Source: Sanyastnella coralliicola
Lineage (GTDB): Bacteria; Bacteroidota; Bacteroidia; Flavobacteriales_D; Sanyastnellaceae
Length of the DNA: 64,000 bases
Direction of reading: 5' to 3'
Assembly (NCBI RefSeq): GCF_030845195.1
Contig: NZ_CP132543.1
Coordinates: 1,939,501-2,003,500, forward strand
How positions within the stretch are numbered: position 1 is the stretch's first letter; every line of letters starts with the position of its first letter. A program made the translations under genes and the position numbers. The notes beneath the pieces are model-generated. The model did no database searches. It saw nothing but the letters and a program-made list of their open reading frames with translations, and was not told where the DNA came from. This document shows, piece by piece, positions 1 to 64,000 of this stretch.

Positions 1-1338
1 TATGTACTATTTGACTCAGACAGCCATGAAATTTCTGCTTCGGCTGAGGCAGGATTGCTTGATGCGTTAAGTCAATTGGCTTACATCCGAAGTCTCCGAA
101 TTGAGGCTCATACTGATGCCGATGGAAGCGACGCATACAATGAAGCGCTTGCTCAGCGCCGTTTGAATTCTGTGGAATCATTGCTCGCTGATAAGGGCTA
201 TACCGTAACGCAAAAAGGCGCACACGGTGAAGACTCTCCTATTGCTGATAATGAAACCGAAGATGGCAAACAACAAAACCGACGTGTCTTGGTTCGTTTT
301 GAAGGCGATCGAGAGTTGTTGACAATGGAAGACATCTATGAAGAGATGATGCCTAACATGCAATCCCATTGTATCGACAATACCAAAGACACCGTGCTCG
401 TCGCTAAATCGGGAACAGTAATGTTCATCCCAGCCTACAGCTTCAAAGTTGACAATCACGATGATTGTATCGAACTACGACTGCGAGAAGCGCTTGATCT
501 CACAGACATGATGACCATGAACATGCACACTGGTTCGGACGGAACTATGTTAGAATCAGGTGGAACTGTCTACCTAGAAGCGTATCTGAACGGAGAACGT
601 ATTTCTGGGGAACTCGAAAAAGACATGACTATCTACTTCCCAACCAATCGCACAGAAGACGACATGCTTGCCTTCTCATCGGAAGAAGGTGGTGATGAGA
701 TGAACTGGGTTCCAACCGGTGAGAGCTTTGAATTGATTCCATTGAAGTACATCAACGATTCCTTCAATGTTGAGTTTAAGAAGACTAACCGCATGCATTG
801 CCGTCTGTTCTTCTGTAAAATTCGACGTGCACTTCGACTCAGAGGGAAAGAATCAAACTCGACATACATCGAAACACGTTCATATGGAGATGGATATGTC
901 TTGGACAGTGCTTTCTATGATTACGACCAGAAGAAGATTGATGCTGCATATGCACTAGGAGAAAGAATGGCTAAACTAAACCGAGATGTGAGTGCCATGT
1001 ATGCAGGTAACGTCCGCAACATGCAATTCATCAACTGTGACCGCTTTCCCGAAACGCCGGTTAGTCCGGTAGAGGTCATCTGTGCAGCAGATGCTCCAGC
1101 CAATGTACGCGCGCTCGTTCCTAGTGTAAATGGAATGATGCAGGGTAACAACATGTTCGGAAATCCTACCTTCTTGTTGCCTTCCGATCGAAGAATAGTC
1201 TATGTCTCGATTATCATTCAAGACAATGAAAGCTATCTGGCCATTCAAGAAGCAAGTGAGGAACGAGAAATCAATCTCAACTACGAAAAGCTTACCCCCA
1301 CTCAAATTAAGTACAAGCTCAAAGGCTTAAAACTATAA
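1..1338 (+). CDS. OmpA-domain protein with a long C-terminal extension (5' truncated)
   Basis: The frame is open to the left window edge, so the start and any signal peptide lie outside. The first ~95 visible residues are the end of an OmpA C-terminal peptidoglycan-binding domain: it opens with YVLFDSDSHEIS, then has the EAHTDADGSDAYNEALAQRRL stretch (about residues 34-54) and an NRRVLVRFE close. The remaining ~350 residues are a second region that is not OmpA. It includes an IPAYSF segment, a REALDLTDMM segment and GGTVYLEAYLNGE, which resembles beta-sandwich modules common in large Bacteroidota envelope proteins. Inferred role: anchoring an envelope complex to peptidoglycan. The OmpA call is firm; the extension is unassigned. 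Confidence 0.8.
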   Translation, partial: YVLFDSDSHEISASAEAGLLDALSQLAYIRSLRIEAHTDADGSDAYNEALAQRRLNSVESLLADKGYTVTQKGAHGEDSPIADNETEDGKQQNRRVLVRFEGDRELLTMEDIYEEMMPNMQSHCIDNTKDTVLVAKSGTVMFIPAYSFKVDNHDDCIELRLREALDLTDMMTMNMHTGSDGTMLESGGTVYLEAYLNGERISGELEKDMTIYFPTNRTEDDMLAFSSEEGGDEMNWVPTGESFELIPLKYINDSFNVEFKKTNRMHCRLFFCKIRRALRLRGKESNSTYIETRSYGDGYVLDSAFYDYDQKKIDAAYALGERMAKLNRDVSAMYAGNVRNMQFINCDRFPETPVSPVEVICAADAPANVRALVPSVNGMMQGNNMFGNPTFLLPSDRRIVYVSIIIQDNESYLAIQEASEEREINLNYEKLTPTQIKYKLKGLKL

Positions 1339-1353
1339 AACTTGCCCTCCATC

Positions 1354-1472
1354 ATCCAGCTCGCTGGATAACCGACGAATAATTCGTCATCTCTCTCTCA
1401 ACGACGTTAAAGAACGTCACTCTCTCGATGATACCTCCGGGTATCAAGATCAGGCCGACTGTATAGTCGGCC
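1354..1472. repeat. Array of five consecutive perfect hairpins
   Basis: Five inverted repeats with unrelated stems follow each other: 1354-1369 (ATCCAGC/GCTGGAT), 1374-1388 (GACGAAT/ATTCGTC), 1403-1418 (GACGTT/AACGTC), 1430-1445 (GATACC/GGTATC) and 1453-1472 (GGCCGACT/AGTCGGCC). Spacers two and three are CTCTCTC-rich. The last hairpin is followed by TTTT and is an ordinary terminator. The other four have no T-run and are unexplained. Confidence 0.8.
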
Positions 1473-1476
1473 TTTT
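1453..1476 (+). terminator. Rho-independent terminator of the OmpA-domain gene
   Basis: A perfect 8-bp stem (GGCCGACT / AGTCGGCC) with a GTAT loop is followed directly by TTTT. It lies 115 bp after the upstream stop codon. Confidence 0.8.
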
Positions 1477-1484
1477 CATTTTAA

Positions 1485-1537
1485 ATTCTCATTCCAATTC
1501 TCATTCTAATTCTCATTCTCATTCTCATTCTCATTCT
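1485..1537. repeat. ATTCTC hexamer tandem repeat
   Basis: About eight near-identical copies of ATTCTC occupy the leader between the terminator and the GTG start at 1550. A short remnant of the same unit occurs at 13085-13100, also just upstream of a gene. Confidence 0.75.
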
Positions 1538-1549
1538 TACTTTTACCTC

Positions 1550-2629
1550 GTGTCATGGATCCGAAATCTATACCAGCGCTTTTACGCTTGGGGCCCTTCA
1601 TTTCTAGGTCTCCTCTCTATAGGAATTGCGATGCTTTTCAAGCCTGTTCCAACCGTCGCTGAAAGCCTTTATCGCAACACCATTTTTGCAGGATTTCGTT
1701 GGGTTCGAGACGCACTCTTCAACTGGATCCCTGTTCCATTGATGTTGATTATTCTGATCCTCCTTTTCATTTGGATAGCGATGGGATGGTATCGAAGACG
1801 GTTGTTCGGTTTTCGTCCGTGGTACCGCGGTATTCTGAACGCCTTCGGAATACTCATTACCTGGTTCTACGTGAGCTGGGGGTGGAATTACAGCGCTCCA
1901 GGGGTAGTAGACAAACTCAGCCTGAATCTCGATGGTTTTGATCGTGATGCTCGTCAAGAATTGATTCTCGCTAGCGCGGAACAGTGCCTTTATCTTGGTT
2001 CCTCATTGGATTCAGCACTCGTACTAAAAGAAAACGTCACCCTTCAAGAAGTCAACACTATTCACGCCGCTGTGCGGAATACACTACGTGACATGGGTGT
2101 GCGCACGCCTGGAAACGTCAAAATGAACCTCATCAGTGAAAGCGGTTGGATGCGAAAATGGGGAGTTGCAGGTATCTACATGCCTTTCTCCGGAGAAGCA
2201 CACGCCGATGCCTCCTACCTAGCTCTTCAAGAATGGTTCATCGTGGCCCACGAATTTGCCCATGGCTATGGCATCACCGATGAAGGTGAATGCAACTTCA
2301 TCGCCTTCGAGACATTACGAAACTCTGGCAACCAGGAACTAGAATATGCCGCTTGGTTCAATCTTTATGATGAACTAGTACCTACCTACGACAGCACTTT
2401 CATTGAGCTCTACCCCGCTCTTCACCAACACCAACTCGCGCTAAGACAGAATGCGCGATCGCACCGACAATATGCACCCAAGGTGGCTCAAGTTTCAAAT
2501 GATATTTATTTGAAGTCGCAAGGAGTAAAAAAAGGGGTAAGAAGTTATCGGGGGTGGATGGCAATGGTATACTCCCGGTTGGAGGGCGAAAGGGCAAAAA
2601 GGCTAAATGGCGAAAGGCGTAACAACTGA
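1550..2629 (+). CDS. DUF3810-family membrane zinc metallopeptidase-like protein
   Basis: A 359-residue protein with three N-terminal membrane segments (about residues 18-34, 60-80 and 94-111) and a large domain carrying a HEFAH motif at 234-238. The following DEGECNF (244-250) offers a glutamate as third zinc ligand. This matches DUF3810 proteins of Bacteroidota, which are HExxH membrane proteins of unknown substrate. The start is GTG; no ATG fits. The last ~15 residues are encoded by GGCGAAA/GGCTAAA repeat DNA like the intergenic minisatellites elsewhere here, so the native C-terminus may have been replaced or extended. A copy of the CGCTAGCGCGGAA motif lies inside the gene at 1969. Family call confident; peptidase activity inferred. 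Confidence 0.75.
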   Translation: MSWIRNLYQRFYAWGPSFLGLLSIGIAMLFKPVPTVAESLYRNTIFAGFRWVRDALFNWIPVPLMLIILILLFIWIAMGWYRRRLFGFRPWYRGILNAFGILITWFYVSWGWNYSAPGVVDKLSLNLDGFDRDARQELILASAEQCLYLGSSLDSALVLKENVTLQEVNTIHAAVRNTLRDMGVRTPGNVKMNLISESGWMRKWGVAGIYMPFSGEAHADASYLALQEWFIVAHEFAHGYGITDEGECNFIAFETLRNSGNQELEYAAWFNLYDELVPTYDSTFIELYPALHQHQLALRQNARSHRQYAPKVAQVSNDIYLKSQGVKKGVRSYRGWMAMVYSRLEGERAKRLNGERRNN

Positions 2630-2630
2630 C

Positions 2631-2673
2631 CATGCTAACCGCCGAAGGCGGACTAATCATGCTAATAACATGC
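2631..2673. repeat. Dispersed hairpin repeat unit (copy 1)
   Basis: CATGCTAAC is followed by the hairpin CCGCC-GAA-GGCGG (2639-2651) and then GACTAATCATGCTAA. Two related units occur at 21662-21717, where the stem changes to CAGCC/GGCTG. Here the unit fills the gap between two genes and runs into the start codon of the cytochrome gene. Confidence 0.65.
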
Positions 2674-3641
2674 TTAAATCAATTCTTGGAATACTAATGC
2701 TCTTGAGCATTGTGATAGCTTGGTCATTTGCTGATCAGAAAACGGGCTGGGAACGGCCGGAGATTCCTGAGGTAAAAGGAAATCCGTTGACCGATGAGAG
2801 CATTCAGTTAGGGGGAGCGTTGTTCGGTGAATTGCTGTTTTCTCAAGATACTTCGATCAGTTGCCAGTCTTGCCATATCAATGTGGATGCCTTTGCAGAT
2901 CATCTTCCTGTGGGCGAAGGAATCAAAGGTCGGACGGTGACGCGAAATACACCTACCTTGTTCAACGTAGGCTTTCATCCTTCCTTTATGATTGATGGGA
3001 AATTCGCTTCCCTTGAGGATCAAGTGATGGGCCCCATAATGGACCACCGTGAATTCGACATGGATCCCGAAGAGTTGATGGCGCGGTTGAAAACGGTTCC
3101 ATTCTACGACGAGCTCAGTAAGAAAGCTTACGGCCAGCCGTTAACGCTGGAAATCGTACAAAAAGCGATTGCCAACTTTGAGCGTGTGTTGATCTCTGAC
3201 GATTCAAGGTTTGATCGATTCATGAAAGGTGAAGCCGAATTGAGTGCCGAAGAAATGCGCGGCTATGCACTGTTTTCAAGCGATGAGCTGCAGTGTTCTG
3301 GATGTCACGGTGGCTACTTCTTCTCCTCTTTTGAATTTGAAAACAACGGACTCTACGAACAATATGCAGACTCAGGAAGGGCGCTCATCACAGACCTAGA
3401 AAGTGATATCGCAAAATTCAAGGTGCCAACCCTGAGAAACATCGCCCTCACTTATCCATACATGCACAACGGGTCAATGGAGACGCTCGATGAAGTGATC
3501 GATCATTACGCTTTTGGAGGAGCTGATCATATCCACAAGTCAGAACGCATCAATGGATTCGACATTTCAGAAGATGACAAAGATGCGCTGATCGCCTTCC
3601 TGAACGCCTTGACTGAAGTCAGATTGGAAGAAATGAACTAA
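2670..3641 (+). CDS. Di-heme cytochrome c peroxidase (CcpA/MauG family)
   Basis: The 323-residue product has a signal peptide (LKSILGILMLLSIVIAWSFA) and two c-type heme motifs, CQSCH at 65-69 and CSGCH at 209-213, in the spacing of bacterial di-heme cytochrome c peroxidases. The family reduces H2O2 with electrons from small c-type cytochromes in the periplasm; MauG-like members oxidise proteins instead. FKVPTLRNIALTYPYMHNG is the conserved segment after heme 2. An upstream in-frame ATG at 2607 would add 21 residues read from repeat DNA ahead of the signal peptide, so 2670 is preferred. The gene is 28 bp before the GH47 lipoprotein and may be co-transcribed with it. Confidence 0.88.
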   Translation: MLKSILGILMLLSIVIAWSFADQKTGWERPEIPEVKGNPLTDESIQLGGALFGELLFSQDTSISCQSCHINVDAFADHLPVGEGIKGRTVTRNTPTLFNVGFHPSFMIDGKFASLEDQVMGPIMDHREFDMDPEELMARLKTVPFYDELSKKAYGQPLTLEIVQKAIANFERVLISDDSRFDRFMKGEAELSAEEMRGYALFSSDELQCSGCHGGYFFSSFEFENNGLYEQYADSGRALITDLESDIAKFKVPTLRNIALTYPYMHNGSMETLDEVIDHYAFGGADHIHKSERINGFDISEDDKDALIAFLNALTEVRLEEMN

Positions 3642-3669
3642 TCGCTACCTTCCCGCTGCAATCTGTGTT

Positions 3670-5094
3670 ATGAAGTACTTCCTATTTCTACTTATGACGC
3701 TTTCGATCCTTTCATGTGGCGAAAGTGAACCTGAACCATTTCCTGTCTTTCATCTGCCCGAGGAGCCTCCGTTCTATTCAAAAGAAGATGTCCGTTCTGA
3801 GATGAAACGTTCTTGGAACGCATATAAAGAACACGCTTGGGGATATGACGTTTTGAAGCCACTCTCAGGACAAGGCTACAACTGGTACGATGAATCGTTG
3901 GGGATTTCTCCTTTTGACGCGTACAGCACCCTTGCATTGATGGGAATGGATGAAGAGGCCAAAGAAGTGGAAGCATACGCGCTTGCTAAGGATTGGGACC
4001 AAGACATCTACGTCCAGATCTTCGAAGTAAACATCCGGATCCTTGGTGGATTGCTCGCGATGTATGATCACAGTCAGAATCCTGCGGTTCTAGACAAAGC
4101 GATTGACTTTGGCAACCGCATGCTGCCGGCGTTCGACTCTCCCACTGGAATTCCTTATCACAGCGTGAACCTTCGAACGGGAGCTGTAGCAGGAAATCAC
4201 GGAGAAGGTGAAGGAAACGTTGTAAACACAGCTCAAGCAGCCACCTACTTGTTAGAATTCGGAATCTTGAGCTACTACTCCGAAGATCCAAAGTACTATC
4301 AGGCGGCGAAAAAAGCCAGTCTGGCTATCTTTAACCGTCGTTCAGACATCGGCTTACCAGGAGATTACATCAATGTTGAAACTGGTGAATGGACCAACAC
4401 ATGGTCTTACCTACAAGCTGGGATGGATTCGTACTATGAGTACCTTTTTAAGAGCAATCAGCTCTTCCCCGACCCCGACATCGCTGCTGCTTGGGATACC
4501 AGTCTCTCGAAGATCAACAAGTACTACGCTGACACCTTTCAAGGACGTCAATACTATGCTTGTGTAGATATGCATACTGGTGAAAAAGTGAAGCGATCCA
4601 TGTCTTTATACGATGCCTTCTTCCCTGCTATTCAAGCGTCTGCAGGTGATCTCGCTAACGCGGAATCGAATATGGAAACTTGGTACTGGCTATGGGATAA
4701 ATATGGGTTGTTGCCTACGCGATACCTCTACGAAGCGGATTCCATCGAATACGCCAACTCCGAACTCAACCCGGAAATTGTGGAGTCGGCCTTTTTCCTT
4801 TACCAGATTACAGAGAATGAAAACTACTTGAAAATGCTCGACGAGTTTTGGACGGATATCAATGATTGTTGTAAAAATGACCTTGCTTACCACGCCGTCG
4901 AAAACGTGGTTACAAAAGAGCCCAAAGATTACCTGGCCACATACTTTTACGCAGAAACGCTCAAGTACTTCTTCCTTGGTGCACATGACCAAAAAGAATT
5001 CCGAATCGAGAACCATATCTTTAATACGGAGGCCCATCCTTTCCAGCGGGAACACTTTGAATTGAATGAAGTCAACCGAAGGTTGGGAATTTAA
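3670..5094 (+). CDS. Glycoside hydrolase family 47-like lipoprotein (alpha-mannosidase/EDEM-like)
   Basis: A 474-residue protein with a lipoprotein signal (LSILSCGES; lipidation at the Cys near residue 16). The body carries GH47 landmarks: a WNAYKEHAWGYD N-terminal motif, the LKPLSGQGYNWYDESLG and DAYSTLALMGMDEEA segments, and the C-terminal IFNTEAHPF (about 450-458), whose Thr is a calcium ligand in characterised alpha-1,2-mannosidases. GH47 enzymes trim alpha-1,2-mannose by inversion and need Ca2+. The eukaryotic ones act in the ER; bacterial ones are less studied. Cell-surface or periplasmic glycan trimming is inferred. A variant of the 13-bp motif sits at 4653. Confidence 0.8.
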   Translation: MKYFLFLLMTLSILSCGESEPEPFPVFHLPEEPPFYSKEDVRSEMKRSWNAYKEHAWGYDVLKPLSGQGYNWYDESLGISPFDAYSTLALMGMDEEAKEVEAYALAKDWDQDIYVQIFEVNIRILGGLLAMYDHSQNPAVLDKAIDFGNRMLPAFDSPTGIPYHSVNLRTGAVAGNHGEGEGNVVNTAQAATYLLEFGILSYYSEDPKYYQAAKKASLAIFNRRSDIGLPGDYINVETGEWTNTWSYLQAGMDSYYEYLFKSNQLFPDPDIAAAWDTSLSKINKYYADTFQGRQYYACVDMHTGEKVKRSMSLYDAFFPAIQASAGDLANAESNMETWYWLWDKYGLLPTRYLYEADSIEYANSELNPEIVESAFFLYQITENENYLKMLDEFWTDINDCCKNDLAYHAVENVVTKEPKDYLATYFYAETLKYFFLGAHDQKEFRIENHIFNTEAHPFQREHFELNEVNRRLGI

Positions 5095-5097
5095 GTC

Positions 5098-5183
5098 AGG
5101 CCTAAGGCGTATGGCTTAAGGCTTAAGCCAATAACCACTGTCTTAAACAACCGCTACGAACCACGAACCACGAACCACGAACT
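5098..5183. repeat. Intergenic minisatellites: AAGGCTT and CCACGAA heptamers
   Basis: 5098-5128 holds AGGC/TTAAGGC heptamers, including the self-complementary stretch GGCTTAAGGCTTAAGCC. 5155-5183 holds about four copies of CCACGAA. The same two units recur separately at 21607-21651 and 22215-22271. Confidence 0.75.
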
Positions 5184-5204
5184 ACCAACCAAAAACCCTC
5201 TCTC

Positions 5205-5555
5205 ATGCCTTACAACGAATTCCTTGCAGACCGTATACGTATAGTTCTTAAAGACCGGAGTGCTTCATTTCGAGAGATGAAAATGATGGGAGGCTTGTGT
5301 TTTATGGTGGATGAAAAAATGTGCCTAGGTGTTGTGAAGGATGAAATGATGGCGCGTGTTGGTCCTGATGCTTGGGAAGAAGCATTAAAAAGAGATGGTG
5401 TACGCGAAATGAACTTCACCGGACGTTCTATGAAAGGTTATGTGTTTGTTCAACCGGAAGGTTATGACTTTGATGCTGATCTAGAGCATTTTGTGGATTT
5501 GTGCTTGGCGTTTAATCCGTTGGCGAGAGCGTCTAAGAAGAGGCGTAAGGCATAA
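5205..5555 (+). CDS. TfoX N-terminal domain protein
   Basis: A 116-residue single-domain protein matching the TfoX/Sxy N-terminal family: FREMKMMGGLCFMVDEKMCLGVVKDEMMARVG (written across residues ~23-54), then GRSMKGYVFV and a C-terminal helix ending near NPLARASKK. Full-length Sxy (TfoX) is a competence co-activator of CRP in Gammaproteobacteria, but stand-alone N-domains are widespread and uncharacterised, so no competence role is claimed. The final residues and the stop codon fall inside the AGGCGTAAGGCATAAGG repeat that continues downstream. Confidence 0.75.
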   Translation: MPYNEFLADRIRIVLKDRSASFREMKMMGGLCFMVDEKMCLGVVKDEMMARVGPDAWEEALKRDGVREMNFTGRSMKGYVFVQPEGYDFDADLEHFVDLCLAFNPLARASKKRRKA

Positions 5556-5588
5556 GGCGTTAGGCGTTAGGCGTTGGGCGTTGGGCAT
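5540..5588. repeat. GGCGTTA heptamer tract interrupted by the IS element
   Basis: About six degenerate copies of GGCGTTA/GGCGTTG run up to the left IS end and resume after the right end as CATTGGGCTTTAGGCTATAGCC (6912-6933). Removing the IS and one CAT duplicate restores a continuous tract. Confidence 0.7.
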
Positions 5589-5633
5589 TGACCCGTCCTA
5601 AAAAAAGTTGACAGTGTTTGTACTAATTTACTG

Positions 5634-6482
5634 TTATAGGTTTACAAGTGTTCTTGTTTCCTGTTTTAGGTTGTCTTTTTCAAAGTGAACTTGGTTGGGC
5701 GTAGCTAGCCTTAAGCTTTCATGTGGTCGAAGCGAGTTGTACAGTGCAACAGCTTTGCGGACTCCTTCTCGTGCGTCATCTAAGCCTCTTAAGTTGTAGC
5801 TATCTAAGAACTCTCCTTTGATGATACCATTGATTCGTTCAGCTTTAGGATTGTCCAACGGTTGGGAGTTCTGAGTCATTGAGATTCGGATTCCGTGTTG
5901 TTCCAGCAATGCTGTGTATTCACTCGAACAGTATTGGACTCCGCGATCTGAATGATGGATAAGACCTTCCGTGCTGGTTGTCGTTGATAGCGCCATTCGC
6001 AAGGCGGCTATACATCCTGAACGATCCAAGGAGCGCGATAGATGATAACCCACGATTCGTCTTGAGTAAGCATCCGTAATCAAGGATAAGTACAAGAACT
6101 TACTACCTACTCGAACATAGGTAATATCACTCACCCACAGTTGGTTAGACCCACTAAGCCGGATTCCTTCTGTGAGATTATCGAAGCGATTAAACCAACG
6201 GTAGGAGAACGTCGTCTTGGCCTTGTTACGACGAACCTTTACCAACATCCCATTAGAGCGAAGAATATCAAACAGACGGTCTCGACCGATTTTCAACTCA
6301 TTTTCATCCATTTCTGACTTGATCATATGGTACAGCTTGCGTGTACCAACTCGTGGTAGCTTGGAACGGACTTCAGACACCAGAGATAGAACCACTTCCT
6401 CTTGCAAAAGCGTTCGCTCCCTTGTCTTCTGTGATTTATAATACGATTGTCTGGTTACACCAAGTAGCCTGCATAACACCAC
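5634..6482 (-). CDS. IS3-family transposase OrfB (DDE catalytic domain)
   Basis: The 282-residue ORF begins with an HTH_21-like region (IKSEMDENELKIGRDRLFDILR) and continues into an rve integrase core. The catalytic triad is D119 (VSDITY), D179 (HSDRGVQY) and E215 (NPKAERING), with DD(35)E spacing. In IS3 elements this domain is made mainly as an OrfAB fusion by -1 frameshifting. Here the OrfB frame is open upstream of the ATG at 6482 as far as the slippery site at 6536-6542, reading VRYQAVEQVKQEN and on into the ORF, so the ATG is probably not the main start. Confidence 0.9.
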   Translation of the reverse strand: MVLCRLLGVTRQSYYKSQKTRERTLLQEEVVLSLVSEVRSKLPRVGTRKLYHMIKSEMDENELKIGRDRLFDILRSNGMLVKVRRNKAKTTFSYRWFNRFDNLTEGIRLSGSNQLWVSDITYVRVGSKFLYLSLITDAYSRRIVGYHLSRSLDRSGCIAALRMALSTTTSTEGLIHHSDRGVQYCSSEYTALLEQHGIRISMTQNSQPLDNPKAERINGIIKGEFLDSYNLRGLDDAREGVRKAVALYNSLRPHESLRLATPNQVHFEKDNLKQETRTLVNL

Positions 6483-6508
6483 CAGGGAGGTGCTTGCATT
6501 CTCCTGTT

Positions 6509-6892
6509 TTACTTGTTCGACTGCTTGGTATCGGACTTTTTTCTGATGTTGATCTTCAGCTGATCTTCAGCTATATCGATCATCGCATCAAGTAACTGAG
6601 TCTTGAGTTTTTCCTCTTTTAGCTGCGCTTCTAAGGCACGAATACGAGCTGCTAGAGCTTCTGGATCTTCTTTCTTAGATGGATGTGACATGGCTTGATG
6701 GGTCTCGAGATAACCAAATTTACGCATCCAATCTAGGATTGTACTATGACCCTTGATATGAAAGTGTCTACGTGCTTCTGTCATGCTCATTTCACCACTG
6801 CTCACTAGGTCGCAGATCTCATGTTTTAGCGCTAAACTGAAGCGCTGGCGGATTGAATAGGTTTGTGACATTGTGTTTGGTTTTAATGTCAA
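6509..6892 (-). CDS. IS3-family transposase OrfA (helix-turn-helix)
   Basis: A 127-residue protein with an N-terminal HTH (FSLALKHEICDLVSSGEMSMTEARRHF then STILDWMRKFG) for terminal-repeat binding, followed by a leucine-zipper-like coiled coil (ALAARIRALEAQLKEEKLKTQLL) used for multimerisation. It ends shortly after the A6G slippery heptamer. An alternative start is the Met at residue 8. In the family, free OrfA moderates transposition and OrfAB is the transposase. Confidence 0.88.
   Translation of the reverse strand: MTLKPNTMSQTYSIRQRFSLALKHEICDLVSSGEMSMTEARRHFHIKGHSTILDWMRKFGYLETHQAMSHPSKKEDPEALAARIRALEAQLKEEKLKTQLLDAMIDIAEDQLKINIRKKSDTKQSNK
6536..6542 (-). promoter_or_regulatory. Programmed -1 ribosomal frameshift site (A AAA AAG)
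   Basis: On the minus strand the OrfA codons AGA AAA AAG contain the heptamer A-AAA-AAG in the correct phase. Slipping back one base continues as V-R-Y-Q-A-V-E-Q and joins OrfB without a stop. This is the standard IS3-family mechanism for OrfAB. Confidence 0.85.
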
Positions 6893-6950
6893 CCTATTTC
6901 AGGATGGGACTCATTGGGCTTTAGGCTATAGCCTTGATTTTAGAACACGA

Positions 6951-7463
6951 CTACTTTAGTCGGTATAAGTGCACTGATTCACCTTCTTCTTCTATTTCCT
7001 TTTCAAATTGGAAATTAAGTTTATTTAGAACCTTAATTGAGCCTTGATTGTCTGGAAGTACTGTTGCTATGATGGACTTCAGCCCTAATTTTTCGAAACC
7101 AAGTTCAATAGCGGCTTTTGCTGATTCAGTTGCGTAGCCTTTTCCCCAGTGTTGGCTCATGAGGCGGTAGCCGAGGTCTACCTCATTCAGTTCTGGGATG
7201 TACTTCAAACCAGTGAAACCGATGAATTCTTGGGTGGCTTTTAACTCAACAACCAATCTTCCGAAGCCGTGCTTAGTGTAATCGCCTAGGACGTCTTCTG
7301 TGATTCGTCGCTCAATTTCTTGTTTAGATACCACTCCCCCATCTCCAGTGTATTTGCTCACCTCTGCATCGAGGTTCATTTGATAGGAAGCTTCGATGTC
7401 ATCTAAGGTGAAGGGACGAATAAGTAATCGCTCAGTTGATATGGTCAATTGTGACAAGTCCAT
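6951..7463 (-). CDS. GNAT N-acetyltransferase (RimJ/RimL type)
   Basis: About 170 residues with the acetyltransferase_3 pattern: STERLLIRPFTLDDIEASYQM at the N-terminus, FIGFTGLKYIPELNEVDLGYRL, the acetyl-CoA loop YRLMSQHWGKGYATESAKA, and VLPDNQGSIKVLNKLNF near the end. RimL-like enzymes acetylate N-termini of ribosomal proteins or small-molecule amines with acetyl-CoA; the substrate here is unknown. An upstream in-frame ATG at 7577 would add 38 residues that do not look like the family. TACCTTGT, a -7-like box, lies just before 7463, so the shorter start is used. Confidence 0.8.
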   Translation of the reverse strand: MDLSQLTISTERLLIRPFTLDDIEASYQMNLDAEVSKYTGDGGVVSKQEIERRITEDVLGDYTKHGFGRLVVELKATQEFIGFTGLKYIPELNEVDLGYRLMSQHWGKGYATESAKAAIELGFEKLGLKSIIATVLPDNQGSIKVLNKLNFQFEKEIEEEGESVHLYRLK

Positions 7464-7649
7464 TTCTGGCAACAAGGTAATGCAACTTATGCCTACAAAT
7501 AGCAGCCTGATTATTGATTTTGAGCTACTTATTCTTTGAAGTGTTAACAAGTCGAATTCATGTTGATTTTTGGCCATTAAATCGTCCGGTTTTGACCTTG
7601 AATTCAGCTACTTTAGGAAGGTAATTAGTACGCACCTGTAATAGCCCTT

Positions 7650-9770
7650 TTGACCTTGTTAAAATCGAGTTCTCCTTCTTTGTATTCATTATTTAGACTT
7701 GGAATACTAAGCGTGTTCTATTTGCTGTTTGGATTATCATCTAACCCGTCGTCCGCACAGAACTTAGATTCCCTGTACACCGTTTGGCAAGACAATTCTG
7801 TATCAGACTCACTGAGAGTTGGGGCCTACGGGGAGTACATCTGGAACGGATTTCTCTTCACGAGACCGGATAGCGCTTTTGCATTGGCTGAAGAAATGAT
7901 CCGCTTTTCAGAAGAACGAAACTACCCTTTAGGAAGCTCTAAAGCACTGCGAGTACAAGGCATTTCACACGCGATTCGCGGCAATCATGATGAGGCTCTT
8001 AGATGTTATGAAGGGTCTAAAGCCATCTCAGATTCTGTCGGTGACGTCAAAGGAAGTGCCGGCATCATTATGAACATCGGCATTCTTCGAGGAAGCCAAG
8101 GGGATTACCGCGGAGCATTGTCTTCATACGAAGAGGCCTTGGCTATTTATGAAGAAATCGAAGATCTCGTTGGGATTTCTAAAACCACAAACAACATTGG
8201 TGGTATCTACCATGATCAAGGTGATTACATCAAGGCGCTGCAATATTACCAGCGTTCTCTTGTGACTTATGACGAACTGGGAGATAAGTTTCAAAAAGCA
8301 GGAACACTGAACAACATTGGATTGATCTATGCTCAACAAGGAGATACTGAACAGGCATTGAACTACACAGAACAAGCACTGGATATCCGCGAGACTATTG
8401 TAGACAAGCGAGGGTTGGCTGTATCATATAACAACTTGGGCTTGATCTATGAGATGGAAGAGGAATATCCTAAAGCTCTTGAATACTATGAGCTTTCAGG
8501 TCAACTCCGCAGAGAGACCAATGACCAAGGAGGTTTGGCAGGAGTCTATAATAACATCGGGCTCATCTATTCGCATCAAGAAGAATATGACAAAGCGCTC
8601 GACTTTTACCAACAGTCGCTCGTCATACGTGAAGAGATCAATGAGAGAAAGGCCATCGCCTTCACTTTGAGATGTATTGGTTCGGCCTACCTGGGAAAAG
8701 AAATGTATCCCGAAGCCATTAAGAACTGCTCTGAAGCACTCTCAATTGCTCAGGAAATCGGTGTGTTACTTGAGCAAAAGGATGCGTGTCAATGCTTATA
8801 CGATGCTAATAAAGCCGTCGGAAACGATAACGAAGCGCTCTTCTACTTTGAACTAAAGCAAACAGCTGAAGACAGTTTACAAGAAATTGAAACGATGAAA
8901 GAACTTCAGCGCATGGAGTTCAAGAAAATCATGACCCAAGACAGCATTACAAAAGCTGAAGAAGCTTTGCGTGTAGAGGCTGAATACCAAGAAGAAGTGA
9001 GCTCTGAAAAACGCTCCAAAATGTGGTCCATCGCAGGAGCAGTCTTTTTCCTGGTGCTCGCCGGAGGTTTCTTTGCTCGTTGGCGATACGTGCGAAAGTC
9101 CAAGGCTAAACTGCAAATAGAAAAGGAACGTTCAGAAGATATTCTACACAACATCCTCCCAGAGAACATTGCTGAAGAACTCAAGGAAAAAGGAGAGGCA
9201 GACGCCAAAGACTATGACATGGTCACTGTGTTGTTTACCGATTTCAAGGGATTCACTTCTGCATCGGAAAAGCTAAGTCCACAAGACCTGGTTACCGAAA
9301 TCAATACCTGCTTCAAGGCTTTCGATCGAATCGCCGAGAAATATCGGATAGAAAAGATCAAAACCATTGGTGATGCCTACATGGCCGCGGGAGGATTACC
9401 TGAACCTACGGAGACTTCTGTGAAAGATACCGTACTCGCAGCCATAGAAATGCAGGAGTATATTGCCCAGCGCAAAGTAGAACTTGACGAACAAGGCTTA
9501 CCCTCTTTCGAAATGAGAGTGGGCGTCCACACAGGTCCAGTTGTTGCAGGTATTGTAGGTGTCAAGAAGTACCAGTATGACGTTTGGGGAGACACCGTGA
9601 ATACCGCAAGCCGCATGGAAAGCAGCGGTGAGGTCGGACGAGTAAATATCAGTGGCGCTACCTATGCCCTTCTTCAATCAGATGCCTCTTTCACTTTTGA
9701 ATCGCGTGGAAAAATCGAGGCGAAAGGCAAAGGGGAAGTGGAAATGTATTTTGTTCAATTGAAGAGCTAG
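7650..9770 (+). CDS. TPR-repeat membrane adenylate cyclase (class III)
   Basis: A 706-residue signalling protein. A signal peptide ends near SSAQ (~37). A run of tetratricopeptide repeats (~90-400) with the NNIGLIYxxQGDYxKAL signature precedes a coiled coil, one membrane helix (MWSIAGAVFFLVLAGGFF, ~458-476) and a C-terminal class III cyclase domain. Metal-binding aspartates lie in LFTDFKGFT (~528) and IGDAY (~575). The Lys in EKIKTIGDAY and the Asp in VWGDTVN are the ATP-selecting pair, and VNTASR supplies the transition-state Asn and Arg. It should therefore make cAMP in the cytoplasm in response to periplasmic TPR contacts. No ATG is available; TTG at 7650 is a provisional start. Confidence 0.85.
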   Translation: MTLLKSSSPSLYSLFRLGILSVFYLLFGLSSNPSSAQNLDSLYTVWQDNSVSDSLRVGAYGEYIWNGFLFTRPDSAFALAEEMIRFSEERNYPLGSSKALRVQGISHAIRGNHDEALRCYEGSKAISDSVGDVKGSAGIIMNIGILRGSQGDYRGALSSYEEALAIYEEIEDLVGISKTTNNIGGIYHDQGDYIKALQYYQRSLVTYDELGDKFQKAGTLNNIGLIYAQQGDTEQALNYTEQALDIRETIVDKRGLAVSYNNLGLIYEMEEEYPKALEYYELSGQLRRETNDQGGLAGVYNNIGLIYSHQEEYDKALDFYQQSLVIREEINERKAIAFTLRCIGSAYLGKEMYPEAIKNCSEALSIAQEIGVLLEQKDACQCLYDANKAVGNDNEALFYFELKQTAEDSLQEIETMKELQRMEFKKIMTQDSITKAEEALRVEAEYQEEVSSEKRSKMWSIAGAVFFLVLAGGFFARWRYVRKSKAKLQIEKERSEDILHNILPENIAEELKEKGEADAKDYDMVTVLFTDFKGFTSASEKLSPQDLVTEINTCFKAFDRIAEKYRIEKIKTIGDAYMAAGGLPEPTETSVKDTVLAAIEMQEYIAQRKVELDEQGLPSFEMRVGVHTGPVVAGIVGVKKYQYDVWGDTVNTASRMESSGEVGRVNISGATYALLQSDASFTFESRGKIEAKGKGEVEMYFVQLKS

Positions 9771-9834
9771 GTATTTGAGGAGTAAAAGGTTCAGAATCGA
9801 ATCATTCTGGTGATTTCTCTTATCTTTTCACTCC

Positions 9835-12800
9835 TTGACCAAAAACCTGCTCATACTCGTAGTTGCAGCCATGCTTGTGGCTTGTAATGATGCTCCCCTC
9901 TTGGATGCAAACGCACCGCAAATGGAGTATCTGCCTTCAGCGCACACGGGAGTCACCTTCACAAACAAGGTTATTGAATCACATGACCGTTGCCTTAATC
10001 AATACGACTATTTCTACAACGGCGGTGGTGTAGGCATTGGTGATTTCAACAACGACGGAAAACCGGACATCTTCTTCACCGGAAATGATGTTCCCAACCG
10101 GCTTTATATCAACCAAGGGAACCTTCAATTCCAAGACCAAACGGAATTAGCTGGGTTAATCACAAATAAGTGGTCAACCGGTGTCACAGTGTTGGACATT
10201 AACTCTGACGGCTGGGATGATATCTACGTTTGTAATTCGGGTCCTGACTGGATGAAAGAAGTTCCGATTAACCAACTCTTTGTCAATCAGGGTGACGGCA
10301 CCTTTACAGAAGAAGCTCGCAAGTATGGTATCGATGATCCAGGACTATCTACTCATGCCCTGCACTTTGATTATGACGGCGATGGATTGAATGACCTCCT
10401 TGTCTTGAATCACGGAGTCAGAAACATCAAAAACGAACCGTTGGAGTGGCTGGAAGAGATGAACAGTCTTCCTCGAGAAATGCAGAGATTGTTTTCGAAT
10501 CAACTCTATCGGTTTAATGGACAATACTTCGAAAACGTGACAACACGATCTGGAATTGAAGGCATTGGATTCGCTTTGGGAGCCGCTGTTGCTGACTTTG
10601 ACCACGATGGCCACCTTGACGTTTTCGTAGCTAACGACTATTTCATTCCAGACAAATTGTACTTGAATGATGGATCAGGAGGATTCACAGATGCCATCGA
10701 GAAAAAAATGAGTCATACCTCCTTCTTCTCCATGGGATGTTCAGCTGCTGACTTTAACAACGATGGTTGGGAAGACCTCATGGTGCTGGATATGACTCCA
10801 AATGATCATTATCGAAACAAGACCAATATGGCCTCAATGGACGTTGATCAATTCAAGCTGTACACTGACCACTTGGACTACCTCCCTCAATACATGGTCA
10901 ATTCTCTATTCATGAACAATGGCTACGGGGCAATGAGCGAAGTATCCCAAATTTCTGGCGTTTCGCTGACCGACTGGAGCTGGGCTCCACTTTGGGGTGA
11001 CTACGACAATGATGGGTTGATTGATCTCTACATCACCAATGGAATCTACCGAGATGTAAAAAACAACGATTGGCGTCGAACCCTTCGTCAAAAAGAAAAA
11101 GACTCCACTTGGACCATCCTAGATGGTTTCAACTATCTCATGACGGCAGAACAGACTCCTCTGATTAACCCTCTGTTCCGAAACCAACAAGCCTTAGATT
11201 TTCAATCGGCAGAACAAGATTGGGGGTTAGAAGCTCCTTCTTTTTCCAATGGAGCCGCTAGTGCAGATCTTGACGGAGACGGAGATCTAGACATCATCGT
11301 CAATAATCTTGATGAGGAAGCATTTCTGATTCGAAACAATACCGTAGAAAAAGGAGAAGGGAGCTTCGTAAATCTTCCTCTCTCCGTTGAGTCCGGAGGT
11401 CCCGGAACACGAGTTGAAGTGATCACTGACGCAGGTCGCTTTACTTCGATGTATTCTCCAGGAGGTTATCAATCTTACTCACAAAAGGTCATTCATGTAG
11501 GCCTTGGTTCATCAAGTGAAATACATGAAATATTAATCCATCCGCCTTCTTCGGCAACATTGATTCTTGAAAGCCCTGAAATCAATGCTACCCTAGCCAT
11601 GGAAGACGCGTATGAAGACACCTCGTCTATTTCCTTTCCACACCCCGTTTTCGTTAACTCTACTCAGTACTTAGGACCGCAGGTATACCACGAAGAAGAC
11701 GCATATGATGACTTCGAGATAGATGTGCTGCTTCCCCACCGACAATCTCAATTAGGACCAGGGTTAGCCGTCGGAGATGTTAATGGTGACGGATTGGATG
11801 ATTTCTTTTTCGGAGGTGCGAAAGGACAAACCTCTCGCCTTTTCAAACAATTGGGACGCGGCGGGTTCCTTGAAACACAAGTGCCCTTGGAATTATCTGC
11901 TGCAGATAGAGAAGTACTTGGAGCTCGCTTTATCGACGTAGATGAGGATGGAGATCTTGATCTCTATGTTGCTTGTTCTGGATTGACCGATGAAGGGACA
12001 GATCAACTGTTTCTCAACGACGGCTTGGGAGATTTCACATACTTTGAACTAGAAGACATCGTGGGTTCAACAGAAACCATCCTTTCAATTGAGGGGAAGA
12101 TATTTGTTGGAGGCCGTGCGTCCCCTGGCAAGTACCCCAACTCGTCTCCTTCCTACCTAGTGACAACTACAACGGATTCGTCAGCTATGGCAGCCGAAAG
12201 TGTTGCCAAATCGCTTGGAATAGTTACGGATGCTTGCATTCAATTAGATCATAGCAAATCAGCTCAAATACTAGTCGTTGGAGAATGGATGGAACCTGTT
12301 TTCCTTGAAGGTGATTCTATGCAGCCTCTTCCTGTCTGCCCAGACATCGCACTTCATGGATGGTGGCAACACTGCGCTTCTGCCGATTTCGACAATGACG
12401 GAGACGATGATATCCTCCTTGGAAATGTTGGGCTCAACAACAAGTTTCATCCATCGGCAGACCATCCTTTACATTGTTTCGCTGGAGATTTAGACGGTAA
12501 CGGCACGCATGACATCGTCCTTTCAAAAGATAAAGGCGGAGTGCTGATTCCAGTTCGCGGTAAAGAGTGCACAACAGCGCAGTTACCGTTTGTCGCCGAC
12601 TCCTTTCCTACTTATCACTCCTTCGCTTCTTCTGAATTGGACGACATCTATGGGGCAGAACAGTTGAATAATGCTGACCATTTCGTGGCGCATACCTTCG
12701 CTTCTATGGTGCTTAGAAATGATAACGGTCATTTCGTGCCTATCACTCTCCCTCGAATGGCACAGGTGAGCGCTATTCGCTCCAGTGTCATCCGCGACTT

Positions 12801-13077
12801 TAACGGAGACGGAAACCTGGATCTGCTAGTAGCAGGCAACAACAGTCAAACTGAAGTAGAAACAGTTCCTTATGACGCAGGAAAAGGCTTGATTCTCTGG
12901 GGCAATGGAGATTGTACTTTCGATGCAGATTACCTCATCGAAAACACGGGTGTTTTCATCCCAGGAGATGTTGTTGACATGCAAGAGATTTACATCGGCA
13001 GAGATTCGATCCTAGGTGTACTGGTAGCTAAGAATAACAGTCGCCTCAATCTTCTTCTTCGCCCAAGTCAAGAGTAA
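9835..13077 (+). CDS. VCBS/FG-GAP repeat lipoprotein with an ASPIC/UnbV domain
   Basis: A 1080-residue protein with a lipoprotein signal (LVVAAMLVACNDA; TTG start). Repeated calcium-loop motifs such as GDFNNDGKPDIFF, DFDHDGHLDVFVAND, DYDNDGLIDLYI, DLDGDGDLDIIVNN and DVNGDGLDDFFFGG mark two seven-bladed beta-propellers. An ASPIC/UnbV segment lies between them (~520-575, with GGPGTRVEV and SPGGYQSYSQ). Such proteins are common surface-exposed binding or adhesion proteins of Bacteroidota; the ligand is unknown. It stands alone, in the same direction as the cyclase upstream. Confidence 0.82.
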   Translation: MTKNLLILVVAAMLVACNDAPLLDANAPQMEYLPSAHTGVTFTNKVIESHDRCLNQYDYFYNGGGVGIGDFNNDGKPDIFFTGNDVPNRLYINQGNLQFQDQTELAGLITNKWSTGVTVLDINSDGWDDIYVCNSGPDWMKEVPINQLFVNQGDGTFTEEARKYGIDDPGLSTHALHFDYDGDGLNDLLVLNHGVRNIKNEPLEWLEEMNSLPREMQRLFSNQLYRFNGQYFENVTTRSGIEGIGFALGAAVADFDHDGHLDVFVANDYFIPDKLYLNDGSGGFTDAIEKKMSHTSFFSMGCSAADFNNDGWEDLMVLDMTPNDHYRNKTNMASMDVDQFKLYTDHLDYLPQYMVNSLFMNNGYGAMSEVSQISGVSLTDWSWAPLWGDYDNDGLIDLYITNGIYRDVKNNDWRRTLRQKEKDSTWTILDGFNYLMTAEQTPLINPLFRNQQALDFQSAEQDWGLEAPSFSNGAASADLDGDGDLDIIVNNLDEEAFLIRNNTVEKGEGSFVNLPLSVESGGPGTRVEVITDAGRFTSMYSPGGYQSYSQKVIHVGLGSSSEIHEILIHPPSSATLILESPEINATLAMEDAYEDTSSISFPHPVFVNSTQYLGPQVYHEEDAYDDFEIDVLLPHRQSQLGPGLAVGDVNGDGLDDFFFGGAKGQTSRLFKQLGRGGFLETQVPLELSAADREVLGARFIDVDEDGDLDLYVACSGLTDEGTDQLFLNDGLGDFTYFELEDIVGSTETILSIEGKIFVGGRASPGKYPNSSPSYLVTTTTDSSAMAAESVAKSLGIVTDACIQLDHSKSAQILVVGEWMEPVFLEGDSMQPLPVCPDIALHGWWQHCASADFDNDGDDDILLGNVGLNNKFHPSADHPLHCFAGDLDGNGTHDIVLSKDKGGVLIPVRGKECTTAQLPFVADSFPTYHSFASSELDDIYGAEQLNNADHFVAHTFASMVLRNDNGHFVPITLPRMAQVSAIRSSVIRDFNGDGNLDLLVAGNNSQTEVETVPYDAGKGLILWGNGDCTFDADYLIENTGVFIPGDVVDMQEIYIGRDSILGVLVAKNNSRLNLLLRPSQE

Positions 13078-13115
13078 CCCTCTTACATTCTCATTCTTTT
13101 CCCCATCTTCGTTAC

Positions 13116-13709
13116 ATGGATATTAGCACACTAGCGACAGCGACCAAATCAGGTGTAGACATTCTTGATTCAGCTATCGATAAGTTCGATAAGTACAAGC
13201 AAATCAAGCAAGACACAACCACTTACCTGCGTCTCTTATACCTAGAGGTGATCAATAACCTGGAGGTATTCTCGACCATTGATCTAGACCAATTCACTTC
13301 GGCGCAAGCCAATGCACCTGAGGTACAAACACTGATGAAACTCGTGCAAACAGAAATTGCCGAGGGGGTATTCTACAAAGGCGGCGAAAACGCCAACCAA
13401 CAGCTTTACGAGCGTCTTAAGAAAAGAGGCCAAATCAAAAACCGAGACAAGCAATTGGTGACTAACAACAAACAAGGCGATGAAGTTAAGGTCAACAAGA
13501 GCTACACCTACGAGAACATTCTCCAGGCCATCTCCTTCGTGGTCACCAAGATTGAAGTCATGCGCAAGTACGCAGAACTCTCTGATGACGAACTCAAGGT
13601 CATGAAAACCATCAGACTCCGCTCAAGACTCATCAACATTCACCAAAGACTCCGAATGATCAAGAATAGTTTGGATCAGATGGATGAGGTGAAGGAAATG
13701 GCACGTTAG
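13116..13709 (+). CDS. Hypothetical cytoplasmic alpha-helical protein
   Basis: I do not recognise this 197-residue protein. It has no signal peptide or membrane segment and is rich in Lys, Gln and Asp. Long helices are predicted by eye at residues 1-60 and 130-195 (ENILQAISFVVTKIEVMRKYAEL; RLRSRLINIHQRLRMIKNSLDQM), with a polar middle (KNRDKQLVTNNKQGDEVKVNK). It starts 38 bp after the ASPIC gene and is followed by minisatellite DNA. Codon use resembles the neighbours, so a real gene is likely. Confidence 0.6.
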   Translation: MDISTLATATKSGVDILDSAIDKFDKYKQIKQDTTTYLRLLYLEVINNLEVFSTIDLDQFTSAQANAPEVQTLMKLVQTEIAEGVFYKGGENANQQLYERLKKRGQIKNRDKQLVTNNKQGDEVKVNKSYTYENILQAISFVVTKIEVMRKYAELSDDELKVMKTIRLRSRLINIHQRLRMIKNSLDQMDEVKEMAR

Positions 13710-13710
13710 T

Positions 13711-13812
13711 TCTTAGGCCTAAGGCTTAGGGCGTAAGGCTTAAGTTGAATCTAACTAAAAACAAAGGACAAAATTCTAACGCCTAAAGCCTTTCCGCAGG
13801 CCTAACGCCTAA
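13711..13812. repeat. AAGGCTTA/TAACGCC minisatellites between convergent genes
   Basis: 13711-13745 carries TTAGGCCTAAGGCTTAGGG-type heptamers and 13780-13812 carries their complement (CCTAAAGCC, CCTAACGCCTAAC), so the ~90-bp gap could fold into an imperfect long hairpin. The stop codon of the CotH gene lies inside the second tract. Confidence 0.7.
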
Positions 13813-16144
13813 CAACAAGCCTCGTATGCTTCCCTTCAGCCACCACAACGTACACACCATTCGCTAGACTCGAGATGTCTACCATCGTGTTGGGGTCTGC
13901 TTGTTCGTTGTGTACAAGCTGTCCGGTTGTAGTGTAAATTGACACTTGAGCGCGTTGTGTGAGGTTCGCCAAGACGATTACGTTCGACGCTGGATTTGGG
14001 AAGAGATCTAGCGACAACACATTGCTTTCTTCAATCCCAACGAAATCATTGTTTGAACCGAAAGTTGGCGCATGGATCTCAAACTCTCCCACTCCATTAG
14101 GAATACGCGCCCATCCCATGTCTTGCTCTTGTTCTTCGAATTGAGTCATATCTGCGATCAACCCTTCCGGTGTGATGAGCCATAGCGTCTCTCCATCTCC
14201 AGACAGCTTGAAATTCGCGTGGAGTGGTCCGTCATCTTGGTCTTCATCTGCCCATACGATTAAGTAATCATCTGGCGCGAGTGTCGTTCCTTCTGGGATT
14301 GGCCACTTATCTAGATTCCATCCATTATCTGTCAGGTAGTAACCTGAGAGATCGATCGTAGCGCTTCCATTATTGTACAATTCAATCCAGTCTTCGTCCT
14401 GACCATTCTCGTCGTAAGCTGTAGATCCGTTGCGGGCCATCAGCTCGTTGATGACCACATTACTCGCTTCAGCCCATGCAGCTTCTACGGTGTAGTAGTA
14501 AACGTCATGTGCAGCTCCTGCTGGTGAATATGAACGAGAAGCTTCTTCATTTGCTCCGATGGCTTCGATATAGAAACGAGCAAACTCACCTGGTTCAAGG
14601 TCTCCAGTCAATACCGCTGTGTAGAGATCGCCATTGGCCGTCATCTCCATCGAGTTCATGTGACCCGTGATTTCGTTTGACCAGTGGAGAAGAACACTTT
14701 GAACACCGTTCACCCCTGTTACTTCCGCTTCAATCGTAACGTCTTGACCAGCCAATGGATTCTGCCATTCTCCTTGGTCATTGGACATCGTGACCGAGAC
14801 GATTTGAGGGGCCACTTGGGAAACCTCACTATTGGATGCGAGGTAGTTGTATCGATCCTCTGCCCACTCTTGCATCGCTTCAACTTCGTTATTGAATTGA
14901 TTGTAGGTGTAGAGTTTCTTTGGATCTGCCTGCACCTCTGCATCGATAAAATCAGCCCAGTACTGCAGATCTTCATTAAATGTCTGTGGGTACATGACTT
15001 CCTCTAATAGAGTTCGCATGTGCGCGAGGTATCGCTGACGAAGTGAAGGAACCTGCATCATACGGTATAGCAATGGATAGTTCTCATCATCTGCATGATA
15101 GAATGGACTCCAATTAACATTGTTGACTTCCATTACCGTATTCCCGTCATATTCCAATGGAATCATACGCTGAGTCAACGTATCGAAATACAGGAAGTAA
15201 TCCATTTTCCCTTTGTACACGTAACCGTCGTCGTCGCTGAAGAGAATCTCAGAAGCCAAGAACCACAAGGTGCGGTCGACATCCATCACCTCATTCAATG
15301 CCTCCTCCAATTCATCTAGCGGAGTATTTTCCAAGACATCACAGGTATTGATCAAATCAGCCCATGGATCATCGACATTGGTTGTTTTCAGCGTGTAGTG
15401 CTCTTGATACTCTGATTCATCAGCGCCAAGCCAGTTTAGCGCAGCGGTTCCGTCACCCCATTGAGGGCCACCACCACCGCCGCCGCCGCCGCCACCGCCG
15501 CCACCGCCACCGCCGCCAGGGCCACCGCCACTGTCTTCGCTGTCAGCGCGCCAACGCGTTCCATTTTCATCAATGAACCACTCCTCGAGGAACTCCTTGT
15601 TCAATTGCTCCACATTTGGGTAGAGTCCCCAGTCTTCTCCATTCAGGTAGAGATGAGTAAATGAAACAAGGGCAGCAGGTATATGTCTGCGAATTTTAGT
15701 CTCGTAGATAAATTCGCGCAAAAAGGAAGGATCATATGCTCCGTTCTGAAGGTTGAAGGCCTCATAACCGTCATGATCTTGACCTTGAATCCATTCGTCT
15801 AAAGTGATATTGAACGACTTCTTGTCATCATCAATGGTGAAGTAAGAAGTTTGTCCTTTGAATCGCACCCCACATTGCTCGTAGGTCTCTCCATCAATAG
15901 TCACGGTCGCCTCGATTGGAATGGCATCTTCGTAGTTGTCTTCCAATTGGTCCCACCAATCAGCTTGTTCGAAGTTGATTTCAATGACACGAATAACATT
16001 GGGGTCGTAAAAGTCTTCTCCTTCCACATCTCCAATCGTGATCATGTGAACGTCTTCATCTACTGTCCATTGAAAGGGAAGGTTTTGCGCGTTTGATGTG
16101 AGTCCTGCTACTAACACTAGCAAGGTGGTCATCAGAAATTTCAT
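13802..16144 (-). CDS. Secreted CotH kinase-like protein with lamin-tail domain and T9SS sorting signal
   Basis: The 780-residue product begins with a signal peptide (KFLMTTLLVLVAGLTSNAQ). A CotH domain (~40-440) follows, with VRFKGQTSYFTIDDDKKSF, VNINEQ-like EQLNKEFL, and the DFG-like active-site motif EYDGN at 331-335. A run of ~17 glycines (~206-226), encoded by GCC/ACC triplets near 15468-15520, interrupts the domain. A lamin-tail domain (VVINELMARNG.. DWIELYN, ~590-700) and a type A T9SS sorting tail (LFPNPAS ... TGQLV ... GVYVV, ~706-780) complete it. CotH of Bacillus is an atypical Ser kinase of spore coat proteins; the partner here is unknown. An ATG at 16231 would put 29 extra residues before the signal peptide and is rejected. 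Confidence 0.85.
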   Translation of the reverse strand: MKFLMTTLLVLVAGLTSNAQNLPFQWTVDEDVHMITIGDVEGEDFYDPNVIRVIEINFEQADWWDQLEDNYEDAIPIEATVTIDGETYEQCGVRFKGQTSYFTIDDDKKSFNITLDEWIQGQDHDGYEAFNLQNGAYDPSFLREFIYETKIRRHIPAALVSFTHLYLNGEDWGLYPNVEQLNKEFLEEWFIDENGTRWRADSEDSGGGPGGGGGGGGGGGGGGGGGPQWGDGTAALNWLGADESEYQEHYTLKTTNVDDPWADLINTCDVLENTPLDELEEALNEVMDVDRTLWFLASEILFSDDDGYVYKGKMDYFLYFDTLTQRMIPLEYDGNTVMEVNNVNWSPFYHADDENYPLLYRMMQVPSLRQRYLAHMRTLLEEVMYPQTFNEDLQYWADFIDAEVQADPKKLYTYNQFNNEVEAMQEWAEDRYNYLASNSEVSQVAPQIVSVTMSNDQGEWQNPLAGQDVTIEAEVTGVNGVQSVLLHWSNEITGHMNSMEMTANGDLYTAVLTGDLEPGEFARFYIEAIGANEEASRSYSPAGAAHDVYYYTVEAAWAEASNVVINELMARNGSTAYDENGQDEDWIELYNNGSATIDLSGYYLTDNGWNLDKWPIPEGTTLAPDDYLIVWADEDQDDGPLHANFKLSGDGETLWLITPEGLIADMTQFEEQEQDMGWARIPNGVGEFEIHAPTFGSNNDFVGIEESNVLSLDLFPNPASNVIVLANLTQRAQVSIYTTTGQLVHNEQADPNTMVDISSLANGVYVVVAEGKHTRLVVRR

Positions 16145-16313
16145 ATAGGTCGTGTTCGGTGTTAGTTCTTTGACTAAGTAAAGGACATAAGGTTTAATCA
16201 GTGTCAGATTTTTTCTGAAGAAATTTCTCAAAGACCCTTATCCTCTATTGGCCTGACTGATATTCTCCTCTCGATTCTAGTCTACAGAATTGCATGGATT
16301 CAAGCGTAGAATG

Positions 16314-16321
16314 TACCTTTG
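16314..16321 (+). promoter_or_regulatory. Promoter -7 box of mtaB (leaderless start)
   Basis: TACCTTTG matches the Bacteroidota -7 consensus TAnnTTTG exactly. TTG at 16290-16292 is 21 bp upstream, near the -33 position. The ATG at 16326 is only 4 bp downstream, so transcription should begin at or next to the start codon. Confidence 0.55.
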
Positions 16322-16325
16322 CAGT

Positions 16326-17642
16326 ATGATTTCAAACGGGAAAGTAGCCTTTCACACCCTAGGGTGTAAACTGAACTTCGCGGAGACTTCGGCCATTGCT
16401 CGAAGCTTCAATGAAGCTGGCTACGCGCGTGTTGAGGTGCAAGAAGCTCCCGACGTTGTAGTGATCAATACTTGCTCTGTTACTGATAATGCAGATAAGA
16501 AGTGCCGAAACATCGTTCGCAGAGCCCTCTCCACTAACCCGGAGGCGTTCATCGCAGTCATTGGGTGCTACGCTCAATTGAAGCCTGAAGAGATCGCCAA
16601 TATTGAAGGAGTCGATCTCGTTCTTGGGGCCAATGAAAAGTTTAATCTCTTAGAACACGTAGGTCATCTTGACAAGGTTGATGGAACAGGGGTTGTCAAG
16701 GCCACTGCCATCAAAGAAACCAAAGACTTCATTCCTTCTTATTCGAGTGGTGATCGTACAAGAACCTTCTTGAAGGTGCAAGATGGTTGTAACTATTTCT
16801 GTGCTTTCTGTACTATCCCGCTAGCGCGGGGAAGATCGAGATCGGCGAACATCGAAACGACGGTCATACAAGCTAAAGAAGCTATCGCAGCAGGAGCAAA
16901 AGAGATTGTGTTAACTGGAGTCAATATCGGTGATTTTGGAACGGCTCATAACGAAGACCTACTCGGACTCATCAAAAAGCTAGATCAACTCGAAGGTGTT
17001 GAACGTTATCGAATCTCATCCATCGAGCCTAATCTCTTAACCAATGAGATCATAGACTTCGTTGCACAGAGCAATCACTTCGTACCTCACTTTCATATTC
17101 CGCTTCAAAGTGGAAACGATGAAATTCTGCGCGCCATGCGCCGGAGATACTTGACTGATCTATACAAGGATCGCATCCACCGTATCAAAGAAAAAATGCC
17201 GGATGCATGCATCGGAGTAGATGTCATCACCGGGTTCCCTGGTGAAACGGATGAGCACTTTAACATCACTTATGAATTCATCCAACAGTTGCCAGTAAGC
17301 TACCTTCATGCTTTCACTTATTCAGAACGGGCCAATACCACAGCGTTGCGTATCGATGAGGTTATCCCAATGAATATCAGGCAAGAACGCACTAAAATGT
17401 TGCGCATTCTAAGTGCAAAGAAGAAGCGCGCATTTTATCAAAACCATCTCGGAGATGAGCGTCCTGTGCTCTTCGAGGCAAGTGAACATGATGGTTTGAT
17501 GTTTGGGTTCACGGATAACTATGTAAAAGTTGAACTACCTTTCGCCAAGGAACTGATCAACAAGGTCAGAGATGTGAAACTTGGAGAGATGACGCCAGAT
17601 GGAAATGTTTCTGCTAGCCTTCTTACCACCACAGCAACTTAA
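16326..17642 (+). CDS. mtaB: tRNA (N6-L-threonylcarbamoyladenosine(37)-C2)-methylthiotransferase
   Basis: A radical-SAM methylthiotransferase of 438 residues. VAFHTLGCKLNFAET at the N-terminus is the MtaB form of the first cluster motif (MiaB has a GCQMN version), followed by INTCSVT and VIGCYAQ, which complete the auxiliary 4Fe-4S site. The SAM-binding cluster is C155-x3-C159-x2-C162 in GCNYFCAFC. A TRAM-like segment closes the protein. The enzyme converts t6A37 to ms2t6A37 in tRNAs reading ANN codons. The in-frame ATG at 16290 lies upstream of the -7 box, so 16326 is preferred. The stop overlaps the lgt start by one base. Confidence 0.92.
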   Translation: MISNGKVAFHTLGCKLNFAETSAIARSFNEAGYARVEVQEAPDVVVINTCSVTDNADKKCRNIVRRALSTNPEAFIAVIGCYAQLKPEEIANIEGVDLVLGANEKFNLLEHVGHLDKVDGTGVVKATAIKETKDFIPSYSSGDRTRTFLKVQDGCNYFCAFCTIPLARGRSRSANIETTVIQAKEAIAAGAKEIVLTGVNIGDFGTAHNEDLLGLIKKLDQLEGVERYRISSIEPNLLTNEIIDFVAQSNHFVPHFHIPLQSGNDEILRAMRRRYLTDLYKDRIHRIKEKMPDACIGVDVITGFPGETDEHFNITYEFIQQLPVSYLHAFTYSERANTTALRIDEVIPMNIRQERTKMLRILSAKKKRAFYQNHLGDERPVLFEASEHDGLMFGFTDNYVKVELPFAKELINKVRDVKLGEMTPDGNVSASLLTTTAT

Positions 17643-18946
17643 TGTACCCAAACCTCTATTTCGCCTTTTACGAGCTTTTCGGGATCGACCTCCCCTTCCT
17701 TAAGCTGGTGAACTCTTTCGGATTCTTCGTAGCGTTGGCATTTATCGCCGCGAGTATGACGCTATCGCGGGAATTGAAACGCAAAGAAGAACAAGGTTTA
17801 CTCAAAGGGGAAAAGCGCAAAGTAATTGTCGGCAAAAAGGCCACTCCCGGTGAGATCGCCTCTAGCACAATTATTGGGTTCATTTTCGGTTTCAAGTTCG
17901 TTTGGCTTGGAGTCAATGCGAGCGAGATTTTCAGAGGAGACACGCTACCCCAAGAACACATCTTCTCTTTTGACGGAAGCTTGTTGTGGGGAATCATTAT
18001 GGCTGCAGCCTTCGGAGGTTGGCGTTGGTACGAGTCAAAGAGAAACGCGCTCGACAAACCTGAGGAACGTGAAGAAACATTCCACGTATGGCAGAATACC
18101 GGAAACATCACACTCGTTGCTGCTATTGGTGGAATTGTAGGTGCTAAACTCTTCCACCTTTTTGAGAATCCTGATGAATTCATGCAGTTCTTCAAGAACC
18201 CGAGTCTGGAGAGCTTTTTAGGTGGACTCACCATTTATGGCGGACTCATCATGGGTACCGTGGCCTGTTACATTTATGCACGCAAGAAAGGAATCAAATT
18301 CATCCATTTGGCAGACGCTGCCGCTCCAGGCCTGATGCTGGCTTATGGTATTGGTCGTGTAGGTTGTCAGGTGTCAGGAGACGGTGACTGGGGGATCCCA
18401 AATACAGCCGACAAACCAGGTTGGTTAAGTTGGCTTCCTGATTGGGCATGGTCATACAGCTACCCGAATAATGTCAATGGTATTCTTGGTCCTCGTTCGG
18501 CAGGATACACAGGAAAGACAATTCCAATCGACGACCCCGCGTGTGCCGCTGAATTAGCGAATCCTTTGAGCTCTACTCAGATGTGTGAAGGGATGATCAA
18601 TGGTGAATCCGTGAGTGTATTCAAGGGCTATGGTACCTACCTCGACCCAGGGGTATTTCCAACTCCACTCTACGAGGTAGTCATGGCGCTCATCATCTTC
18701 GCTATTCTTTGGTCGCTCAGAAAGCGAATCAAGATTCCTGGAATGATCTTCGCGATCTACCTCATCTTCAATGGCTTTGAGCGTTTTTGGATCGAGAAGA
18801 TTCGTGTGAATAGTACCTACCAGATTTTCGGAACAGAAATCACCCAAGCAGAAATCATTTCCACCATCATTTTCCTTGGTGGAATCTTTATGGCGCTCTA
18901 CCTCAAACGAAAGCACAATGGCTCTTCCACTCCGTCAACTGCTTGA
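17642..18946 (+). CDS. lgt: Prolipoprotein diacylglyceryl transferase
   Basis: A polytopic inner-membrane enzyme of 434 residues that moves diacylglycerol from phosphatidylglycerol to the lipobox Cys of prolipoproteins. The Lgt signature AYGIGRVGCQVSGDGDWG is present, with GGLTIYGGLIMG before it and FPTPLYEVV near the C-terminus. It is well above the ~290 residues of E. coli Lgt because of a cytoplasmic insertion (~40-80) and a long loop after the signature, both usual in Bacteroidota. The start overlaps the mtaB stop (TAATG). The several lipobox proteins in this window are its substrates. Confidence 0.9.
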   Translation: MYPNLYFAFYELFGIDLPFLKLVNSFGFFVALAFIAASMTLSRELKRKEEQGLLKGEKRKVIVGKKATPGEIASSTIIGFIFGFKFVWLGVNASEIFRGDTLPQEHIFSFDGSLLWGIIMAAAFGGWRWYESKRNALDKPEEREETFHVWQNTGNITLVAAIGGIVGAKLFHLFENPDEFMQFFKNPSLESFLGGLTIYGGLIMGTVACYIYARKKGIKFIHLADAAAPGLMLAYGIGRVGCQVSGDGDWGIPNTADKPGWLSWLPDWAWSYSYPNNVNGILGPRSAGYTGKTIPIDDPACAAELANPLSSTQMCEGMINGESVSVFKGYGTYLDPGVFPTPLYEVVMALIIFAILWSLRKRIKIPGMIFAIYLIFNGFERFWIEKIRVNSTYQIFGTEITQAEIISTIIFLGGIFMALYLKRKHNGSSTPSTA

Positions 18947-19709
18947 CGCACTCGTTGACCTTAGCAAAGAAACAGGACAATGGATGCTTCAGCAGCAAGT
19001 CAATCCTGAACAAATTGAAACCAAGACGCTCAACAACTTCGTTTCATTCGTAGATAAAGGAGCAGAAGAGAGATTCGTCACCGGACTTCAGAAGCTTCTT
19101 CCTGAAGCAGGATTCATCGCAGAAGAAGGTACGGGCACTCCTAGTGAAAGTGGCCTGAATTGGATTATTGATCCTCTTGACGGAACCACAAACTTCCTTC
19201 ACCAATTTCCAGTATGGTGCACAAGCGTCGCACTGATTGACAAAGATGAACTTCAGCTCGGTGTAATCTACGATCCGAACCGAAATGAATGCTACACAGC
19301 GATTAAAGGTGAAGGCGCATTTCTCAATGGCGAGCCAATCGTTGTCACAAAGAAAACAGCGCTTAAAGATTGCCTATTGGCGACAGGATTCCCATATGAC
19401 GACTTTGGAAGACAGGCTGAATACCTTGGCTTACTCGGTGTTCTTACCCAAGGAACCCGAGGTATCCGAAGACTAGGAAGTGCCGCGCTTGACTTAGCTT
19501 ACGTGGCATGCGGTCGATGTGACTTGTTCTACGAGTATTCCTTGAATCCTTGGGATGTTGCGGCAGGTGCACTCATTGTTAAAGAAGCCGGAGGAACAGT
19601 TACTGGTTTCAAAGAAGGCGATGACCCCATCTTCGGAGACGATATTCTTGCCTCCAACACCTCCACCCATGAAGAGATGCTTGGTGTCATTGAGAGGCAC
19701 TTTAGCTGA
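18918..19709 (+). CDS. Inositol monophosphatase family protein (SuhB-like)
   Basis: A 263-residue Mg2+-dependent phosphatase. Metal-site motifs are in order: FVDKGAEE, IAEEG, DPLDGTTNFLHQFP (about 85-98) and the C-terminal WDVAAGALIVKEAGG. Family members dephosphorylate inositol phosphates, PAP or FBP; the substrate cannot be fixed from sequence. Start at 18918 gives MALPLRQLLDALV and overlaps lgt by 29 bp. A longer in-frame start at 18876 would overlap lgt more deeply. It is the third gene of the mtaB-lgt operon. Confidence 0.85.
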   Translation: MALPLRQLLDALVDLSKETGQWMLQQQVNPEQIETKTLNNFVSFVDKGAEERFVTGLQKLLPEAGFIAEEGTGTPSESGLNWIIDPLDGTTNFLHQFPVWCTSVALIDKDELQLGVIYDPNRNECYTAIKGEGAFLNGEPIVVTKKTALKDCLLATGFPYDDFGRQAEYLGLLGVLTQGTRGIRRLGSAALDLAYVACGRCDLFYEYSLNPWDVAAGALIVKEAGGTVTGFKEGDDPIFGDDILASNTSTHEEMLGVIERHFS

Positions 19710-19863
19710 ATTGCAATTATTCCCTGAGAAAAGCCGAATAGGCGTTCCGCGTTCAGCGAAGGAAATTGTAAATTCACGAATGACACTAAATTCAGCTAAA
19801 ACATTCATAATGCCTTCGGGGTTTTATCGGTGAAGTTGTATAGTTGACACCAACCTACGAACC

Positions 19864-21606
19864 GTGAGATTCGTCTTTTGCATCGTACTTGCCAGCATTT
19901 TTTTGCCAGCTCAGGCACAAGAAATCCTTGATCCGTGTTTCTACTCGGTTCCAACGGGTGCTGAATTCGCTAATTCTGAGAACATTGCGAATGAAGTAGA
20001 CGCCGCTGGCGGTGCCGATATGGTCAAATATGAAGACGGTGCGTGGTCTGGTGGTGGCAGTGGTTCAAACCTCAATTTAGAGCCCCCAGTTAATTGCGAT
20101 GCTGTGAAGGCAGTCTTTCTAAGACCTTCAGGTGGAGCAGGCGAAGGAGTTGGATTCAGACTCAATCAACCGTTGACCGCTGGTACAGCCTATGGTTTCG
20201 AATTCGCCTTTGCAAGCCATGGAACCGGATCAAATGGTGCCTTCGAATTACGCGTCTTTACAGCCGATGGCCCAGATCTATGGGTAGACGGATTCCAAGA
20301 AGGAACGCAAGTTGCTACAATAGGTCCATTCGGAAATGATTGGGAAGACTTCGAATACAATGGAGTAGCCAACGTTGCACAGAACGGACATCAATGGGTA
20401 TTTCTTTACACGGAGGAGAGTAGCGGATTGATCCTTAACGGATGCCAGAATGATATTGAAGAACTGACCTTAGACTTACCGCAGACGACTGAGTTGTGTG
20501 AAGGAGAATCAGTCGTTATTGGCGATCCATCTTTAGCTGCTGGAAACCCAACGTGGAATACAGGAGCTACCACCGCCACTATTACGGTGAACGAATCAGG
20601 ATTCTATGTAGTAAGTGCAGAAAACGCATGCAACAGCGTTCAAGATGGAACCAACGTCATTGTCTACGGCGACCCTGTAATGGTGCCTGAACAAGACACC
20701 ACCATCTGTCTTGGAGATGAACTTGAATTCAGAACAGAAGGCCTCAGCACACAAAACTTGTGGAGCGACGGAAGCACCGATAGTTTATTCTTCGCCACAG
20801 AGCCTGGAATGTATGGTGTTACGGTTACCGATGATTGTGGAACAGCTTCTTACATGATCGAGGTCACGCTCGATTCACTTCCAGTCTTTGATCTTGGTCC
20901 GGATACCGCATTGTGCTTTGATCAGCAACTCAACCTCAGTGCTTTGATTGACGATCCCGACGCTACCTATTTATGGAATACGGAGGCTGAAAGCTCGAAC
21001 ATCGATGTCATCCCAAATGAATCAGCCATCTACACCGCAGATGTCACCAACCAGTGCGGCACATCAAGCGATGCCATTTTCGTAGAGTACTCCCTCTTAC
21101 CGACGGATATACTTGCTGGTGGATACGAGCTGTGCTTTGGAATTCCTTTCGTGCTCGATGTGAGTGCTGTGGAAGGAACTTACGAATGGCGTGATGGGTC
21201 TACTGCACCTACATTCCAAGTTCCTTCACCAGGAACATACTGGGTGACGATTACGGATGACGATGACTGCTGGGAAACCACAGTTTACACAGAAGTGACG
21301 GTAATTCCGTGTACTTGTCCGATGTTTCTCCCCAACTCCTTTACTCCAAATGGTGATGGAAGAAATGATGTCTGGGCACCTGTATTCGAATGCGAACCCT
21401 ATGATTACGAGCTACGCATCTTCGATCGCTGGGGCGGTGAAGTATTCAGCATTCTTGATCCTTCTATTGGATGGAACGGAAAGGTCGGAGGTGAATTCTT
21501 AAGAGACGGAGTTTACGTCTACGAATTGACTTATCGCGAAGAATTCGCAGGCATCCCTATTACCAAGTTTGGGCATGTAGTGGTGCTGCAGGAGGATAGG
21601 GAATGA
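19864..21606 (+). CDS. Secreted protein with CHU_C (T9SS type B) C-terminal domain
   Basis: A 580-residue exported protein. The signal peptide (RFVFCIVLASIFLPAQAQ, GTG start) is followed by a carbohydrate-binding-like beta-sandwich (~20-200) and several Ig-like modules of the LPQTTELCEGESVVIG and DTTICLGDELEF type. The C-terminus is a gliding-motility-associated CHU_C domain (NSFTPNGDGRNDVW ... IFDRWGGEVF ... DGVYVYELTY, ~490-575), which directs T9SS secretion and surface attachment. Probable adhesin or cell-surface scaffold. It is a single-gene unit ending in minisatellite DNA. Confidence 0.85.
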   Translation: MRFVFCIVLASIFLPAQAQEILDPCFYSVPTGAEFANSENIANEVDAAGGADMVKYEDGAWSGGGSGSNLNLEPPVNCDAVKAVFLRPSGGAGEGVGFRLNQPLTAGTAYGFEFAFASHGTGSNGAFELRVFTADGPDLWVDGFQEGTQVATIGPFGNDWEDFEYNGVANVAQNGHQWVFLYTEESSGLILNGCQNDIEELTLDLPQTTELCEGESVVIGDPSLAAGNPTWNTGATTATITVNESGFYVVSAENACNSVQDGTNVIVYGDPVMVPEQDTTICLGDELEFRTEGLSTQNLWSDGSTDSLFFATEPGMYGVTVTDDCGTASYMIEVTLDSLPVFDLGPDTALCFDQQLNLSALIDDPDATYLWNTEAESSNIDVIPNESAIYTADVTNQCGTSSDAIFVEYSLLPTDILAGGYELCFGIPFVLDVSAVEGTYEWRDGSTAPTFQVPSPGTYWVTITDDDDCWETTVYTEVTVIPCTCPMFLPNSFTPNGDGRNDVWAPVFECEPYDYELRIFDRWGGEVFSILDPSIGWNGKVGGEFLRDGVYVYELTYREEFAGIPITKFGHVVVLQEDRE

Positions 21607-21651
21607 CATGGCCTAGGGCGTAAGGCTTAAGGCTTAAGGCTTAAGGCTTAT
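21607..21651. repeat. AAGGCTT heptamer minisatellite
   Basis: About five tandem copies of TTAAGGC follow the stop codon of the CHU_C gene. Confidence 0.8.
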
Positions 21652-21661
21652 GTCTCGCTAA

Positions 21662-21735
21662 TCATGCTAACAGCCAAAGGCTGACTAAACATGCTAACAG
21701 CCAAAGGCTAACTAATCACGCTCCGCCTTCGGCGG
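21662..21735. repeat. Dispersed hairpin repeat units (copies 2 and 3) plus a related hairpin
   Basis: CATGCTAACAGCCAAAGGCTGACTAA is followed by a second copy ending GGCTAACTAATCA, and then by the perfect hairpin TCCGCC-TTC-GGCGGA (21722-21736). Compared with copy 1 at 2631, the stem pair C:G is replaced by A:T on both arms, a compensatory change. Confidence 0.65.
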
Positions 21736-21736
21736 A

Positions 21737-22057
21737 TTATTCCAACTCCTTCTTCTTTTCTTTAATCAGCTTCGCCACCTTGAGTGTTTTCCCTTCGAGT
21801 GATTCATCTACTGTGAGGAGCAGTCTTTTCTTTCCTTTATGGCGAAAGAAAATTTCCTGACCAACCTTCAAGTTCACTCCGCTATTCGACATTGGAGACA
21901 AATTCGGATTCATTACGCCTGGAATGATCAATGGAATCGACTTCGCACTTTCATTGCGGAGTGTGAAGGTGACAACCGTCTCCGTTTCCAACGCTAGTTG
22001 AGGTTCAGGAGAAAGAATGAAAAGTGGAAAGATGAGTGTGAGCAAAAGTGTTTTCAT
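21737..22057 (-). CDS. Hypothetical exported protein
   Basis: A 106-residue protein with an N-terminal hydrophobic segment (KTLLLTLIFPLFILSPEPQLAL) that may be a signal peptide, then a beta-rich region (TVVTFTLRNESAKSIPLIIPG; VGQEIFFRHKGKKRLLLTVDES) and a Lys/Glu-rich tail. No family recognised. It is convergent with the CHU_C gene, and its stop codon directly abuts the hairpin repeats. Confidence 0.6.
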   Translation of the reverse strand: MKTLLLTLIFPLFILSPEPQLALETETVVTFTLRNESAKSIPLIIPGVMNPNLSPMSNSGVNLKVGQEIFFRHKGKKRLLLTVDESLEGKTLKVAKLIKEKKKELE

Positions 22058-22102
22058 TCTTCTATAAGTGGAATGATTCCTCTTATGTTCAGACTATTTG
22101 AC

Positions 22103-22271
22103 GAGAGTCGAGGGTCGAGGGTCGAGAGAATTAGGGGCTAAAAGGCGAAATGGTGAAATGGTGAAATGGCGAAATGGCGAAATGGCGAAATGGCGAAATG
22201 TTGCTAATCATCTTTACGAACCACGAACCACGAACCACGAACCACGAACCACGAACCACGAACCACGAACT
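22103..22271. repeat. Mosaic of three minisatellites upstream of the ECF sigma gene
   Basis: Three unit types lie side by side: GAGGGTC heptamers (22103-22129), GAAATGGC/GAAATGGT octamers (22144-22200, ~7 copies) and CCACGAA heptamers (22215-22271, ~8 near-perfect copies). All are open in the sigma-factor frame, which makes the ORF appear longer than the gene. Confidence 0.85.
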
Positions 22272-22328
22272 ATTTCCCCCCCCATTAAACCCTTCCCTAT
22301 ATTCGTAGTCATAGTACAAACGACGCTT

Positions 22329-22886
22329 GTGGACCTGATATCAAAAGAAGAAGTTGAGATTAAAAAACTTCTCAAGGCACCTGATCAACAAAAGAAGGCC
22401 TTTGAGATGATGGTTCGCGTATATAAGGAGATGGTCTATTTCCACGTGCGGCGTATGGTTCTTGATCATGACGACGCCGATGATGTTACCCAGAATGTTT
22501 TTATCAAGGCGTGGAAAGGATTGAAGAATTTCCGTGGTGATAGCAAGGTCAGTACATGGCTTTACCGCATTGCTACGAATGAAAGCATCACCTTTCTACA
22601 GAAAGCGAAAAAGCTGGCTGGAGTTCCTTTTGATGAGTTGGAGTATAAACTGTCTGATTCTTTGCAGGCAGATGTGTACTACGATGGAGATGAGATTCAG
22701 CGCAAGCTCGAAGTCGCCTTGGCTCAGTTACCGGAGAAGCAAAAGGCGGTATTCATCATGAGGTACTACGATGAGATGCCTTATAAAGAGATCAGTGAAG
22801 TCACTGGAACTTCTGTTGGGGCGTTGAAAGCAAGTTACCATCACGCGGTTACGAAGCTTGAGAAAATTTTAACGGAAGAGAATTAA
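22329..22886 (+). CDS. ECF-type RNA polymerase sigma factor
   Basis: A 185-residue sigma-70 family protein. Region 2 is visible as EMVYFHVRRMVLDHDDADDVTQNVFIKAW (~35-63, crossing -10 recognition) with STWLYRIATNES. Region 4 is LAQLPEKQKAVFIMRYYDEMPYKEISEVTG then SVGALKASYHHAVTKLEKIL. The reading frame stays open upstream to an ATG at 22098, but those residues are translated minisatellite (EPRTTNH repeats), so GTG at 22329 is chosen. A -7-like TATATTCG lies at 22298. It heads a three-gene operon with a membrane partner and a Spy-like protein, typical of an envelope-stress sigma unit. Confidence 0.85.
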   Translation: MDLISKEEVEIKKLLKAPDQQKKAFEMMVRVYKEMVYFHVRRMVLDHDDADDVTQNVFIKAWKGLKNFRGDSKVSTWLYRIATNESITFLQKAKKLAGVPFDELEYKLSDSLQADVYYDGDEIQRKLEVALAQLPEKQKAVFIMRYYDEMPYKEISEVTGTSVGALKASYHHAVTKLEKILTEEN

Positions 22887-22895
22887 ACCCTCGAG

Positions 22896-23567
22896 GTGAA
22901 CCATAGTCTGAGAGACATGAAAGAGTATAACGAAGAATTGAATCAACTGGAAAAAGAGGCACCGCTCCTCTTTTCGCTCCGTGCTAAACGGGCTTTCCAG
23001 ACTCCTGATTCATACTTCGACTTATTGGAAGAAACCTTGAATGCACAGGCTTTGCCTGAAGCAGGGTCCTTCCTTGCGCCTGAGAATTACTTCAGTGCGT
23101 TGGAAGCAGGGGTGCTGAATCAGACCTCTGGAACACCCTCTACTGAAAATATGGAAGTTCCTGATGGGTACTTTGACAAACTTGAGTCTTCCATCCTTGC
23201 TGCCATTGAAGAGGAAGAGGATTCCGAAGCCAATCCAAATAAAGATGAAACAGCCACAAAGGTGTTCTCGATTCGTAGGTATGCGATTTCAGCAGCGGCA
23301 GTGGCAGCGGTTTTGGCAGGCTTATTCTTTGGAACTGACCTCTTCTCACCAAAGGAAGAATGCATCACGTTTGCATGCTTGCTTGAACAAACAGATTTAA
23401 CAGAAGAAGAATTGATCTTCCTCTACGATGAGGATATCGCAGAAGAACTTTTAGAAGGAGAAAATGTCTCTATTCTTGACGGATTAGACGACAGTGAGGA
23501 AGCGATCGAGTACCTATTAGACTCGGAGATCGATATTGATGAATACTTTTACGACGATGAAATTTGA
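22896..23567 (+). CDS. Single-pass membrane partner of the ECF sigma factor (anti-sigma-like)
   Basis: A 223-residue acidic protein 9 bp after the sigma gene. Its N-terminal half carries three degenerate repeats of P(D/E)xYFxxLE: TPDSYFDLLEE, APENYFSALEA and VPDGYFDKLES. One membrane helix follows (ISAAAVAAVLAGLFFG, ~130-147), then an extremely acidic C-terminal tail (SEIDIDEYFYDDEI). The layout of cytoplasmic repeats, one helix and an outer domain fits an anti-sigma factor, but no zinc or ASD motif is seen, so the role rests on context. The start is GTG at 22896 or ATG at 22917. Confidence 0.65.
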   Translation: MNHSLRDMKEYNEELNQLEKEAPLLFSLRAKRAFQTPDSYFDLLEETLNAQALPEAGSFLAPENYFSALEAGVLNQTSGTPSTENMEVPDGYFDKLESSILAAIEEEEDSEANPNKDETATKVFSIRRYAISAAAVAAVLAGLFFGTDLFSPKEECITFACLLEQTDLTEEELIFLYDEDIAEELLEGENVSILDGLDDSEEAIEYLLDSEIDIDEYFYDDEI

Positions 23568-23568
23568 G

Positions 23569-24033
23569 ATGAAACACTTTATACTAACGGCATGTATGGT
23601 CTTCACTCTCGGTATCTCGGCATGGGCTCAGCCTGGGCCGGGCGGAGAGAAAATCGAGCAGCTTCGCATCGCATTCATTACCGAAGAGCTTGATTTGACC
23701 TCAGAAGAAGCTCAGCAGTTCTGGCCTATTTTCAACGAGTTTAACGACAAGAAGAAGGAAGGACACGAGCAGGTTCGAAAAACCAATCGAGAGATTTCAA
23801 AGAAGGAAAATCCAACAGAAGCTGATCTTCGTCGTCTCGTAAATGTACGTGCAGACCAAATGCGCACTGAGGCAGACCTTGAGGTTCAATTCATGGAAGA
23901 TGTATTGGCTATTCTAGGACCCGAACGAACATTCCAACTCATCGAAGCTGAACGCAAGTTCAAGCGTGAGGTGATGCAACGTATACAAGATAAGCGGAGA
24001 GGCGGTGGTCCGGGAGGACGACCAAATCGTTAA
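23569..24033 (+). CDS. Spy/CpxP-like periplasmic protein
   Basis: A 154-residue exported protein: signal peptide KHFILTACMVFTLGISAWA, then an all-helical body with ELDLTSEEAQQFWPIFNEFND (an LTxxQ-like repeat), a second helix VRADQMRTEADLEVQFMEDVLAILG, and a GGGPGG tail. Spy and CpxP are periplasmic chaperone/stress sensors with this architecture. It starts one base after the upstream stop (TGAGATG). It probably senses envelope stress for the sigma/anti-sigma pair. Its stop codon overlaps that of the convergent helicase gene. Confidence 0.72.
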   Translation: MKHFILTACMVFTLGISAWAQPGPGGEKIEQLRIAFITEELDLTSEEAQQFWPIFNEFNDKKKEGHEQVRKTNREISKKENPTEADLRRLVNVRADQMRTEADLEVQFMEDVLAILGPERTFQLIEAERKFKREVMQRIQDKRRGGGPGGRPNR

Positions 24034-25328
24034 CCGTTTTTCGGTTTTGACTGACCTCCACCTTTACGTGGGGGTCTCTTTTTTTGGTGGCGTCTGTTCC
24101 CACCTGGTTTTCCTCTTCCTTTTCCTTTCCCCTTTCGGTTTTTGCCTCCGCCTCTTGAAGGTTTAGGATCATAGGCAGGGACATCCCCAACATCTGTTTC
24201 AGCCTTTAGCTTAGGAACAGTGCTTCCAATCAATTGCTCGATACGGAAGAATTTCACCTGCTCATCAGGAGAAATAAGCGTGAGTGCTTTTCCTGTGCGC
24301 GAAGCTCGGGCTGTACGTCCAATGCGGTGCACGTAGTCCTCCGCATCTTGAGGCACATCGTAGTTGATGACCAACTCAATATCATCGATATCGATTCCGC
24401 GGGAAACCACATTTGTGGCAACCAACACCGTCAGTTTGCGGTTACGGAAATCAAGCAACACCTGCTCGCGCTGCTTCTGTTCGAGATCTGACGAGATCTC
24501 GGCACAGTTGATTCCTTTGCGCTTGAGGTTGCGATTAATCTCACTCACCGCTCGCTTGGTTGAGGCAAATACGATAACGCTTTTCCAATCTTCACCTTTC
24601 AGAATCTCTTGCATCACCGGAATCTTCTGCTTGTTGAACAAGCTATAAGCGCCTTGCTCCACCCCTTCGGCTGGCTTAGAAAGCGCAATATTCACTGTGA
24701 CCGGATTCTTTAAGATTTGGCTCGTTAGGAATAGGATCTTGTCAGGCATCGTTGCCGAGAACATCAGCGTTTGACGGTTTTGAGACGTCTTGTTGATGAT
24801 GCGCATGATATCGTTGTAGAAGCCCATATCAAGCATACGATCAGCCTCATCAAGAATCAAGATAGGAAGCTCTCCTACTGGCACGTAGCCAAGGTTCAGG
24901 TGAGAAAGCATTCTTCCTGGCGTAGCAATAATGATATCCGCTCCCATCTGAAGTGCCTTCTTCTCTTGCGAAAACTCCATGGCATCTCCACCCCCATAGA
25001 TCGCCATAGAAGACAACCCAGTAAAGTAACTCAAACCTTCTACTGCTTGGTCAATTTGAACAGCTAGTTCTCGGGTAGGAACGATAATCAACGCGCCCAC
25101 CCCTTTTCTATCCTTCATCTCGAGCAGGCGGTGCATTGTAGGGATCAAAAATGCCGCAGTTTTTCCTGTACCGGTTTGAGCGATACCAATGACATCTCTT
25201 CCTTCAACAACGGGGGGGATAGATTGCGCTTGGATCGGTGTCGCTTTTTCGAAGCCCATGGCCTCTACTCCGTCCAACACGTCATCATTCAACGGTAATT
25301 CATCAAAATAAACTTCTTCCTGCACCAT
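24030..25328 (-). CDS. DEAD-box ATP-dependent RNA helicase (RhlE-like)
   Basis: A 432-residue helicase with all core motifs: Q motif (GFEKATPIQAQSIP), motif I AQTGTGKT, Ia PTRELAVQ, Ib TPGR, II DEAD, III SAT, then STKRAV, TNVVSRGIDI and HRIGRTAR in the second RecA domain. The last ~45 residues are a basic Gly/Arg/Lys-rich tail, typical of RNA-binding extensions in the RhlE group. It remodels RNA at low temperature or during ribosome assembly. Its stop codon overlaps the stop of the Spy-like gene in a tail-to-tail arrangement. Confidence 0.9.
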   Translation of the reverse strand: MVQEEVYFDELPLNDDVLDGVEAMGFEKATPIQAQSIPPVVEGRDVIGIAQTGTGKTAAFLIPTMHRLLEMKDRKGVGALIIVPTRELAVQIDQAVEGLSYFTGLSSMAIYGGGDAMEFSQEKKALQMGADIIIATPGRMLSHLNLGYVPVGELPILILDEADRMLDMGFYNDIMRIINKTSQNRQTLMFSATMPDKILFLTSQILKNPVTVNIALSKPAEGVEQGAYSLFNKQKIPVMQEILKGEDWKSVIVFASTKRAVSEINRNLKRKGINCAEISSDLEQKQREQVLLDFRNRKLTVLVATNVVSRGIDIDDIELVINYDVPQDAEDYVHRIGRTARASRTGKALTLISPDEQVKFFRIEQLIGSTVPKLKAETDVGDVPAYDPKPSRGGGKNRKGKGKGRGKPGGNRRHQKKRPPRKGGGQSKPKNG

Positions 25329-25507
25329 AGGTCTAACTAGCTGAAGGTGTTTGCGAATGCAACTTCTCGTCTTCCTTTAGCGTCCCGAAGGTAAGTGCTT
25401 TACCATTGCCTCCAACTTTGAGGCAGAAATGAAATTAACATCCAAGATTGTGAAGCAATTGGGAGAACTTTCCATGCTTCAATTTGTACCTTGTCTTATA
25501 CACTAGA

Positions 25508-28180
25508 ATGCCCTTGAATCTGAGATCGAACGTTTTACTAATCCTCCTGCTTTGCCTGTTGCCATTCGCGGCATCAGCAACGCATATCGTGGGTGGTGAA
25601 ATGTACTACGAGCATATTGGGGGCAATGAGTACGAAATCACACTCAAGGTTTACCGCGATTGTGGTCCTACCAACACCAACGGCACCTATTTCGATGATC
25701 AAGCGAGCATCGGAATCTTTACCGCCGGAATTCTTTACGACAATCTCCTTATTGATATTTCAGACGCCGTCATTACTGAAGTACCGGTTGCCCTAGAAAA
25801 TCCTTGCTTTGTGCTCCCTCCTGATGTTTGTGTTGAGGAGGCAGTTTATGTGGCTTACATTGATTTGCCGCCTAGTCCGGTTGGCTACGATCTAATCTAC
25901 CAGCGTTGTTGTCGTAATCCGTCGATCATCAATATCAACTTCCCTGAAGATTCGGGAGCGACCTTCTTTGCGCACGTTCCTGCAGAAGATGTAACTACCG
26001 ATAACTCGAATCCTCAGTTCAATAATTTTCCGCCAGTGGCTTTATGCGCTAACGCGGAATTCTTCTTCGATCACAGTGCGACAGATATTGATGGAGATAG
26101 CTTGTCTTACTCTTTTTGTGCGCCTTTGCTAGGCGGAACGCCGGAATTTCCAATGCCTTCGCCTCCAGCAGCTCCGCCCTACGTGCCTGTGAGCTGGGCT
26201 ACAACCTTTAGCGATACCTACCCGATTACTTCTGATCCTGGCTTTAACATAGACCCCGTCACAGGGGAAATTACAGGTACCCCCACCCTCCCGGGTCAAT
26301 TCGTCATCGGTGTTTGCGTGGAAGAGTGGAGAAACGGCGTGCTTCTCAGCACCACAAACCGAGATTTCCAGTTCAACGTGACGATCTGTGATCCCACCAT
26401 TATTGCTTCTATTCCTGAACAAGAGCAATTCTGTGATGGACTAACATTCCAATTCTCTCAAGAATCCATCAACGCTGAAGGCTTCTATTGGGATTTCGGA
26501 GATCCAACCACAGACGATGATAACAGTACAGACCCGAGTCCGGTCTATACCTACGCTGACACGGGTGTTTACGAAGTAACGCTCATAGCCAATCCAGGCT
26601 GGAGCTGTGCAGATACCACGACTACGGAGTACTCGGCCTATCCGATCATTATTCCCGTCATCCAACAAGACGACTTTGTCTGCATCAATGGGAATGGCGT
26701 CTACGATTTCGTAGCGGCCGGTGATTACGATAGTGACGCTACCTTCTTCTGGGACTTTGGCCCATCAGCGAATCCGAGTTCCTCCGAAGATCAAAACCCC
26801 GAAGGCGTGATATTCGGGGAGGTCGAAACATTTGACGTCACGCTAACAGTCTTCGACAATGGTTGCGAGGAAACCTCGGTGGAAACTTATGAGGTTCCGC
26901 TGCCTCCTCAAGCCTCTATAGTGGCTCAAGACAGCTATTGCGAAGGACTCACATTCACCTTCGAAAACAACTCAACCAACGCCACAGAGTTCACTTGGGA
27001 TTTCGGCATTCCAGGAGACGATGATGTGACCATAGAGGTAGAACCCCAATACACCTTCCCTGATACCGGAGAATACGTGGTTACACTCATTGCAACCGCG
27101 CCGGGTGCCTGTCCAGATACGACCACGGCAGAGTTTGGAATCTACTGGCTTCTAGACCCGTATTTCCTGGCTCCAGATCCACAGTGTTTTGAAGGGAACA
27201 GCTTCAACTTTACCGGAGAAGGCACCGAAGAGTCGCAAGCAGTTTACACTTGGGAGTTCGATGGCCCGGCTTCTCAAGAGACCTCAAACTTTCAGAACCC
27301 AACAGGCATTAACTACGATGAATCAGGAGAATTCGATGTGACCTTGACGATCGAGGCCAATGGATGTATCGATAGTTACACGGCACCAGTGGAGATCATT
27401 CCTAACCCAACCATCGGATTTGAAGGCGAAGGGGCTGCTTGTCCGCCGATGAATGTCCATTTCGACAACACCTCATTCACGGCAACCACGGCAAACTACG
27501 TCTGGGATTTCGGTGATGGCGGTACCTCAACCGCTGCGAACCCAACGCATACCTACACACTCCCTGGCACCTACACGGTTAGTCTTCAAATGACTTCCAC
27601 CGGATTCTGTGCCGAGGTTTTGAATGAAGTACAAGTGGGTATTGTGACCGTTTATCCCGTGCCATATGCCGCCTTTGATATCGAACCGAATACTGTCAAT
27701 ATCCTAGAACCAGAAGTTGAGGTGATGGACCTTTCAGAGGGAGCTATTCAAGTGTACTACAACTTCGGAGACGGAGGATCAAGCTCAGAGTCTGACCTTA
27801 CCTACACATACACAGATGCCGGTATTTTCGACGTTACGCAGACCGTGGTTAACCAATATGGGTGTACCGCTGTAGCAACAGGTGAAGTCTCTGTGGAAGG
27901 ATTCATGTTCTACGCTCCGAACGCCTTTACTCCGAATCACGATGGGATCAACGACGTCTTCTTGCCAAGCGTTATTGGTGTTACTAGATACCAAATCCAG
28001 ATCTACAACCGATGGGGTGATATCATATTCGAATCAGACGATCCGAATGAACCTTGGCTAGGAAATGTTGACGGAGGCGATCACTTCGCCCAAGACGGAA
28101 TGTACGTCTATCGCGTCGTGGCTCATGACCTGATTGGCCTCCCTCATGAGTTTGAAGGACACGTTGTTCTTCTGCGTTAA
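25508..28180 (+). CDS. Large PKD-repeat surface protein with CHU_C (T9SS type B) domain
   Basis: An 890-residue exported protein. The signal peptide ends at AASA; the mature protein starts THIVGGEMYYEHIGGNEYEITLKVYRDC-like, an N-terminal module shared by many Bacteroidota gliding-associated proteins. At least four PKD domains follow, marked by FYWDFGDP, FTWDFGIPG, YTWEFDGPA and YVWDFGDGGTS. The C-terminal CHU_C domain has NAFTPNHDGINDVF and IYNRWGDIIFES. T9SS export to the surface is expected, with a role in adhesion or polymer binding. ATG at 25508 places the signal peptide correctly; TACCTTGT, a -7-like box, lies just upstream. A variant of the 13-bp motif is at 26047. Confidence 0.85.
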   Translation: MPLNLRSNVLLILLLCLLPFAASATHIVGGEMYYEHIGGNEYEITLKVYRDCGPTNTNGTYFDDQASIGIFTAGILYDNLLIDISDAVITEVPVALENPCFVLPPDVCVEEAVYVAYIDLPPSPVGYDLIYQRCCRNPSIININFPEDSGATFFAHVPAEDVTTDNSNPQFNNFPPVALCANAEFFFDHSATDIDGDSLSYSFCAPLLGGTPEFPMPSPPAAPPYVPVSWATTFSDTYPITSDPGFNIDPVTGEITGTPTLPGQFVIGVCVEEWRNGVLLSTTNRDFQFNVTICDPTIIASIPEQEQFCDGLTFQFSQESINAEGFYWDFGDPTTDDDNSTDPSPVYTYADTGVYEVTLIANPGWSCADTTTTEYSAYPIIIPVIQQDDFVCINGNGVYDFVAAGDYDSDATFFWDFGPSANPSSSEDQNPEGVIFGEVETFDVTLTVFDNGCEETSVETYEVPLPPQASIVAQDSYCEGLTFTFENNSTNATEFTWDFGIPGDDDVTIEVEPQYTFPDTGEYVVTLIATAPGACPDTTTAEFGIYWLLDPYFLAPDPQCFEGNSFNFTGEGTEESQAVYTWEFDGPASQETSNFQNPTGINYDESGEFDVTLTIEANGCIDSYTAPVEIIPNPTIGFEGEGAACPPMNVHFDNTSFTATTANYVWDFGDGGTSTAANPTHTYTLPGTYTVSLQMTSTGFCAEVLNEVQVGIVTVYPVPYAAFDIEPNTVNILEPEVEVMDLSEGAIQVYYNFGDGGSSSESDLTYTYTDAGIFDVTQTVVNQYGCTAVATGEVSVEGFMFYAPNAFTPNHDGINDVFLPSVIGVTRYQIQIYNRWGDIIFESDDPNEPWLGNVDGGDHFAQDGMYVYRVVAHDLIGLPHEFEGHVVLLR

Positions 28181-28246
28181 ACTCTCTGCGCACAAAGTGT
28201 TATTCTCACATTAACATCTTGCCCTTAAGTCTCCAAGATTCAAGAC

Positions 28247-28270
28247 GGTATGCAATACATACCTATTTTT
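28247..28270 (+). terminator. Weak hairpin plus T-run after the PKD gene
   Basis: GGTATG-CAATA-CATACC (28247-28263) is followed by TATTTTTTT. It may terminate the PKD/CHU_C transcript; it immediately precedes the promoter of the next gene. Confidence 0.5.
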
Positions 28271-28274
28271 TTGT

Positions 28275-28282
28275 TAGATTTA
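28275..28282 (+). promoter_or_regulatory. Putative -7 box of the PUR-domain gene
   Basis: TAGATTTA (followed by CG) is one base from TAnnTTTG and lies 28 bp before the start codon. The same 10-mer TAGATTTACG precedes the POT transporter gene at 60302. Confidence 0.4.
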
Positions 28283-28310
28283 CGTAGAACCAAAACCAAA
28301 ACTGTCGGGT

Positions 28311-28715
28311 ATGTCTGATGGAGCGAATCACAGAGACGACCTTTTTTCAAAGGCTGTCAGAGCGGGGAAGCGTACCTACTTCTTCGACGTCAAAACAACT
28401 CGAGGTAACGATCTATACATGACGATTACCGAGAGTAAGCGCCGTTTTTCCGATGACGGACGCTATCACTACGAAAAGCATAAACTCTTCCTGTATAAAG
28501 AAGACTTCGAGAAATTCGCCGAAGGTCTACAAGAGACTATAGAGCGCATTGAAGCATTACGCAATAGCGGAAACTACAGCGAAGAATCACCAATGGATCG
28601 TTCACCTGAACATGATTCAGAACAGGAACCACAACAACACCACGCCCCCGCTGCTGCCAGTGAGGAGCACGTGAAGGAGTTCACTGATATCGAATTTGAC
28701 GATTTAGAGGATTAG
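28311..28715 (+). CDS. DUF3276 / PUR-domain nucleic-acid-binding protein
   Basis: A 134-residue protein whose first ~80 residues form a PUR-alpha-like repeat: FSKAVRAGKRTYFFDVKTTRGNDLYMTITESKR (across ~12-44), then FLYKEDFEKFAEGLQETI. The rest is an acidic, low-complexity tail (EHDSEQEPQQHH ... DIEFDDLED). PUR proteins bind single-stranded DNA or RNA; the Borrelia homologue BpuR is a regulator. DUF3276 is the Bacteroidota version, with unproven targets. Monocistronic. Confidence 0.82.
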   Translation: MSDGANHRDDLFSKAVRAGKRTYFFDVKTTRGNDLYMTITESKRRFSDDGRYHYEKHKLFLYKEDFEKFAEGLQETIERIEALRNSGNYSEESPMDRSPEHDSEQEPQQHHAPAAASEEHVKEFTDIEFDDLED

Positions 28716-28790
28716 TTGGTCGAGTGTCTAGAGTCAAGAGTCGAGACACTTTCCAATGACTAAGAACTAAAGACCAATAACTAAGGAATT
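28715..28790. repeat. GAGTC / ACTAA short repeats with an AGTGTCT inverted repeat
   Basis: AGTGTCT (28723-28729) and AGACACT (28744-28750) flank GAGTC repeats; degenerate GACTAA/AACTAA units follow to 28785. The same 7-bp arms form the hairpin upstream of dnaA (43494-43510). Confidence 0.5.
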
Positions 28791-28795
28791 CTCCC

Positions 28796-29332
28796 TTAGA
28801 AAGAAACCATACGCTGCGCATGTTCAGTCATTAGACTCAACATGCGTTCGTTGTTTATAGCCCCATCATGAACGGATTTGTCGATCTGAGAGAACTTTGG
28901 CTTTTTGTAGAGTACGCTCACTTGGAGGTAATTCAGAACATTTGTGAATTGATCCATGCCTCGAGCGGCTCCTGACATTCCTGAAGAGACACCAATCAAT
29001 CCAGCTTTCTTACCGTGAAGTACTTTTGGAGGGATACAATCGATGAAGGCTTTTAAGACACCAGGAAATCCACCGTTGTATTCCGGAATGACGAAGATGT
29101 ACTTCGTTGCTTCCTCCATGGTGTTGATGAGATTGTTCATTAGTGGTGACTTCTCTTCCCATGCATCAGCGAAGACGAAATCTCGTGGCAAGTCTTTGAG
29201 ATGAATATGTGTCGGGGTTACTCCATTCTCTTCTAGCTGATAACCATAGGCTTTAGCCACCAATTCACTCATGCTATTTGGCCTATTCGTACCTGTGATG
29301 ACCACAAATTTATCGTCTGATTTTATCTCCAT
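28796..29332 (-). CDS. NAD(P)H-dependent FMN reductase-like flavoprotein
   Basis: A 178-residue flavodoxin-fold protein: VVITGTNRPNSMSELVA forms the FMN phosphate loop, FVIPEYNGGFPGVLKAFIDC is the conserved FMN-ring loop of the NADPH_dependent FMN reductase family, and GVSSGMSGAARG follows. It likely reduces FMN or quinones or azo compounds with NAD(P)H in the cytoplasm. An in-frame ATG at 29374 would add 14 residues; the start at 29332 fits the usual short N-terminus, but either is possible. Divergently oriented from the hydrolase-parAB operon. Confidence 0.82.
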   Translation of the reverse strand: MEIKSDDKFVVITGTNRPNSMSELVAKAYGYQLEENGVTPTHIHLKDLPRDFVFADAWEEKSPLMNNLINTMEEATKYIFVIPEYNGGFPGVLKAFIDCIPPKVLHGKKAGLIGVSSGMSGAARGMDQFTNVLNYLQVSVLYKKPKFSQIDKSVHDGAINNERMLSLMTEHAQRMVSF

Positions 29333-29397
29333 CTTATTAACCTGATTTTCACCGAAACCTGTGTAAAACTTCATTCCTTGTAGCCCTCGAATAGTGC

Positions 29398-29405
29398 TAC
29401 CTTTA
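29398..29405 (+). promoter_or_regulatory. Putative promoter of the hydrolase-parAB operon
   Basis: TACCTTTA (followed by CG) is one base from TAnnTTTG, with TTG 17 bp upstream at 29378-29380. It lies about 75 bp before the chosen start and is the only good -7 match before the operon. Confidence 0.35.
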
Positions 29406-29479
29406 CGGATTCGGAGTTGTATCTTAACACAACACTTGAACGCGAAGTACGTTCATCGAAAGCAAATAATCCACGCGAT

Positions 29480-30160
29480 ATGAAATTCACTTGGTTCGGA
29501 CATGCCTCTTTTAGTTTAGAAATGGGTGGAAAACAGTTGGTTTTCGATCCTTTCATTACTCCGAATGAACAAGCTAAATCGATTGATGTCAACGCCATTC
29601 CTGCTGATTACGTTCTCTTGAGCCATGGGCATGCTGATCACGTCGCTGACGCGGAAGCCATCCTAACACGCACTGGAGCGACTTTGATTAGCAACTACGA
29701 GATTGTTTCGTGGTACGGTGAAAAAGGAATTGAGAATGCGTGGCCGATGAACCACGGTGGAAAACACCAATTCGATTTCGGTACAGTGCGCTACGTGAAT
29801 GCGGTGCACTCAAGTGTGCTTCCTGATGGTACCTATGGTGGAAACCCTGGTGGGTTCATTATCGAGGCCGATGGAAGACGCATCTACTATGCCGGTGATA
29901 CCGCGCTTCATATGGACATGGAGCTGATCGGTAGATACTGGAAGCCAGATTTGGCCATCCTTCCTATCGGTGACAACTTCACCATGGGCATTGAGGATGC
30001 CATTATATGTTGTGATATGATCCAATGTGATAAAGTGATTGGTGTGCACTACAACACCTTCCCTTTCATCAACATTGATTCCGCGCTAGCGAAAAAAGCA
30101 TTCGCAAAGGCGGGTAAAGAATTGATCTTGCCGGGAATCGGTGAGAGTAAAGAAGTGTAA
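29480..30160 (+). CDS. Metal-dependent hydrolase, UPF0173 / UlaG-like metallo-beta-lactamase fold
   Basis: A 226-residue metallo-beta-lactamase-fold protein with FTWFGHASFSLE at the N-terminus and the zinc motif LSHGHADHVAD, then HSSVLPDG, YYAGDTALHMD and a terminal GVHYNTFP. This is the UPF0173/YtkL type, related to L-ascorbate-6-phosphate lactonase UlaG; the substrate is unknown. ATG at 29480 gives the family N-terminus; the extra frame back to 29417 has no family features. One exact copy of the 13-bp motif (reverse orientation, 30079) is inside. Four bases before parA. Confidence 0.85.
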   Translation: MKFTWFGHASFSLEMGGKQLVFDPFITPNEQAKSIDVNAIPADYVLLSHGHADHVADAEAILTRTGATLISNYEIVSWYGEKGIENAWPMNHGGKHQFDFGTVRYVNAVHSSVLPDGTYGGNPGGFIIEADGRRIYYAGDTALHMDMELIGRYWKPDLAILPIGDNFTMGIEDAIICCDMIQCDKVIGVHYNTFPFINIDSALAKKAFAKAGKELILPGIGESKEV

Positions 30161-30163
30161 AGA

Positions 30164-30973
30164 ATGGGTAAGATCATTGCTGTCGCCAATCAGAAAGGCG
30201 GCGTTGGAAAAACAACTACTGCGATCAACCTCGCAGCATGTTTCGGAGTTCTTGAATACAAGACACTGCTTGTAGACGCTGATCCTCAGGCGAACTCAAC
30301 CTCAGGTGTTGGGATTGACCCGAAGAACATCAAAACAAGTGTGTACGAATGCCTCGTAGATGAAACAGATCCACGTGACATCATCATTTCGACGAACAAC
30401 CCGAACCTAGATCTTCTGCCTGCTCACATTGATTTGGTAGGAGCCGAGATTGAGTTGATCAACATGCCGAACCGCGAATACATGATGCGTAAGGCGCTGG
30501 CGAAAGTGAAAGACGATTATGACTTTATCATCATCGACTGCTCGCCTTCTCTTGGTTTGATTACCGTAAACTCATTGACCGCTGCCGATGACACCATCAT
30601 TCCGGTTCAGTGTGAATACTTCGCCCTTGAAGGACTTGGGAAACTGTTGAATACCATCAAAATCGTTCAAAGTAAACTCAATACTGACCTCGGTATTGAA
30701 GGCATCTTGTTGACGATGTACGATACACGCCTCCGTCTAGCGAATCAGGTAGTGGATGAAGTACGCATGCATTTCCAAGAAATGGTGTTTGATACTATCA
30801 TTCACCGAAACACTCGTCTTGGAGAGGCTCCAAGCTTCGGAGAGACGATCATCATGCATGATGCGACTTGTAAAGGATCAATTAACTATCTGAACCTTGC
30901 GCGAGAGATCTTGCAGAAGAATGAAATGACGCGTATTCGCGACAACGAGAAATATTTAGACCTCAATGGCTAA
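30164..30973 (+). CDS. parA: Chromosome partitioning ATPase ParA (Soj)
   Basis: A 269-residue deviant Walker ATPase. Walker A is [11 protein letters not shown] (~9-19, with the signature Lys), A' is [12 protein letters not shown], and the B motif is [11 protein letters not shown]. It moves ParB-bound origin regions by ATP-dependent, nonspecific DNA binding. The gene follows the hydrolase by 3 bp and overlaps parB by 8 bp, the standard arrangement. This parABS pair lies ~13 kb from dnaA, so the origin may be near, but no origin is seen here. Confidence 0.95.
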
Positions 30974-31862
30974 GCGACAAGCGCTCGGAAGAGGCCTTAG
31001 CGCCCTGCTAGAAAATGCAGCCAATGCTCCTGAACCGAAACCGGTTGAGAAAGGAAGCATTGGAAACGTGGCGGGTTCGATTGCCATGCTGCGTATTTCG
31101 CAAATTGAAGCCAACCCCTTCCAGCCACGTACAAAGTTCAACGAAGAGGCACTTCAAGAACTAGCACACTCTATTTCAGAGTTGGGGATCATTCAGCCTA
31201 TCACTGTTCGCAAAATTGGCGCGAATAAGTTTCAGCTCATCAGTGGTGAACGCCGTTTCCGTGCTTCACAGATCGCTGAACTGGAAGAAGTTCCTGCGTA
31301 CATACGGAGTGCGAATGATCAAGAAATGCTCGAGATGGCCCTCGTTGAGAACATCCAACGAGAGAACCTTGACGCCATTGAAATTGCCATTTCATACCAA
31401 CGACTTCTCGAAGAGTGTGAACTAACTCAAGATGAGCTAAGTGACCGCGTGGGGAAGAACCGAGCTACGGTCAGCAACTACTTGCGACTGCTCAAACTTC
31501 CTGCTGACATTCAGCTTTCGATCATTGAGAAAAAGCTAAGCATGGGACATGCACGCGCATTGATCACACTCGACGATACGAAGAAGCAGCTTCAAATCAT
31601 GAAGCAAGTCATCGATCAAGACTTGAGCGTTCGTGCTACAGAGGCTTTGGTTCGTGATGCACGAGAAAACACAAAAAGCGCTAAGAAGGCAACAGCCTCG
31701 AAGTCATTGTCGTTCGAACATCAGAAAGTAAGAGCAGATCTTCGTTTGAAATTTGGAAGAAGTGTAGAACTTCGCGCCAAAGACGACGGAAGTGGAAAGA
31801 TTGAAATCAACTTCAAAGATGAAGACGATCTGAAACGCCTGCTCGAATCACTTGACCTTTGA
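30966..31862 (+). CDS. parB: Chromosome partitioning protein ParB (Spo0J)
   Basis: A 298-residue parS-binding CTPase. The N-terminal ParB/sulfiredoxin domain shows [24 protein letters not shown] and the CTP-binding [11 protein letters not shown] central HTH ([27 protein letters not shown]) binds parS, and a C-terminal dimerisation segment ends in [29 protein letters not shown] is the typical N-terminal ParA-stimulating peptide. No canonical parS (TGTTNCACGTGNAACA) was found by eye in the window. Confidence 0.95.
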
Positions 31863-32395
31863 AAACGCTTTACCTCTGTATATTTCTTTTGATCTCTTGC
31901 CTAGCCCAGGCTCAACTTACAGATACTACTGAAGTTGTCACCATTGCGCCGGTTGAAGAACACTCTGTGCGTAAAGCAACACTGCTGAGTACCTTCGTTC
32001 CGGGTGCCGGACAGATCTACAACAAGAAATATTGGAAGGCTCCCATTGTATATGCCGGTCTTGGTACAGCGATTTACTTCATTGATGATAACACCAAGAA
32101 CTATCGCAAATGGCGTGACAACCTCATCGCTGAAGAAGATGGTGATCCGAATACGATCAATACGACTGGACTGAGTTCGAGCGTCCTCAGGGAGAATATG
32201 GATCTGCGAAGAAGATGGCTAGATCTAAGCTATATCGCTCTAGCCGGCGTATACGTCCTGAACATCATTGATGCGCATGTGGATGCGCACTTGTTCCATT
32301 TCGACGTTTCTGAAGATCTCACCTTAATTGTCCACCCATCCGTCATTCCATCCTACAGTGTAAATGCTGGAATTGGACTAACCCTGAATTTCTAA
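31859..32395 (+). CDS. DUF5683 exported membrane protein
   Basis: A 178-residue protein with a signal peptide ([18 protein letters not shown]). It continues with ATLLSTFVPGAGQIYNKKYWKAPIVYAGLGTAIYFI, a GxGQxYNxxYWK motif of the DUF5683 family, and a second hydrophobic stretch (YIALAGVYVLNIIDAHVDAHL). The final GIGLTLNF looks like an outer-membrane strand. In Bacteroidota this gene is conserved between parB and dapB; its function is unknown. The start is TTG, overlapping the parB stop. Confidence 0.8.
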   Translation: MKTLYLCIFLLISCLAQAQLTDTTEVVTIAPVEEHSVRKATLLSTFVPGAGQIYNKKYWKAPIVYAGLGTAIYFIDDNTKNYRKWRDNLIAEEDGDPNTINTTGLSSSVLRENMDLRRRWLDLSYIALAGVYVLNIIDAHVDAHLFHFDVSEDLTLIVHPSVIPSYSVNAGIGLTLNF

Positions 32396-32406
32396 TTTTA
32401 CGACAT

Positions 32407-33123
32407 ATGCGACTGGCTATCATAGGATATGGAAAAATGGGTAAGGCGATTGAACGCATTGCCGAGGAACGTGGTCATGACGTTGTGCTACGCGCTACCT
32501 CCAAGGCCCCTGCCCTGCCTGAGCACCTCGAAGGTGTGGATGTAGCCATTGAGTTCACCTCACCACATTCTGCCGCAGATAATCTATTAGCCTGCATGGA
32601 AGCCGGAGTACCTGTCGTATGCGGTTCTACCGGTTGGTACACCAGATTAGAAGAAGTATCTCACGAAGCTTCACAACATGACGGTGCCTTGCTCTATGCG
32701 ACCAACTTCAGCATTGGCGTAAACGTCTTCAATGTACTAGTGAAAAGAGCCAGCGAGATTATGTCTCGACTGGATGAGTACACGCCAAGTATCATCGAAG
32801 CCCATCACGTGAGCAAGAAAGATGCTCCAAGTGGCACTGCATTAACGATTTCAGACATTGTGTTGGACCACTACCAACAATTCGATGGCTGGACGGATGA
32901 TATGGAAGAAGAAAACAAACTTCCCATTGAGTCAATTCGCGAAGGAGATGTAAAAGGACTACATACGGTAGACTTCACATCCAGCATTGATCAAATTAGA
33001 CTAACACACGAAGCCTTCTCTCGTGATGGATTTGCGCTGGGTGCAGTTCAAGGAGCAGAATGGCTGAAAGATAAAACTGGCGTGTTCACCATTGGTGACA
33101 TGCTTCAAAACCTATTGAAATGA
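32407..33123 (+). CDS. dapB: 4-hydroxy-tetrahydrodipicolinate reductase
   Basis: A 238-residue enzyme of lysine and diaminopimelate synthesis. The NAD(P)-binding loop is IIGYGKMGKAIE, GSTGW lies in the middle, ATNFSIGVNVF and the active-site segment EAHHVSKKDAPSGTA follow (His pair and the Lys proton donor), and FALGAVQGAEWL is near the C-terminus. It reduces HTPA to tetrahydrodipicolinate in the cytoplasm. The stop overlaps the lepB start (ATGA). Shorter than the ~270 residues of E. coli DapB, as usual for this phylum. Confidence 0.93.
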   Translation: MRLAIIGYGKMGKAIERIAEERGHDVVLRATSKAPALPEHLEGVDVAIEFTSPHSAADNLLACMEAGVPVVCGSTGWYTRLEEVSHEASQHDGALLYATNFSIGVNVFNVLVKRASEIMSRLDEYTPSIIEAHHVSKKDAPSGTALTISDIVLDHYQQFDGWTDDMEEENKLPIESIREGDVKGLHTVDFTSSIDQIRLTHEAFSRDGFALGAVQGAEWLKDKTGVFTIGDMLQNLLK

Positions 33124-34721
33124 GCATTTTCGAAATATTATTGATCCTTCTTTATCTGGTCTATTTCGTATCGCTACCATCGATTTTCAAACGCATTGGT
33201 CTTCCTTCATGGCATGGATTCGTCCCTGTGCTTCAGTGGATTACATGGTTGAAAGCCATTAAACGTCCGTGGTACTGGGTGTTTGTACTCTTCATCCCTG
33301 GAGTGAACCTGCTGATGCTAGGTATCATGAATGTTGAGCTAGGTATCGCCTTCACGAAGGAAAGCACGAAAGACCAATGGTACTTCGGTGCGCTTCCTTG
33401 GGCAGCTATCCCTGATCTCGCCTTCCGCATGAAGGATGTGAAGTATGTGGGACCACGAGACTGGAGCAAGTCTAAGAAGAGCATGATGCGTGAATGGGGT
33501 GAGGCGATTTTGTTCGCTGTTATTGCCGCATCAGTGATTCGTTCATTCTTCTTTGAAGCATATACTATTCCAACAGGATCGATGGAAGGATCGATGCTTG
33601 TGGGTGATTACCTCTTTGTAAGTAAAATGAGCTACGGTGCGAAAGTGCAACAAACCCCTTTGTCTGTACCTTTCGTTCACAATGCCCTCCCTGGTTCCAT
33701 GACCAATTCTTATGTTGAATGGTGGAGCCTTCCATACTTCCGCCTTCCTGGCTTTGGAGACGTGGAGCGTTATGATCCGGTCGTGTTCAACTTCCCTCAT
33801 GGGGATTCTGTGCTTGTGCACCCGCAATTGGCTGGTCATGACTACTACGCCATCATTCGTAACCGAGGAGTTCAGATTGCCGGGTCTTACGAAGCATACG
33901 ACACCGATCCAGAAGGATACAACGAACAAGCACGTCGTTCTTTCACTCAGAATTCTCGTCAACCGATAGGTATCAAGCGTCGACCGGTAGACAAAGCGGA
34001 GAACTACATCAAGCGTTGTATTGGTCTACCTGGTGAAGATCTAGAGATTCGAGACCGCGTTGTTTACATCAATAATGAAGCGATTGAAACTCCAGAAGGT
34101 GTGCAGTTTAACTACAAAGTAGCACTGAATAACCCGGTAGAAATCAAGCGTGTCAAGGACAAACTCGAGCTGACCGACCTTGATTTTGGTACTACTGAAC
34201 AGGGACTGATGGACGAGTCTACGATTGCGCTTACTGCTTCTGAGGTAGAGAAATTGAAGGCGATGAACGTAACGGCTTCTATTGAATTGGAAGATCAATC
34301 AACCACACGTGGCACCATGACGATCTTCCCGAATTCGCAACAGGCTCCGTATGACTCTTGGGATGTAGATAATTTCGGTCCATTGCATATTCCTGCGAAG
34401 GGTGAGTCAATTGACCTCAATCTAGAGAACCTTCCTCTTTACCGCAGAGCTATTTCAGTCTATGAAGACAATGAGCTTGAAGTGAAAGACGGAGTCATCT
34501 ACATCAACGGTGAGTTGGCGAGTTCATACACTTTCCAACAAGACTACTACTGGATGATGGGAGATAACCGCCACAATTCAGCTGATGCCAGAATGTGGGG
34601 CTTTGTTCCTGAAGACCATATCGTTGGTAAGGCTGTCTTCACTTGGTTCTCGAAACAAAATGAAGTTCAGCACGGCGAGTCTAAGATCCGCTGGGAACGT
34701 ATGTTCCGTACTGTTGACTAA
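33120..34721 (+). CDS. lepB: Signal peptidase I (long Bacteroidota form)
   Basis: A 533-residue protein. Three hydrophobic segments precede the catalytic part: residues 1-20, ~45-72 and FAVIAASVIRSFFFEAYTIP. The nucleophile S154 lies in PTGSMEGSM, and the general base K298 in IKRCIGLPGED. The box E region GDNRHNSADARMWGFVP follows near 480. The Ser-Lys gap of ~144 residues compares with ~55 in E. coli LepB, and another ~170-residue insertion separates K298 from box E. It cleaves Sec/Tat signal peptides at the periplasmic face. Confidence 0.93.
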   Translation: MSIFEILLILLYLVYFVSLPSIFKRIGLPSWHGFVPVLQWITWLKAIKRPWYWVFVLFIPGVNLLMLGIMNVELGIAFTKESTKDQWYFGALPWAAIPDLAFRMKDVKYVGPRDWSKSKKSMMREWGEAILFAVIAASVIRSFFFEAYTIPTGSMEGSMLVGDYLFVSKMSYGAKVQQTPLSVPFVHNALPGSMTNSYVEWWSLPYFRLPGFGDVERYDPVVFNFPHGDSVLVHPQLAGHDYYAIIRNRGVQIAGSYEAYDTDPEGYNEQARRSFTQNSRQPIGIKRRPVDKAENYIKRCIGLPGEDLEIRDRVVYINNEAIETPEGVQFNYKVALNNPVEIKRVKDKLELTDLDFGTTEQGLMDESTIALTASEVEKLKAMNVTASIELEDQSTTRGTMTIFPNSQQAPYDSWDVDNFGPLHIPAKGESIDLNLENLPLYRRAISVYEDNELEVKDGVIYINGELASSYTFQQDYYWMMGDNRHNSADARMWGFVPEDHIVGKAVFTWFSKQNEVQHGESKIRWERMFRTVD

Positions 34722-35303
34722 ATGGAGGTTTTTCCAGCAGTTTGCTTTCCTTCTTTAGGTTACCTGCGTGCTTTGGCTAGCGCCGAAGAGGCGGTCATTG
34801 ATATTGGCGAGTTCTACGTAAAGCAGAGTTACCGCAACCGTTTTGACATACTTGGACCTAACGGTAAACTCAGTGTTACCGCACGGGTTGAAGGAAGCGC
34901 CCGAAAAGGCGTATCCGTCAAAGACGCGAAGCTGGTCAATGACGAATGGCGAAGACTTGCGAAGAAAGGCATCCAAGCCGCTTATGGGAAATCAGCCTAC
35001 TTCATCCACTACTACGATGAAATTGAAGCGTTGATCAACGATGCAGTCTACTTATCAGACCTATCGGTCGGAAGCATTCAATTCCTTCTTGAACAATGGG
35101 AGCGAGCCATTCCCGCGATTAGCGAGACCTACGTGGAAACCGAAATAACAAAGGATCATCGTACGCGCCATGCCTTCATTGAAGATGATATCAAGCAGGC
35201 GTATACACAAGTATTCAGCGATCGATTTGAATTCGTCGCAGATCTTTCGGGAATTGATTTGCTGATGAATCTTGGACCTGCAGGCGCAGAGTTCCTTTCG
35301 TAG
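34722..35303 (+). CDS. WbqC-like family protein
   Basis: A 193-residue cytoplasmic protein of the WbqC family: VFPAVCFPSLGYLRALASAEEAVIDIGEFYVKQSYRNR-like N-terminus (aromatic and Tyr-rich), then IQAAYGKSAYFIHYYDEIEALI and a C-terminal ...NLGPAGAEFL. WbqC homologues sit in O-antigen loci, but this chromosomal version next to lepB is conserved across Bacteroidota without a known reaction. Its ATG follows the lepB stop with no gap. Last gene of the par-lep operon. It carries a GCTAGCGCCGAA variant of the repeated motif at 34776. Confidence 0.82.
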   Translation: MEVFPAVCFPSLGYLRALASAEEAVIDIGEFYVKQSYRNRFDILGPNGKLSVTARVEGSARKGVSVKDAKLVNDEWRRLAKKGIQAAYGKSAYFIHYYDEIEALINDAVYLSDLSVGSIQFLLEQWERAIPAISETYVETEITKDHRTRHAFIEDDIKQAYTQVFSDRFEFVADLSGIDLLMNLGPAGAEFLS

Positions 35304-35306
35304 CGA

Positions 35307-35591
35307 TTATCCTTTATCCAGGAATAGATCGAGAATGACTACTCGCTTATCCTCTACTTTGTAATAGATGCGGTAATTCCACGCTAGAATTGAGCGGTAA
35401 TCACCATTTAGGGAAGAGAACTTCGCTTTACGTGATTGGTGAATAGGATTTGAGCCAAGCTTTCTCATGCGGTTCATCACGGCCATGCGTGCGTCTTCTG
35501 CACCAATCAGCGATGTAGATGCTACCTTCTCAATTAGCGTGCGAAAAGCCTCTTCTGCACGCTCACTAACAAGAACTTTGTACTGACTCAT
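35307..35591 (-). CDS. RelE/ParE-family toxin, no adjacent antitoxin
   Basis: A 94-residue protein with the RelE/ParE fold pattern: YKVLVSERAEEAFRTLIEKV helices, then beta-strands around KLGSNPIHQSRKAKFSSLNGDYRSILAWNYRIYYKVEDKRVVILDLFLDKG. The R-SILAW-YRI-Y-V segment is the ParE core. ParE members poison gyrase and RelE members cleave mRNA; type cannot be decided. No antitoxin ORF lies on either side: wbqC ends 4 bp away and the peptidase gene begins 63 bp upstream in the other direction. The gene has its own perfect -7 box. Confidence 0.78.
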   Translation of the reverse strand: MSQYKVLVSERAEEAFRTLIEKVASTSLIGAEDARMAVMNRMRKLGSNPIHQSRKAKFSSLNGDYRSILAWNYRIYYKVEDKRVVILDLFLDKG

Positions 35592-35595
35592 GGTA

Positions 35596-35603
35596 CAAAT
35601 GTA
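35596..35603 (-). promoter_or_regulatory. Promoter -7 box of the RelE/ParE gene (leaderless start)
   Basis: On the minus strand TACATTTG is a perfect TAnnTTTG, followed by four bases (TACC) and the ATG. The spacing equals that at mtaB and nrnA. Confidence 0.5.
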
Positions 35604-35625
35604 AGAAAGAGTCAGCGCAGGCAGT

Positions 35626-35633
35626 TATATTTG
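35626..35633 (+). promoter_or_regulatory. Promoter -7 box of the first dipeptidyl peptidase gene
   Basis: TATATTTG matches TAnnTTTG exactly and lies 21 bp before the start codon at 35655. It also argues against the in-frame TTG at 35631, which overlaps the box. Confidence 0.5.
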
Positions 35634-35654
35634 ACCTCGACCAAATCTCAAGCA

Positions 35655-37766
35655 ATGAAGAAGCTCCTATTATTCGTGGCGCTATGCCTCAGCTTTACAG
35701 CATTTTCCCAAACTCTAAGTGTAGAAGAAGCCGTAATGGAACGGTGGACAACCTTCTACCCTGAGAATCTTTCTCAGCTTCAGTGGGTGAAGGGAACCGA
35801 CAACTATGCCTTCGCAAAAGACGATCAACTCAAGATCTACAATATGCGAGGACGAATCGTTGGAGCGATCACGCTTGAGCAAATCAACAAGCATCCTGAT
35901 CTAAAGCTCGAGTCGTTACCGCGATTCAAGTTTACATCGTCAAATACGGCGGAGTTTAGTTCGGCAGACAAGAACTACACGGTTGACGTGAAGTCAGGTA
36001 AAGTGGCGTCAGCAGGAGAAAAAGGAAAACCGATGGCCAATGAAGAAAAGGCCAGCAACGGTAACACCGCCTTCACTAAAGAGAACAATGTCTTCGTCAA
36101 TACCCCTGGTAAAGTCACACAAGTGACTGATCACCCGGAAGGGATTGTCGCTGGACAAGCCATTGCTCGTTTCGAATTCGGTATTGGTAAAGGTCTCTTC
36201 TGGTCACCGAGTGGTGAACGATTGGCGTTTTATGAAAAAGATGAGCGCAATGTGACCGAATACCCGTTGGTTGATATGAACGCTACGCCGGCAGAGCTGA
36301 ACGCCATTCGCTACCCTATGGCCGGAAGCAGCAGCGAGCACGCCGCTTGTGGAATCTATGATGTGCGTTCTGACAAAACCGTATACCTAAATGTCAACGG
36401 TGGCGTTCGCGACGATAGCTACTACATCACCAACCTGGCATGGACTCCTGACAATCAATCGGTGATTGCGGCGATTGTCAATCGTGACCAGAATGTAAGT
36501 CGTGTGGTTAAGTTCAATGCAAGCACAGGAGAGGTTGATCGTATTCTTTTCACAGAGAGCGACGATAAATACATCGAACCGGAACAACCGGTCATGTTCA
36601 TTCCTGATGGATCTGGAGACTTCATCTGGTTCAGCGAACGCGACGGCTTCAACAACATCTACCGATATGGTGCTGATGGGAAGCTTCGTGGCAGAACAGA
36701 AGCCACCTTCCCTATTACTGAACTTGTAACATTCAGTCCAAAAGGAAAATTTGCGGTTGTACATGCGCACGGTCCAAACCCTACAGAAACACACGCGTAC
36801 CGTGTTGATCTGATGACCATGCAGATGTCGAAGATTACAACACAAGCGGGAACGCACCGTGTGATGGTTTCTGGCTCAGGGAAATTCATCATTGACACCT
36901 GGTCAAGTGTAGACACACCACGTAAGATCGAATTGAAGAGCGTGAGTGGCAAAGCTTCTCGCGTTTTGCTTGATGCCGCTGACCCTATGGCTAATCGCGC
37001 AATCGGTAAAACCGAGTTGCTGACAATTAAAGCAAACGACGGTACTGACCTTCACGCACGTCTGATCACTCCTCCAAACATGGATATGAACAAGAAGTAT
37101 CCAGTAGTAGTGTACGTATATAATGGTCCACACGTGCAGTTGGTGACCAATAGCTACATGGCGGGAGCACCTTTATGGATGCACTCATTAGCTGGAGATG
37201 GATACATCGTATTCACTGTTGACGGAAGAGGATCAGCAAACCGTGGTAAAGACTTTGAGCAAGCCGTATTCCGTCAACTCGGTAACCAGGAGATGGAAGA
37301 TCAATTAGCTGGTGTGAACTACTTGAAATCACTTCGTTTCGTGGATAGTGAGCGCATGGCGGTTCACGGTTGGAGTTTTGGAGGATTTATGACAACCTCA
37401 TTGATGCTTCGTCAACCAGGTACTTTCAAAGTGGGTGTTGCCGGTGGTCCTGTAATTGACTGGACGCTTTACGAAGTCATGTACACAGAACGCTACATGG
37501 ATACGCCAAAGCAAAACCCTGAAGGTTTCGAAGAGTCAAATTTAACCAACTACGTGAGCAATCTTGAAGGTGATCTCTTGATGATTCATGGTACCATTGA
37601 TGACGTTGTGGTGATGCAACATAACATGCGTTTCCTGAAAGCATGTGTTGATGAAGGTGTTCAGGTAGACTTCTTTGTTTACCCCGGGCATCCGCACAAT
37701 GTGCGTGGTAAAGACCGTGTGCACCTGATGACAAAGGTGATTGACTACATTAAAGCAAACCTCTAA
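35655..37766 (+). CDS. Dipeptidyl peptidase IV-like S9 peptidase (paralogue 1)
   Basis: A 703-residue exported serine peptidase. The signal peptide is KKLLLFVALCLSFTAFS. A DPPIV_N beta-propeller fills ~40-470 (FEFGIGKGLFWSPSGERLAFYEKDE includes the conserved double-Glu-like region). The alpha/beta hydrolase domain has nucleophile S574 (HGWSFGGF), D649 in HGTIDDVV and the His in YPGHPHNV near 680. It removes X-Pro or X-Ala dipeptides in the periplasm. A second paralogue lies at 58066, followed by a peptide transporter. Start chosen at ATG 35655 for the signal peptide. Confidence 0.92.
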   Translation: MKKLLLFVALCLSFTAFSQTLSVEEAVMERWTTFYPENLSQLQWVKGTDNYAFAKDDQLKIYNMRGRIVGAITLEQINKHPDLKLESLPRFKFTSSNTAEFSSADKNYTVDVKSGKVASAGEKGKPMANEEKASNGNTAFTKENNVFVNTPGKVTQVTDHPEGIVAGQAIARFEFGIGKGLFWSPSGERLAFYEKDERNVTEYPLVDMNATPAELNAIRYPMAGSSSEHAACGIYDVRSDKTVYLNVNGGVRDDSYYITNLAWTPDNQSVIAAIVNRDQNVSRVVKFNASTGEVDRILFTESDDKYIEPEQPVMFIPDGSGDFIWFSERDGFNNIYRYGADGKLRGRTEATFPITELVTFSPKGKFAVVHAHGPNPTETHAYRVDLMTMQMSKITTQAGTHRVMVSGSGKFIIDTWSSVDTPRKIELKSVSGKASRVLLDAADPMANRAIGKTELLTIKANDGTDLHARLITPPNMDMNKKYPVVVYVYNGPHVQLVTNSYMAGAPLWMHSLAGDGYIVFTVDGRGSANRGKDFEQAVFRQLGNQEMEDQLAGVNYLKSLRFVDSERMAVHGWSFGGFMTTSLMLRQPGTFKVGVAGGPVIDWTLYEVMYTERYMDTPKQNPEGFEESNLTNYVSNLEGDLLMIHGTIDDVVVMQHNMRFLKACVDEGVQVDFFVYPGHPHNVRGKDRVHLMTKVIDYIKANL

Positions 37767-37769
37767 GCC

Positions 37770-38840
37770 GTGTCGAGGAAGATCCTCTTGATTCTTCCCT
37801 ACCCTCCCGGACATGCTCCCAGTCAGCGTTTCCGCATAGAGCACTTCATCCCAATTCTAGAAGAAGAAGGATGGGAAGTGACCATTGCTCCATTCTTAGA
37901 CGAAGCTACTTGGAAGATCTATCACCGACCAGGTAGGCAAGTCCAAAAGCTATGGGGGCTTATCAAAGGATTTGGTCGGAGGTATCGTATGCTTTTTGTT
38001 GTGCGGAAATTCGATCGGGTTTGGGTTCACCGAGAGTGTGCTCCTTTGGGGCTTCCTTTAATCGCTTGGTACTTATCGAAGATCGCTAACCAGCAGTACC
38101 TGTTTGAATTTGACGATGCCATTTGGCTTCCGAACGTCAGTGCCGGGAACCGTAAATGGTCTTTCATCAAACCTTATGGTAACGCGAAGAAGCTTATGAA
38201 ATGGAGTGGCGTGAATGTCGCTGGAAATGATTGGCTAAAGGCTAACGCCGAAGAGCTCAACCCTAGATCGTTCACGCTTCCCACGATAGTGGATACAGAA
38301 CAAAACCATCGCTTCACACAAGACCAACAGACAGAAAAACCCAACATCGGCTGGACTGGATCACACTCAACCCTCCCCTATCTCGAAGCGCATTTGCCCA
38401 TCCTCCAAAAGGTATACGAGCAACACCCATTCAAATTGGTGGTCATCAGTGACATTCAACCCACTTTCGATTTTCCAGATCTTGAATTCATTGAATGGAG
38501 CTCAGCAACGGAAGGAGAAGACTTACTTAAGTTCCACATTGGCATCATGCCTTTGCCCGATGAAACTTGGGTTAACGGGAAGTGTGGGTTCAAATTGATC
38601 CAGTACATGTCTGAAGGAATTGTTCCTGTAGCAGACAGGCTTGGCGTAAACGCTCAAGTCATTGATCATGAGAAAAATGGCTTCCTCTGTTCTAATGAGG
38701 AAGAGTGGACGAATGCCCTACTTCGATTGTTGCGAGATCACGACTTGCGCAGCAACATGGCTCAAGGATGCAGACCGTGGATAGAAGAACGATATTCAGT
38801 AGCGTCTCAACGGGAGTTATTCCTACATTTGCTCGACTAA
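37770..38840 (+). CDS. GT4-type glycosyltransferase
   Basis: A 356-residue GT-B fold protein. The N-terminus KILLILPYPPGHAPSQRFRIEHFIPIL is typical of bacterial GT4 enzymes. The C-terminal half has NIGWTGSHSTLPYL, IGIMPLPDETWVNGKCGFKLIQYMSEGIVPVAD and the glycan-donor EKNGFLC region. NGKCGFKLIQYM-A is the motif seen in transferases that act on lipid-linked or surface sugars; donor and acceptor are unknown. The GTG start lies 3 bp after the peptidase stop, and gcvT follows 12 bp after its end. Confidence 0.82.
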   Translation: MSRKILLILPYPPGHAPSQRFRIEHFIPILEEEGWEVTIAPFLDEATWKIYHRPGRQVQKLWGLIKGFGRRYRMLFVVRKFDRVWVHRECAPLGLPLIAWYLSKIANQQYLFEFDDAIWLPNVSAGNRKWSFIKPYGNAKKLMKWSGVNVAGNDWLKANAEELNPRSFTLPTIVDTEQNHRFTQDQQTEKPNIGWTGSHSTLPYLEAHLPILQKVYEQHPFKLVVISDIQPTFDFPDLEFIEWSSATEGEDLLKFHIGIMPLPDETWVNGKCGFKLIQYMSEGIVPVADRLGVNAQVIDHEKNGFLCSNEEEWTNALLRLLRDHDLRSNMAQGCRPWIEERYSVASQRELFLHLLD

Positions 38841-38852
38841 GAAATCAACCCC

Positions 38853-39956
38853 ATGGCAACAGCTGAAGGCGTTATGCAACGCACCCCTCTTTACGATGAG
38901 CACGTTAAACTTGGTGCTAAGATGGTTCCATTCGCAGGATTTGAAATGCCTGTGCAATACACTGGAGTGAAAGACGAGCACATTTGCGTGCGCGAAGCAG
39001 TAGGAATGTTCGACGTTTCACACATGGGTGAATTCGTAGTTACTGGTCCTGGCTCTATCGACTTCCTTCAGAAGGTGACTTCGAATGACGTTAGCAAACT
39101 TGTTGATGGTAAGGTTCAGTACTCATGCCTTCCAAACGGCAAAGGAGGAATTGTTGATGATTTGCTCGTTTATCGAATTGCCGAAGAGAAGTTCCTATTG
39201 GTAGTGAACGCTTCTAACATGGAGAAGGATTGGAACTGGTTGAACGAGAACAACTCTTTCGATTGCACACTCGAGAATAAAAGCGACGATTGGGCTCTAT
39301 TGGCTGTTCAAGGTCCTAAGACATCAGAAGCACTTCAGTCATTGACATCGGTAAACCTTGCCGAGATGAAATACTACACTTTTGAAGTGGGTGAATTCGC
39401 TGGTGTTCAAGGTGTAATGATTTCAGCAACGGGATACACTGGTGCAGGAGGCTTCGAGCTCTACGTTAGAAATTCAGATGCTCCAGCGGTATGGAATGCT
39501 GTAATGGAAGCTGGTAAAGACCATGGCATCAAGCCTTGCGGTTTAGCTGCGCGTGATACACTCCGCTTAGAAATGGGCTTCTGCCTCTACGGAAACGATA
39601 TTGATGACACGACTTCTCCTATCGAAGCCGGTCTAGGTTGGATCACGAAGTTCACGAAGGATTTCATTGATGGAGACCTTCTCAAGAAGCAAAAAGAAGA
39701 CGGTCCTTCACGTAAACTGGTTGGATTCGAACTCGTTGACCGAGGCATTCCTCGTCAAGGGTATGACATTGTTGATGCAGATGGAAACAAAATCGGCTAT
39801 GTAACAAGTGGTACGATGAGTCCGTCAACCAACAAAGCGATTGGAATGGGCTACGTGTCTACGGAACACGCTAAAACCGATAACTCGGTGTATATTGCTA
39901 TCAGAAACAAGCAGATTGAAGCGAAGATCGTTCGTCCGCCGTTTTACAAAGCCTAA
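38853..39956 (+). CDS. gcvT: Aminomethyltransferase (glycine cleavage T protein)
   Basis: A 367-residue folate-dependent enzyme. It begins [27 protein letters not shown], with [12 protein letters not shown], the folate-site SNDVSKL and [26 protein letters not shown], and the C-terminal [18 protein letters not shown]. It takes the aminomethyl group from lipoyl-GcvH and makes 5,10-methylene-THF and ammonia. Other gcv genes are not in the window. Family-sized; start unambiguous. Confidence 0.95.
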
Positions 39957-39959
39957 CAG

Positions 39960-40709
39960 ATGACATTAGAAGACCGCGCCAGAGTAGAAGTTTGCTTTTC
40001 CCCTAAACAGTACGAACTCTACAAGTCTGATTTTCAGATTTGTGTAGTAATTGATGTGTTAAGAGCTACTTCTGCGATTTCGACTGGTATCGACAACGGT
40101 ATCGAGGCGGTCATTCCAGTGAGCTCAATTGACGAAGCTCGCGAATACTTGAACAACGGTTATACAGTTGCTGCTGAGCGCGGTGGTGAAGTAGTAGAAG
40201 GCTTCCCTTTTGGGAATAGCCCATACGCTTTCATGGACCCTTCTCTTAAAGGCAAAGAGGTTGTACTGACCACTACCAATGGTACAAAGGCTATCCACAT
40301 GGCAAGTGAAATGCCTACGGTCATTATTGGGTCATTGAATAACCTCGATGTTGTTTGTCGATGGTTGATTGAACAGCGTAAAGATGTGCTGCTTCTTGGT
40401 TCAGGTTGGAAAGACAAGTTCAACCTAGAAGACACAATCTGTGCAGGGGCCATCGCCGATCAATTGATTGAATCTCGTTTGTTCAAGGCAGAAGAAGATT
40501 CAACGATTGCTGCAAAGTTCATCTACCGCAGTGCTCGTGAAAACATTTTCAGCTTCCTACGTGCTTCATCTCATCGTCGCAGACTTCGTCGTTTGAACCT
40601 CAATGAAGACGTGAAGTACTGCTTGACTCCGAACAACGTGCGTTCGATTCCTATTCTTAAAGACGGTAAACTCGTTAAACTAGCGTACGAGTATGAGCCG
40701 GTTCATTAA
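39960..40709 (+). CDS. comB: 2-phosphosulfolactate phosphatase family protein (ComB-like)
   Basis: A 249-residue ComB-family protein: VCVVIDVLRATSAISTGI-like N-terminus (DVLRATS motif), AERGGEVVEGFPFGNSP, VLTTTNGTKAI, and LGSGWKDKFNLEDTICAG. In methanogens ComB dephosphorylates phosphosulfolactate on the way to coenzyme M. In Bacteroidota no coenzyme M use is known to me; sulfolactate metabolism or another phosphoester substrate is possible. It starts 3 bp after gcvT and overlaps the next gene by 17 bp. Confidence 0.85.
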   Translation: MTLEDRARVEVCFSPKQYELYKSDFQICVVIDVLRATSAISTGIDNGIEAVIPVSSIDEAREYLNNGYTVAAERGGEVVEGFPFGNSPYAFMDPSLKGKEVVLTTTNGTKAIHMASEMPTVIIGSLNNLDVVCRWLIEQRKDVLLLGSGWKDKFNLEDTICAGAIADQLIESRLFKAEEDSTIAAKFIYRSARENIFSFLRASSHRRRLRRLNLNEDVKYCLTPNNVRSIPILKDGKLVKLAYEYEPVH

Positions 40710-41694
40710 GCTTCTAGTTCTTGCGCTTTTCTTAATTAGCCTACCGGCCGAAGCGAATGCTCCTTGGGGCTTCTTTGCTCATCGTAGAATCAATGAGCTC
40801 GCTGTTTATACGCTCCCTACTCCCCTGTTCTCTTTCTACAAAGAACACATTGACTTCATCAAGGAACACGCTGTGGATCCTGACAAAAGAAGATATGGTG
40901 TCAAAGGAGAAGCTGAACGTCATTATATAGACATCGATCATTATTACAAGTACGATACGACAGGGAGAGTGCATGCCAATCCTTTCAACCTCATGCCGAG
41001 GAAATGGGTAGATGCCGTGGAGAAATACACCGAAGACACCCTACGCGCCTACGGAATTGTGCCTTGGCATATCCCGATGTACAAAGATCGTCTGACGCGT
41101 GCCTTTGAACAGCAAGACGTAGCTAAGATCTTACGCTACTCTGCAGAGCTCGGACATTACATCGCTGATGCTCATGTCCCTCTCCACACCACAGAGAACT
41201 ACAACGGCCAAATGACCAATCAAAAGGGAATTCACGGTTTCTGGGAATCAAGAATCCCTGAACTCTATGAAGATAATTGGGACTTCTTCGTTGGGAAAGC
41301 CAGATACGTAGAGAACCCTCTCGACATTTCATGGGCTATTGTAGAAGCCAGTCACGCAGGAGTAGATTCAGTACTCCGCTTCGAGCGTGAGCTCAACGAG
41401 CAGTTCCCCCAAGACGCCAAATACAGCTACGAAGAACGCGGACGTGTCTTGACCAAAGTCTACAGTGAAGAATACAGCAAAGCCTACTACGACATGCTCG
41501 ACGGTCAACAAGAACGTCGCATGCGCGCTTCAGTTATTATGGTAGGAAGTGTTTGGTACTCTGCATGGGTAGATGCGGGGCAACCAAACCTCGTTCTCAG
41601 TCAAGAGATCGATCTAGAAGAAGCCGAAAAAGCCATTCAGGAAGAGCTGAATGTGGAGAGTAAGCCAGAGTTGAAGAAGCGGGAACACGAATGA
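40693..41694 (+). CDS. Exported zinc-dependent phospholipase C / S1-P1 nuclease-like protein
   Basis: A 333-residue protein with a signal peptide (SRFIKLLVLALFLISLPAEANA). The mature part begins PWGFFAHRRINELAVYTL, resembling the N-terminal Trp/His zinc site of the zinc PLC and S1/P1 nuclease superfamily. Further ligands fit HYIDIDHYY, ELGHYIADAHVPLHTTEN and GIHGFWES. The superfamily uses a trinuclear zinc site to cut phosphodiesters; lipid and nucleic acid are both possible. A charged Lys/Glu tail follows ~300. Overlaps comB by 17 bp. Confidence 0.8.
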   Translation: MSRFIKLLVLALFLISLPAEANAPWGFFAHRRINELAVYTLPTPLFSFYKEHIDFIKEHAVDPDKRRYGVKGEAERHYIDIDHYYKYDTTGRVHANPFNLMPRKWVDAVEKYTEDTLRAYGIVPWHIPMYKDRLTRAFEQQDVAKILRYSAELGHYIADAHVPLHTTENYNGQMTNQKGIHGFWESRIPELYEDNWDFFVGKARYVENPLDISWAIVEASHAGVDSVLRFERELNEQFPQDAKYSYEERGRVLTKVYSEEYSKAYYDMLDGQQERRMRASVIMVGSVWYSAWVDAGQPNLVLSQEIDLEEAEKAIQEELNVESKPELKKREHE

Positions 41695-41696
41695 TC

Positions 41697-41826
41697 TAAG
41701 ACTTATGGCTTAAGGCTTAAGGCCTAGGGCTTGACGTAGGCGGTATGCGGTAAGCCGAAGAATTCAGGTAAGATCATTGGCCAGAACAATGTATTCAGCT
41801 TACGGCATACGGCTTACCGCCTACAG
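41697..41826. repeat. Minisatellite and imperfect inverted repeat
   Basis: ACTTATGGCTTAAGGCTTAAGG units give way to GTAGGCGGTATGCGGTAAGCC (41736-41757) whose inverted counterpart CGGCATACGGCTTACCGCC lies at 41802-41822. The pair could form a ~20-bp imperfect stem around a 45-base loop. Confidence 0.65.
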
Positions 41827-41918
41827 TTCGTAGAGGCTCTGCAACTTTTTTCATGCGAAACGTAACCTTGTAGGATTTCACGAAGTATAAGGGTAAGAAC
41901 TAACTTACATGCACCCTC

Positions 41919-42464
41919 ATGAAAAAGCTAACACTCAGCATTTTACTCGCACTAATCGTAAGCGTTGCGAGCGCTACCCTTCCGAAGGTATTATTCTATG
42001 GGAACGTGATTGCCGGTGATATCGGCGACATTGTTGCCCCTACTGAAAAAGTAGATGAGACGTTTATGAACGGCGTAATGGTCACCATCGAATGTGAAGG
42101 TGAGGTTATCCGTGAATACGCGAACAGATCAACAGGATTCTACTCTGTCATCCTGGATAGTGGAAAGAAATACATGGTGACATTCTCGAAAGACGGATTC
42201 ATCTCAAAGCGTTTTGAGATCAACACCGAAGCGGTAGTGCCGCTAGAAAAGAAGTCATTCAAGATGTACACAGACGTGACCTTGTTTGAAAAACCAGACA
42301 AAGGAGATTTCTCAGCATACGAGAAGCAGCCGGTTGCGAAGTGCAAGTATAACAACACGAAGCAACGCCTTGATTGGGATATGGACTATGCACGCATGGC
42401 CTTCAATCACTTCGTGAAAACAGCAAAGAACGTAGAAGCTACTGCCTCTGTTGCTGAAGAATAA
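41919..42464 (+). CDS. Exported protein with carboxypeptidase-regulatory-like beta-sandwich
   Basis: A 181-residue protein with signal peptide KKLTLSILLALIVSVASA. The core (~25-115) reads VLFYGNVIAGDIG ... MNGVMVTIECEGEVIREYANRSTGFYSVILDSGKKYMVTFSKDGFISKRFEIN, a CarboxypepD_reg-like sandwich common in Bacteroidota envelope proteins. The tail has no clear fold. Periplasmic or outer-membrane location is expected; function unknown. A short terminator follows at 42503. Confidence 0.68.
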   Translation: MKKLTLSILLALIVSVASATLPKVLFYGNVIAGDIGDIVAPTEKVDETFMNGVMVTIECEGEVIREYANRSTGFYSVILDSGKKYMVTFSKDGFISKRFEINTEAVVPLEKKSFKMYTDVTLFEKPDKGDFSAYEKQPVAKCKYNNTKQRLDWDMDYARMAFNHFVKTAKNVEATASVAEE

Positions 42465-42502
42465 GAATGGAAACTGGAGTTATCCAGTCATTAAATAGGA
42501 TC

Positions 42503-42531
42503 AAAAGCGTCGCTCAGGTGGCGCTTTTTTT
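42503..42531 (+). terminator. Rho-independent terminator
   Basis: AAAAGCG (42503-42509) and CGCTTTT (42522-42528) form an imperfect stem ending in a run of T. It lies 38 bp after the upstream stop and just before the cupin promoter region. Confidence 0.65.
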
Positions 42532-42563
42532 ATGCCCTGATTTTGAGTTCTTATCTTCCCAGC

Positions 42564-42980
42564 ATGAGAATCATCTTAACCATTGGGCTCAGCCTTTGCC
42601 TTTCTGGCTTATTCGCTCAAGCATCTTTCGACCTAAAAGGCATGAATTACGAGGGTGATGAAGCCATCCATGTAGAGAAATTGGCTACAGACAGCCTGGC
42701 TTCTACCTTCATGATCTGGATTAAAGAAGGTGTCAAAGCCCATTTTCACGCTTCCCACACAGAGTATGTATATGTACTCGAGGGAGAAGGATCAATGATG
42801 TTGGGTGAAGAAGAAGTGATGATTCAACCTGGACAACTGATCTATATTCCGGTGGGTACCGTGCACTCTGCGGTAGTGAAAGCAGGCAGTGAGCTTAAAG
42901 TACTCTCTGTACAAACCCCGGAATTCAAAGGACAAGACCGCGTTTTTATAGAACCTTACCGCAGGCCAGATTCAAAGTGA
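42564..42980 (+). CDS. Exported cupin-domain protein
   Basis: A 138-residue protein with a signal peptide (RIILTIGLSLCLSGLFAQ) and a single cupin_2 domain: HFHASHTEYVYVLEGEGSMMLGEE is cupin motif 1 with the HxH..E metal ligands, and PGQLIYIPVGTVHS is motif 2 with the last His. Metal binding is likely; the reaction is unknown. TATCTTCC, a -7-like box, lies ~10 bp upstream. ATG at 42564 fits the signal peptide. Its 3' end overlaps the convergent thioesterase by 25 bp. Confidence 0.78.
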   Translation: MRIILTIGLSLCLSGLFAQASFDLKGMNYEGDEAIHVEKLATDSLASTFMIWIKEGVKAHFHASHTEYVYVLEGEGSMMLGEEEVMIQPGQLIYIPVGTVHSAVVKAGSELKVLSVQTPEFKGQDRVFIEPYRRPDSK

Positions 42981-43387
42981 GGCACTAAGGCCTGTGTCAA
43001 AGATTCAGGACAACGGGTTGGACGCCCACTTTCCATATCAATAAAGACCAAGGTGGTATTCGCTAGGGTTAATAGCTCCTCTTCTTCTCCTTCGCTCACG
43101 CGGAAACACTTGTAGGAAAATGAAATTCGGGCTTTTGGCAACTCAATAATACTCGTTTCTATACGCACCTCATCGTCGTATTTGGCTGGTTTTACGTATT
43201 TTACATCATACGTAAGGACAGGCAACATCACGCCTTGGTCTTCCATGGCGCGGTAACTTAGTCCGAGTGAACGCAACGACTCTACTCGACCTACTTCGAA
43301 CCAGGCAGCATAATTGCCATAGTAGACGTAGCCCATTTGGTCTGTTTCACTGTACCTTACGCGAACATATGTAGAGTGGGTGTACAT
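42956..43387 (-). CDS. Acyl-CoA thioesterase, 4HBT/YbgC type
   Basis: A 143-residue hot-dog-fold protein: VRVRYSETDQMGYVYYGNYAAWFEVGRVE carries the catalytic Asp (D16) and the conserved Y-G-NY segment of the YbgC/4-hydroxybenzoyl-CoA thioesterase family. It then has VLTYDVKYVKPAKYDDEVRIET. It hydrolyses acyl-CoA or acyl-ACP in the cytoplasm; YbgC partners with Tol-Pal in Proteobacteria, but no tol genes are nearby here. Monocistronic. Confidence 0.85.
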   Translation of the reverse strand: MYTHSTYVRVRYSETDQMGYVYYGNYAAWFEVGRVESLRSLGLSYRAMEDQGVMLPVLTYDVKYVKPAKYDDEVRIETSIIELPKARISFSYKCFRVSEGEEEELLTLANTTLVFIDMESGRPTRCPESLTQALVPHFESGLR

Positions 43388-43774
43388 GAAATTTGAATCT
43401 TGAAATCCTAAACCGTGTTTCTAGGGTTAATATGGTGTTAAGCTTGGATTATCTGGCGCCATCCTGAAACCAAACTTCAAGTCAAAACTCTTAAGTGTCT
43501 GTTAGACACTAGCGTGCCCCTAAGATGATGTCGCGGAAGCTATGCAATCCGCATGGAACATACAAGGGGTAAATTCACGAAAAAACGCGCGGAACGCAGA
43601 ATTGACGCAAATTTCAGTCTCAGAGAAAAAACTAGAAAGTCAATAGGGTTGGCGCTTTTTTTTTCATTTTTTTCTCCAAATATTTGTTCGCTCTAAAGGG
43701 GTAAGCACCTCCCCTTAGCAACCTTAACAAGTTGCGTTAATAATTAGTTAACACTTTTAATTTCTGGTATTTCC
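43388..43774. other. Non-coding region upstream of dnaA
   Basis: 387 bp without a credible ORF. It holds a perfect hairpin AGTGTCT-GTT-AGACACT (43494-43510) and two T-runs around 43656-43675. No DnaA boxes (TTATCCACA) were seen, so there is no sign of an origin. The dnaA promoter must be here, but I cannot choose between several weak AT-rich boxes. Confidence 0.6.
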
Positions 43775-45205
43775 ATGGCTACGGATCACAATCAGGTTTG
43801 GCAGAATTGTATTGACATCATCAAAGACAATGTCAGCATGCAGGCATTTAAGACCTGGTTTGAGCCTATCAAACCGGTGAAGCTGGAAAAGAGTGTTTTG
43901 ACAATTCAGGTCCCATCACAGTTCTTCTACGAATGGTTAGAAGAACACTATGTGCCACTCTTAAAAAAGATTATCCGCAAGGAGCTTGGTCCGGAAGGTC
44001 GGCTAGAGTACAGCATTATCATGGAAAACAACTATGATAACGCTAACCCGTACACTGTAAAAGTACCGACAACGAACAAGAAAGCGATCAAGAATCCTTC
44101 GGTATCGATGCCGCTTGATATGAGCGATACGCCTATTAAGAACCCGTTTATCATCCCGGGTCTACGTAAGCTAAACATCGACTCTAACCTGAACCCAAAC
44201 TACTCTTTTGACAATTTCATCGAAGGCGATTGCAACCGTCTAGCACGATCAGCTGGATTCGCGGTAGCAAACAAACCAGGAGGTACGTCATTCAACCCAC
44301 TTCTTATTTATGGAGGAGTTGGACTTGGTAAGACGCACCTGGCCCACGCAATCGGTATTGAAATTAAAAATCAGTACCCTGAGAAGACTGTCCTTTACGT
44401 TTCCTCTGAAAAATTCACTCATCAGTTCATTGACGCTGTAAAGAATAACAGCGTCAATGACTTCAGTCACTTCTATCAAATGATTGACGTGCTGATCATT
44501 GATGACGTTCAGTTCTTCAGCGGAAAGGAAAAGACGCAAGATGTCTTCTTCCACATTTTCAACCATCTGCATCAAACAGGAAAGCAAATCGTTCTCACCA
44601 GCGACAAGCCACCTGTTGAGATGCAAGGAATGGAACAGCGCCTACTCTCTCGTTTCAAATGGGGATTGAGCGCTGACCTTCAGACACCATCACTAGAAAC
44701 GCGTATCGCTATTCTAGAAAAGAAGATGTACGCAGATGGAATCGAACTTCCTAAGGAAGTAGTAGAATACCTTGCTTACAGCATTACCACGAACATTCGC
44801 GAGCTAGAAGGAGCCCTTATCTCCTTGATCGCTCAAGCATCACTGAACAAGAAGGCGATTACGCTTGACCTTGCGAAGCAGATGATTGATAAGTTCGTGA
44901 AGAATACTGCGCGTGAAGTAAGCATCGACTACATCCAAAAGGTGGTATGTGACTACTTCGATCTTCCGATCGAATTGCTCAAGTCTAAAACACGTAAACG
45001 TGAAATCGTACAGGCTCGTCAGATCGCTATGTACTTTGCAAAGAAGATGACGAAGTCTTCGCTAGCCAACATCGGCTTGCACTGTGGAGGAAAAGATCAC
45101 GCCACCGTACTTCACGCTTGCAGAACGGTCAACAACCTCCAAGAAACGGACAAACACTTCCGTAAGTACTTGGAAGACCTCGAGAAGAAACTAAGCATCC
45201 AATAA
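43775..45205 (+). CDS. dnaA: Chromosomal replication initiator DnaA
   Basis: A 476-residue AAA+ initiator. Domain I: VWQNCIDIIKDNVSMQAFKTWFEPI. Domain III: Walker A GGVGLGKTHLAHA (~178-190), Walker B LIIDDVQFF (~240-248), sensor I ISDK-like LTSDKPP, and the box VII Arg near LLSRFKWGLSADL. Domain IV carries the DnaA signature CGGKDHATVLHACRTV in place of the usual GGRDHSTV, well conserved. It binds DnaA boxes and opens oriC with ATP. The gene stands alone, with no dnaN nearby, as usual in Bacteroidota. A strong terminator follows. Confidence 0.97.
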   Translation: MATDHNQVWQNCIDIIKDNVSMQAFKTWFEPIKPVKLEKSVLTIQVPSQFFYEWLEEHYVPLLKKIIRKELGPEGRLEYSIIMENNYDNANPYTVKVPTTNKKAIKNPSVSMPLDMSDTPIKNPFIIPGLRKLNIDSNLNPNYSFDNFIEGDCNRLARSAGFAVANKPGGTSFNPLLIYGGVGLGKTHLAHAIGIEIKNQYPEKTVLYVSSEKFTHQFIDAVKNNSVNDFSHFYQMIDVLIIDDVQFFSGKEKTQDVFFHIFNHLHQTGKQIVLTSDKPPVEMQGMEQRLLSRFKWGLSADLQTPSLETRIAILEKKMYADGIELPKEVVEYLAYSITTNIRELEGALISLIAQASLNKKAITLDLAKQMIDKFVKNTAREVSIDYIQKVVCDYFDLPIELLKSKTRKREIVQARQIAMYFAKKMTKSSLANIGLHCGGKDHATVLHACRTVNNLQETDKHFRKYLEDLEKKLSIQ

Positions 45206-45208
45206 ATA

Positions 45209-45235
45209 AAAACCCGGACCAAACGTCCGGGTTTT
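45209..45235. terminator. Bidirectional terminator between dnaA and a convergent lipoprotein gene
   Basis: CCCGGAC (45213-45219) pairs with GTCCGGG (45225-45231), flanked by AAAA and TTTT on the two sides, so it can terminate both dnaA and the minus-strand gene that ends at 45239. Confidence 0.85.
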
Positions 45236-45238
45236 CTT

Positions 45239-45424
45239 TTATTTCCTGTGTGGATTAAATGGAGACCACTTATTGTAATATCGCTGTACGGGTGGGTGCC
45301 CCTTCTTAATCTTCCACTTCTTTTTGTGGAAGTCATTCTTCTGCACCTTGCAGCCTGTAGCACCACCTGAAAGCGCTACCAAGATGGCGATGAAGAATAT
45401 AGAGACCAATTTCTTTGCGTTCAT
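45239..45424 (-). CDS. Small lipoprotein
   Basis: A 61-residue protein with a lipobox signal (SIFFIAILVALSGGATGCKVQ; Cys near residue 26) and a basic remainder (FHKKKWKIKKGHPPVQRYYNKW). Function unknown. The start is set at 45424 to fit the signal peptide; a longer frame to 45478 has no signal character ahead of it. TAACTTTG, a perfect -7 box on the minus strand, lies at 45440-45447, 15 bp upstream. A longer overlapping frame (45112-45366) is not credible. Confidence 0.65.
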   Translation of the reverse strand: MNAKKLVSIFFIAILVALSGGATGCKVQKNDFHKKKWKIKKGHPPVQRYYNKWSPFNPHRK

Positions 45425-45439
45425 CTGACTAATTTTAAT

Positions 45440-45447
45440 CAAAGTTA
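45440..45447 (-). promoter_or_regulatory. Promoter -7 box of the small lipoprotein gene
   Basis: TAACTTTG on the minus strand matches TAnnTTTG exactly and leaves a 15-bp leader. It supports the shorter start. Confidence 0.45.
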
Positions 45448-45536
45448 CGCGCGGAGTATCCTCCAGTTTGTAGGTCAACGTCTACCTTCCATGTAGTCTG
45501 AAATCGTCAAATGCACTAGGAATCAACATCATATTC

Positions 45537-47153
45537 CTAAAACGCGAAGCCTACTCCCAATTGCTGAATCGTTTCTTCTTGGAACATGAAGCCATACTTG
45601 AACACCAAAGTTTTGGCGAATTTCAATCGCAAACCTGCTTCTGGATAGAACCGAAATTCTGTTTGATCAGAATTCCGAAACCAGTCTGTTTCCCAAAAGT
45701 CTCCATCGTCAAAGTAGACATCTGCCTCTTCATACACAGTGTAATAGCCTGCCCCACCGCCAACATACCCGAACAAGGGGTACACCAACTTGAATGTCAA
45801 CCCTGTGGAAACGGCGATATTCGCCTCTCTTATCTGACCTGTTAGGACTCCTTCTCCTGGGTGGGTCTCGTTGCCAGCGTTATCCACTTCATAGAGCACT
45901 CCAAAGCCGGTAAATATCTCAGCGTTCATCTTGATATTCATGTATCCACCAACTCCCCTCTTATTCAGTCTTCCGAAATCAAGACCAAAGGGACTTTGCT
46001 CATCGTAACTGTAAAGCAAGAAGCCTTGGCTTCGTTGATTCAATCTTCGCACGCAGCGCTTGATCTGATTGCGGCATTCCTCTGCCTTACTCCCCATGGA
46101 ATACACATTCAAATACTGCTCGTAGTTCGCTTTGGCATTCGAATAATTCTTGAGCTTGAAACTCGATTCCGCGTTAGCGAAGTAATAATTGAGCAAGAGA
46201 TTCTTGATATCCATAATCCCTTGGTCACCCGGAAAACGGTTCACATATCGGTTATGCATATCGATCATTCCCGACTCGTTTCGAGAATCTGCACAGTTCT
46301 TGGCAATGCTCACATAAGAACGACGCATTCTGTCATTGGCTGTGCTAATGTATTTTCCACTGCGATAAGTATCAGCATACTTTTCGGTGTCTTCAATGTA
46401 GTTTGAATCCAGGGCCTTTTTCCAGAGAATCTCCTCCTCACATTTTGCCACCATATTCGTTGCCTCAGGATCGTTCGATCGATGGGTAAGCGCTTGCTTA
46501 AAGTAATCCAGGGATTGAGTGTAGTTTTGATATTCGAAAGCTGCGTGACCGTTTTCCATGGAAGACTTATAGCCTTCCTTCGCTACCATTGACGGAGTAT
46601 TGTAAATAGCATCTACAACACTTCTTGCATTGGGATCGGCACTAACATTAGGATCTGACAAGATCTCTAACGCCTTTTCATACTCTTCAAAATCGATGTA
46701 ATAACCCACAGCATTCAATGCGTAGTCTACCTTCGTCTTATCTTCTTCCCATGCTTCATACCATGCCTGACACGCTGCTCTCGGGTTATTCGATGACTCA
46801 AATTGCTCTGCATCCTTTACGAGGTTAACAGTAGTGTCGTCAGAGAGCATTTCTTCAGTGAAAGCATCAATTTTCGCCTGTAATTCTGCGTCTGCCTTTT
46901 TTTGCGCCTTGACTAGGTACTTCTCGACTTTAGGCTGGTTGTCTAAATGATAAAACGCCATGGCAGTGTATAGATATCCATCACCACGACTTGGATCAGC
47001 AATAACCAACTCTGAGGCAATGAGTAACACATCTTCCCAAAGATTTAGCTCAACTTTCTCTTTTACTCTGGATTCTATTTCGGCAAAAGACTCTTGACTA
47101 ATGCCTGTCACTCCGATGAAGCAGAGAGTGATAATCAGTGCTATTCTTTTCAT
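45537..47153 (-). CDS. TPR protein with C-terminal outer-membrane beta-barrel (unrecognised)
   Basis: A 538-residue exported protein (signal KRIALIITLCFIGVTGIS). Residues ~25-330 are helical repeats of TPR type: LLIASELVIADPSRGDGYLYTAMAFYHLDN, ACQAWYEAWEEDKTKVDYALNAVGYY, YTQSLDYFKQALTHRSNDPEATNMVAKCEEE, YSNAKANYEQYLNVYS. The last ~180 residues alternate aromatic and small residues in strand-like pieces (GVGGYMNIKMNAEIF, LTFKLVYPLFGYVGGGAGYY, FRFYPEAGLRLKFAKTLVFKYGFMF) and end in Phe (GVGFAF), the usual end of an outer-membrane barrel. No named family recognised. Eleven bases after the coiled-coil gene, so one operon. Confidence 0.65.
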   Translation of the reverse strand: MKRIALIITLCFIGVTGISQESFAEIESRVKEKVELNLWEDVLLIASELVIADPSRGDGYLYTAMAFYHLDNQPKVEKYLVKAQKKADAELQAKIDAFTEEMLSDDTTVNLVKDAEQFESSNNPRAACQAWYEAWEEDKTKVDYALNAVGYYIDFEEYEKALEILSDPNVSADPNARSVVDAIYNTPSMVAKEGYKSSMENGHAAFEYQNYTQSLDYFKQALTHRSNDPEATNMVAKCEEEILWKKALDSNYIEDTEKYADTYRSGKYISTANDRMRRSYVSIAKNCADSRNESGMIDMHNRYVNRFPGDQGIMDIKNLLLNYYFANAESSFKLKNYSNAKANYEQYLNVYSMGSKAEECRNQIKRCVRRLNQRSQGFLLYSYDEQSPFGLDFGRLNKRGVGGYMNIKMNAEIFTGFGVLYEVDNAGNETHPGEGVLTGQIREANIAVSTGLTFKLVYPLFGYVGGGAGYYTVYEEADVYFDDGDFWETDWFRNSDQTEFRFYPEAGLRLKFAKTLVFKYGFMFQEETIQQLGVGFAF

Positions 47154-47164
47154 CTCTGTAGTTC

Positions 47165-48808
47165 TTAATCGAATTTCTTGAGTAGGTCCTGATACTTGTA
47201 AGAGGAATTCTGCCTACGCAAAACTCCGAGGTCTCTATCAGAAATCCCATTCACTCTACTATTGTACTCCGTCTTGTACTTCTTACTTGCTTTTTCGCAA
47301 CCTGAGTAATACTGCGTTCCCATCTCTAATTGGTGCGCACAACTGATGAGATTATTTGCTGAGCTCCAAATGTCACCTACAATTCCAGAACCCCAACAAG
47401 ATGCCCCTGCGCTGCTGCAGGCATCCATGATGCGCAGACGCTCAGGCTCTACTCTACTTTCGTAGTCATAGACTTTTGCTCTAAAAGCATCTTCATGGTC
47501 ACTAATTTGGGCTTCAAGTGAATTAATCTTGAGCTTTCTACCATCAATCGCATCGACTAAGATTTCTCTTTTAGCAGCGAATGCCTCTTTCAAATCATTC
47601 ACCTCCTCGTTGATCTTAGAAGGTAAATCAACAGTGAGGTCCCAGATTTCATCATCGAGTTGTTTTATTTCAGCTTCCCTTACCTGCTTTTCATTCTTCT
47701 GTTCACGCTCAATTCCTTTTTCAATTTGTTCTAAGCGATCGATTTCGTTTTCCAAATCAGTCTGTTTGATCACTAGAAGATCAATATCGGCTTGTGTTAG
47801 ATCTTGGGGATTGTCTAATAGGTACTCGACCTCATTGAGCTCGGCTCTTTTAGCTCTTAGTATGGTCTTGTTGTCATCTATTTCGCCGTCTTTTCGTTTG
47901 ATGAAGGCAACTAACTGATCTCGAATGAGTTCTCTTCGACGTTCCTTCTCTTCAATTTCTTGCTGATTCTCTTTCCGAAGTTGATCCTCCAACTTGATGA
48001 TTGCTGCAGCCTCTTCTTCAGCCAACTCGTCAATTTTCGCTTCCAGAATTCCAACCTTTAATTCAGCATAGTGCTTTTGGGCAATAGCACTCAGCCAATT
48101 CGCGATATCATTGTTTTGCTTGCTTTCCGCCTCTTCATTTACTTTTCTGACGTACTCTTTACTCAACTCCTGAATGCGTTCACGGATATCATTGTTGTCA
48201 GCGATGAGTTCATTCATCTCTTCGTTAATGTCATCTCGTTTTTTAGCGAATTCGTTTTCCTGGTATCGGAAATCATCTAATTCTTGGCGTTTATCAGCTA
48301 GCGCCGAATCAGCATTCGTCTTCTTTTTGCGAATCTTGTCAAGCTCTTTTTCTACCAATGCGTCGTATTCCCGCATGGCCTCGTCAACAGAAACTCGATA
48401 CCAATGATTTACTTTACAAATCGGAGGTGGCCCTCCAGCCCCACAAGTCCCAGGATTATGCTCCTTGTATCCACGTCTTGCGGATTCACGGCGATTCTTC
48501 CATGACTCGCCGTTTTCGATTTCGTCAAGCTTTCTTTCTAGCTCTTCCTCGACAGCCATTTCGGTTTCGAGTTGTTTCCGTTCTAGATCACGAACTTCCT
48601 CTTCGAGTCGCTTTAATTTCAAGTCTTCAAGCACATAGGTGTCCATGTGCTTGCGGTTGAGCTCACCAACTTTTTCGCTGTTCTTCTCTTCCTTAGCTGC
48701 AAGTGACTCAATTTGCGATACTATCCCAGAGCCAGCTGTTTGGCCTGAAACGTAAAGGGTCAGAAAAAGAATAGGGATAACGATTACTCGTCGTAACAAA
48801 GATGCCAC
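47165..48808 (-). CDS. Large exported coiled-coil protein (unrecognised)
   Basis: A 547-residue protein with a signal peptide (RRVIVIPILFLTLYVSGQ). Almost all of ~25-430 is charged heptad sequence (KLKRLEEEVRDLERKQLE, IQELSKEYVRKVNEEAESK, LEDQLRKENQQEIEEKERR), which suggests long periplasmic or extracellular coiled coils. Two Cys-containing breaks stand out: NPGTCGAGGPPPICK near 125 and a C-terminal globular region with at least four Cys (IMDACSSAGASCWGSG ... LISCAHQLE ... YSGCEKASKKY). No family recognised. First gene of an operon with the TPR/barrel protein; a GCTAGCGCCGAA motif is at 48297. Confidence 0.65.
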   Translation of the reverse strand: MASLLRRVIVIPILFLTLYVSGQTAGSGIVSQIESLAAKEEKNSEKVGELNRKHMDTYVLEDLKLKRLEEEVRDLERKQLETEMAVEEELERKLDEIENGESWKNRRESARRGYKEHNPGTCGAGGPPPICKVNHWYRVSVDEAMREYDALVEKELDKIRKKKTNADSALADKRQELDDFRYQENEFAKKRDDINEEMNELIADNNDIRERIQELSKEYVRKVNEEAESKQNNDIANWLSAIAQKHYAELKVGILEAKIDELAEEEAAAIIKLEDQLRKENQQEIEEKERRRELIRDQLVAFIKRKDGEIDDNKTILRAKRAELNEVEYLLDNPQDLTQADIDLLVIKQTDLENEIDRLEQIEKGIEREQKNEKQVREAEIKQLDDEIWDLTVDLPSKINEEVNDLKEAFAAKREILVDAIDGRKLKINSLEAQISDHEDAFRAKVYDYESRVEPERLRIMDACSSAGASCWGSGIVGDIWSSANNLISCAHQLEMGTQYYSGCEKASKKYKTEYNSRVNGISDRDLGVLRRQNSSYKYQDLLKKFD

Positions 48809-48990
48809 AGATGTCAGTTTAGGTCAGATTAATTCGGTTCCTACAAAGATCGCAAATTCAAACAACGCACTAAATCAATGGGTTGGGAGCAACATTCGAA
48901 GGGATTCAATCGAAATTTTTCGAGCATAAAGATTACCATGAACATTGCTTGCTAAGTTTTTTGAATCTTGCAGGTCAATCCACAAAGAAA

Positions 48991-49458
48991 ATGTCACACC
49001 GTATCCTTATGGTTTGCCTCGGTAATATATGCCGGTCACCAATTGCCGAAGGCGTTATGAAACACCGCGCTGAAGAAGCTGGATTAGATGTATTTGTTGA
49101 TTCCGCAGGAACCAGCGGATGGCATGAAGGGGAACTACCTGATCGGAGGTCGATTGAGATCATGAGAGCTTTTGACCTCGACATCACCGATCAACGTTCA
49201 AGACCCGTGCGTCAATCCGACTTTGAAGACTTTGATCTCATACTAGCCATGGACCGATCAAACTACGATAACCTAGTGGACATGGCAGCTACAGCAGAAC
49301 AGAAAGACAAGGTCAAAATGATCTTAGCCTACGGCAACTCAGGAACTACGGCGAATGTGCCAGATCCTTATTACGGTGGTGATGATGGATTCAGAAATGT
49401 CTACTTGATGATCGATGAAGCCATTGTGGCGCTTGTCAACGATTTAGCTACCAACTAG
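48991..49458 (+). CDS. Low-molecular-weight protein-tyrosine phosphatase
   Basis: A 155-residue phosphatase. The P-loop is C9-LGNIC-R15-SP (CX5R), with DSAGTSGWHEGELPDRRS after it and the general acid in DPYYGG near 128. It dephosphorylates protein Tyr; in bacteria it often pairs with a tyrosine kinase of polysaccharide export, though none is nearby. ATG at 48991 gives the family N-terminus; the open frame back to 48883 lacks family features. The 3' end overlaps the convergent DUF5723 gene by 11 bp. Confidence 0.9.
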   Translation: MSHRILMVCLGNICRSPIAEGVMKHRAEEAGLDVFVDSAGTSGWHEGELPDRRSIEIMRAFDLDITDQRSRPVRQSDFEDFDLILAMDRSNYDNLVDMAATAEQKDKVKMILAYGNSGTTANVPDPYYGGDDGFRNVYLMIDEAIVALVNDLATN

Positions 49459-50869
49459 CACAAGGGACGATCTTCCCTCCTCGTTGGCCACGCTTGCGTG
49501 TTTTTCCTTTACATCCTGGAGCACGGAAAATTGTGTACTTCAAATGGAAATAAATATCTGCTCCGTAGATGTCAGAATTGAAGAGGTATGGACCTAAGTT
49601 ATCTGTACCGATGATAATGCTGTTCAATCGAACCATGAAACCAACTATCGGGTCTGCAATCTCATGCAAGGTAATCGGCAAGGCTGCTTCAAAACGCTTA
49701 ATCTCGTAACGTGGCGTTAGCGAAAGCGACGCTGCTCGCTGAATACCAAAGTTTCTTTTGAAAGGAACGCCCATAACAAGGCTCGCATTAGCGTATACGT
49801 TGTAACCAAGATTGTAATCAAACTGAGCGCTTAAAGCTGCAGGTAATGCTACTCGGAAGTTTGCCTTTTGATTGTCTTCTTGGAGTTCGAAATTGTCATT
49901 CAAGAATGTGCTGACACCATCCAATCCTTCTGGATCGGCACTGTCGAAATTCTCTAAGGTGTACTCGCTGTCTTCATTAAAATCAGAAGCATAGAATACT
50001 GGATCAAACTTCACACGACCTATATCTAATAGTGCCACAGACACCTTGTACTGGTAATCACATGTTTCACAACCTCCTGCACGGAGATGTGGTATGTAGT
50101 TCGAAACACCAGACTTTGTCTTCTTGTAGGTAAAGCCAATGTCTACTCCCCAGCCTTTCCCAGTGTTCCATCCAGGTTCATTAAAACCGTAGGATCCAGA
50201 AATACTGTGGGTTTGCATGGTGGTTGAATCTTCTACCGTGAAATGCCACTCGTTCAAACGTGCCGCAGCAGCACCGATGCCAAACAAACGTTTCACATGT
50301 ACCCCAGCCGTCAATAGATCATTTCCTGTTTGTCGAATGATTTGTCCGTAGGATAGTCCGGCCTCAGCCCAAGCTAAGGTGGTGGCACGCAAATTCGTGA
50401 TACGCGTGTCTGTTCCTATGTAAGGTCCATATTGAAAACCATTGATGATGTAATCGGCTGTTTTCTGACCAAGTCCACGCACATCCGTCACACTTCTCAC
50501 TCCGGTGTATAAACCAAACGAGTGCTTCCCAATGGTAGCCGTAACGGTAGGCCCTTGAACCAATACATCAGAATAGGCACGAAATGGCGCACGTTTTTCA
50601 TTGTACAACACTTCGGCACCATTAAAACTGTTCGGATTGGTCAGCGAAACTTGATTGCCATCGAAGTGGACAAAGTCATTTCTCGCGAAGACACTAAACC
50701 CAACCAAGTGGATATCAATAAAGGCTTTTGAATCAACAATGGATGACGGATTCAACAAGAGGCTATTCGTTGGGGAATAGTTGCTGATCCCGATCCCGAT
50801 GCTCTCTTGTGCGAACATCGATGATGCGAAAAGGCAAATTGTCAATATGAAGAGGGCGGCTTGCTTCAT
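49448..50869 (-). CDS. DUF5723 outer-membrane protein
   Basis: A 473-residue exported protein (signal KQAALFILTICLFASSMFA) matching DUF5723: SNYSPTNSLLLNPSSIVDSKAFIDIHLVG at the start of the mature part, then HSFGLYTGVRSVTDVRG, and a long series of alternating strands (GAAAARLNEWHFTVED, DIGFTYKKTKS, LSAQFDYNLGYNVYANASLVMGVPF). It is predicted to be a large outer-membrane barrel of unknown function. The end (KGKTRKRGQRGGKIVPCASW) is basic and unlike a barrel end, so the native C-terminus may have been extended. Monocistronic. Confidence 0.72.
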   Translation of the reverse strand: MKQAALFILTICLFASSMFAQESIGIGISNYSPTNSLLLNPSSIVDSKAFIDIHLVGFSVFARNDFVHFDGNQVSLTNPNSFNGAEVLYNEKRAPFRAYSDVLVQGPTVTATIGKHSFGLYTGVRSVTDVRGLGQKTADYIINGFQYGPYIGTDTRITNLRATTLAWAEAGLSYGQIIRQTGNDLLTAGVHVKRLFGIGAAAARLNEWHFTVEDSTTMQTHSISGSYGFNEPGWNTGKGWGVDIGFTYKKTKSGVSNYIPHLRAGGCETCDYQYKVSVALLDIGRVKFDPVFYASDFNEDSEYTLENFDSADPEGLDGVSTFLNDNFELQEDNQKANFRVALPAALSAQFDYNLGYNVYANASLVMGVPFKRNFGIQRAASLSLTPRYEIKRFEAALPITLHEIADPIVGFMVRLNSIIIGTDNLGPYLFNSDIYGADIYFHLKYTIFRAPGCKGKTRKRGQRGGKIVPCASW

Positions 50870-51001
50870 AGTCTCTTGATTACTACGGAACTAAAGCACA
50901 AAATGTTGTAAAAAAATGAAAGTTTCTTGAGTTCAAGAATCTGAAAATGACATAAACAAAATCTTTATATGAATACTATCAAATCACTGAATAACAGAAA
51001 T

Positions 51002-51871
51002 CTAAATGGAGTCTCTTAGGAGATCAACCAAGTGCAATTCGAAACGCACTGGTGTATTCGGCGGCACAATATCTTCAGACCCTTTCGACCCGAAAGCATA
51101 CGCAGAAGGAAGCCATACTTCACGCCTTTCTCCCCTGCGCATATAGCCAACAGAACGCTCAATTCCTTCGATCACTTGGTCTGGTTTTCCGTAGTCGAAA
51201 TAGATATACGTCAGGCTATCATCAGCCACATCGAAGACCGTTCCGTCGAGGAAACTTCCAGTAAAACCCAAGATCAAATGATCACCCGCATTTGGTCGAT
51301 CTCCCTCTCCTTCTTTCAGCACTCTTTGCCATCCTGAACCAAACCAGGTCACACTATCTTTGATGTTGAGCTCCTCTAGTTGAGCCATGATCAATTGTTG
51401 GTCTTTGGTGGCTTGAACTTGCGACAGGTATCGTGGACTATTGAAGTATTCCTCTTTGGTGTATGCACTCTGAATCGCAATGATCAATTCAATTCTTGCG
51501 GTATCGGCTACCATGATGGAATCAATAGTGTACTCGTCTATGAAAGTTCCTTTGATCTCTGAATACGGCAAATACCATCTGATACTGTCTCCCGATTCCG
51601 CGCTAGCGAGTTCATGATTCAAAAACCAATGATCAGCAGGAATCGCCTCTACCGGGCGCACATCATAGCCCAACATGTAGTCATAATGACTGGAAAATCG
51701 TTGCGCCATGTACACATTCAACGAAGCTGTGTGGGCATCCCCTACCTTCCGATCACCTTCTCCAAAGGCGCGAAGCTCACGGTAGACGTTCTCTTTACGT
51801 TCTTCGAATCCATCAGGCGAAGATTGGCAAGCTGCCAGAAATACGATCAAGAGACACCCTAGAACCCTCAT
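51002..51871 (-). CDS. FKBP-type peptidyl-prolyl isomerase lipoprotein
   Basis: A 289-residue lipoprotein (RVLGCLLIVFLAACQSS). The N-terminal part (~30-170) is a helical region; the C-terminal ~110 residues form an FKBP domain: GWQRVLKEGEGDRPNAGDHLILGFTGSFLDGTVFD, PDQVIEGIERSVGYMRRGERREVWLPSAYAFG (written across 230-275) and VRFELHLVDL. It assists proline isomerisation or folding of exported proteins. An exact copy of the 13-bp motif is at 51596. It overlaps the GldI-like gene by 4 bp. Confidence 0.85.
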   Translation of the reverse strand: MRVLGCLLIVFLAACQSSPDGFEERKENVYRELRAFGEGDRKVGDAHTASLNVYMAQRFSSHYDYMLGYDVRPVEAIPADHWFLNHELASAESGDSIRWYLPYSEIKGTFIDEYTIDSIMVADTARIELIIAIQSAYTKEEYFNSPRYLSQVQATKDQQLIMAQLEELNIKDSVTWFGSGWQRVLKEGEGDRPNAGDHLILGFTGSFLDGTVFDVADDSLTYIYFDYGKPDQVIEGIERSVGYMRRGERREVWLPSAYAFGSKGSEDIVPPNTPVRFELHLVDLLRDSI

Positions 51872-52383
51872 GGAAGCATGGTAAGATCAACCAACAATAT
51901 CGCATCCTGAGGAATACGTCCTTGATCACCTGTAAGTCCGTAACCAAGACGAGCCGGCCAAATGCTTTGCGCAGAATCTCCCTTCTTAAGCAAGCCGGCC
52001 ATTTCATGAAGTCCTGGAGGGGCGTCACTCTCTCCAAGAATGAAACTGAAAGGGTCATCTTCGTTTCTGGCGTAGCAAAGGGTGCTATCAAACAACCAAA
52101 TCTCCATGGCTACGCGAACTATATCTCCCTTGCTGAGACTATCTCCTACCTCACTTGAACTTACTGCATAGCGCAGTCCAGTGGGCGTTTTCTGATATGA
52201 TAACGCATGCTCCGATAAGTATGAGGTGATCAATGAATCCTCGGCCAACATCTTGTTGCGATTATAATCAATGAGCTGCTCGCGTAATTCAGCCTCGTTC
52301 ACCGGTGGAGGTGTTGGTCGATCTTCTCCACAAGATTGAACAGAAAGGATGACAGAAATGATTCCAAAAACTAGGAGTCTCAT
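51868..52383 (-). CDS. FKBP-type PPIase lipoprotein, GldI-like
   Basis: A 171-residue lipoprotein (RLLVFGIISVILSVQSCGED) with a short N-terminal helix region and an FKBP-like domain: LSYQKTPTGLRYAVSSSEVGDSLSKGDIVRVAMEIWLFD, PPGLHEMAGLLKKGDSAQSIWPARLGYG and ILLVDLTML. In gliding Flavobacteria, GldI is a lipoprotein of this kind, needed for gliding and T9SS. Its position next to nrnA matches what I recall for gldI. The domain lacks some canonical FKBP active-site aromatics, so isomerase activity is uncertain. Overlaps both neighbours by 4 bp. Confidence 0.7.
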   Translation of the reverse strand: MRLLVFGIISVILSVQSCGEDRPTPPPVNEAELREQLIDYNRNKMLAEDSLITSYLSEHALSYQKTPTGLRYAVSSSEVGDSLSKGDIVRVAMEIWLFDSTLCYARNEDDPFSFILGESDAPPGLHEMAGLLKKGDSAQSIWPARLGYGLTGDQGRIPQDAILLVDLTMLP

Positions 52384-53414
52384 AGGTCGTAGTTAAGCTC
52401 TTCTTTATACTGAGGAAGGATCTCATTGAACTGCTGTACAACGGCTTCCAAGGGCTTTGTAGTGGCTCCTCCAGCAGCATTGTTGTGTCCGCCGCCGTTG
52501 AAATAAGTCGCAGCCACTTCGTTTACCTTGAAGCTTCCTTGTGAACGTAACGACAATTTTACTTCGTTATTCCCTTCACGAATGAAGGCTGCAAAGTTTA
52601 CTCCTTTGATTGACAACGCCTGATTCACAAGGCCTTCGGTATCACCCGGTCTGTAATTGAATCGTGTCAATTCTTCGGCCGATAGGCTAATGTATGCCGT
52701 GCGATATTCAGGTAACACCACCAGTTTCTCACTTAGTGCATAGCCTACCAGACGCAATCGGTCAAGGAGATTCGTATCGTAGACATTGCGATGAATCTGG
52801 GCGTGATCTACACCGAGCTTGATGATTTCGGCGGCAATCTGATGTGTTTCTTCATCTACCGATGGGAATCTGAAACTTCCTGAATCGGTCATGATTCCAC
52901 AATACAAGCATGCACCAATTTCTTTGTCGAGGTAGACGCGATCTCCCATGCGATCAATGAAGCGGAAAATCAACTGTGCGGTCGAACAAGAAGATGTATC
53001 CGAGATCAACACATCTGGGAAGTCTTGAGGATGTTGGTGATGGTCAATCAAAATGAAAGACTTCTGACCAATCAACGCCTCCATCGCCCCTCGCATCTTC
53101 CCGACGCGTGAAATATCATTGTAATCAAGACAGAAGATCAAATCTGCTTCGTTCAGAAGCGACTCCACTTCCGCTGTGTCCTTGTCGTAATACTTGATAT
53201 CCTCCGTCCCTGGCATCCAGTTGAGGAAGTCTGCAAATCCATCCGGAAGTACCACAGTGACATCTTTCCCTTTCTTAATCAGGTATTTAGCCAACCCAAG
53301 CGAAGAACCAACGGCATCTCCATCAGGCGATTTGTGTGCTGTCACTACAATGCGCTGTGCATGTTGAATCAGCGGAACTGCTTTTAAGTAAGGATCAGTT
53401 GTACTGGAAATCAT
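52380..53414 (-). CDS. nrnA: DHH-family oligoribonuclease / PAP phosphatase (NrnA)
   Basis: A 344-residue DHH/DHHA1 phosphoesterase: HKSPDGDAVGSSLGL (metal motif I), DYNDISRVG, the DHHQ signature with DTSSCSTAQLI, and the DHHA1 end with YFNGGGHNNAAGG. NrnA degrades 2-5-nt RNA and pAp, with Mn2+. The ATG lies 4 bp after a perfect -7 box (TATCTTTG). It forms an operon with gldI-like and the second FKBP gene (4-bp overlaps). Confidence 0.92.
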   Translation of the reverse strand: MISSTTDPYLKAVPLIQHAQRIVVTAHKSPDGDAVGSSLGLAKYLIKKGKDVTVVLPDGFADFLNWMPGTEDIKYYDKDTAEVESLLNEADLIFCLDYNDISRVGKMRGAMEALIGQKSFILIDHHQHPQDFPDVLISDTSSCSTAQLIFRFIDRMGDRVYLDKEIGACLYCGIMTDSGSFRFPSVDEETHQIAAEIIKLGVDHAQIHRNVYDTNLLDRLRLVGYALSEKLVVLPEYRTAYISLSAEELTRFNYRPGDTEGLVNQALSIKGVNFAAFIREGNNEVKLSLRSQGSFKVNEVAATYFNGGGHNNAAGGATTKPLEAVVQQFNEILPQYKEELNYDL

Positions 53415-53418
53415 GGCT

Positions 53419-53426
53419 CAAAGATA
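53419..53426 (-). promoter_or_regulatory. Promoter -7 box of nrnA (leaderless start)
   Basis: TATCTTTG on the minus strand matches TAnnTTTG; AGCC then ATG follow. The 4-bp gap equals that at mtaB and the RelE gene. Confidence 0.55.
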
Positions 53427-53462
53427 GCCAGAGGGCCAGAGCTTTTTCTGGCAAGACTATTG

Positions 53463-53470
53463 TAAATTTG
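53463..53470 (+). promoter_or_regulatory. Promoter -7 box of the DUF6702 gene
   Basis: TAAATTTG matches TAnnTTTG and leaves a ~25-bp leader before the ATG at 53495. Confidence 0.4.
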
Positions 53471-53494
53471 AACAAGCAACTCCAATGCTTCCAC

Positions 53495-53989
53495 ATGAGA
53501 ACAGTATTCATCCTTCTTTCTGCCGTTGCTATTCTTTCTTTCGCTAGCGCGGAACACAAGTTTTACCATAGCTACACATCGATGCGTCATAATCTGAACA
53601 CCAATGCGTTCGAGATTGAAATGCGCATCTTCACTGATGACTTGGAAAAAGCGATTGGAGGAGACGAAGAACCCATTCGCTTGGGTTCCGATAAGGAGAT
53701 TGAAGACGCTGACTACCGTATTGAGAACTACATTCGTGAACGCTTCCATGTGAAAGCGAACGACCAAGAGCTTTACTGGAAGTACTGGGGAATGGAGGTT
53801 GACTATGACATCACATGGATCTACCTCGAGATTTCTAACGTTCAGCCCATCAATGTTTTGAGCATTGAAAACCGCATACTATTCGAGCACTTTGAAGACC
53901 AAAACAACGAGATCACACTCGAGTACAATGGTTGGACAAAACGTATGCACCTCACCACTGCTGAACCAAAGTCTGTTATTCAGAACTGA
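53495..53989 (+). CDS. DUF6702 exported protein
   Basis: A 164-residue protein with signal RTVFILLSAVAILSFASA. The core matches DUF6702: HKFYHSYTSMRHNLNTNAFEIEMRIFTDDLEKAI, a central IENYIRERFHVKAND, YWGMEVDYDITWIYLEI and ILFEHFEDQNNEI. The family is an exported beta-sandwich of unknown function in Bacteroidota. The last base of its stop codon is the first base of the nth ATG (TGATGACG). It has an exact 13-bp motif copy (53542) at the signal cleavage region. ATG at 53495 starts the signal peptide; the frame open to 53336 overlaps nrnA and is rejected. Confidence 0.78.
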   Translation: MRTVFILLSAVAILSFASAEHKFYHSYTSMRHNLNTNAFEIEMRIFTDDLEKAIGGDEEPIRLGSDKEIEDADYRIENYIRERFHVKANDQELYWKYWGMEVDYDITWIYLEISNVQPINVLSIENRILFEHFEDQNNEITLEYNGWTKRMHLTTAEPKSVIQN

Positions 53990-54636
53990 TGACGAAGAAA
54001 GAGAAAGCCGCTTTCGTAATTGAAAGCCTGGAAAAGCTATACCCGGAAACACCTATTCCACTCGACCACAAAGACCCGTATACCTTATTAGTGGCGGTAT
54101 TATTGAGTGCGCAGTGCACCGATGAACGTGTCAACTTAATTACTCCGAACCTCTTCGAACGAGCTGACAATCCAAAAGACATGCTCAACTTAACAGTAGA
54201 AGAAATCAGAGAGATCATCAAACCTTGTGGCTTGTCTCCGGCAAAATCAAAAGCGATCTACGGTCTGAGTGAGATCATCATGAACAAGCACAACGGAGAA
54301 GTACCACAATCCTTTGAAGAACTTGAGGAGCTTCCTGGCGTAGGTCATAAGACAGCGAGTGTAGTTATGTCGCAAGCCTTCGGTGTTCCAGCATTCCCTG
54401 TTGATACGCATATTCACCGTTTGATGTACCGTTGGGGACTAACCACTGGTAAGAACGTTGATCAGACGGAGAAAGACGCCAAGCGTCTATTCCCAAAAGA
54501 AAAGTGGAACTCACTCCACCTTCAGATCATCTTTTACGGAAGAGAGTTCTCTCCTGCCCGTGGTCTTAAGCTTGAAAAAGACTTCATCACGTCTACTATC
54601 GGACGTAAGTCAGAAATCAAAAAGTGGACGAAATGA
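53989..54636 (+). CDS. nth: Endonuclease III lacking the Fe-S cluster cysteines
   Basis: A 215-residue base-excision repair glycosylase/AP lyase. The HhH motif LPGVGHKTASVV holds catalytic K121, and D139 lies in VDTHIHRL. E. coli Nth has a C-terminal 4Fe-4S loop with four Cys; here residues ~183-215 (FYGREFSPARGLKLEKDF ...) have none, and the only Cys are C43 and C80. The cluster is therefore absent, probably a lineage trait, not decay, since the rest is intact. It removes oxidised pyrimidines from DNA. The stop overlaps the next ATG (ATGA). Confidence 0.92.
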   Translation: MTKKEKAAFVIESLEKLYPETPIPLDHKDPYTLLVAVLLSAQCTDERVNLITPNLFERADNPKDMLNLTVEEIREIIKPCGLSPAKSKAIYGLSEIIMNKHNGEVPQSFEELEELPGVGHKTASVVMSQAFGVPAFPVDTHIHRLMYRWGLTTGKNVDQTEKDAKRLFPKEKWNSLHLQIIFYGREFSPARGLKLEKDFITSTIGRKSEIKKWTK

Positions 54637-55511
54637 AAATGAAGAAGGGGCTTCGAAACAACTATCGTTCGAACATGCCGCTCTTCGAGCGAATTTCGAA
54701 AGACTTTCGCTCATGGTCGCAAGATCGAAAGCACCGCAAATTCCATAAGGGTGAACTGCCGGTTATTGTGACTTGGCCTGATTTCCCTAGTAAGCGGACT
54801 ACGATTCACAAGATTGCAGACCACCTTCATTTCAGACTGACCAACAAGGCCATGTCGAGTGCAGATATTCTTCTCTTCTTCCATGATCAAACGAAGAAAG
54901 AATGGCAAATCGATGGATGGATGAAACACCCGAAACGGGTAAACGAACACTGCAAAGACATCTCTAAGGAAGCAGTAGAACTTGTTCATCAGAACCTTTT
55001 AGGCTACGGAACCTTTATTGATCCCTTGAATTTTAATGGAACTGCCGTCATGAAAAGTGACGACAACGCAAAACACGACGGCAAATACATAGAATGTCCG
55101 ATATCAAGCACTGAGGAAGGGTACATCTACCAAAAAGTACTCAGCAACAAAACCGAGGATGGCCAAGCCGTTGATATTCGCGTGCCTGTTATTGGATTCA
55201 AACCTGTCTTGGCTTACCACAAGTTTAAGTCTTGGGATCAACGCTTCACAAATGAAGTGACGCACTCGACTCTTCTCGATCTAAGTGACATATTCTCAGA
55301 AGCCGAAGTGGAGCAAATTGGCCTGTTCACTGAGGAGATGGGAGCAGAATTTTGTGAGCTTGATGTCATTCGAGACCAGGGCGATGGTAAAATCTACATC
55401 ATTGACGTCAATACTACGCCATACGGACCACCTGCTGGTCTCAACGAAAAAGACCGCAACAAAGCAGTGGAACTGCTAAGTGCGGCCTTTCAAAGGTCTT
55501 TTGTTGACTAG
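54633..55511 (+). CDS. ATP-grasp-like protein of unknown function
   Basis: A 292-residue cytoplasmic protein. The N-terminus is basic (KMKKGLRNNYRSNMPLFERISKDF), then comes VIVTWPDFPSKRTTIHKIADHL. The C-terminal half has the strand-loop pattern of ATP-grasp ligases: IYQKVLSNKTEDGQAVDIRVPVIG and, near the end, ELDVIRDQGDGKIYIIDVNTTPYGPP, where ELDVIRD...IIDVN supplies the usual acidic and Asn metal ligands. Substrate unknown. ATG at 54633 overlaps the nth stop; a GTG 9 bp upstream also is possible. Translationally coupled to nth and so may be linked to DNA metabolism, but that is a guess. Confidence 0.6.
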   Translation: MKMKKGLRNNYRSNMPLFERISKDFRSWSQDRKHRKFHKGELPVIVTWPDFPSKRTTIHKIADHLHFRLTNKAMSSADILLFFHDQTKKEWQIDGWMKHPKRVNEHCKDISKEAVELVHQNLLGYGTFIDPLNFNGTAVMKSDDNAKHDGKYIECPISSTEEGYIYQKVLSNKTEDGQAVDIRVPVIGFKPVLAYHKFKSWDQRFTNEVTHSTLLDLSDIFSEAEVEQIGLFTEEMGAEFCELDVIRDQGDGKIYIIDVNTTPYGPPAGLNEKDRNKAVELLSAAFQRSFVD

Positions 55512-55512
55512 C

Positions 55513-56334
55513 TTATTCTTCGCTAGCGAATTTCTCGATTACTTGTTGTGTAACTCCAGTGTTACTGAACCCTCCATCGTGGAATAGGTTCTGCATTGTT
55601 ACGTAGCGTGTGAAGTCAGAGAACATCATCACGGTGTAATCAGCACATGCTTGAGCGTCTGCATTCCCTAGTGGGCTCATTGACTCAGAGAAGCTGATGA
55701 ACTCATCAAATCCTTTCACCCCACTTCCGGCTGTGGTAACCGTCGGAGACTGAGAAATCGTGTTCACACGCACTTTCTTGCGCTCTCCGTAGTGGTATCC
55801 AAAGCTACGTGTGATCGACTCCAACAATGACTTGGCGTCAGCCATGTCATTGTAATCTGGGAAGATACGCTGCGCAGCAATGTATGTTAGTGCTACTACA
55901 GATCCCCAATCATTGATGGCATCCATCTTCATCGCCGCAGAAAGTGTACGGTGCAATGACATCGCGCTCACGTCAAGCGTTTGGTGGTACCACTCATATT
56001 TAAGGTCTGTGTAGTGCTTCTTCTTACGAACGTTTGGAGACATCCCGATTGAGTGAAGAACGAAATCGATCTTCCCTCCGAAATGATCCATAGTCTGCTG
56101 AAATAAGTTCTCTAGGTCTTCTGAGCTTGTTGCATCTGCAGGTACAACCAGCGCGTTTCCACACTTCTCAGCCAACTTATTGATTTCGCCCATACGCATA
56201 GCGATAGGTGCGTTGGTCAATACAAACTCTGCTCCTTGAGCGTAAGCTGTTTCAGCAGTCTTCCATGCAATTGACATATCGTTCAATGCACCGAAGATGA
56301 TTCCTTTTTTGCCTTTCAGTAATTGATGTGACAT
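55513..56334 (-). CDS. fabI: Enoyl-[acyl-carrier-protein] reductase (NADH)
   Basis: A 273-residue short-chain reductase of fatty-acid synthesis. The nucleotide loop is GIIFGALNDMSIAWK, and HSIGMSP follows the second strand. The catalytic pair is Y161 and K168 in DYNDMADAK, the FabI form of YxxMxxxK. SxTVTTAGSG-like and GNADAQACADY segments complete the family. It reduces enoyl-ACP at the last step of each elongation cycle and is the triclosan/isoniazid-type target. Monocistronic; TAGCTTTA on the minus strand (56357) is a -7-like box. Confidence 0.93.
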   Translation of the reverse strand: MSHQLLKGKKGIIFGALNDMSIAWKTAETAYAQGAEFVLTNAPIAMRMGEINKLAEKCGNALVVPADATSSEDLENLFQQTMDHFGGKIDFVLHSIGMSPNVRKKKHYTDLKYEWYHQTLDVSAMSLHRTLSAAMKMDAINDWGSVVALTYIAAQRIFPDYNDMADAKSLLESITRSFGYHYGERKKVRVNTISQSPTVTTAGSGVKGFDEFISFSESMSPLGNADAQACADYTVMMFSDFTRYVTMQNLFHDGGFSNTGVTQQVIEKFASEE

Positions 56335-56356
56335 AATGGGGTGTTTAATTGGGCGG

Positions 56357-56364
56357 TAAAGCTA
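56357..56364 (-). promoter_or_regulatory. Putative -7 box of fabI
   Basis: TAGCTTTA on the minus strand is one base from TAnnTTTG, 22 bp before the start codon. Confidence 0.35.
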
Positions 56365-56381
56365 CGAGATTATAATAAACC

Positions 56382-56407
56382 AAAAAGTCCCACACTTTTG
56401 CGGGACT
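56382..56407 (-). terminator. Terminator of the glcD-like gene
   Basis: On the minus strand AGTCCC (56407-56402 reversed) pairs with GGGACT (56391-56386) around a 10-base loop, followed by TTTTT. It lies ~155 bp after the oxidase stop and just upstream of the fabI promoter. Confidence 0.7.
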
Positions 56408-56561
56408 CAATGGCTTAAACTGAAAAACTAAAAACTATAAATTACTCATGCGGTTTGCCTCGAAAGGCTAACCTATCTCAACTAACTTTGCTCAGCCTCT
56501 CTCATACTGAGCGCCTCAAATATAGGATGAAAATCGTACGATGCAAGAGTAGATTTAACAT

Positions 56562-57989
56562 CTAAATAATATTGCCTTTCCAATAGTGTGATGGGAACAC
56601 TTTCCCAGGATTCATAATCAGCTTCGGATCGAACACTTTCTTTGTCTCCCACATAAGATCTAAGACATTTGGCTTGAATGCGATATCCATGTAATCCTTT
56701 TGTACCAAGCCTATCCCGTGTTCCCCGCTCAACGTGCCGCCGAGCGAAACGACCAATTCGAAGATCGAGCGAATAGCGGAAGGTAGTTCTTTGTCCCACA
56801 GCTCGTTACTCATATCTCCCTTCAGAATATTCACATGCAGGTTTCCATCACCTGCATGTCCGTAGCATACACTTTGGAATCCAATAGTCAGTCCAATCTT
56901 TTTTATCCCGTGCAATAATACAGGAAGTGCATACCTCGGCACCACGGTGTCTTCTTCCTTATAGATACTCTTCGCCTTTACAGCCTCTCCAACTCTCCTT
57001 CTTAGGAACCATAGTTTATCTTTCTGCGCTTGGTCTTCAGCAAACAGAACCTCGCCAGCGCCGTGCTCTTCCACTACAGTCATAATGGTTTCACAGTCAG
57101 ACATCAGGATTTGCTCATGATTGCCGTCTACTTCAATCAATAGATGTGCTTCTGTATCGTCAGCCAATTCCAGCTCATGTGAACCAGTAAACTCCATGGC
57201 CAATTCGATGGCCGCACGCTCCATAAATTCTAGAGCAGAAGGTGTGATTCCTGCCCTGAATATGGCAGAAACGGCTGAACAGGCATCCACGGATGAGGCA
57301 AAGGGTACCAAGAGTAGCATGTTGCGCTTTGGCTTTGGAATGAGCTTTAGGGTAGCGCGTGTAATGACCCCGAGGGTACCCTCTGAACCAACCATAAGCT
57401 GCGTAAGATTGTAGCCGGTGCTATTCTTTAGGGTATTCGCCCCCGTTTCCATCACCTCTCCATTGGGAAGGACGACCTCCAAATTCAACACCCAATCTTT
57501 GGTGACGCCATACTTCACTGCACGAGGTCCACCTGAATTCTCGGCGAGGTTCCCGCCAATCCAACATGTTCCTCGGCTTGCAGGGTCAGGTGCATATAGC
57601 AGTGCATGCTCTGCGCAAGCATTTTGAAGTTCTTCTACAATAACCGCCGGCTGTGTAATTACCTGCAGGTTCTTGGTATCGATTTCCAAAATTTGGTTGA
57701 GGCGTTTTAAGGATAGTCCTACCCCACCGTATACACTCAGTGCGCCACCGCTGAGGCCTGTCTGACCACCAATTGGAGTCACAGGAATCCCTTGTTCAAA
57801 GCAGTAAGCCATCACCTTGCTGACTTCTTCAGTATTCGCCGGAGTAACAACCGCCTCTGGAGGAAAACTCAAGTCTTCAGTTTCATCTCGACCATAGGCT
57901 TCTCGCTGATCTAGTGAACTATGGCAATGTTGTTCACCGACAATGGATGAAATAGACCGCAGGTGTGTTTCAGAAATTTTGGTGTACAT
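56562..57989 (-). CDS. FAD-linked glycolate/D-lactate oxidase (GlcD-like)
   Basis: A 475-residue FAD_binding_4 oxidase. FAD is held by VTPIGGQTGLSGGAL and DPASRGTCWIGGNLAENSGGPRAVKYG; MVGSEGTLGVIT is the conserved GlcD motif. The FAD-oxidase C-terminal domain has HAGDGNLHVNIL (metal/substrate His) and GTLSGEHGIGLVQKDYM. It oxidises glycolate, D-lactate or a related 2-hydroxy acid to the keto acid and passes electrons to the chain. No GlcE/GlcF partners are adjacent. The fourth residue context and start at 57989 fit the family. Confidence 0.9.
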   Translation of the reverse strand: MYTKISETHLRSISSIVGEQHCHSSLDQREAYGRDETEDLSFPPEAVVTPANTEEVSKVMAYCFEQGIPVTPIGGQTGLSGGALSVYGGVGLSLKRLNQILEIDTKNLQVITQPAVIVEELQNACAEHALLYAPDPASRGTCWIGGNLAENSGGPRAVKYGVTKDWVLNLEVVLPNGEVMETGANTLKNSTGYNLTQLMVGSEGTLGVITRATLKLIPKPKRNMLLLVPFASSVDACSAVSAIFRAGITPSALEFMERAAIELAMEFTGSHELELADDTEAHLLIEVDGNHEQILMSDCETIMTVVEEHGAGEVLFAEDQAQKDKLWFLRRRVGEAVKAKSIYKEEDTVVPRYALPVLLHGIKKIGLTIGFQSVCYGHAGDGNLHVNILKGDMSNELWDKELPSAIRSIFELVVSLGGTLSGEHGIGLVQKDYMDIAFKPNVLDLMWETKKVFDPKLIMNPGKVFPSHYWKGNII

Positions 57990-58023
57990 CTTGTGATTAA
58001 ATTCGGAAAACGTCTGTAATGCC

Positions 58024-58031
58024 TATATTCG
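58024..58031 (+). promoter_or_regulatory. Putative -7 box of the second dipeptidyl peptidase gene
   Basis: TATATTCG is one base from TAnnTTTG. The same CCTATATT core precedes the sigma gene (22298) and citrate synthase (62546). Confidence 0.35.
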
Positions 58032-58065
58032 GACGCCTTGAGCCAAAGATAAACCCTCGCTTGAA

Positions 58066-60270
58066 ATGAAACACCTTTTTGCAATTAGCTTCATCATGCT
58101 CTTAGCGCTGCCCTATTCCGCGCTAGCGCAGAAACAAGAACTTTCAAATGAACTCATCTGGTACTCAGGAGAGTTCAGACCAGAATACGTAGGAGGCCTC
58201 CGTTCAATGTCAGACGGAGTGCACTACACAAGCCTTGAATACTCGCAGGAAAACGGATCTGAGATTGTGAAGTACTCGTTTGAAACGGGGAAGAAAGTAG
58301 CAACACTTGCTACATCAAAAGACATCTTCAATGATGCGAGCACGGGAATAGACGATTACGAATTCAGTGCCGATGAAAAGATGATGTTGATCTCGACCGA
58401 TACGGAGTCAATTTACCGTCATAGTACACGAGCGAACTACTACGTATATAATATCGAGAAGAAAAGAGCCTTCCCACTGGCTGATGCCAAGTTGGGGAAA
58501 CAGCGCCTGGCAACTTTCTCTCCGGCTGCTGATAAAGTAGCCTTCATTCGTGAAAACAACATCTTCATTACTGACATTCAGTACCGCACAGAAGTTCAAG
58601 TAACGGCTGATGGAAAAGAAAACGTTATCAGCAACGGTGCTACAGACTGGGTGTACGAAGAGGAATTTGGTTTTGACAAAGGAATGTACTGGTCGCCAAA
58701 CGGAGATCGCTTGGCTTACTACAAGTTCAATGAAGACCGCGTTAAGCAGTTCCAAATGGCCATGTACGGAGAGCTTTACCCTGATCAATACACCTTCAAG
58801 TACCCGAAAGCCGGCGAAAAGAATAGTCTCGTCAACATTTTGGTTTACGACCTTGAAGAGGAAATGTCTAAACCAGTAGACATTGGCACTGAGCAAGACA
58901 TATACATTCCACGCATCAAGTGGACCTTAAACAACAACCGCCTTTGTGTGATGCGTATGAACCGTCACCAGAACCATCTAGAGTTCTTGATGACCAACAT
59001 CTCTCCTGACGATCCATTCACCATTCCTACGAAAGTGGTATTCGAAGAAAAGGCTGACACTTACATTGAGATCAACGACAACCTCATTTTCTTGGAAGAC
59101 GGTAAGACCTTCTTGTGGAATTCAGAGCGCGATGGTTACAACCACATCTACCGTTTCGATATGAGCGGAAACGTAGTGAAGCAGCTGACAAAAGGAGAAT
59201 GGGACGTAATTGAGTTCCTTGGGCTGGATCAAGACAAAGGACAAGTGTTCTATTCTTCTTCTGAGGTGTCTGCCATTGAGCAGCACGTTTACTCAGTGAG
59301 CATCAAGCGCGGAAAGAAGAAGCAATTGAGCACGCGCAAAGGTTCGAATAGCGCCGTGTTTAGTGAAGGATGCAAGTATTACATCAACTACCACACTGAT
59401 GCCAATACACCTTATTACATCTCGCTTCACGACAGCAAAGGGAAAGAGCTTCGTGTATTGAAGGATAACTCAAGTTTGAAGAAGACGCTTAAGAAGTACG
59501 ACCTAAGTCAAAAGGAATTCTTCACTTTCGATAACCGCAATGGTGACGCCCTGAACTGTTGGATGATCAAACCCGCTGACTTCGATCCAGCGAAGAAGTA
59601 CCCAGTATACGTAGCCATTTATGGAGGACCTGGACATAACACAGTTTCTGATTCTTGGGGAGGTTCAAATTACCTCTACCACCAGTTACTCGCTCAAAAC
59701 GGTTACATCGTAGTAAGTGTAGACCCACGTGGAACAATGTACCGCGGACGTGAATTCAAGCACTCAACCTACATGCAACTAGGGAAGTATGAAACAGAAG
59801 ACTTCATCGACTTCGCAAAGTACATGGGCAATCAAGATTACGTTGATGCTGAACGTATCGGGATCCAGGGATGGAGCTACGGTGGTTACATGACTTCATT
59901 GTGTATGACAAAGGGAGCTGAAGTATACACGATGGGTATTGCGGTAGCTCCGGTAACGAACTGGCGTTACTACGACACGATTTACACAGAGCGTTTCATG
60001 CGCACACCGCAAGAGAATGCTTCTGGATACGATGACAACTCTCCTATCAACCACGTTGATAAACTAGAAGGTAAGTACTTCCTGATCCACGGAAGCGCGG
60101 ATGACAATGTGCATTACCAGAATACCATGGAGATGATTGATGCGATGGTGAAAGCCAATAAGCAGTTCGATCTGTTCATTTATCCGAACAAGAATCACGG
60201 TATTTACGGAGGGAATACACGCTTGCACCTCTTCACAATGATGCTTGATTATACTCTCGAGAACCTCTAA
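58066..60270 (+). CDS. Dipeptidyl peptidase IV-like S9 peptidase (paralogue 2)
   Basis: A 734-residue exported serine peptidase. The signal peptide KHLFAISFIMLLALPYSALA ends in the 13-bp motif copy at 58116. The DPPIV_N propeller (~40-500) includes TDWVYEEEFGFDKGMYWSPNGDRLAYYKFNE, with the YEEE double-Glu motif that binds the substrate N-terminus. The hydrolase domain has S604 (QGWSYGGY), an Asp in HGSADDNVHYQ and a His in NKNHGIYGG. It is closer to canonical DPP4 than the copy at 35655 (DW(V/A)YEEE intact). It releases X-Pro/X-Ala dipeptides; a POT importer follows 75 bp downstream. Confidence 0.95.
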   Translation: MKHLFAISFIMLLALPYSALAQKQELSNELIWYSGEFRPEYVGGLRSMSDGVHYTSLEYSQENGSEIVKYSFETGKKVATLATSKDIFNDASTGIDDYEFSADEKMMLISTDTESIYRHSTRANYYVYNIEKKRAFPLADAKLGKQRLATFSPAADKVAFIRENNIFITDIQYRTEVQVTADGKENVISNGATDWVYEEEFGFDKGMYWSPNGDRLAYYKFNEDRVKQFQMAMYGELYPDQYTFKYPKAGEKNSLVNILVYDLEEEMSKPVDIGTEQDIYIPRIKWTLNNNRLCVMRMNRHQNHLEFLMTNISPDDPFTIPTKVVFEEKADTYIEINDNLIFLEDGKTFLWNSERDGYNHIYRFDMSGNVVKQLTKGEWDVIEFLGLDQDKGQVFYSSSEVSAIEQHVYSVSIKRGKKKQLSTRKGSNSAVFSEGCKYYINYHTDANTPYYISLHDSKGKELRVLKDNSSLKKTLKKYDLSQKEFFTFDNRNGDALNCWMIKPADFDPAKKYPVYVAIYGGPGHNTVSDSWGGSNYLYHQLLAQNGYIVVSVDPRGTMYRGREFKHSTYMQLGKYETEDFIDFAKYMGNQDYVDAERIGIQGWSYGGYMTSLCMTKGAEVYTMGIAVAPVTNWRYYDTIYTERFMRTPQENASGYDDNSPINHVDKLEGKYFLIHGSADDNVHYQNTMEMIDAMVKANKQFDLFIYPNKNHGIYGGNTRLHLFTMMLDYTLENL

Positions 60271-60301
60271 AACACTGATAGTTAGCGCTGGCGAAATTTG
60301 C

Positions 60302-60309
60302 TAGATTTA
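60302..60309 (+). promoter_or_regulatory. Putative -7 box of the POT transporter gene
   Basis: TAGATTTA followed by CG, identical to the box before the PUR-domain gene, 36 bp before the ATG. Confidence 0.4.
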
Positions 60310-60345
60310 CGCTGGACGAAAAACACTAACCCTTAATCCAAACAT

Positions 60346-61809
60346 ATGAGTACTGCACCTACAGGGCATCCTAAGGGACTGATGACCCTATTCTTCTCTG
60401 AAATGTGGGAACGATTCTGTTACTACGGAATGCGTGTTCTCCTCACCTTATACTTGGTTAAATCACTAATGAAAGGTGATGCGGAAGCCAGCATCATTTA
60501 CGGTGCCTACACCGCGTTGGTATACGCAGCTCCCGTTCTCGGAGGACGTATGGCTGATAAATTCCTTGGATATCGATATGCGATCCTATTGGGTGCTGTC
60601 TTGATGTCTATTGGTGAGTTCTTGATCCTTGGAGGTAGCGAAGACTTCCTTCTAATTGGTATGGGGGCCATCATTGTGGGTAACGGGTACTTCAAAGCGA
60701 ACATATCCACCATTGTAGGTAAGCTCTATCAAGACGGAGATCCTCGACGAGATTCCGGGTTTACCATTTTCTACATTGGTATTAACATTGGAGCCCTGCT
60801 CGCCACCACCGTTGTGGCTTATGTAGGTGAAACCTATGGATTCGAGAAAGGGTTCGCCCTCGCTGGATTCGGTATGTTGCTCGGGTTTGCCATCTTCTTC
60901 TTCGGACGTAAGAACTACGAAGCTGCAGAAGGTCTTGACATTCGCGAGGCAGGACTTAAGAAAGTTGCTGGTCCGTTGAATGTGGCTGGTTTGATTACCA
61001 TCGTCTCGCTGTTGATCATCCCAGTATGTTTCTACTTGATCTCATTGGCAGAGTATTTATGGATACTCCTAATCTTGATCTTCGTAGGGGTAGCGGTTCA
61101 GCTAATTTCAGCTGGAGCGAAAGAAGGACCTGTATGGCGTGATCGTATGATTGCCTTGGTGATCATGATGATTATTAACGTGGTATTCTGGGCTTGTTTC
61201 GAACAAGCTGGAACCTCGCTGACGCTTTTCGCTGACCGTAATGTGAGTCGTGAAATATTTGGCTGGACGATGCCAGCCTCCATGACGCAGTTCTTCAACC
61301 CTGCCTTTATTATCCTCTTTGGATCGATCTTCTCGGTGATGTGGGTGAAACTCTCGCAGAAAGGCCGCAACCCATCGATTCCAATGAAGTTCTCTCTCGG
61401 TATTCTTCAGCTCGGTCTCGGGTTCTTGATTACCCTTGTAGGTCTTCAATTCGAGAGCGATTTCCAAGTGCCACTATTGACATTGGTATTCCTGTACATG
61501 TTACATACAACTGGAGAGCTCTTCCTTTCACCTATTGGTCTTTCAATGGTAACTAAGCTAGCGCCGAAAAACATTGCGGGTACTGCAATGGGTGGGTGGT
61601 TCCTATCATTTGCGATGGCGAACTACTTGGCCGGTGCGATTGCTACCTTGACTGGAGGTGAAGAAGGTGGAGAATCACTTTCATTGGCTGAAGGTCTTGA
61701 GAAGTACGTTGACACCTTCTCTACCATTGGTTTCGTCCTTGTCGGATTTGCGATTCTAATCGCCGTTCTAAGTAAGCCTTTGACGAAGCTTATGCATGGT
61801 GTGGAATAA
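60346..61809 (+). CDS. POT-family proton-coupled oligopeptide transporter
   Basis: A 487-residue membrane protein with about 14 helices. The POT signature E19xxE22R23 lies in SEMWERFCYYGMR (helix 1, proton and peptide coupling). GGRMADKFLGYRYAILLG is the conserved loop 2-3 and FYIGINIGALLATTVV the PTR2 family motif in helix 5. It imports di- and tripeptides with protons. Following a dipeptidyl peptidase, it should take up the dipeptides that enzyme releases. Ends in a strong terminator. Confidence 0.92.
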   Translation: MSTAPTGHPKGLMTLFFSEMWERFCYYGMRVLLTLYLVKSLMKGDAEASIIYGAYTALVYAAPVLGGRMADKFLGYRYAILLGAVLMSIGEFLILGGSEDFLLIGMGAIIVGNGYFKANISTIVGKLYQDGDPRRDSGFTIFYIGINIGALLATTVVAYVGETYGFEKGFALAGFGMLLGFAIFFFGRKNYEAAEGLDIREAGLKKVAGPLNVAGLITIVSLLIIPVCFYLISLAEYLWILLILIFVGVAVQLISAGAKEGPVWRDRMIALVIMMIINVVFWACFEQAGTSLTLFADRNVSREIFGWTMPASMTQFFNPAFIILFGSIFSVMWVKLSQKGRNPSIPMKFSLGILQLGLGFLITLVGLQFESDFQVPLLTLVFLYMLHTTGELFLSPIGLSMVTKLAPKNIAGTAMGGWFLSFAMANYLAGAIATLTGGEEGGESLSLAEGLEKYVDTFSTIGFVLVGFAILIAVLSKPLTKLMHGVE

Positions 61810-61836
61810 GCTGAGATTAACATCTTTAAACCATAT

Positions 61837-61862
61837 AGCGCCCTTAGGGGCGCTTTTTTTTT
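61837..61862 (+). terminator. Rho-independent terminator of the POT gene
   Basis: AGCGCCC-TTAG-GGGCGCT followed by a run of nine T, 27 bp after the stop. Confidence 0.92.
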
Positions 61863-61922
61863 CGGATATTTGAATCGTTACTGGGAATTCCCCGTACACC
61901 TTGTTTACCAACGATCTACATC

Positions 61923-62465
61923 ATGAGATTATTATTGACCTCTATTCTATCATTGCTGATGTTTACCGCTGTGGCGCAGCAATCTGAAATTCACTGGATG
62001 ACCATCGAAGAAGCGCTGGCAGCCCAGAAGAAAGAACCTCGTAAGATCATGATTGACGTTTACACCAAATGGTGTGGGCCTTGTAAAATGATGGAGAAGA
62101 ACACCTTCTCAAATCCTGATGTAGTGGAGTTCGTAAATGCGAACTACTACGCAGTGAAGTTTGACGCTGAATCACCAGATCCAGTGACATTCCAAGGTCA
62201 AGAGTATGCGAACCCAGATTACGTTCCGAACAAAGCCGGACGTAACGGTGTACACCAATTAACTCGCGCAATGCGCGTAAGCGCCTACCCTACTGTTGTC
62301 TTCCTTGATGAAGATCAAAAGATGATCACTGGGGTGCGAGGAATGCAGAGTCCGCAGCAGATTGAAATGTACCTGCGATTCTTTGCAGACGACGGTCATA
62401 AAGCAGAAAACACACAACAGGCTTGGGAAGATTATCGAGACAACTTTAAACCAACTTTCCAATAG
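61923..62465 (+). CDS. Exported thioredoxin-like protein
   Basis: A 180-residue protein with signal RLLLTSILSLLMFTAVAQ and a thioredoxin_7-like fold. The active site is WCGPC (C51-C54) in IDVYTKWCGPCKMMEKNTFS, and the cis-Pro is in VSAYPTVVFLDE. An insertion (DPVTFQGQEYANPDYVPNKAGRNG) separates them. It is probably a periplasmic thiol reductase or isomerase. The gene has its own terminator and stands alone. Confidence 0.88.
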   Translation: MRLLLTSILSLLMFTAVAQQSEIHWMTIEEALAAQKKEPRKIMIDVYTKWCGPCKMMEKNTFSNPDVVEFVNANYYAVKFDAESPDPVTFQGQEYANPDYVPNKAGRNGVHQLTRAMRVSAYPTVVFLDEDQKMITGVRGMQSPQQIEMYLRFFADDGHKAENTQQAWEDYRDNFKPTFQ

Positions 62466-62481
62466 ACTGTTATATGAGATT

Positions 62482-62508
62482 TGAGGCGTACACCGCCTCA
62501 TTTTTTTT
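62482..62508 (+). terminator. Rho-independent terminator of the thioredoxin-like gene
   Basis: TGAGGCG-TACAC-CGCCTCA followed by eight T, 17 bp after the stop. Confidence 0.9.
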
Positions 62509-62588
62509 GATGAGAATCATGTGATATTCGCACTTTAATTCTTCCTATATTGCACACCCATTTAGACACCCCAAAAAACCAACAAATA

Positions 62589-63875
62589 ATGAGCGAAACG
62601 GCGCGGATTATCCTCAATGGACAGGAATATGAACTCCCCGTTATTGAAGGATCTGAAGGAGAGAAAGCAATTGATATTTCCAAACTACGTGGAATGACGG
62701 GGTACATCACCCTTGATTCCGGATTTAAGAACACTGGATCTACCAAGAGCGCAATTACTTTCCTCGACGGTGAAAAAGGAATTCTCCGTTACCGCGGTTA
62801 TCCGATCGAACAGTTGGCAGAAAAGGCAAGCTTCCTCGAAGTAGCTTACCTCCTCATGTACGGTGAACTTCCGAATGCTGATCAGTTGAGCTACTTCACT
62901 GACAGCATCACTCACCACACATTGGTACACGAAGACATGCGTCGCTTCTTCGAAGCGTTCCCTACGGATGCACACCCAATGGGAATTCTTTCGTCGATGA
63001 TCTCAAGCTTGTCTACGTTCTACCCAGAATCACAGAATCCAAATCGTCCGTTCAAAGACATTGAATTGACGATTCACCGCTTGATCGCAAAGCTACCAAC
63101 CCTAGCTGCTCAGGCATATAAGAACAACCTAGGTCACCCACTGACGTACCCAGACAACAAGCTCTCATACACTGAGAACTTCTTGAACATGATGTTCGGT
63201 CTACCGTCAAATGACTACACTATTGATCCAATTGTCAATGACGCTTTGAACAAGCTTTTGATCCTGCACGCAGATCACGAGCAAAACTGTTCGGCTTCAA
63301 CAGTGCGTATCGTAGGTTCTTCTCAAGCAAACCTCTACTCTTCTATCTCAGCTGGTATCGCTGCACTTTGGGGTCCACTACACGGTGGTGCTAACCAGGC
63401 AGTTATCGAAATGCTTGAGACTATTCGTGAAGATGGTAGCGGTCTCCAAACTTGGGTTGACAAAGCGAAGGATAAGACGGATAGCTTCCGCTTGATGGGC
63501 TTCGGACACCGAGTTTACAAGAACTTCGATCCACGAGCTAAGATCATTAAGAAAGCTGCTGACGACGTACTCGCTGCACTAGGAGTAAATGACCCTGTTC
63601 TTGACATTGCGAAGGAACTAGAAGAAGTTGCGTTGAAAGACGAATACTTCGTAGCACGCGGTCTATACCCTAACGTAGACTTCTACAGCGGTATCATCTA
63701 CCGTGCACTCGGTATCCCTACTGAGATGTTTACTGTGATGTTCGCTATCGGTCGTCTACCAGGATGGATCGCACAGTGGAAAGAAATGATCGAAAACGGA
63801 GACCCAATTGGTCGTCCACGTCAGATCTACACTGGAGCGAACGCTCGCGACTACGTTCCTGTAGAAAACAGATAA
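62589..63875 (+). CDS. gltA: Citrate synthase
   Basis: A 428-residue type II citrate synthase of the TCA cycle. The N-terminal NADH-binding-like cap (ARIILNGQEYELPVIEG) precedes ITFLDGEKGILRYRGYPIEQLAEKASF. Catalytic residues are in HADHEQNCS (His), GPLHGGANQAVIEML (His) and the Asp segment near VDFYSGIIY; GHRVYKNFDPRA binds oxaloacetate. It joins acetyl-CoA and oxaloacetate. ATG at 62589 gives the family N-terminus; the extra 13 codons to 62550 are rejected. TATATTGC at 62546 is a -7-like box. Confidence 0.96.
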   Translation: MSETARIILNGQEYELPVIEGSEGEKAIDISKLRGMTGYITLDSGFKNTGSTKSAITFLDGEKGILRYRGYPIEQLAEKASFLEVAYLLMYGELPNADQLSYFTDSITHHTLVHEDMRRFFEAFPTDAHPMGILSSMISSLSTFYPESQNPNRPFKDIELTIHRLIAKLPTLAAQAYKNNLGHPLTYPDNKLSYTENFLNMMFGLPSNDYTIDPIVNDALNKLLILHADHEQNCSASTVRIVGSSQANLYSSISAGIAALWGPLHGGANQAVIEMLETIREDGSGLQTWVDKAKDKTDSFRLMGFGHRVYKNFDPRAKIIKKAADDVLAALGVNDPVLDIAKELEEVALKDEYFVARGLYPNVDFYSGIIYRALGIPTEMFTVMFAIGRLPGWIAQWKEMIENGDPIGRPRQIYTGANARDYVPVENR

Positions 63876-63892
63876 TAACTACCTCATTATAT

Positions 63893-63920
63893 GCCCTTCC
63901 GGTTTCGGAAGGGCTTTTTT
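63893..63920 (+). terminator. Rho-independent terminator of citrate synthase
   Basis: GCCCTTCC-GGTTTC-GGAAGGGC followed by six T, 17 bp after the stop. Confidence 0.92.
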
Positions 63921-63930
63921 ATTCCCTATC

Positions 63931-64000
63931 ATGGCACAAGAAGGCTACGTTAAAACAGAGATCAACGAATCGATCGCAACGATCGAATTCTATCACCCAG
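63931..64000 (+). CDS. Enoyl-CoA hydratase/isomerase family protein (3' truncated by the window)
   Basis: Only 23 codons are visible: MAQEGYVKTEINESIATIEF then YHP. The alternation VKTEI-ESIATIEFYHP is the usual first strand pair of the crotonase fold, before the N-SLP motif that would follow. The start is 10 bp after the terminator T-run. The call rests on the N-terminus only. Confidence 0.55.
   Translation, partial: MAQEGYVKTEINESIATIEFYHP

Follow-up and report, generated by a model that had tools for sequence, protein, structure and literature searches.

What might a string of five hairpins do between two genes that would need only one to end a transcript? The question arises in Sanyastnella coralliicola (contig NZ_CP132543.1), downstream of an OmpA-domain protein gene and upstream of a DUF3810 gene. 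We examined the locus within a 64,000-nucleotide stretch of the contig (positions 1,939,501 to 2,003,500, hereafter the window, whose coordinates are used throughout), within a sample of stretches, the window included, that covers 1.26 Mb or 31% of the genome, and in related genomes.

Five hairpins, the last a terminator

The earlier note had reported five consecutive perfect inverted repeats between the two genes, and a mechanical search recovered all five with 100% complementary arms (Table 1). The array spans 1354-1473, between the OmpA-domain stop codon (1338) and the DUF3810 start (1550), with both genes on the + strand; its first hairpin begins 15 nt past the stop codon, on the coding strand. 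The complete OmpA-domain ORF encodes 485 aa and starts at about window position -119. A coding explanation for the intergenic region was considered, the DUF3810 frame being open from about 1331 and of comparable length in the sister species. It was rejected: an ordinary start codon is absent from this frame upstream of 1550, and G002, a relative of the same genus, has its GTG start at the corresponding place.

Table 1. Features of the array and its flanks (window coordinates).
Feature	Position	Strand	Inverted-repeat arms	Remarks
OmpA-domain protein gene, 3' part	1..1338	+		Pfam OmpA E 1e-11; ORF
HP1 ATCCAG-CTCG-CTGGAT	1354..1369	+	1354-1360/1363-1369	loop CGAG in sister species
HP2 GACGAA-TAA-TTCGTC	1374..1388	+	1374-1380/1382-1388	loop TCA in sister species
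unpaired linker ATCTCTCTCTCAAC	1389..1402	+		identical in both species
HP3 GACGTT-AAAG-AACGTC	1403..1418	+	1403-1408/1413-1418	GACG/CGTC ends common to HP2
unpaired linker ACTCTCTCGA	1419..1428	+		identical in both species
HP4 TGATACC-TCCG-GGTATCA	1429..1446	+	1429-1435/1440-1446	UNCG-type tetraloop closed by C-G
HP5, intrinsic terminator: 9-bp stem AGGCCGACT-GTAT-AGTCGGCCT, then TTTTCATTTT	1452..1483	+	1452-1460/1465-1473	dG -15.4 kcal/mol
79-nt G-free tract, ATTCTC hexamer repeats	1471..1549	+		6-nt indel and several substitutions between species
TACTTTTA, -7 box-like motif of DUF3810 gene	1538..1545	+		TAnnTTTG, 5/6
DUF3810 gene, GTG start	1550..2629	+		Pfam E 7e-44

As RNA, HP1 to HP5 have usable stems of 6, 6, 6, 7 and 9 bp, the last longer than the 6-8 bp first described, and loops of 4, 3, 4, 4 and 4 nt. 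Partition-function folding, proposed in the earlier note as a check, gives five separate hairpins with mean pair probabilities of 0.92-0.997, at least 0.92 in both species that carry the array. The minimum free energy of 1330-1500 is -47.8 kcal/mol, with a z-score of -6.9 against dinucleotide shuffles on the + strand and a weaker one (-4.3) on the - strand. HP1-HP4 are each weak, at -4.4 to -6.0 kcal/mol. HP5 has the form of an intrinsic terminator on the coding strand, a G+C-rich stem followed by the U-run UUUUCAUUUU, which exists on the + strand only; as had been suggested, it is the only ordinary terminator of the five.

The stems are not all unrelated, as had been claimed: HP2 and HP3 have GACG/CGTC ends in common, and each is followed by a CT run (CTCTCTC). 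Their best local alignment, CGTCA(T)CTCTCTC, matches at 12 of 13 positions, a score equalled in 117 of 5000 trials in which the linkers were kept and the stems permuted. Judged from their sequences, the two hairpins are perhaps a diverged duplication with later changes to both sides of the inner stem. The CTCTCTC linkers do follow HP2 and HP3, but the motif alone is no commoner in the window than expected (9 occurrences against 11.8).

The best promoter-like motif near the array is DUF3810's own box, which lies 3' of the terminator. TAnnTTTG is the -7 box consensus; no good -33 partner was found for TACTTTTA, nor any convincing Bacteroidota-type promoter motif at 1200-1350, in the roughly 140 nt leading up to the array. 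Standing in front of DUF3810, the perfect palindromes could also be sites at which a dimeric DNA-binding protein controls that gene. This is very unlikely, because five different sequences do not make a single site, the spacing is irregular (about 20-30 bp between centres) and the downstream promoter-like box stands 65 bp past the last palindrome, behind the terminator.

Base composition points to another possibility. The unpaired bases within 1339-1451 comprise 24 C and 6 G, and the tail at 1474-1549 is without any G, as it is in the sister species. C-rich, G-poor linkers and a 79-nt G-free tail could together load Rho, for which a gene is present, forming a composite terminator in which Rho backs up the intrinsic one and insulates the DUF3810 gene. 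We consider this improbable: the strong intrinsic terminator makes Rho unneeded, the unpaired linkers fall short of the usual length of a rut site, and (ATTCTC)n occurs at about ten other loci and also within coding sequence, so that the tail resembles a simple repeat that recurs in the genome. One recurrence falls in a coding linker, and a related form lies in a signal-peptide-like stretch. Examples of the repeat are at window 1486-1536, L139:3025-3066, L149:3405-3450 and L105:4724-4794 (- strand). At L149 and L105 the encoded products of these or related repeats are a Ser/Asn-rich lipoprotein-like linker and a stretch of Ser-Phe repeats that resembles a signal peptide.

Rarity of the array within the genome

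We compared the array with shuffled controls at several scales. The window holds one cluster of five hairpins, and 10 whole-window shuffles gave at most three per cluster; 444 kb of the S. coralliicola genome held a single five-hairpin site, against at most three hairpins in 130 nt, and never four, across 3.55 Mb of sequence shuffled in blocks. Shuffling 1339-1480 (142 nt) 20,000 times gave a maximum of three, compared with the five observed. No shuffled control therefore reached four hairpins, which upholds the earlier view that chance formation is unlikely. The 1.26 Mb sample contained no other group of five hairpins within 140 nt and two groups of four. Extra perfect hairpins within 120 nt upstream were counted at 61 terminator-like sites in the sampled genome: 39 had none, 20 had one and 1 had two. 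The array's terminator, with four, is the sole site of the 61 with more than two.

By whole-genome blastn the array occurs once. There is no exact second copy of any of the five hairpins in the 1.26 Mb, near copies (1-2 mismatches) are scarcely commoner than in reversed controls, and no genome-wide reuse of the CTCTCTC plus HP3 unit was found. The array does not show the many dispersed copies with shared sequence that characterize REP/BIME elements.

Perfect palindromes are nevertheless abundant in the genus, and the array might be debris of dispersed palindromic elements, a local pile-up or diverged tandem duplication (HP2 and HP3) that has no function beyond the terminator. In S. coralliicola, perfect hairpins with stems of at least 7 bp occur at 1.48 per kb in intergenic sequence, 3.6x the density in shuffles (0.41), and coding sequence has 0.43; in G002 the intergenic and shuffled figures are 3.9 and 0.15 per kb (26x), and the hairpins often form repeated families and tandem runs. 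This density and the HP2/HP3 similarity argue for debris. The array hairpins, however, are not among the repeated ones, of which GGATGGATGAAATCCATCC was found 8 times in the sampled S. coralliicola genome. The lack of exact copies, the near-control frequency of close ones, the uniqueness in the sample of five tiny-loop hairpins in 120 bp and a conservation above that of third codon positions (see below) all count against this origin, and we think it unlikely.

The dispersed intergenic palindromes of S. coralliicola come in repeated phrases, such as GGTGCATGAATGCACCGCTAAAGGACCG, CATCCCGTAGGGATG and GGATGGATGAAATCCATCC, at L147:19040-19310, L101:8490-8570 and L149:2310-2332. One intergenic region (L133:1747-1942) has four near-identical palindromes (GGGCACGCATGCGTGCCC and kin). 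In G002, L166 (1-1070, 4590-5644, 9685-10185) and L177 (12703-13744) carry tandem arrays whose ~60-bp units each contain a perfect palindrome, for example GGACGCCAGGATGGCGTCC; related palindromes there differ in their inner stems on both sides (GGACGGC..GCCGTCC, GGACGCG..CGCGTCC). These tandem arrays may be internal repeats of a coding sequence or else a large family of palindromic repeats.

Conservation in the sister species

Among 114 genomes of the family, blastn found the array in S. coralliicola and in the same-genus G001, a marine Flavobacteriales metagenome-assembled genome from station ALOHA, in which it lies between the same two genes. A covariance-model search returned the same two carriers and no others; of its weaker matches shown, four (L120-L122 and L124) are ordinary terminators and one (L123) lies inside a coding gene. 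The array was not found in phages, plasmids or viral contigs.

Over 1354-1476 the two species differ by five substitutions and no indel (96% identity, 4.1% divergence): two in the HP1 loop, one in the HP2 loop, one in a linker and one, T1429C, that breaks the outermost HP4 pair (C/A) in the sister species. Every other stem pair is intact, and all five hairpins are kept. Third codon positions of the surrounding genes differ by 14-30% (22% and 30% in the flanking genes), so the region appears constrained. The lower divergence of the array is significant against third positions of DUF3810 (p 8e-7) and of the last 60 OmpA-domain codons (p 7e-7). The last 26 of these codons have changed nearly as little as the array (2/26 third positions), and the conserved block may therefore begin inside the OmpA-domain gene; from the two sequences, part of the low divergence may reflect a local tract, through recombination or a slow region. 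Within the same gene, the C-terminal half (window 541-1260) is fast-evolving between the sister species, at about 25% of bases, compared with about 5% in 1-540 and 1261-1338.

The earlier note had gone further and proposed selection on structure rather than on sequence. The comparison does not bear this out: 1 of 68 paired and 4 of 55 unpaired bases have changed (p 0.17, not significant), and the CT linkers are fully conserved, as much as the stems. The stems themselves are identical in both carriers except for the one broken outer pair, and two such sequences offer no covariation to count. The tail past the terminator does differ between the species.

The OmpA-domain gene was sought in 60 relatives, and the array occurs only in the two genomes with this gene at full length. 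Loss of the array from relatives that keep the flanking genes, which would have counted against the earlier note's proposal, was not seen: the sole relative with both genes in full retains it. A further relative, G003, keeps the order of OmpA-like gene and DUF3810, with 30 bp between them and no array; it neither supports nor refutes the proposal, because its first gene has a different C-terminal part. At this locus (L059:942-1712), an ortholog of the OmpA-domain N-terminus is fused, directly before DUF3810, to an unrelated C-terminal part that by eye resembles a glycoside hydrolase family 3 fragment, through recombination or an assembly join.

The original observation is thus confirmed and statistically strong, its claim of selection on structure is unproven, and its interpretation is supported in part.

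A candidate 3' UTR and its known counterparts

Of the readings offered at the outset, a structured 3' UTR for the OmpA-domain mRNA is the best. The position and strand of the array, the form of its terminator, the lack of an upstream promoter motif and the conservation in one relative, above that of third positions, all point this way. We tentatively favour, at a little short of even confidence, an array that combines 3' UTR and terminator and whose extra hairpins are barriers to 3' exonucleases. Transcription would pass the OmpA-domain stop codon, form the four small hairpins in turn and end at the fifth, with its U-rich tail. The four extra hairpins, spaced by short single-stranded pyrimidine-rich linkers, would then serially block 3'-to-5' exonucleases, such as those of the PNPase and RNase R kind, and thereby prolong the lifetime of the mRNA. 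Two points tell against barriers: HP1-HP4 are individually weak for such a role, and the fully conserved CT linkers are not needed by the model.

A rival reading is that the mRNA is processed close to its stop codon and a small RNA of some 130 nt is freed from the 3' UTR. Its single-stranded CUCUCUC linkers would bind translation starts rich in purines (GAGAG), with the hairpins as scaffold and the terminator as 3' end. That the linkers are identical in both species and the tail after the terminator is not agrees with this, and Bacteroidota offer precedents in 3' UTR-derived small RNAs with a Rho-independent terminator (FopS-14, PMC11697453) and in the structured Rfp18, which regulates proteases in Flavobacterium (PMC9723704). 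Even so, the possibility is a minor one. The region before the array holds no promoter motif of the kind expected for an independent small-RNA gene, no Rfam family matches at the gathering cut-off (the best sub-threshold match, STnc70, reaches 24.9 of the 40 bits required, largely by virtue of the terminator), and no Hfq gene was found in the S. coralliicola genome, though Bacteroidota small RNAs can act without Hfq. Less probable still is a lineage-specific multi-hairpin regulatory RNA from the same 3' end, in a bacterium with no recognisable Hfq, whose repeated single-stranded CUCUCUC seeds between the hairpins would address several purine-rich translation starts at once.

Read as a 3' UTR with a terminator, the array is ordinary in kind and unusual in degree. 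Little has been learned about post-transcriptional control in marine Flavobacteriales, and an array of non-repetitive hairpins conserved above third positions would set serial weak hairpins against one strong terminator in a compact natural test, bearing on what sets mRNA life in bacteria without Hfq. Its current extent is one locus in two species.

A literature search found nothing on tandem hairpins in flavobacteria, and the closest counterparts are of four kinds. HP5 and its U-rich tail resemble any intrinsic terminator right after a gene on the coding strand, except that four further hairpins precede it. The REP/BIME stem-loops of enterobacterial 3' UTRs are also tandem hairpins after a gene and obstacles to 3' exonucleases, and RNase R has been tied to the decay of REP-type stem-loop RNAs (PMC2777011); REPs, however, are multicopy with a shared sequence, whereas the stems of the array differ from one another and have no further exact copies that we found. 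An RNA released from the array would, like FopS-14, end in the mRNA's own terminator, but FopS RNAs are about 65-70 nt long and have a single hairpin and one single-stranded seed at the 5' end (PMC11697453), in contrast to five hairpins in about 130 nt. Rfp18 (PMC9723704), a structured flavobacterial RNA, also has several stem-loops; the array region itself matches no Rfam family.
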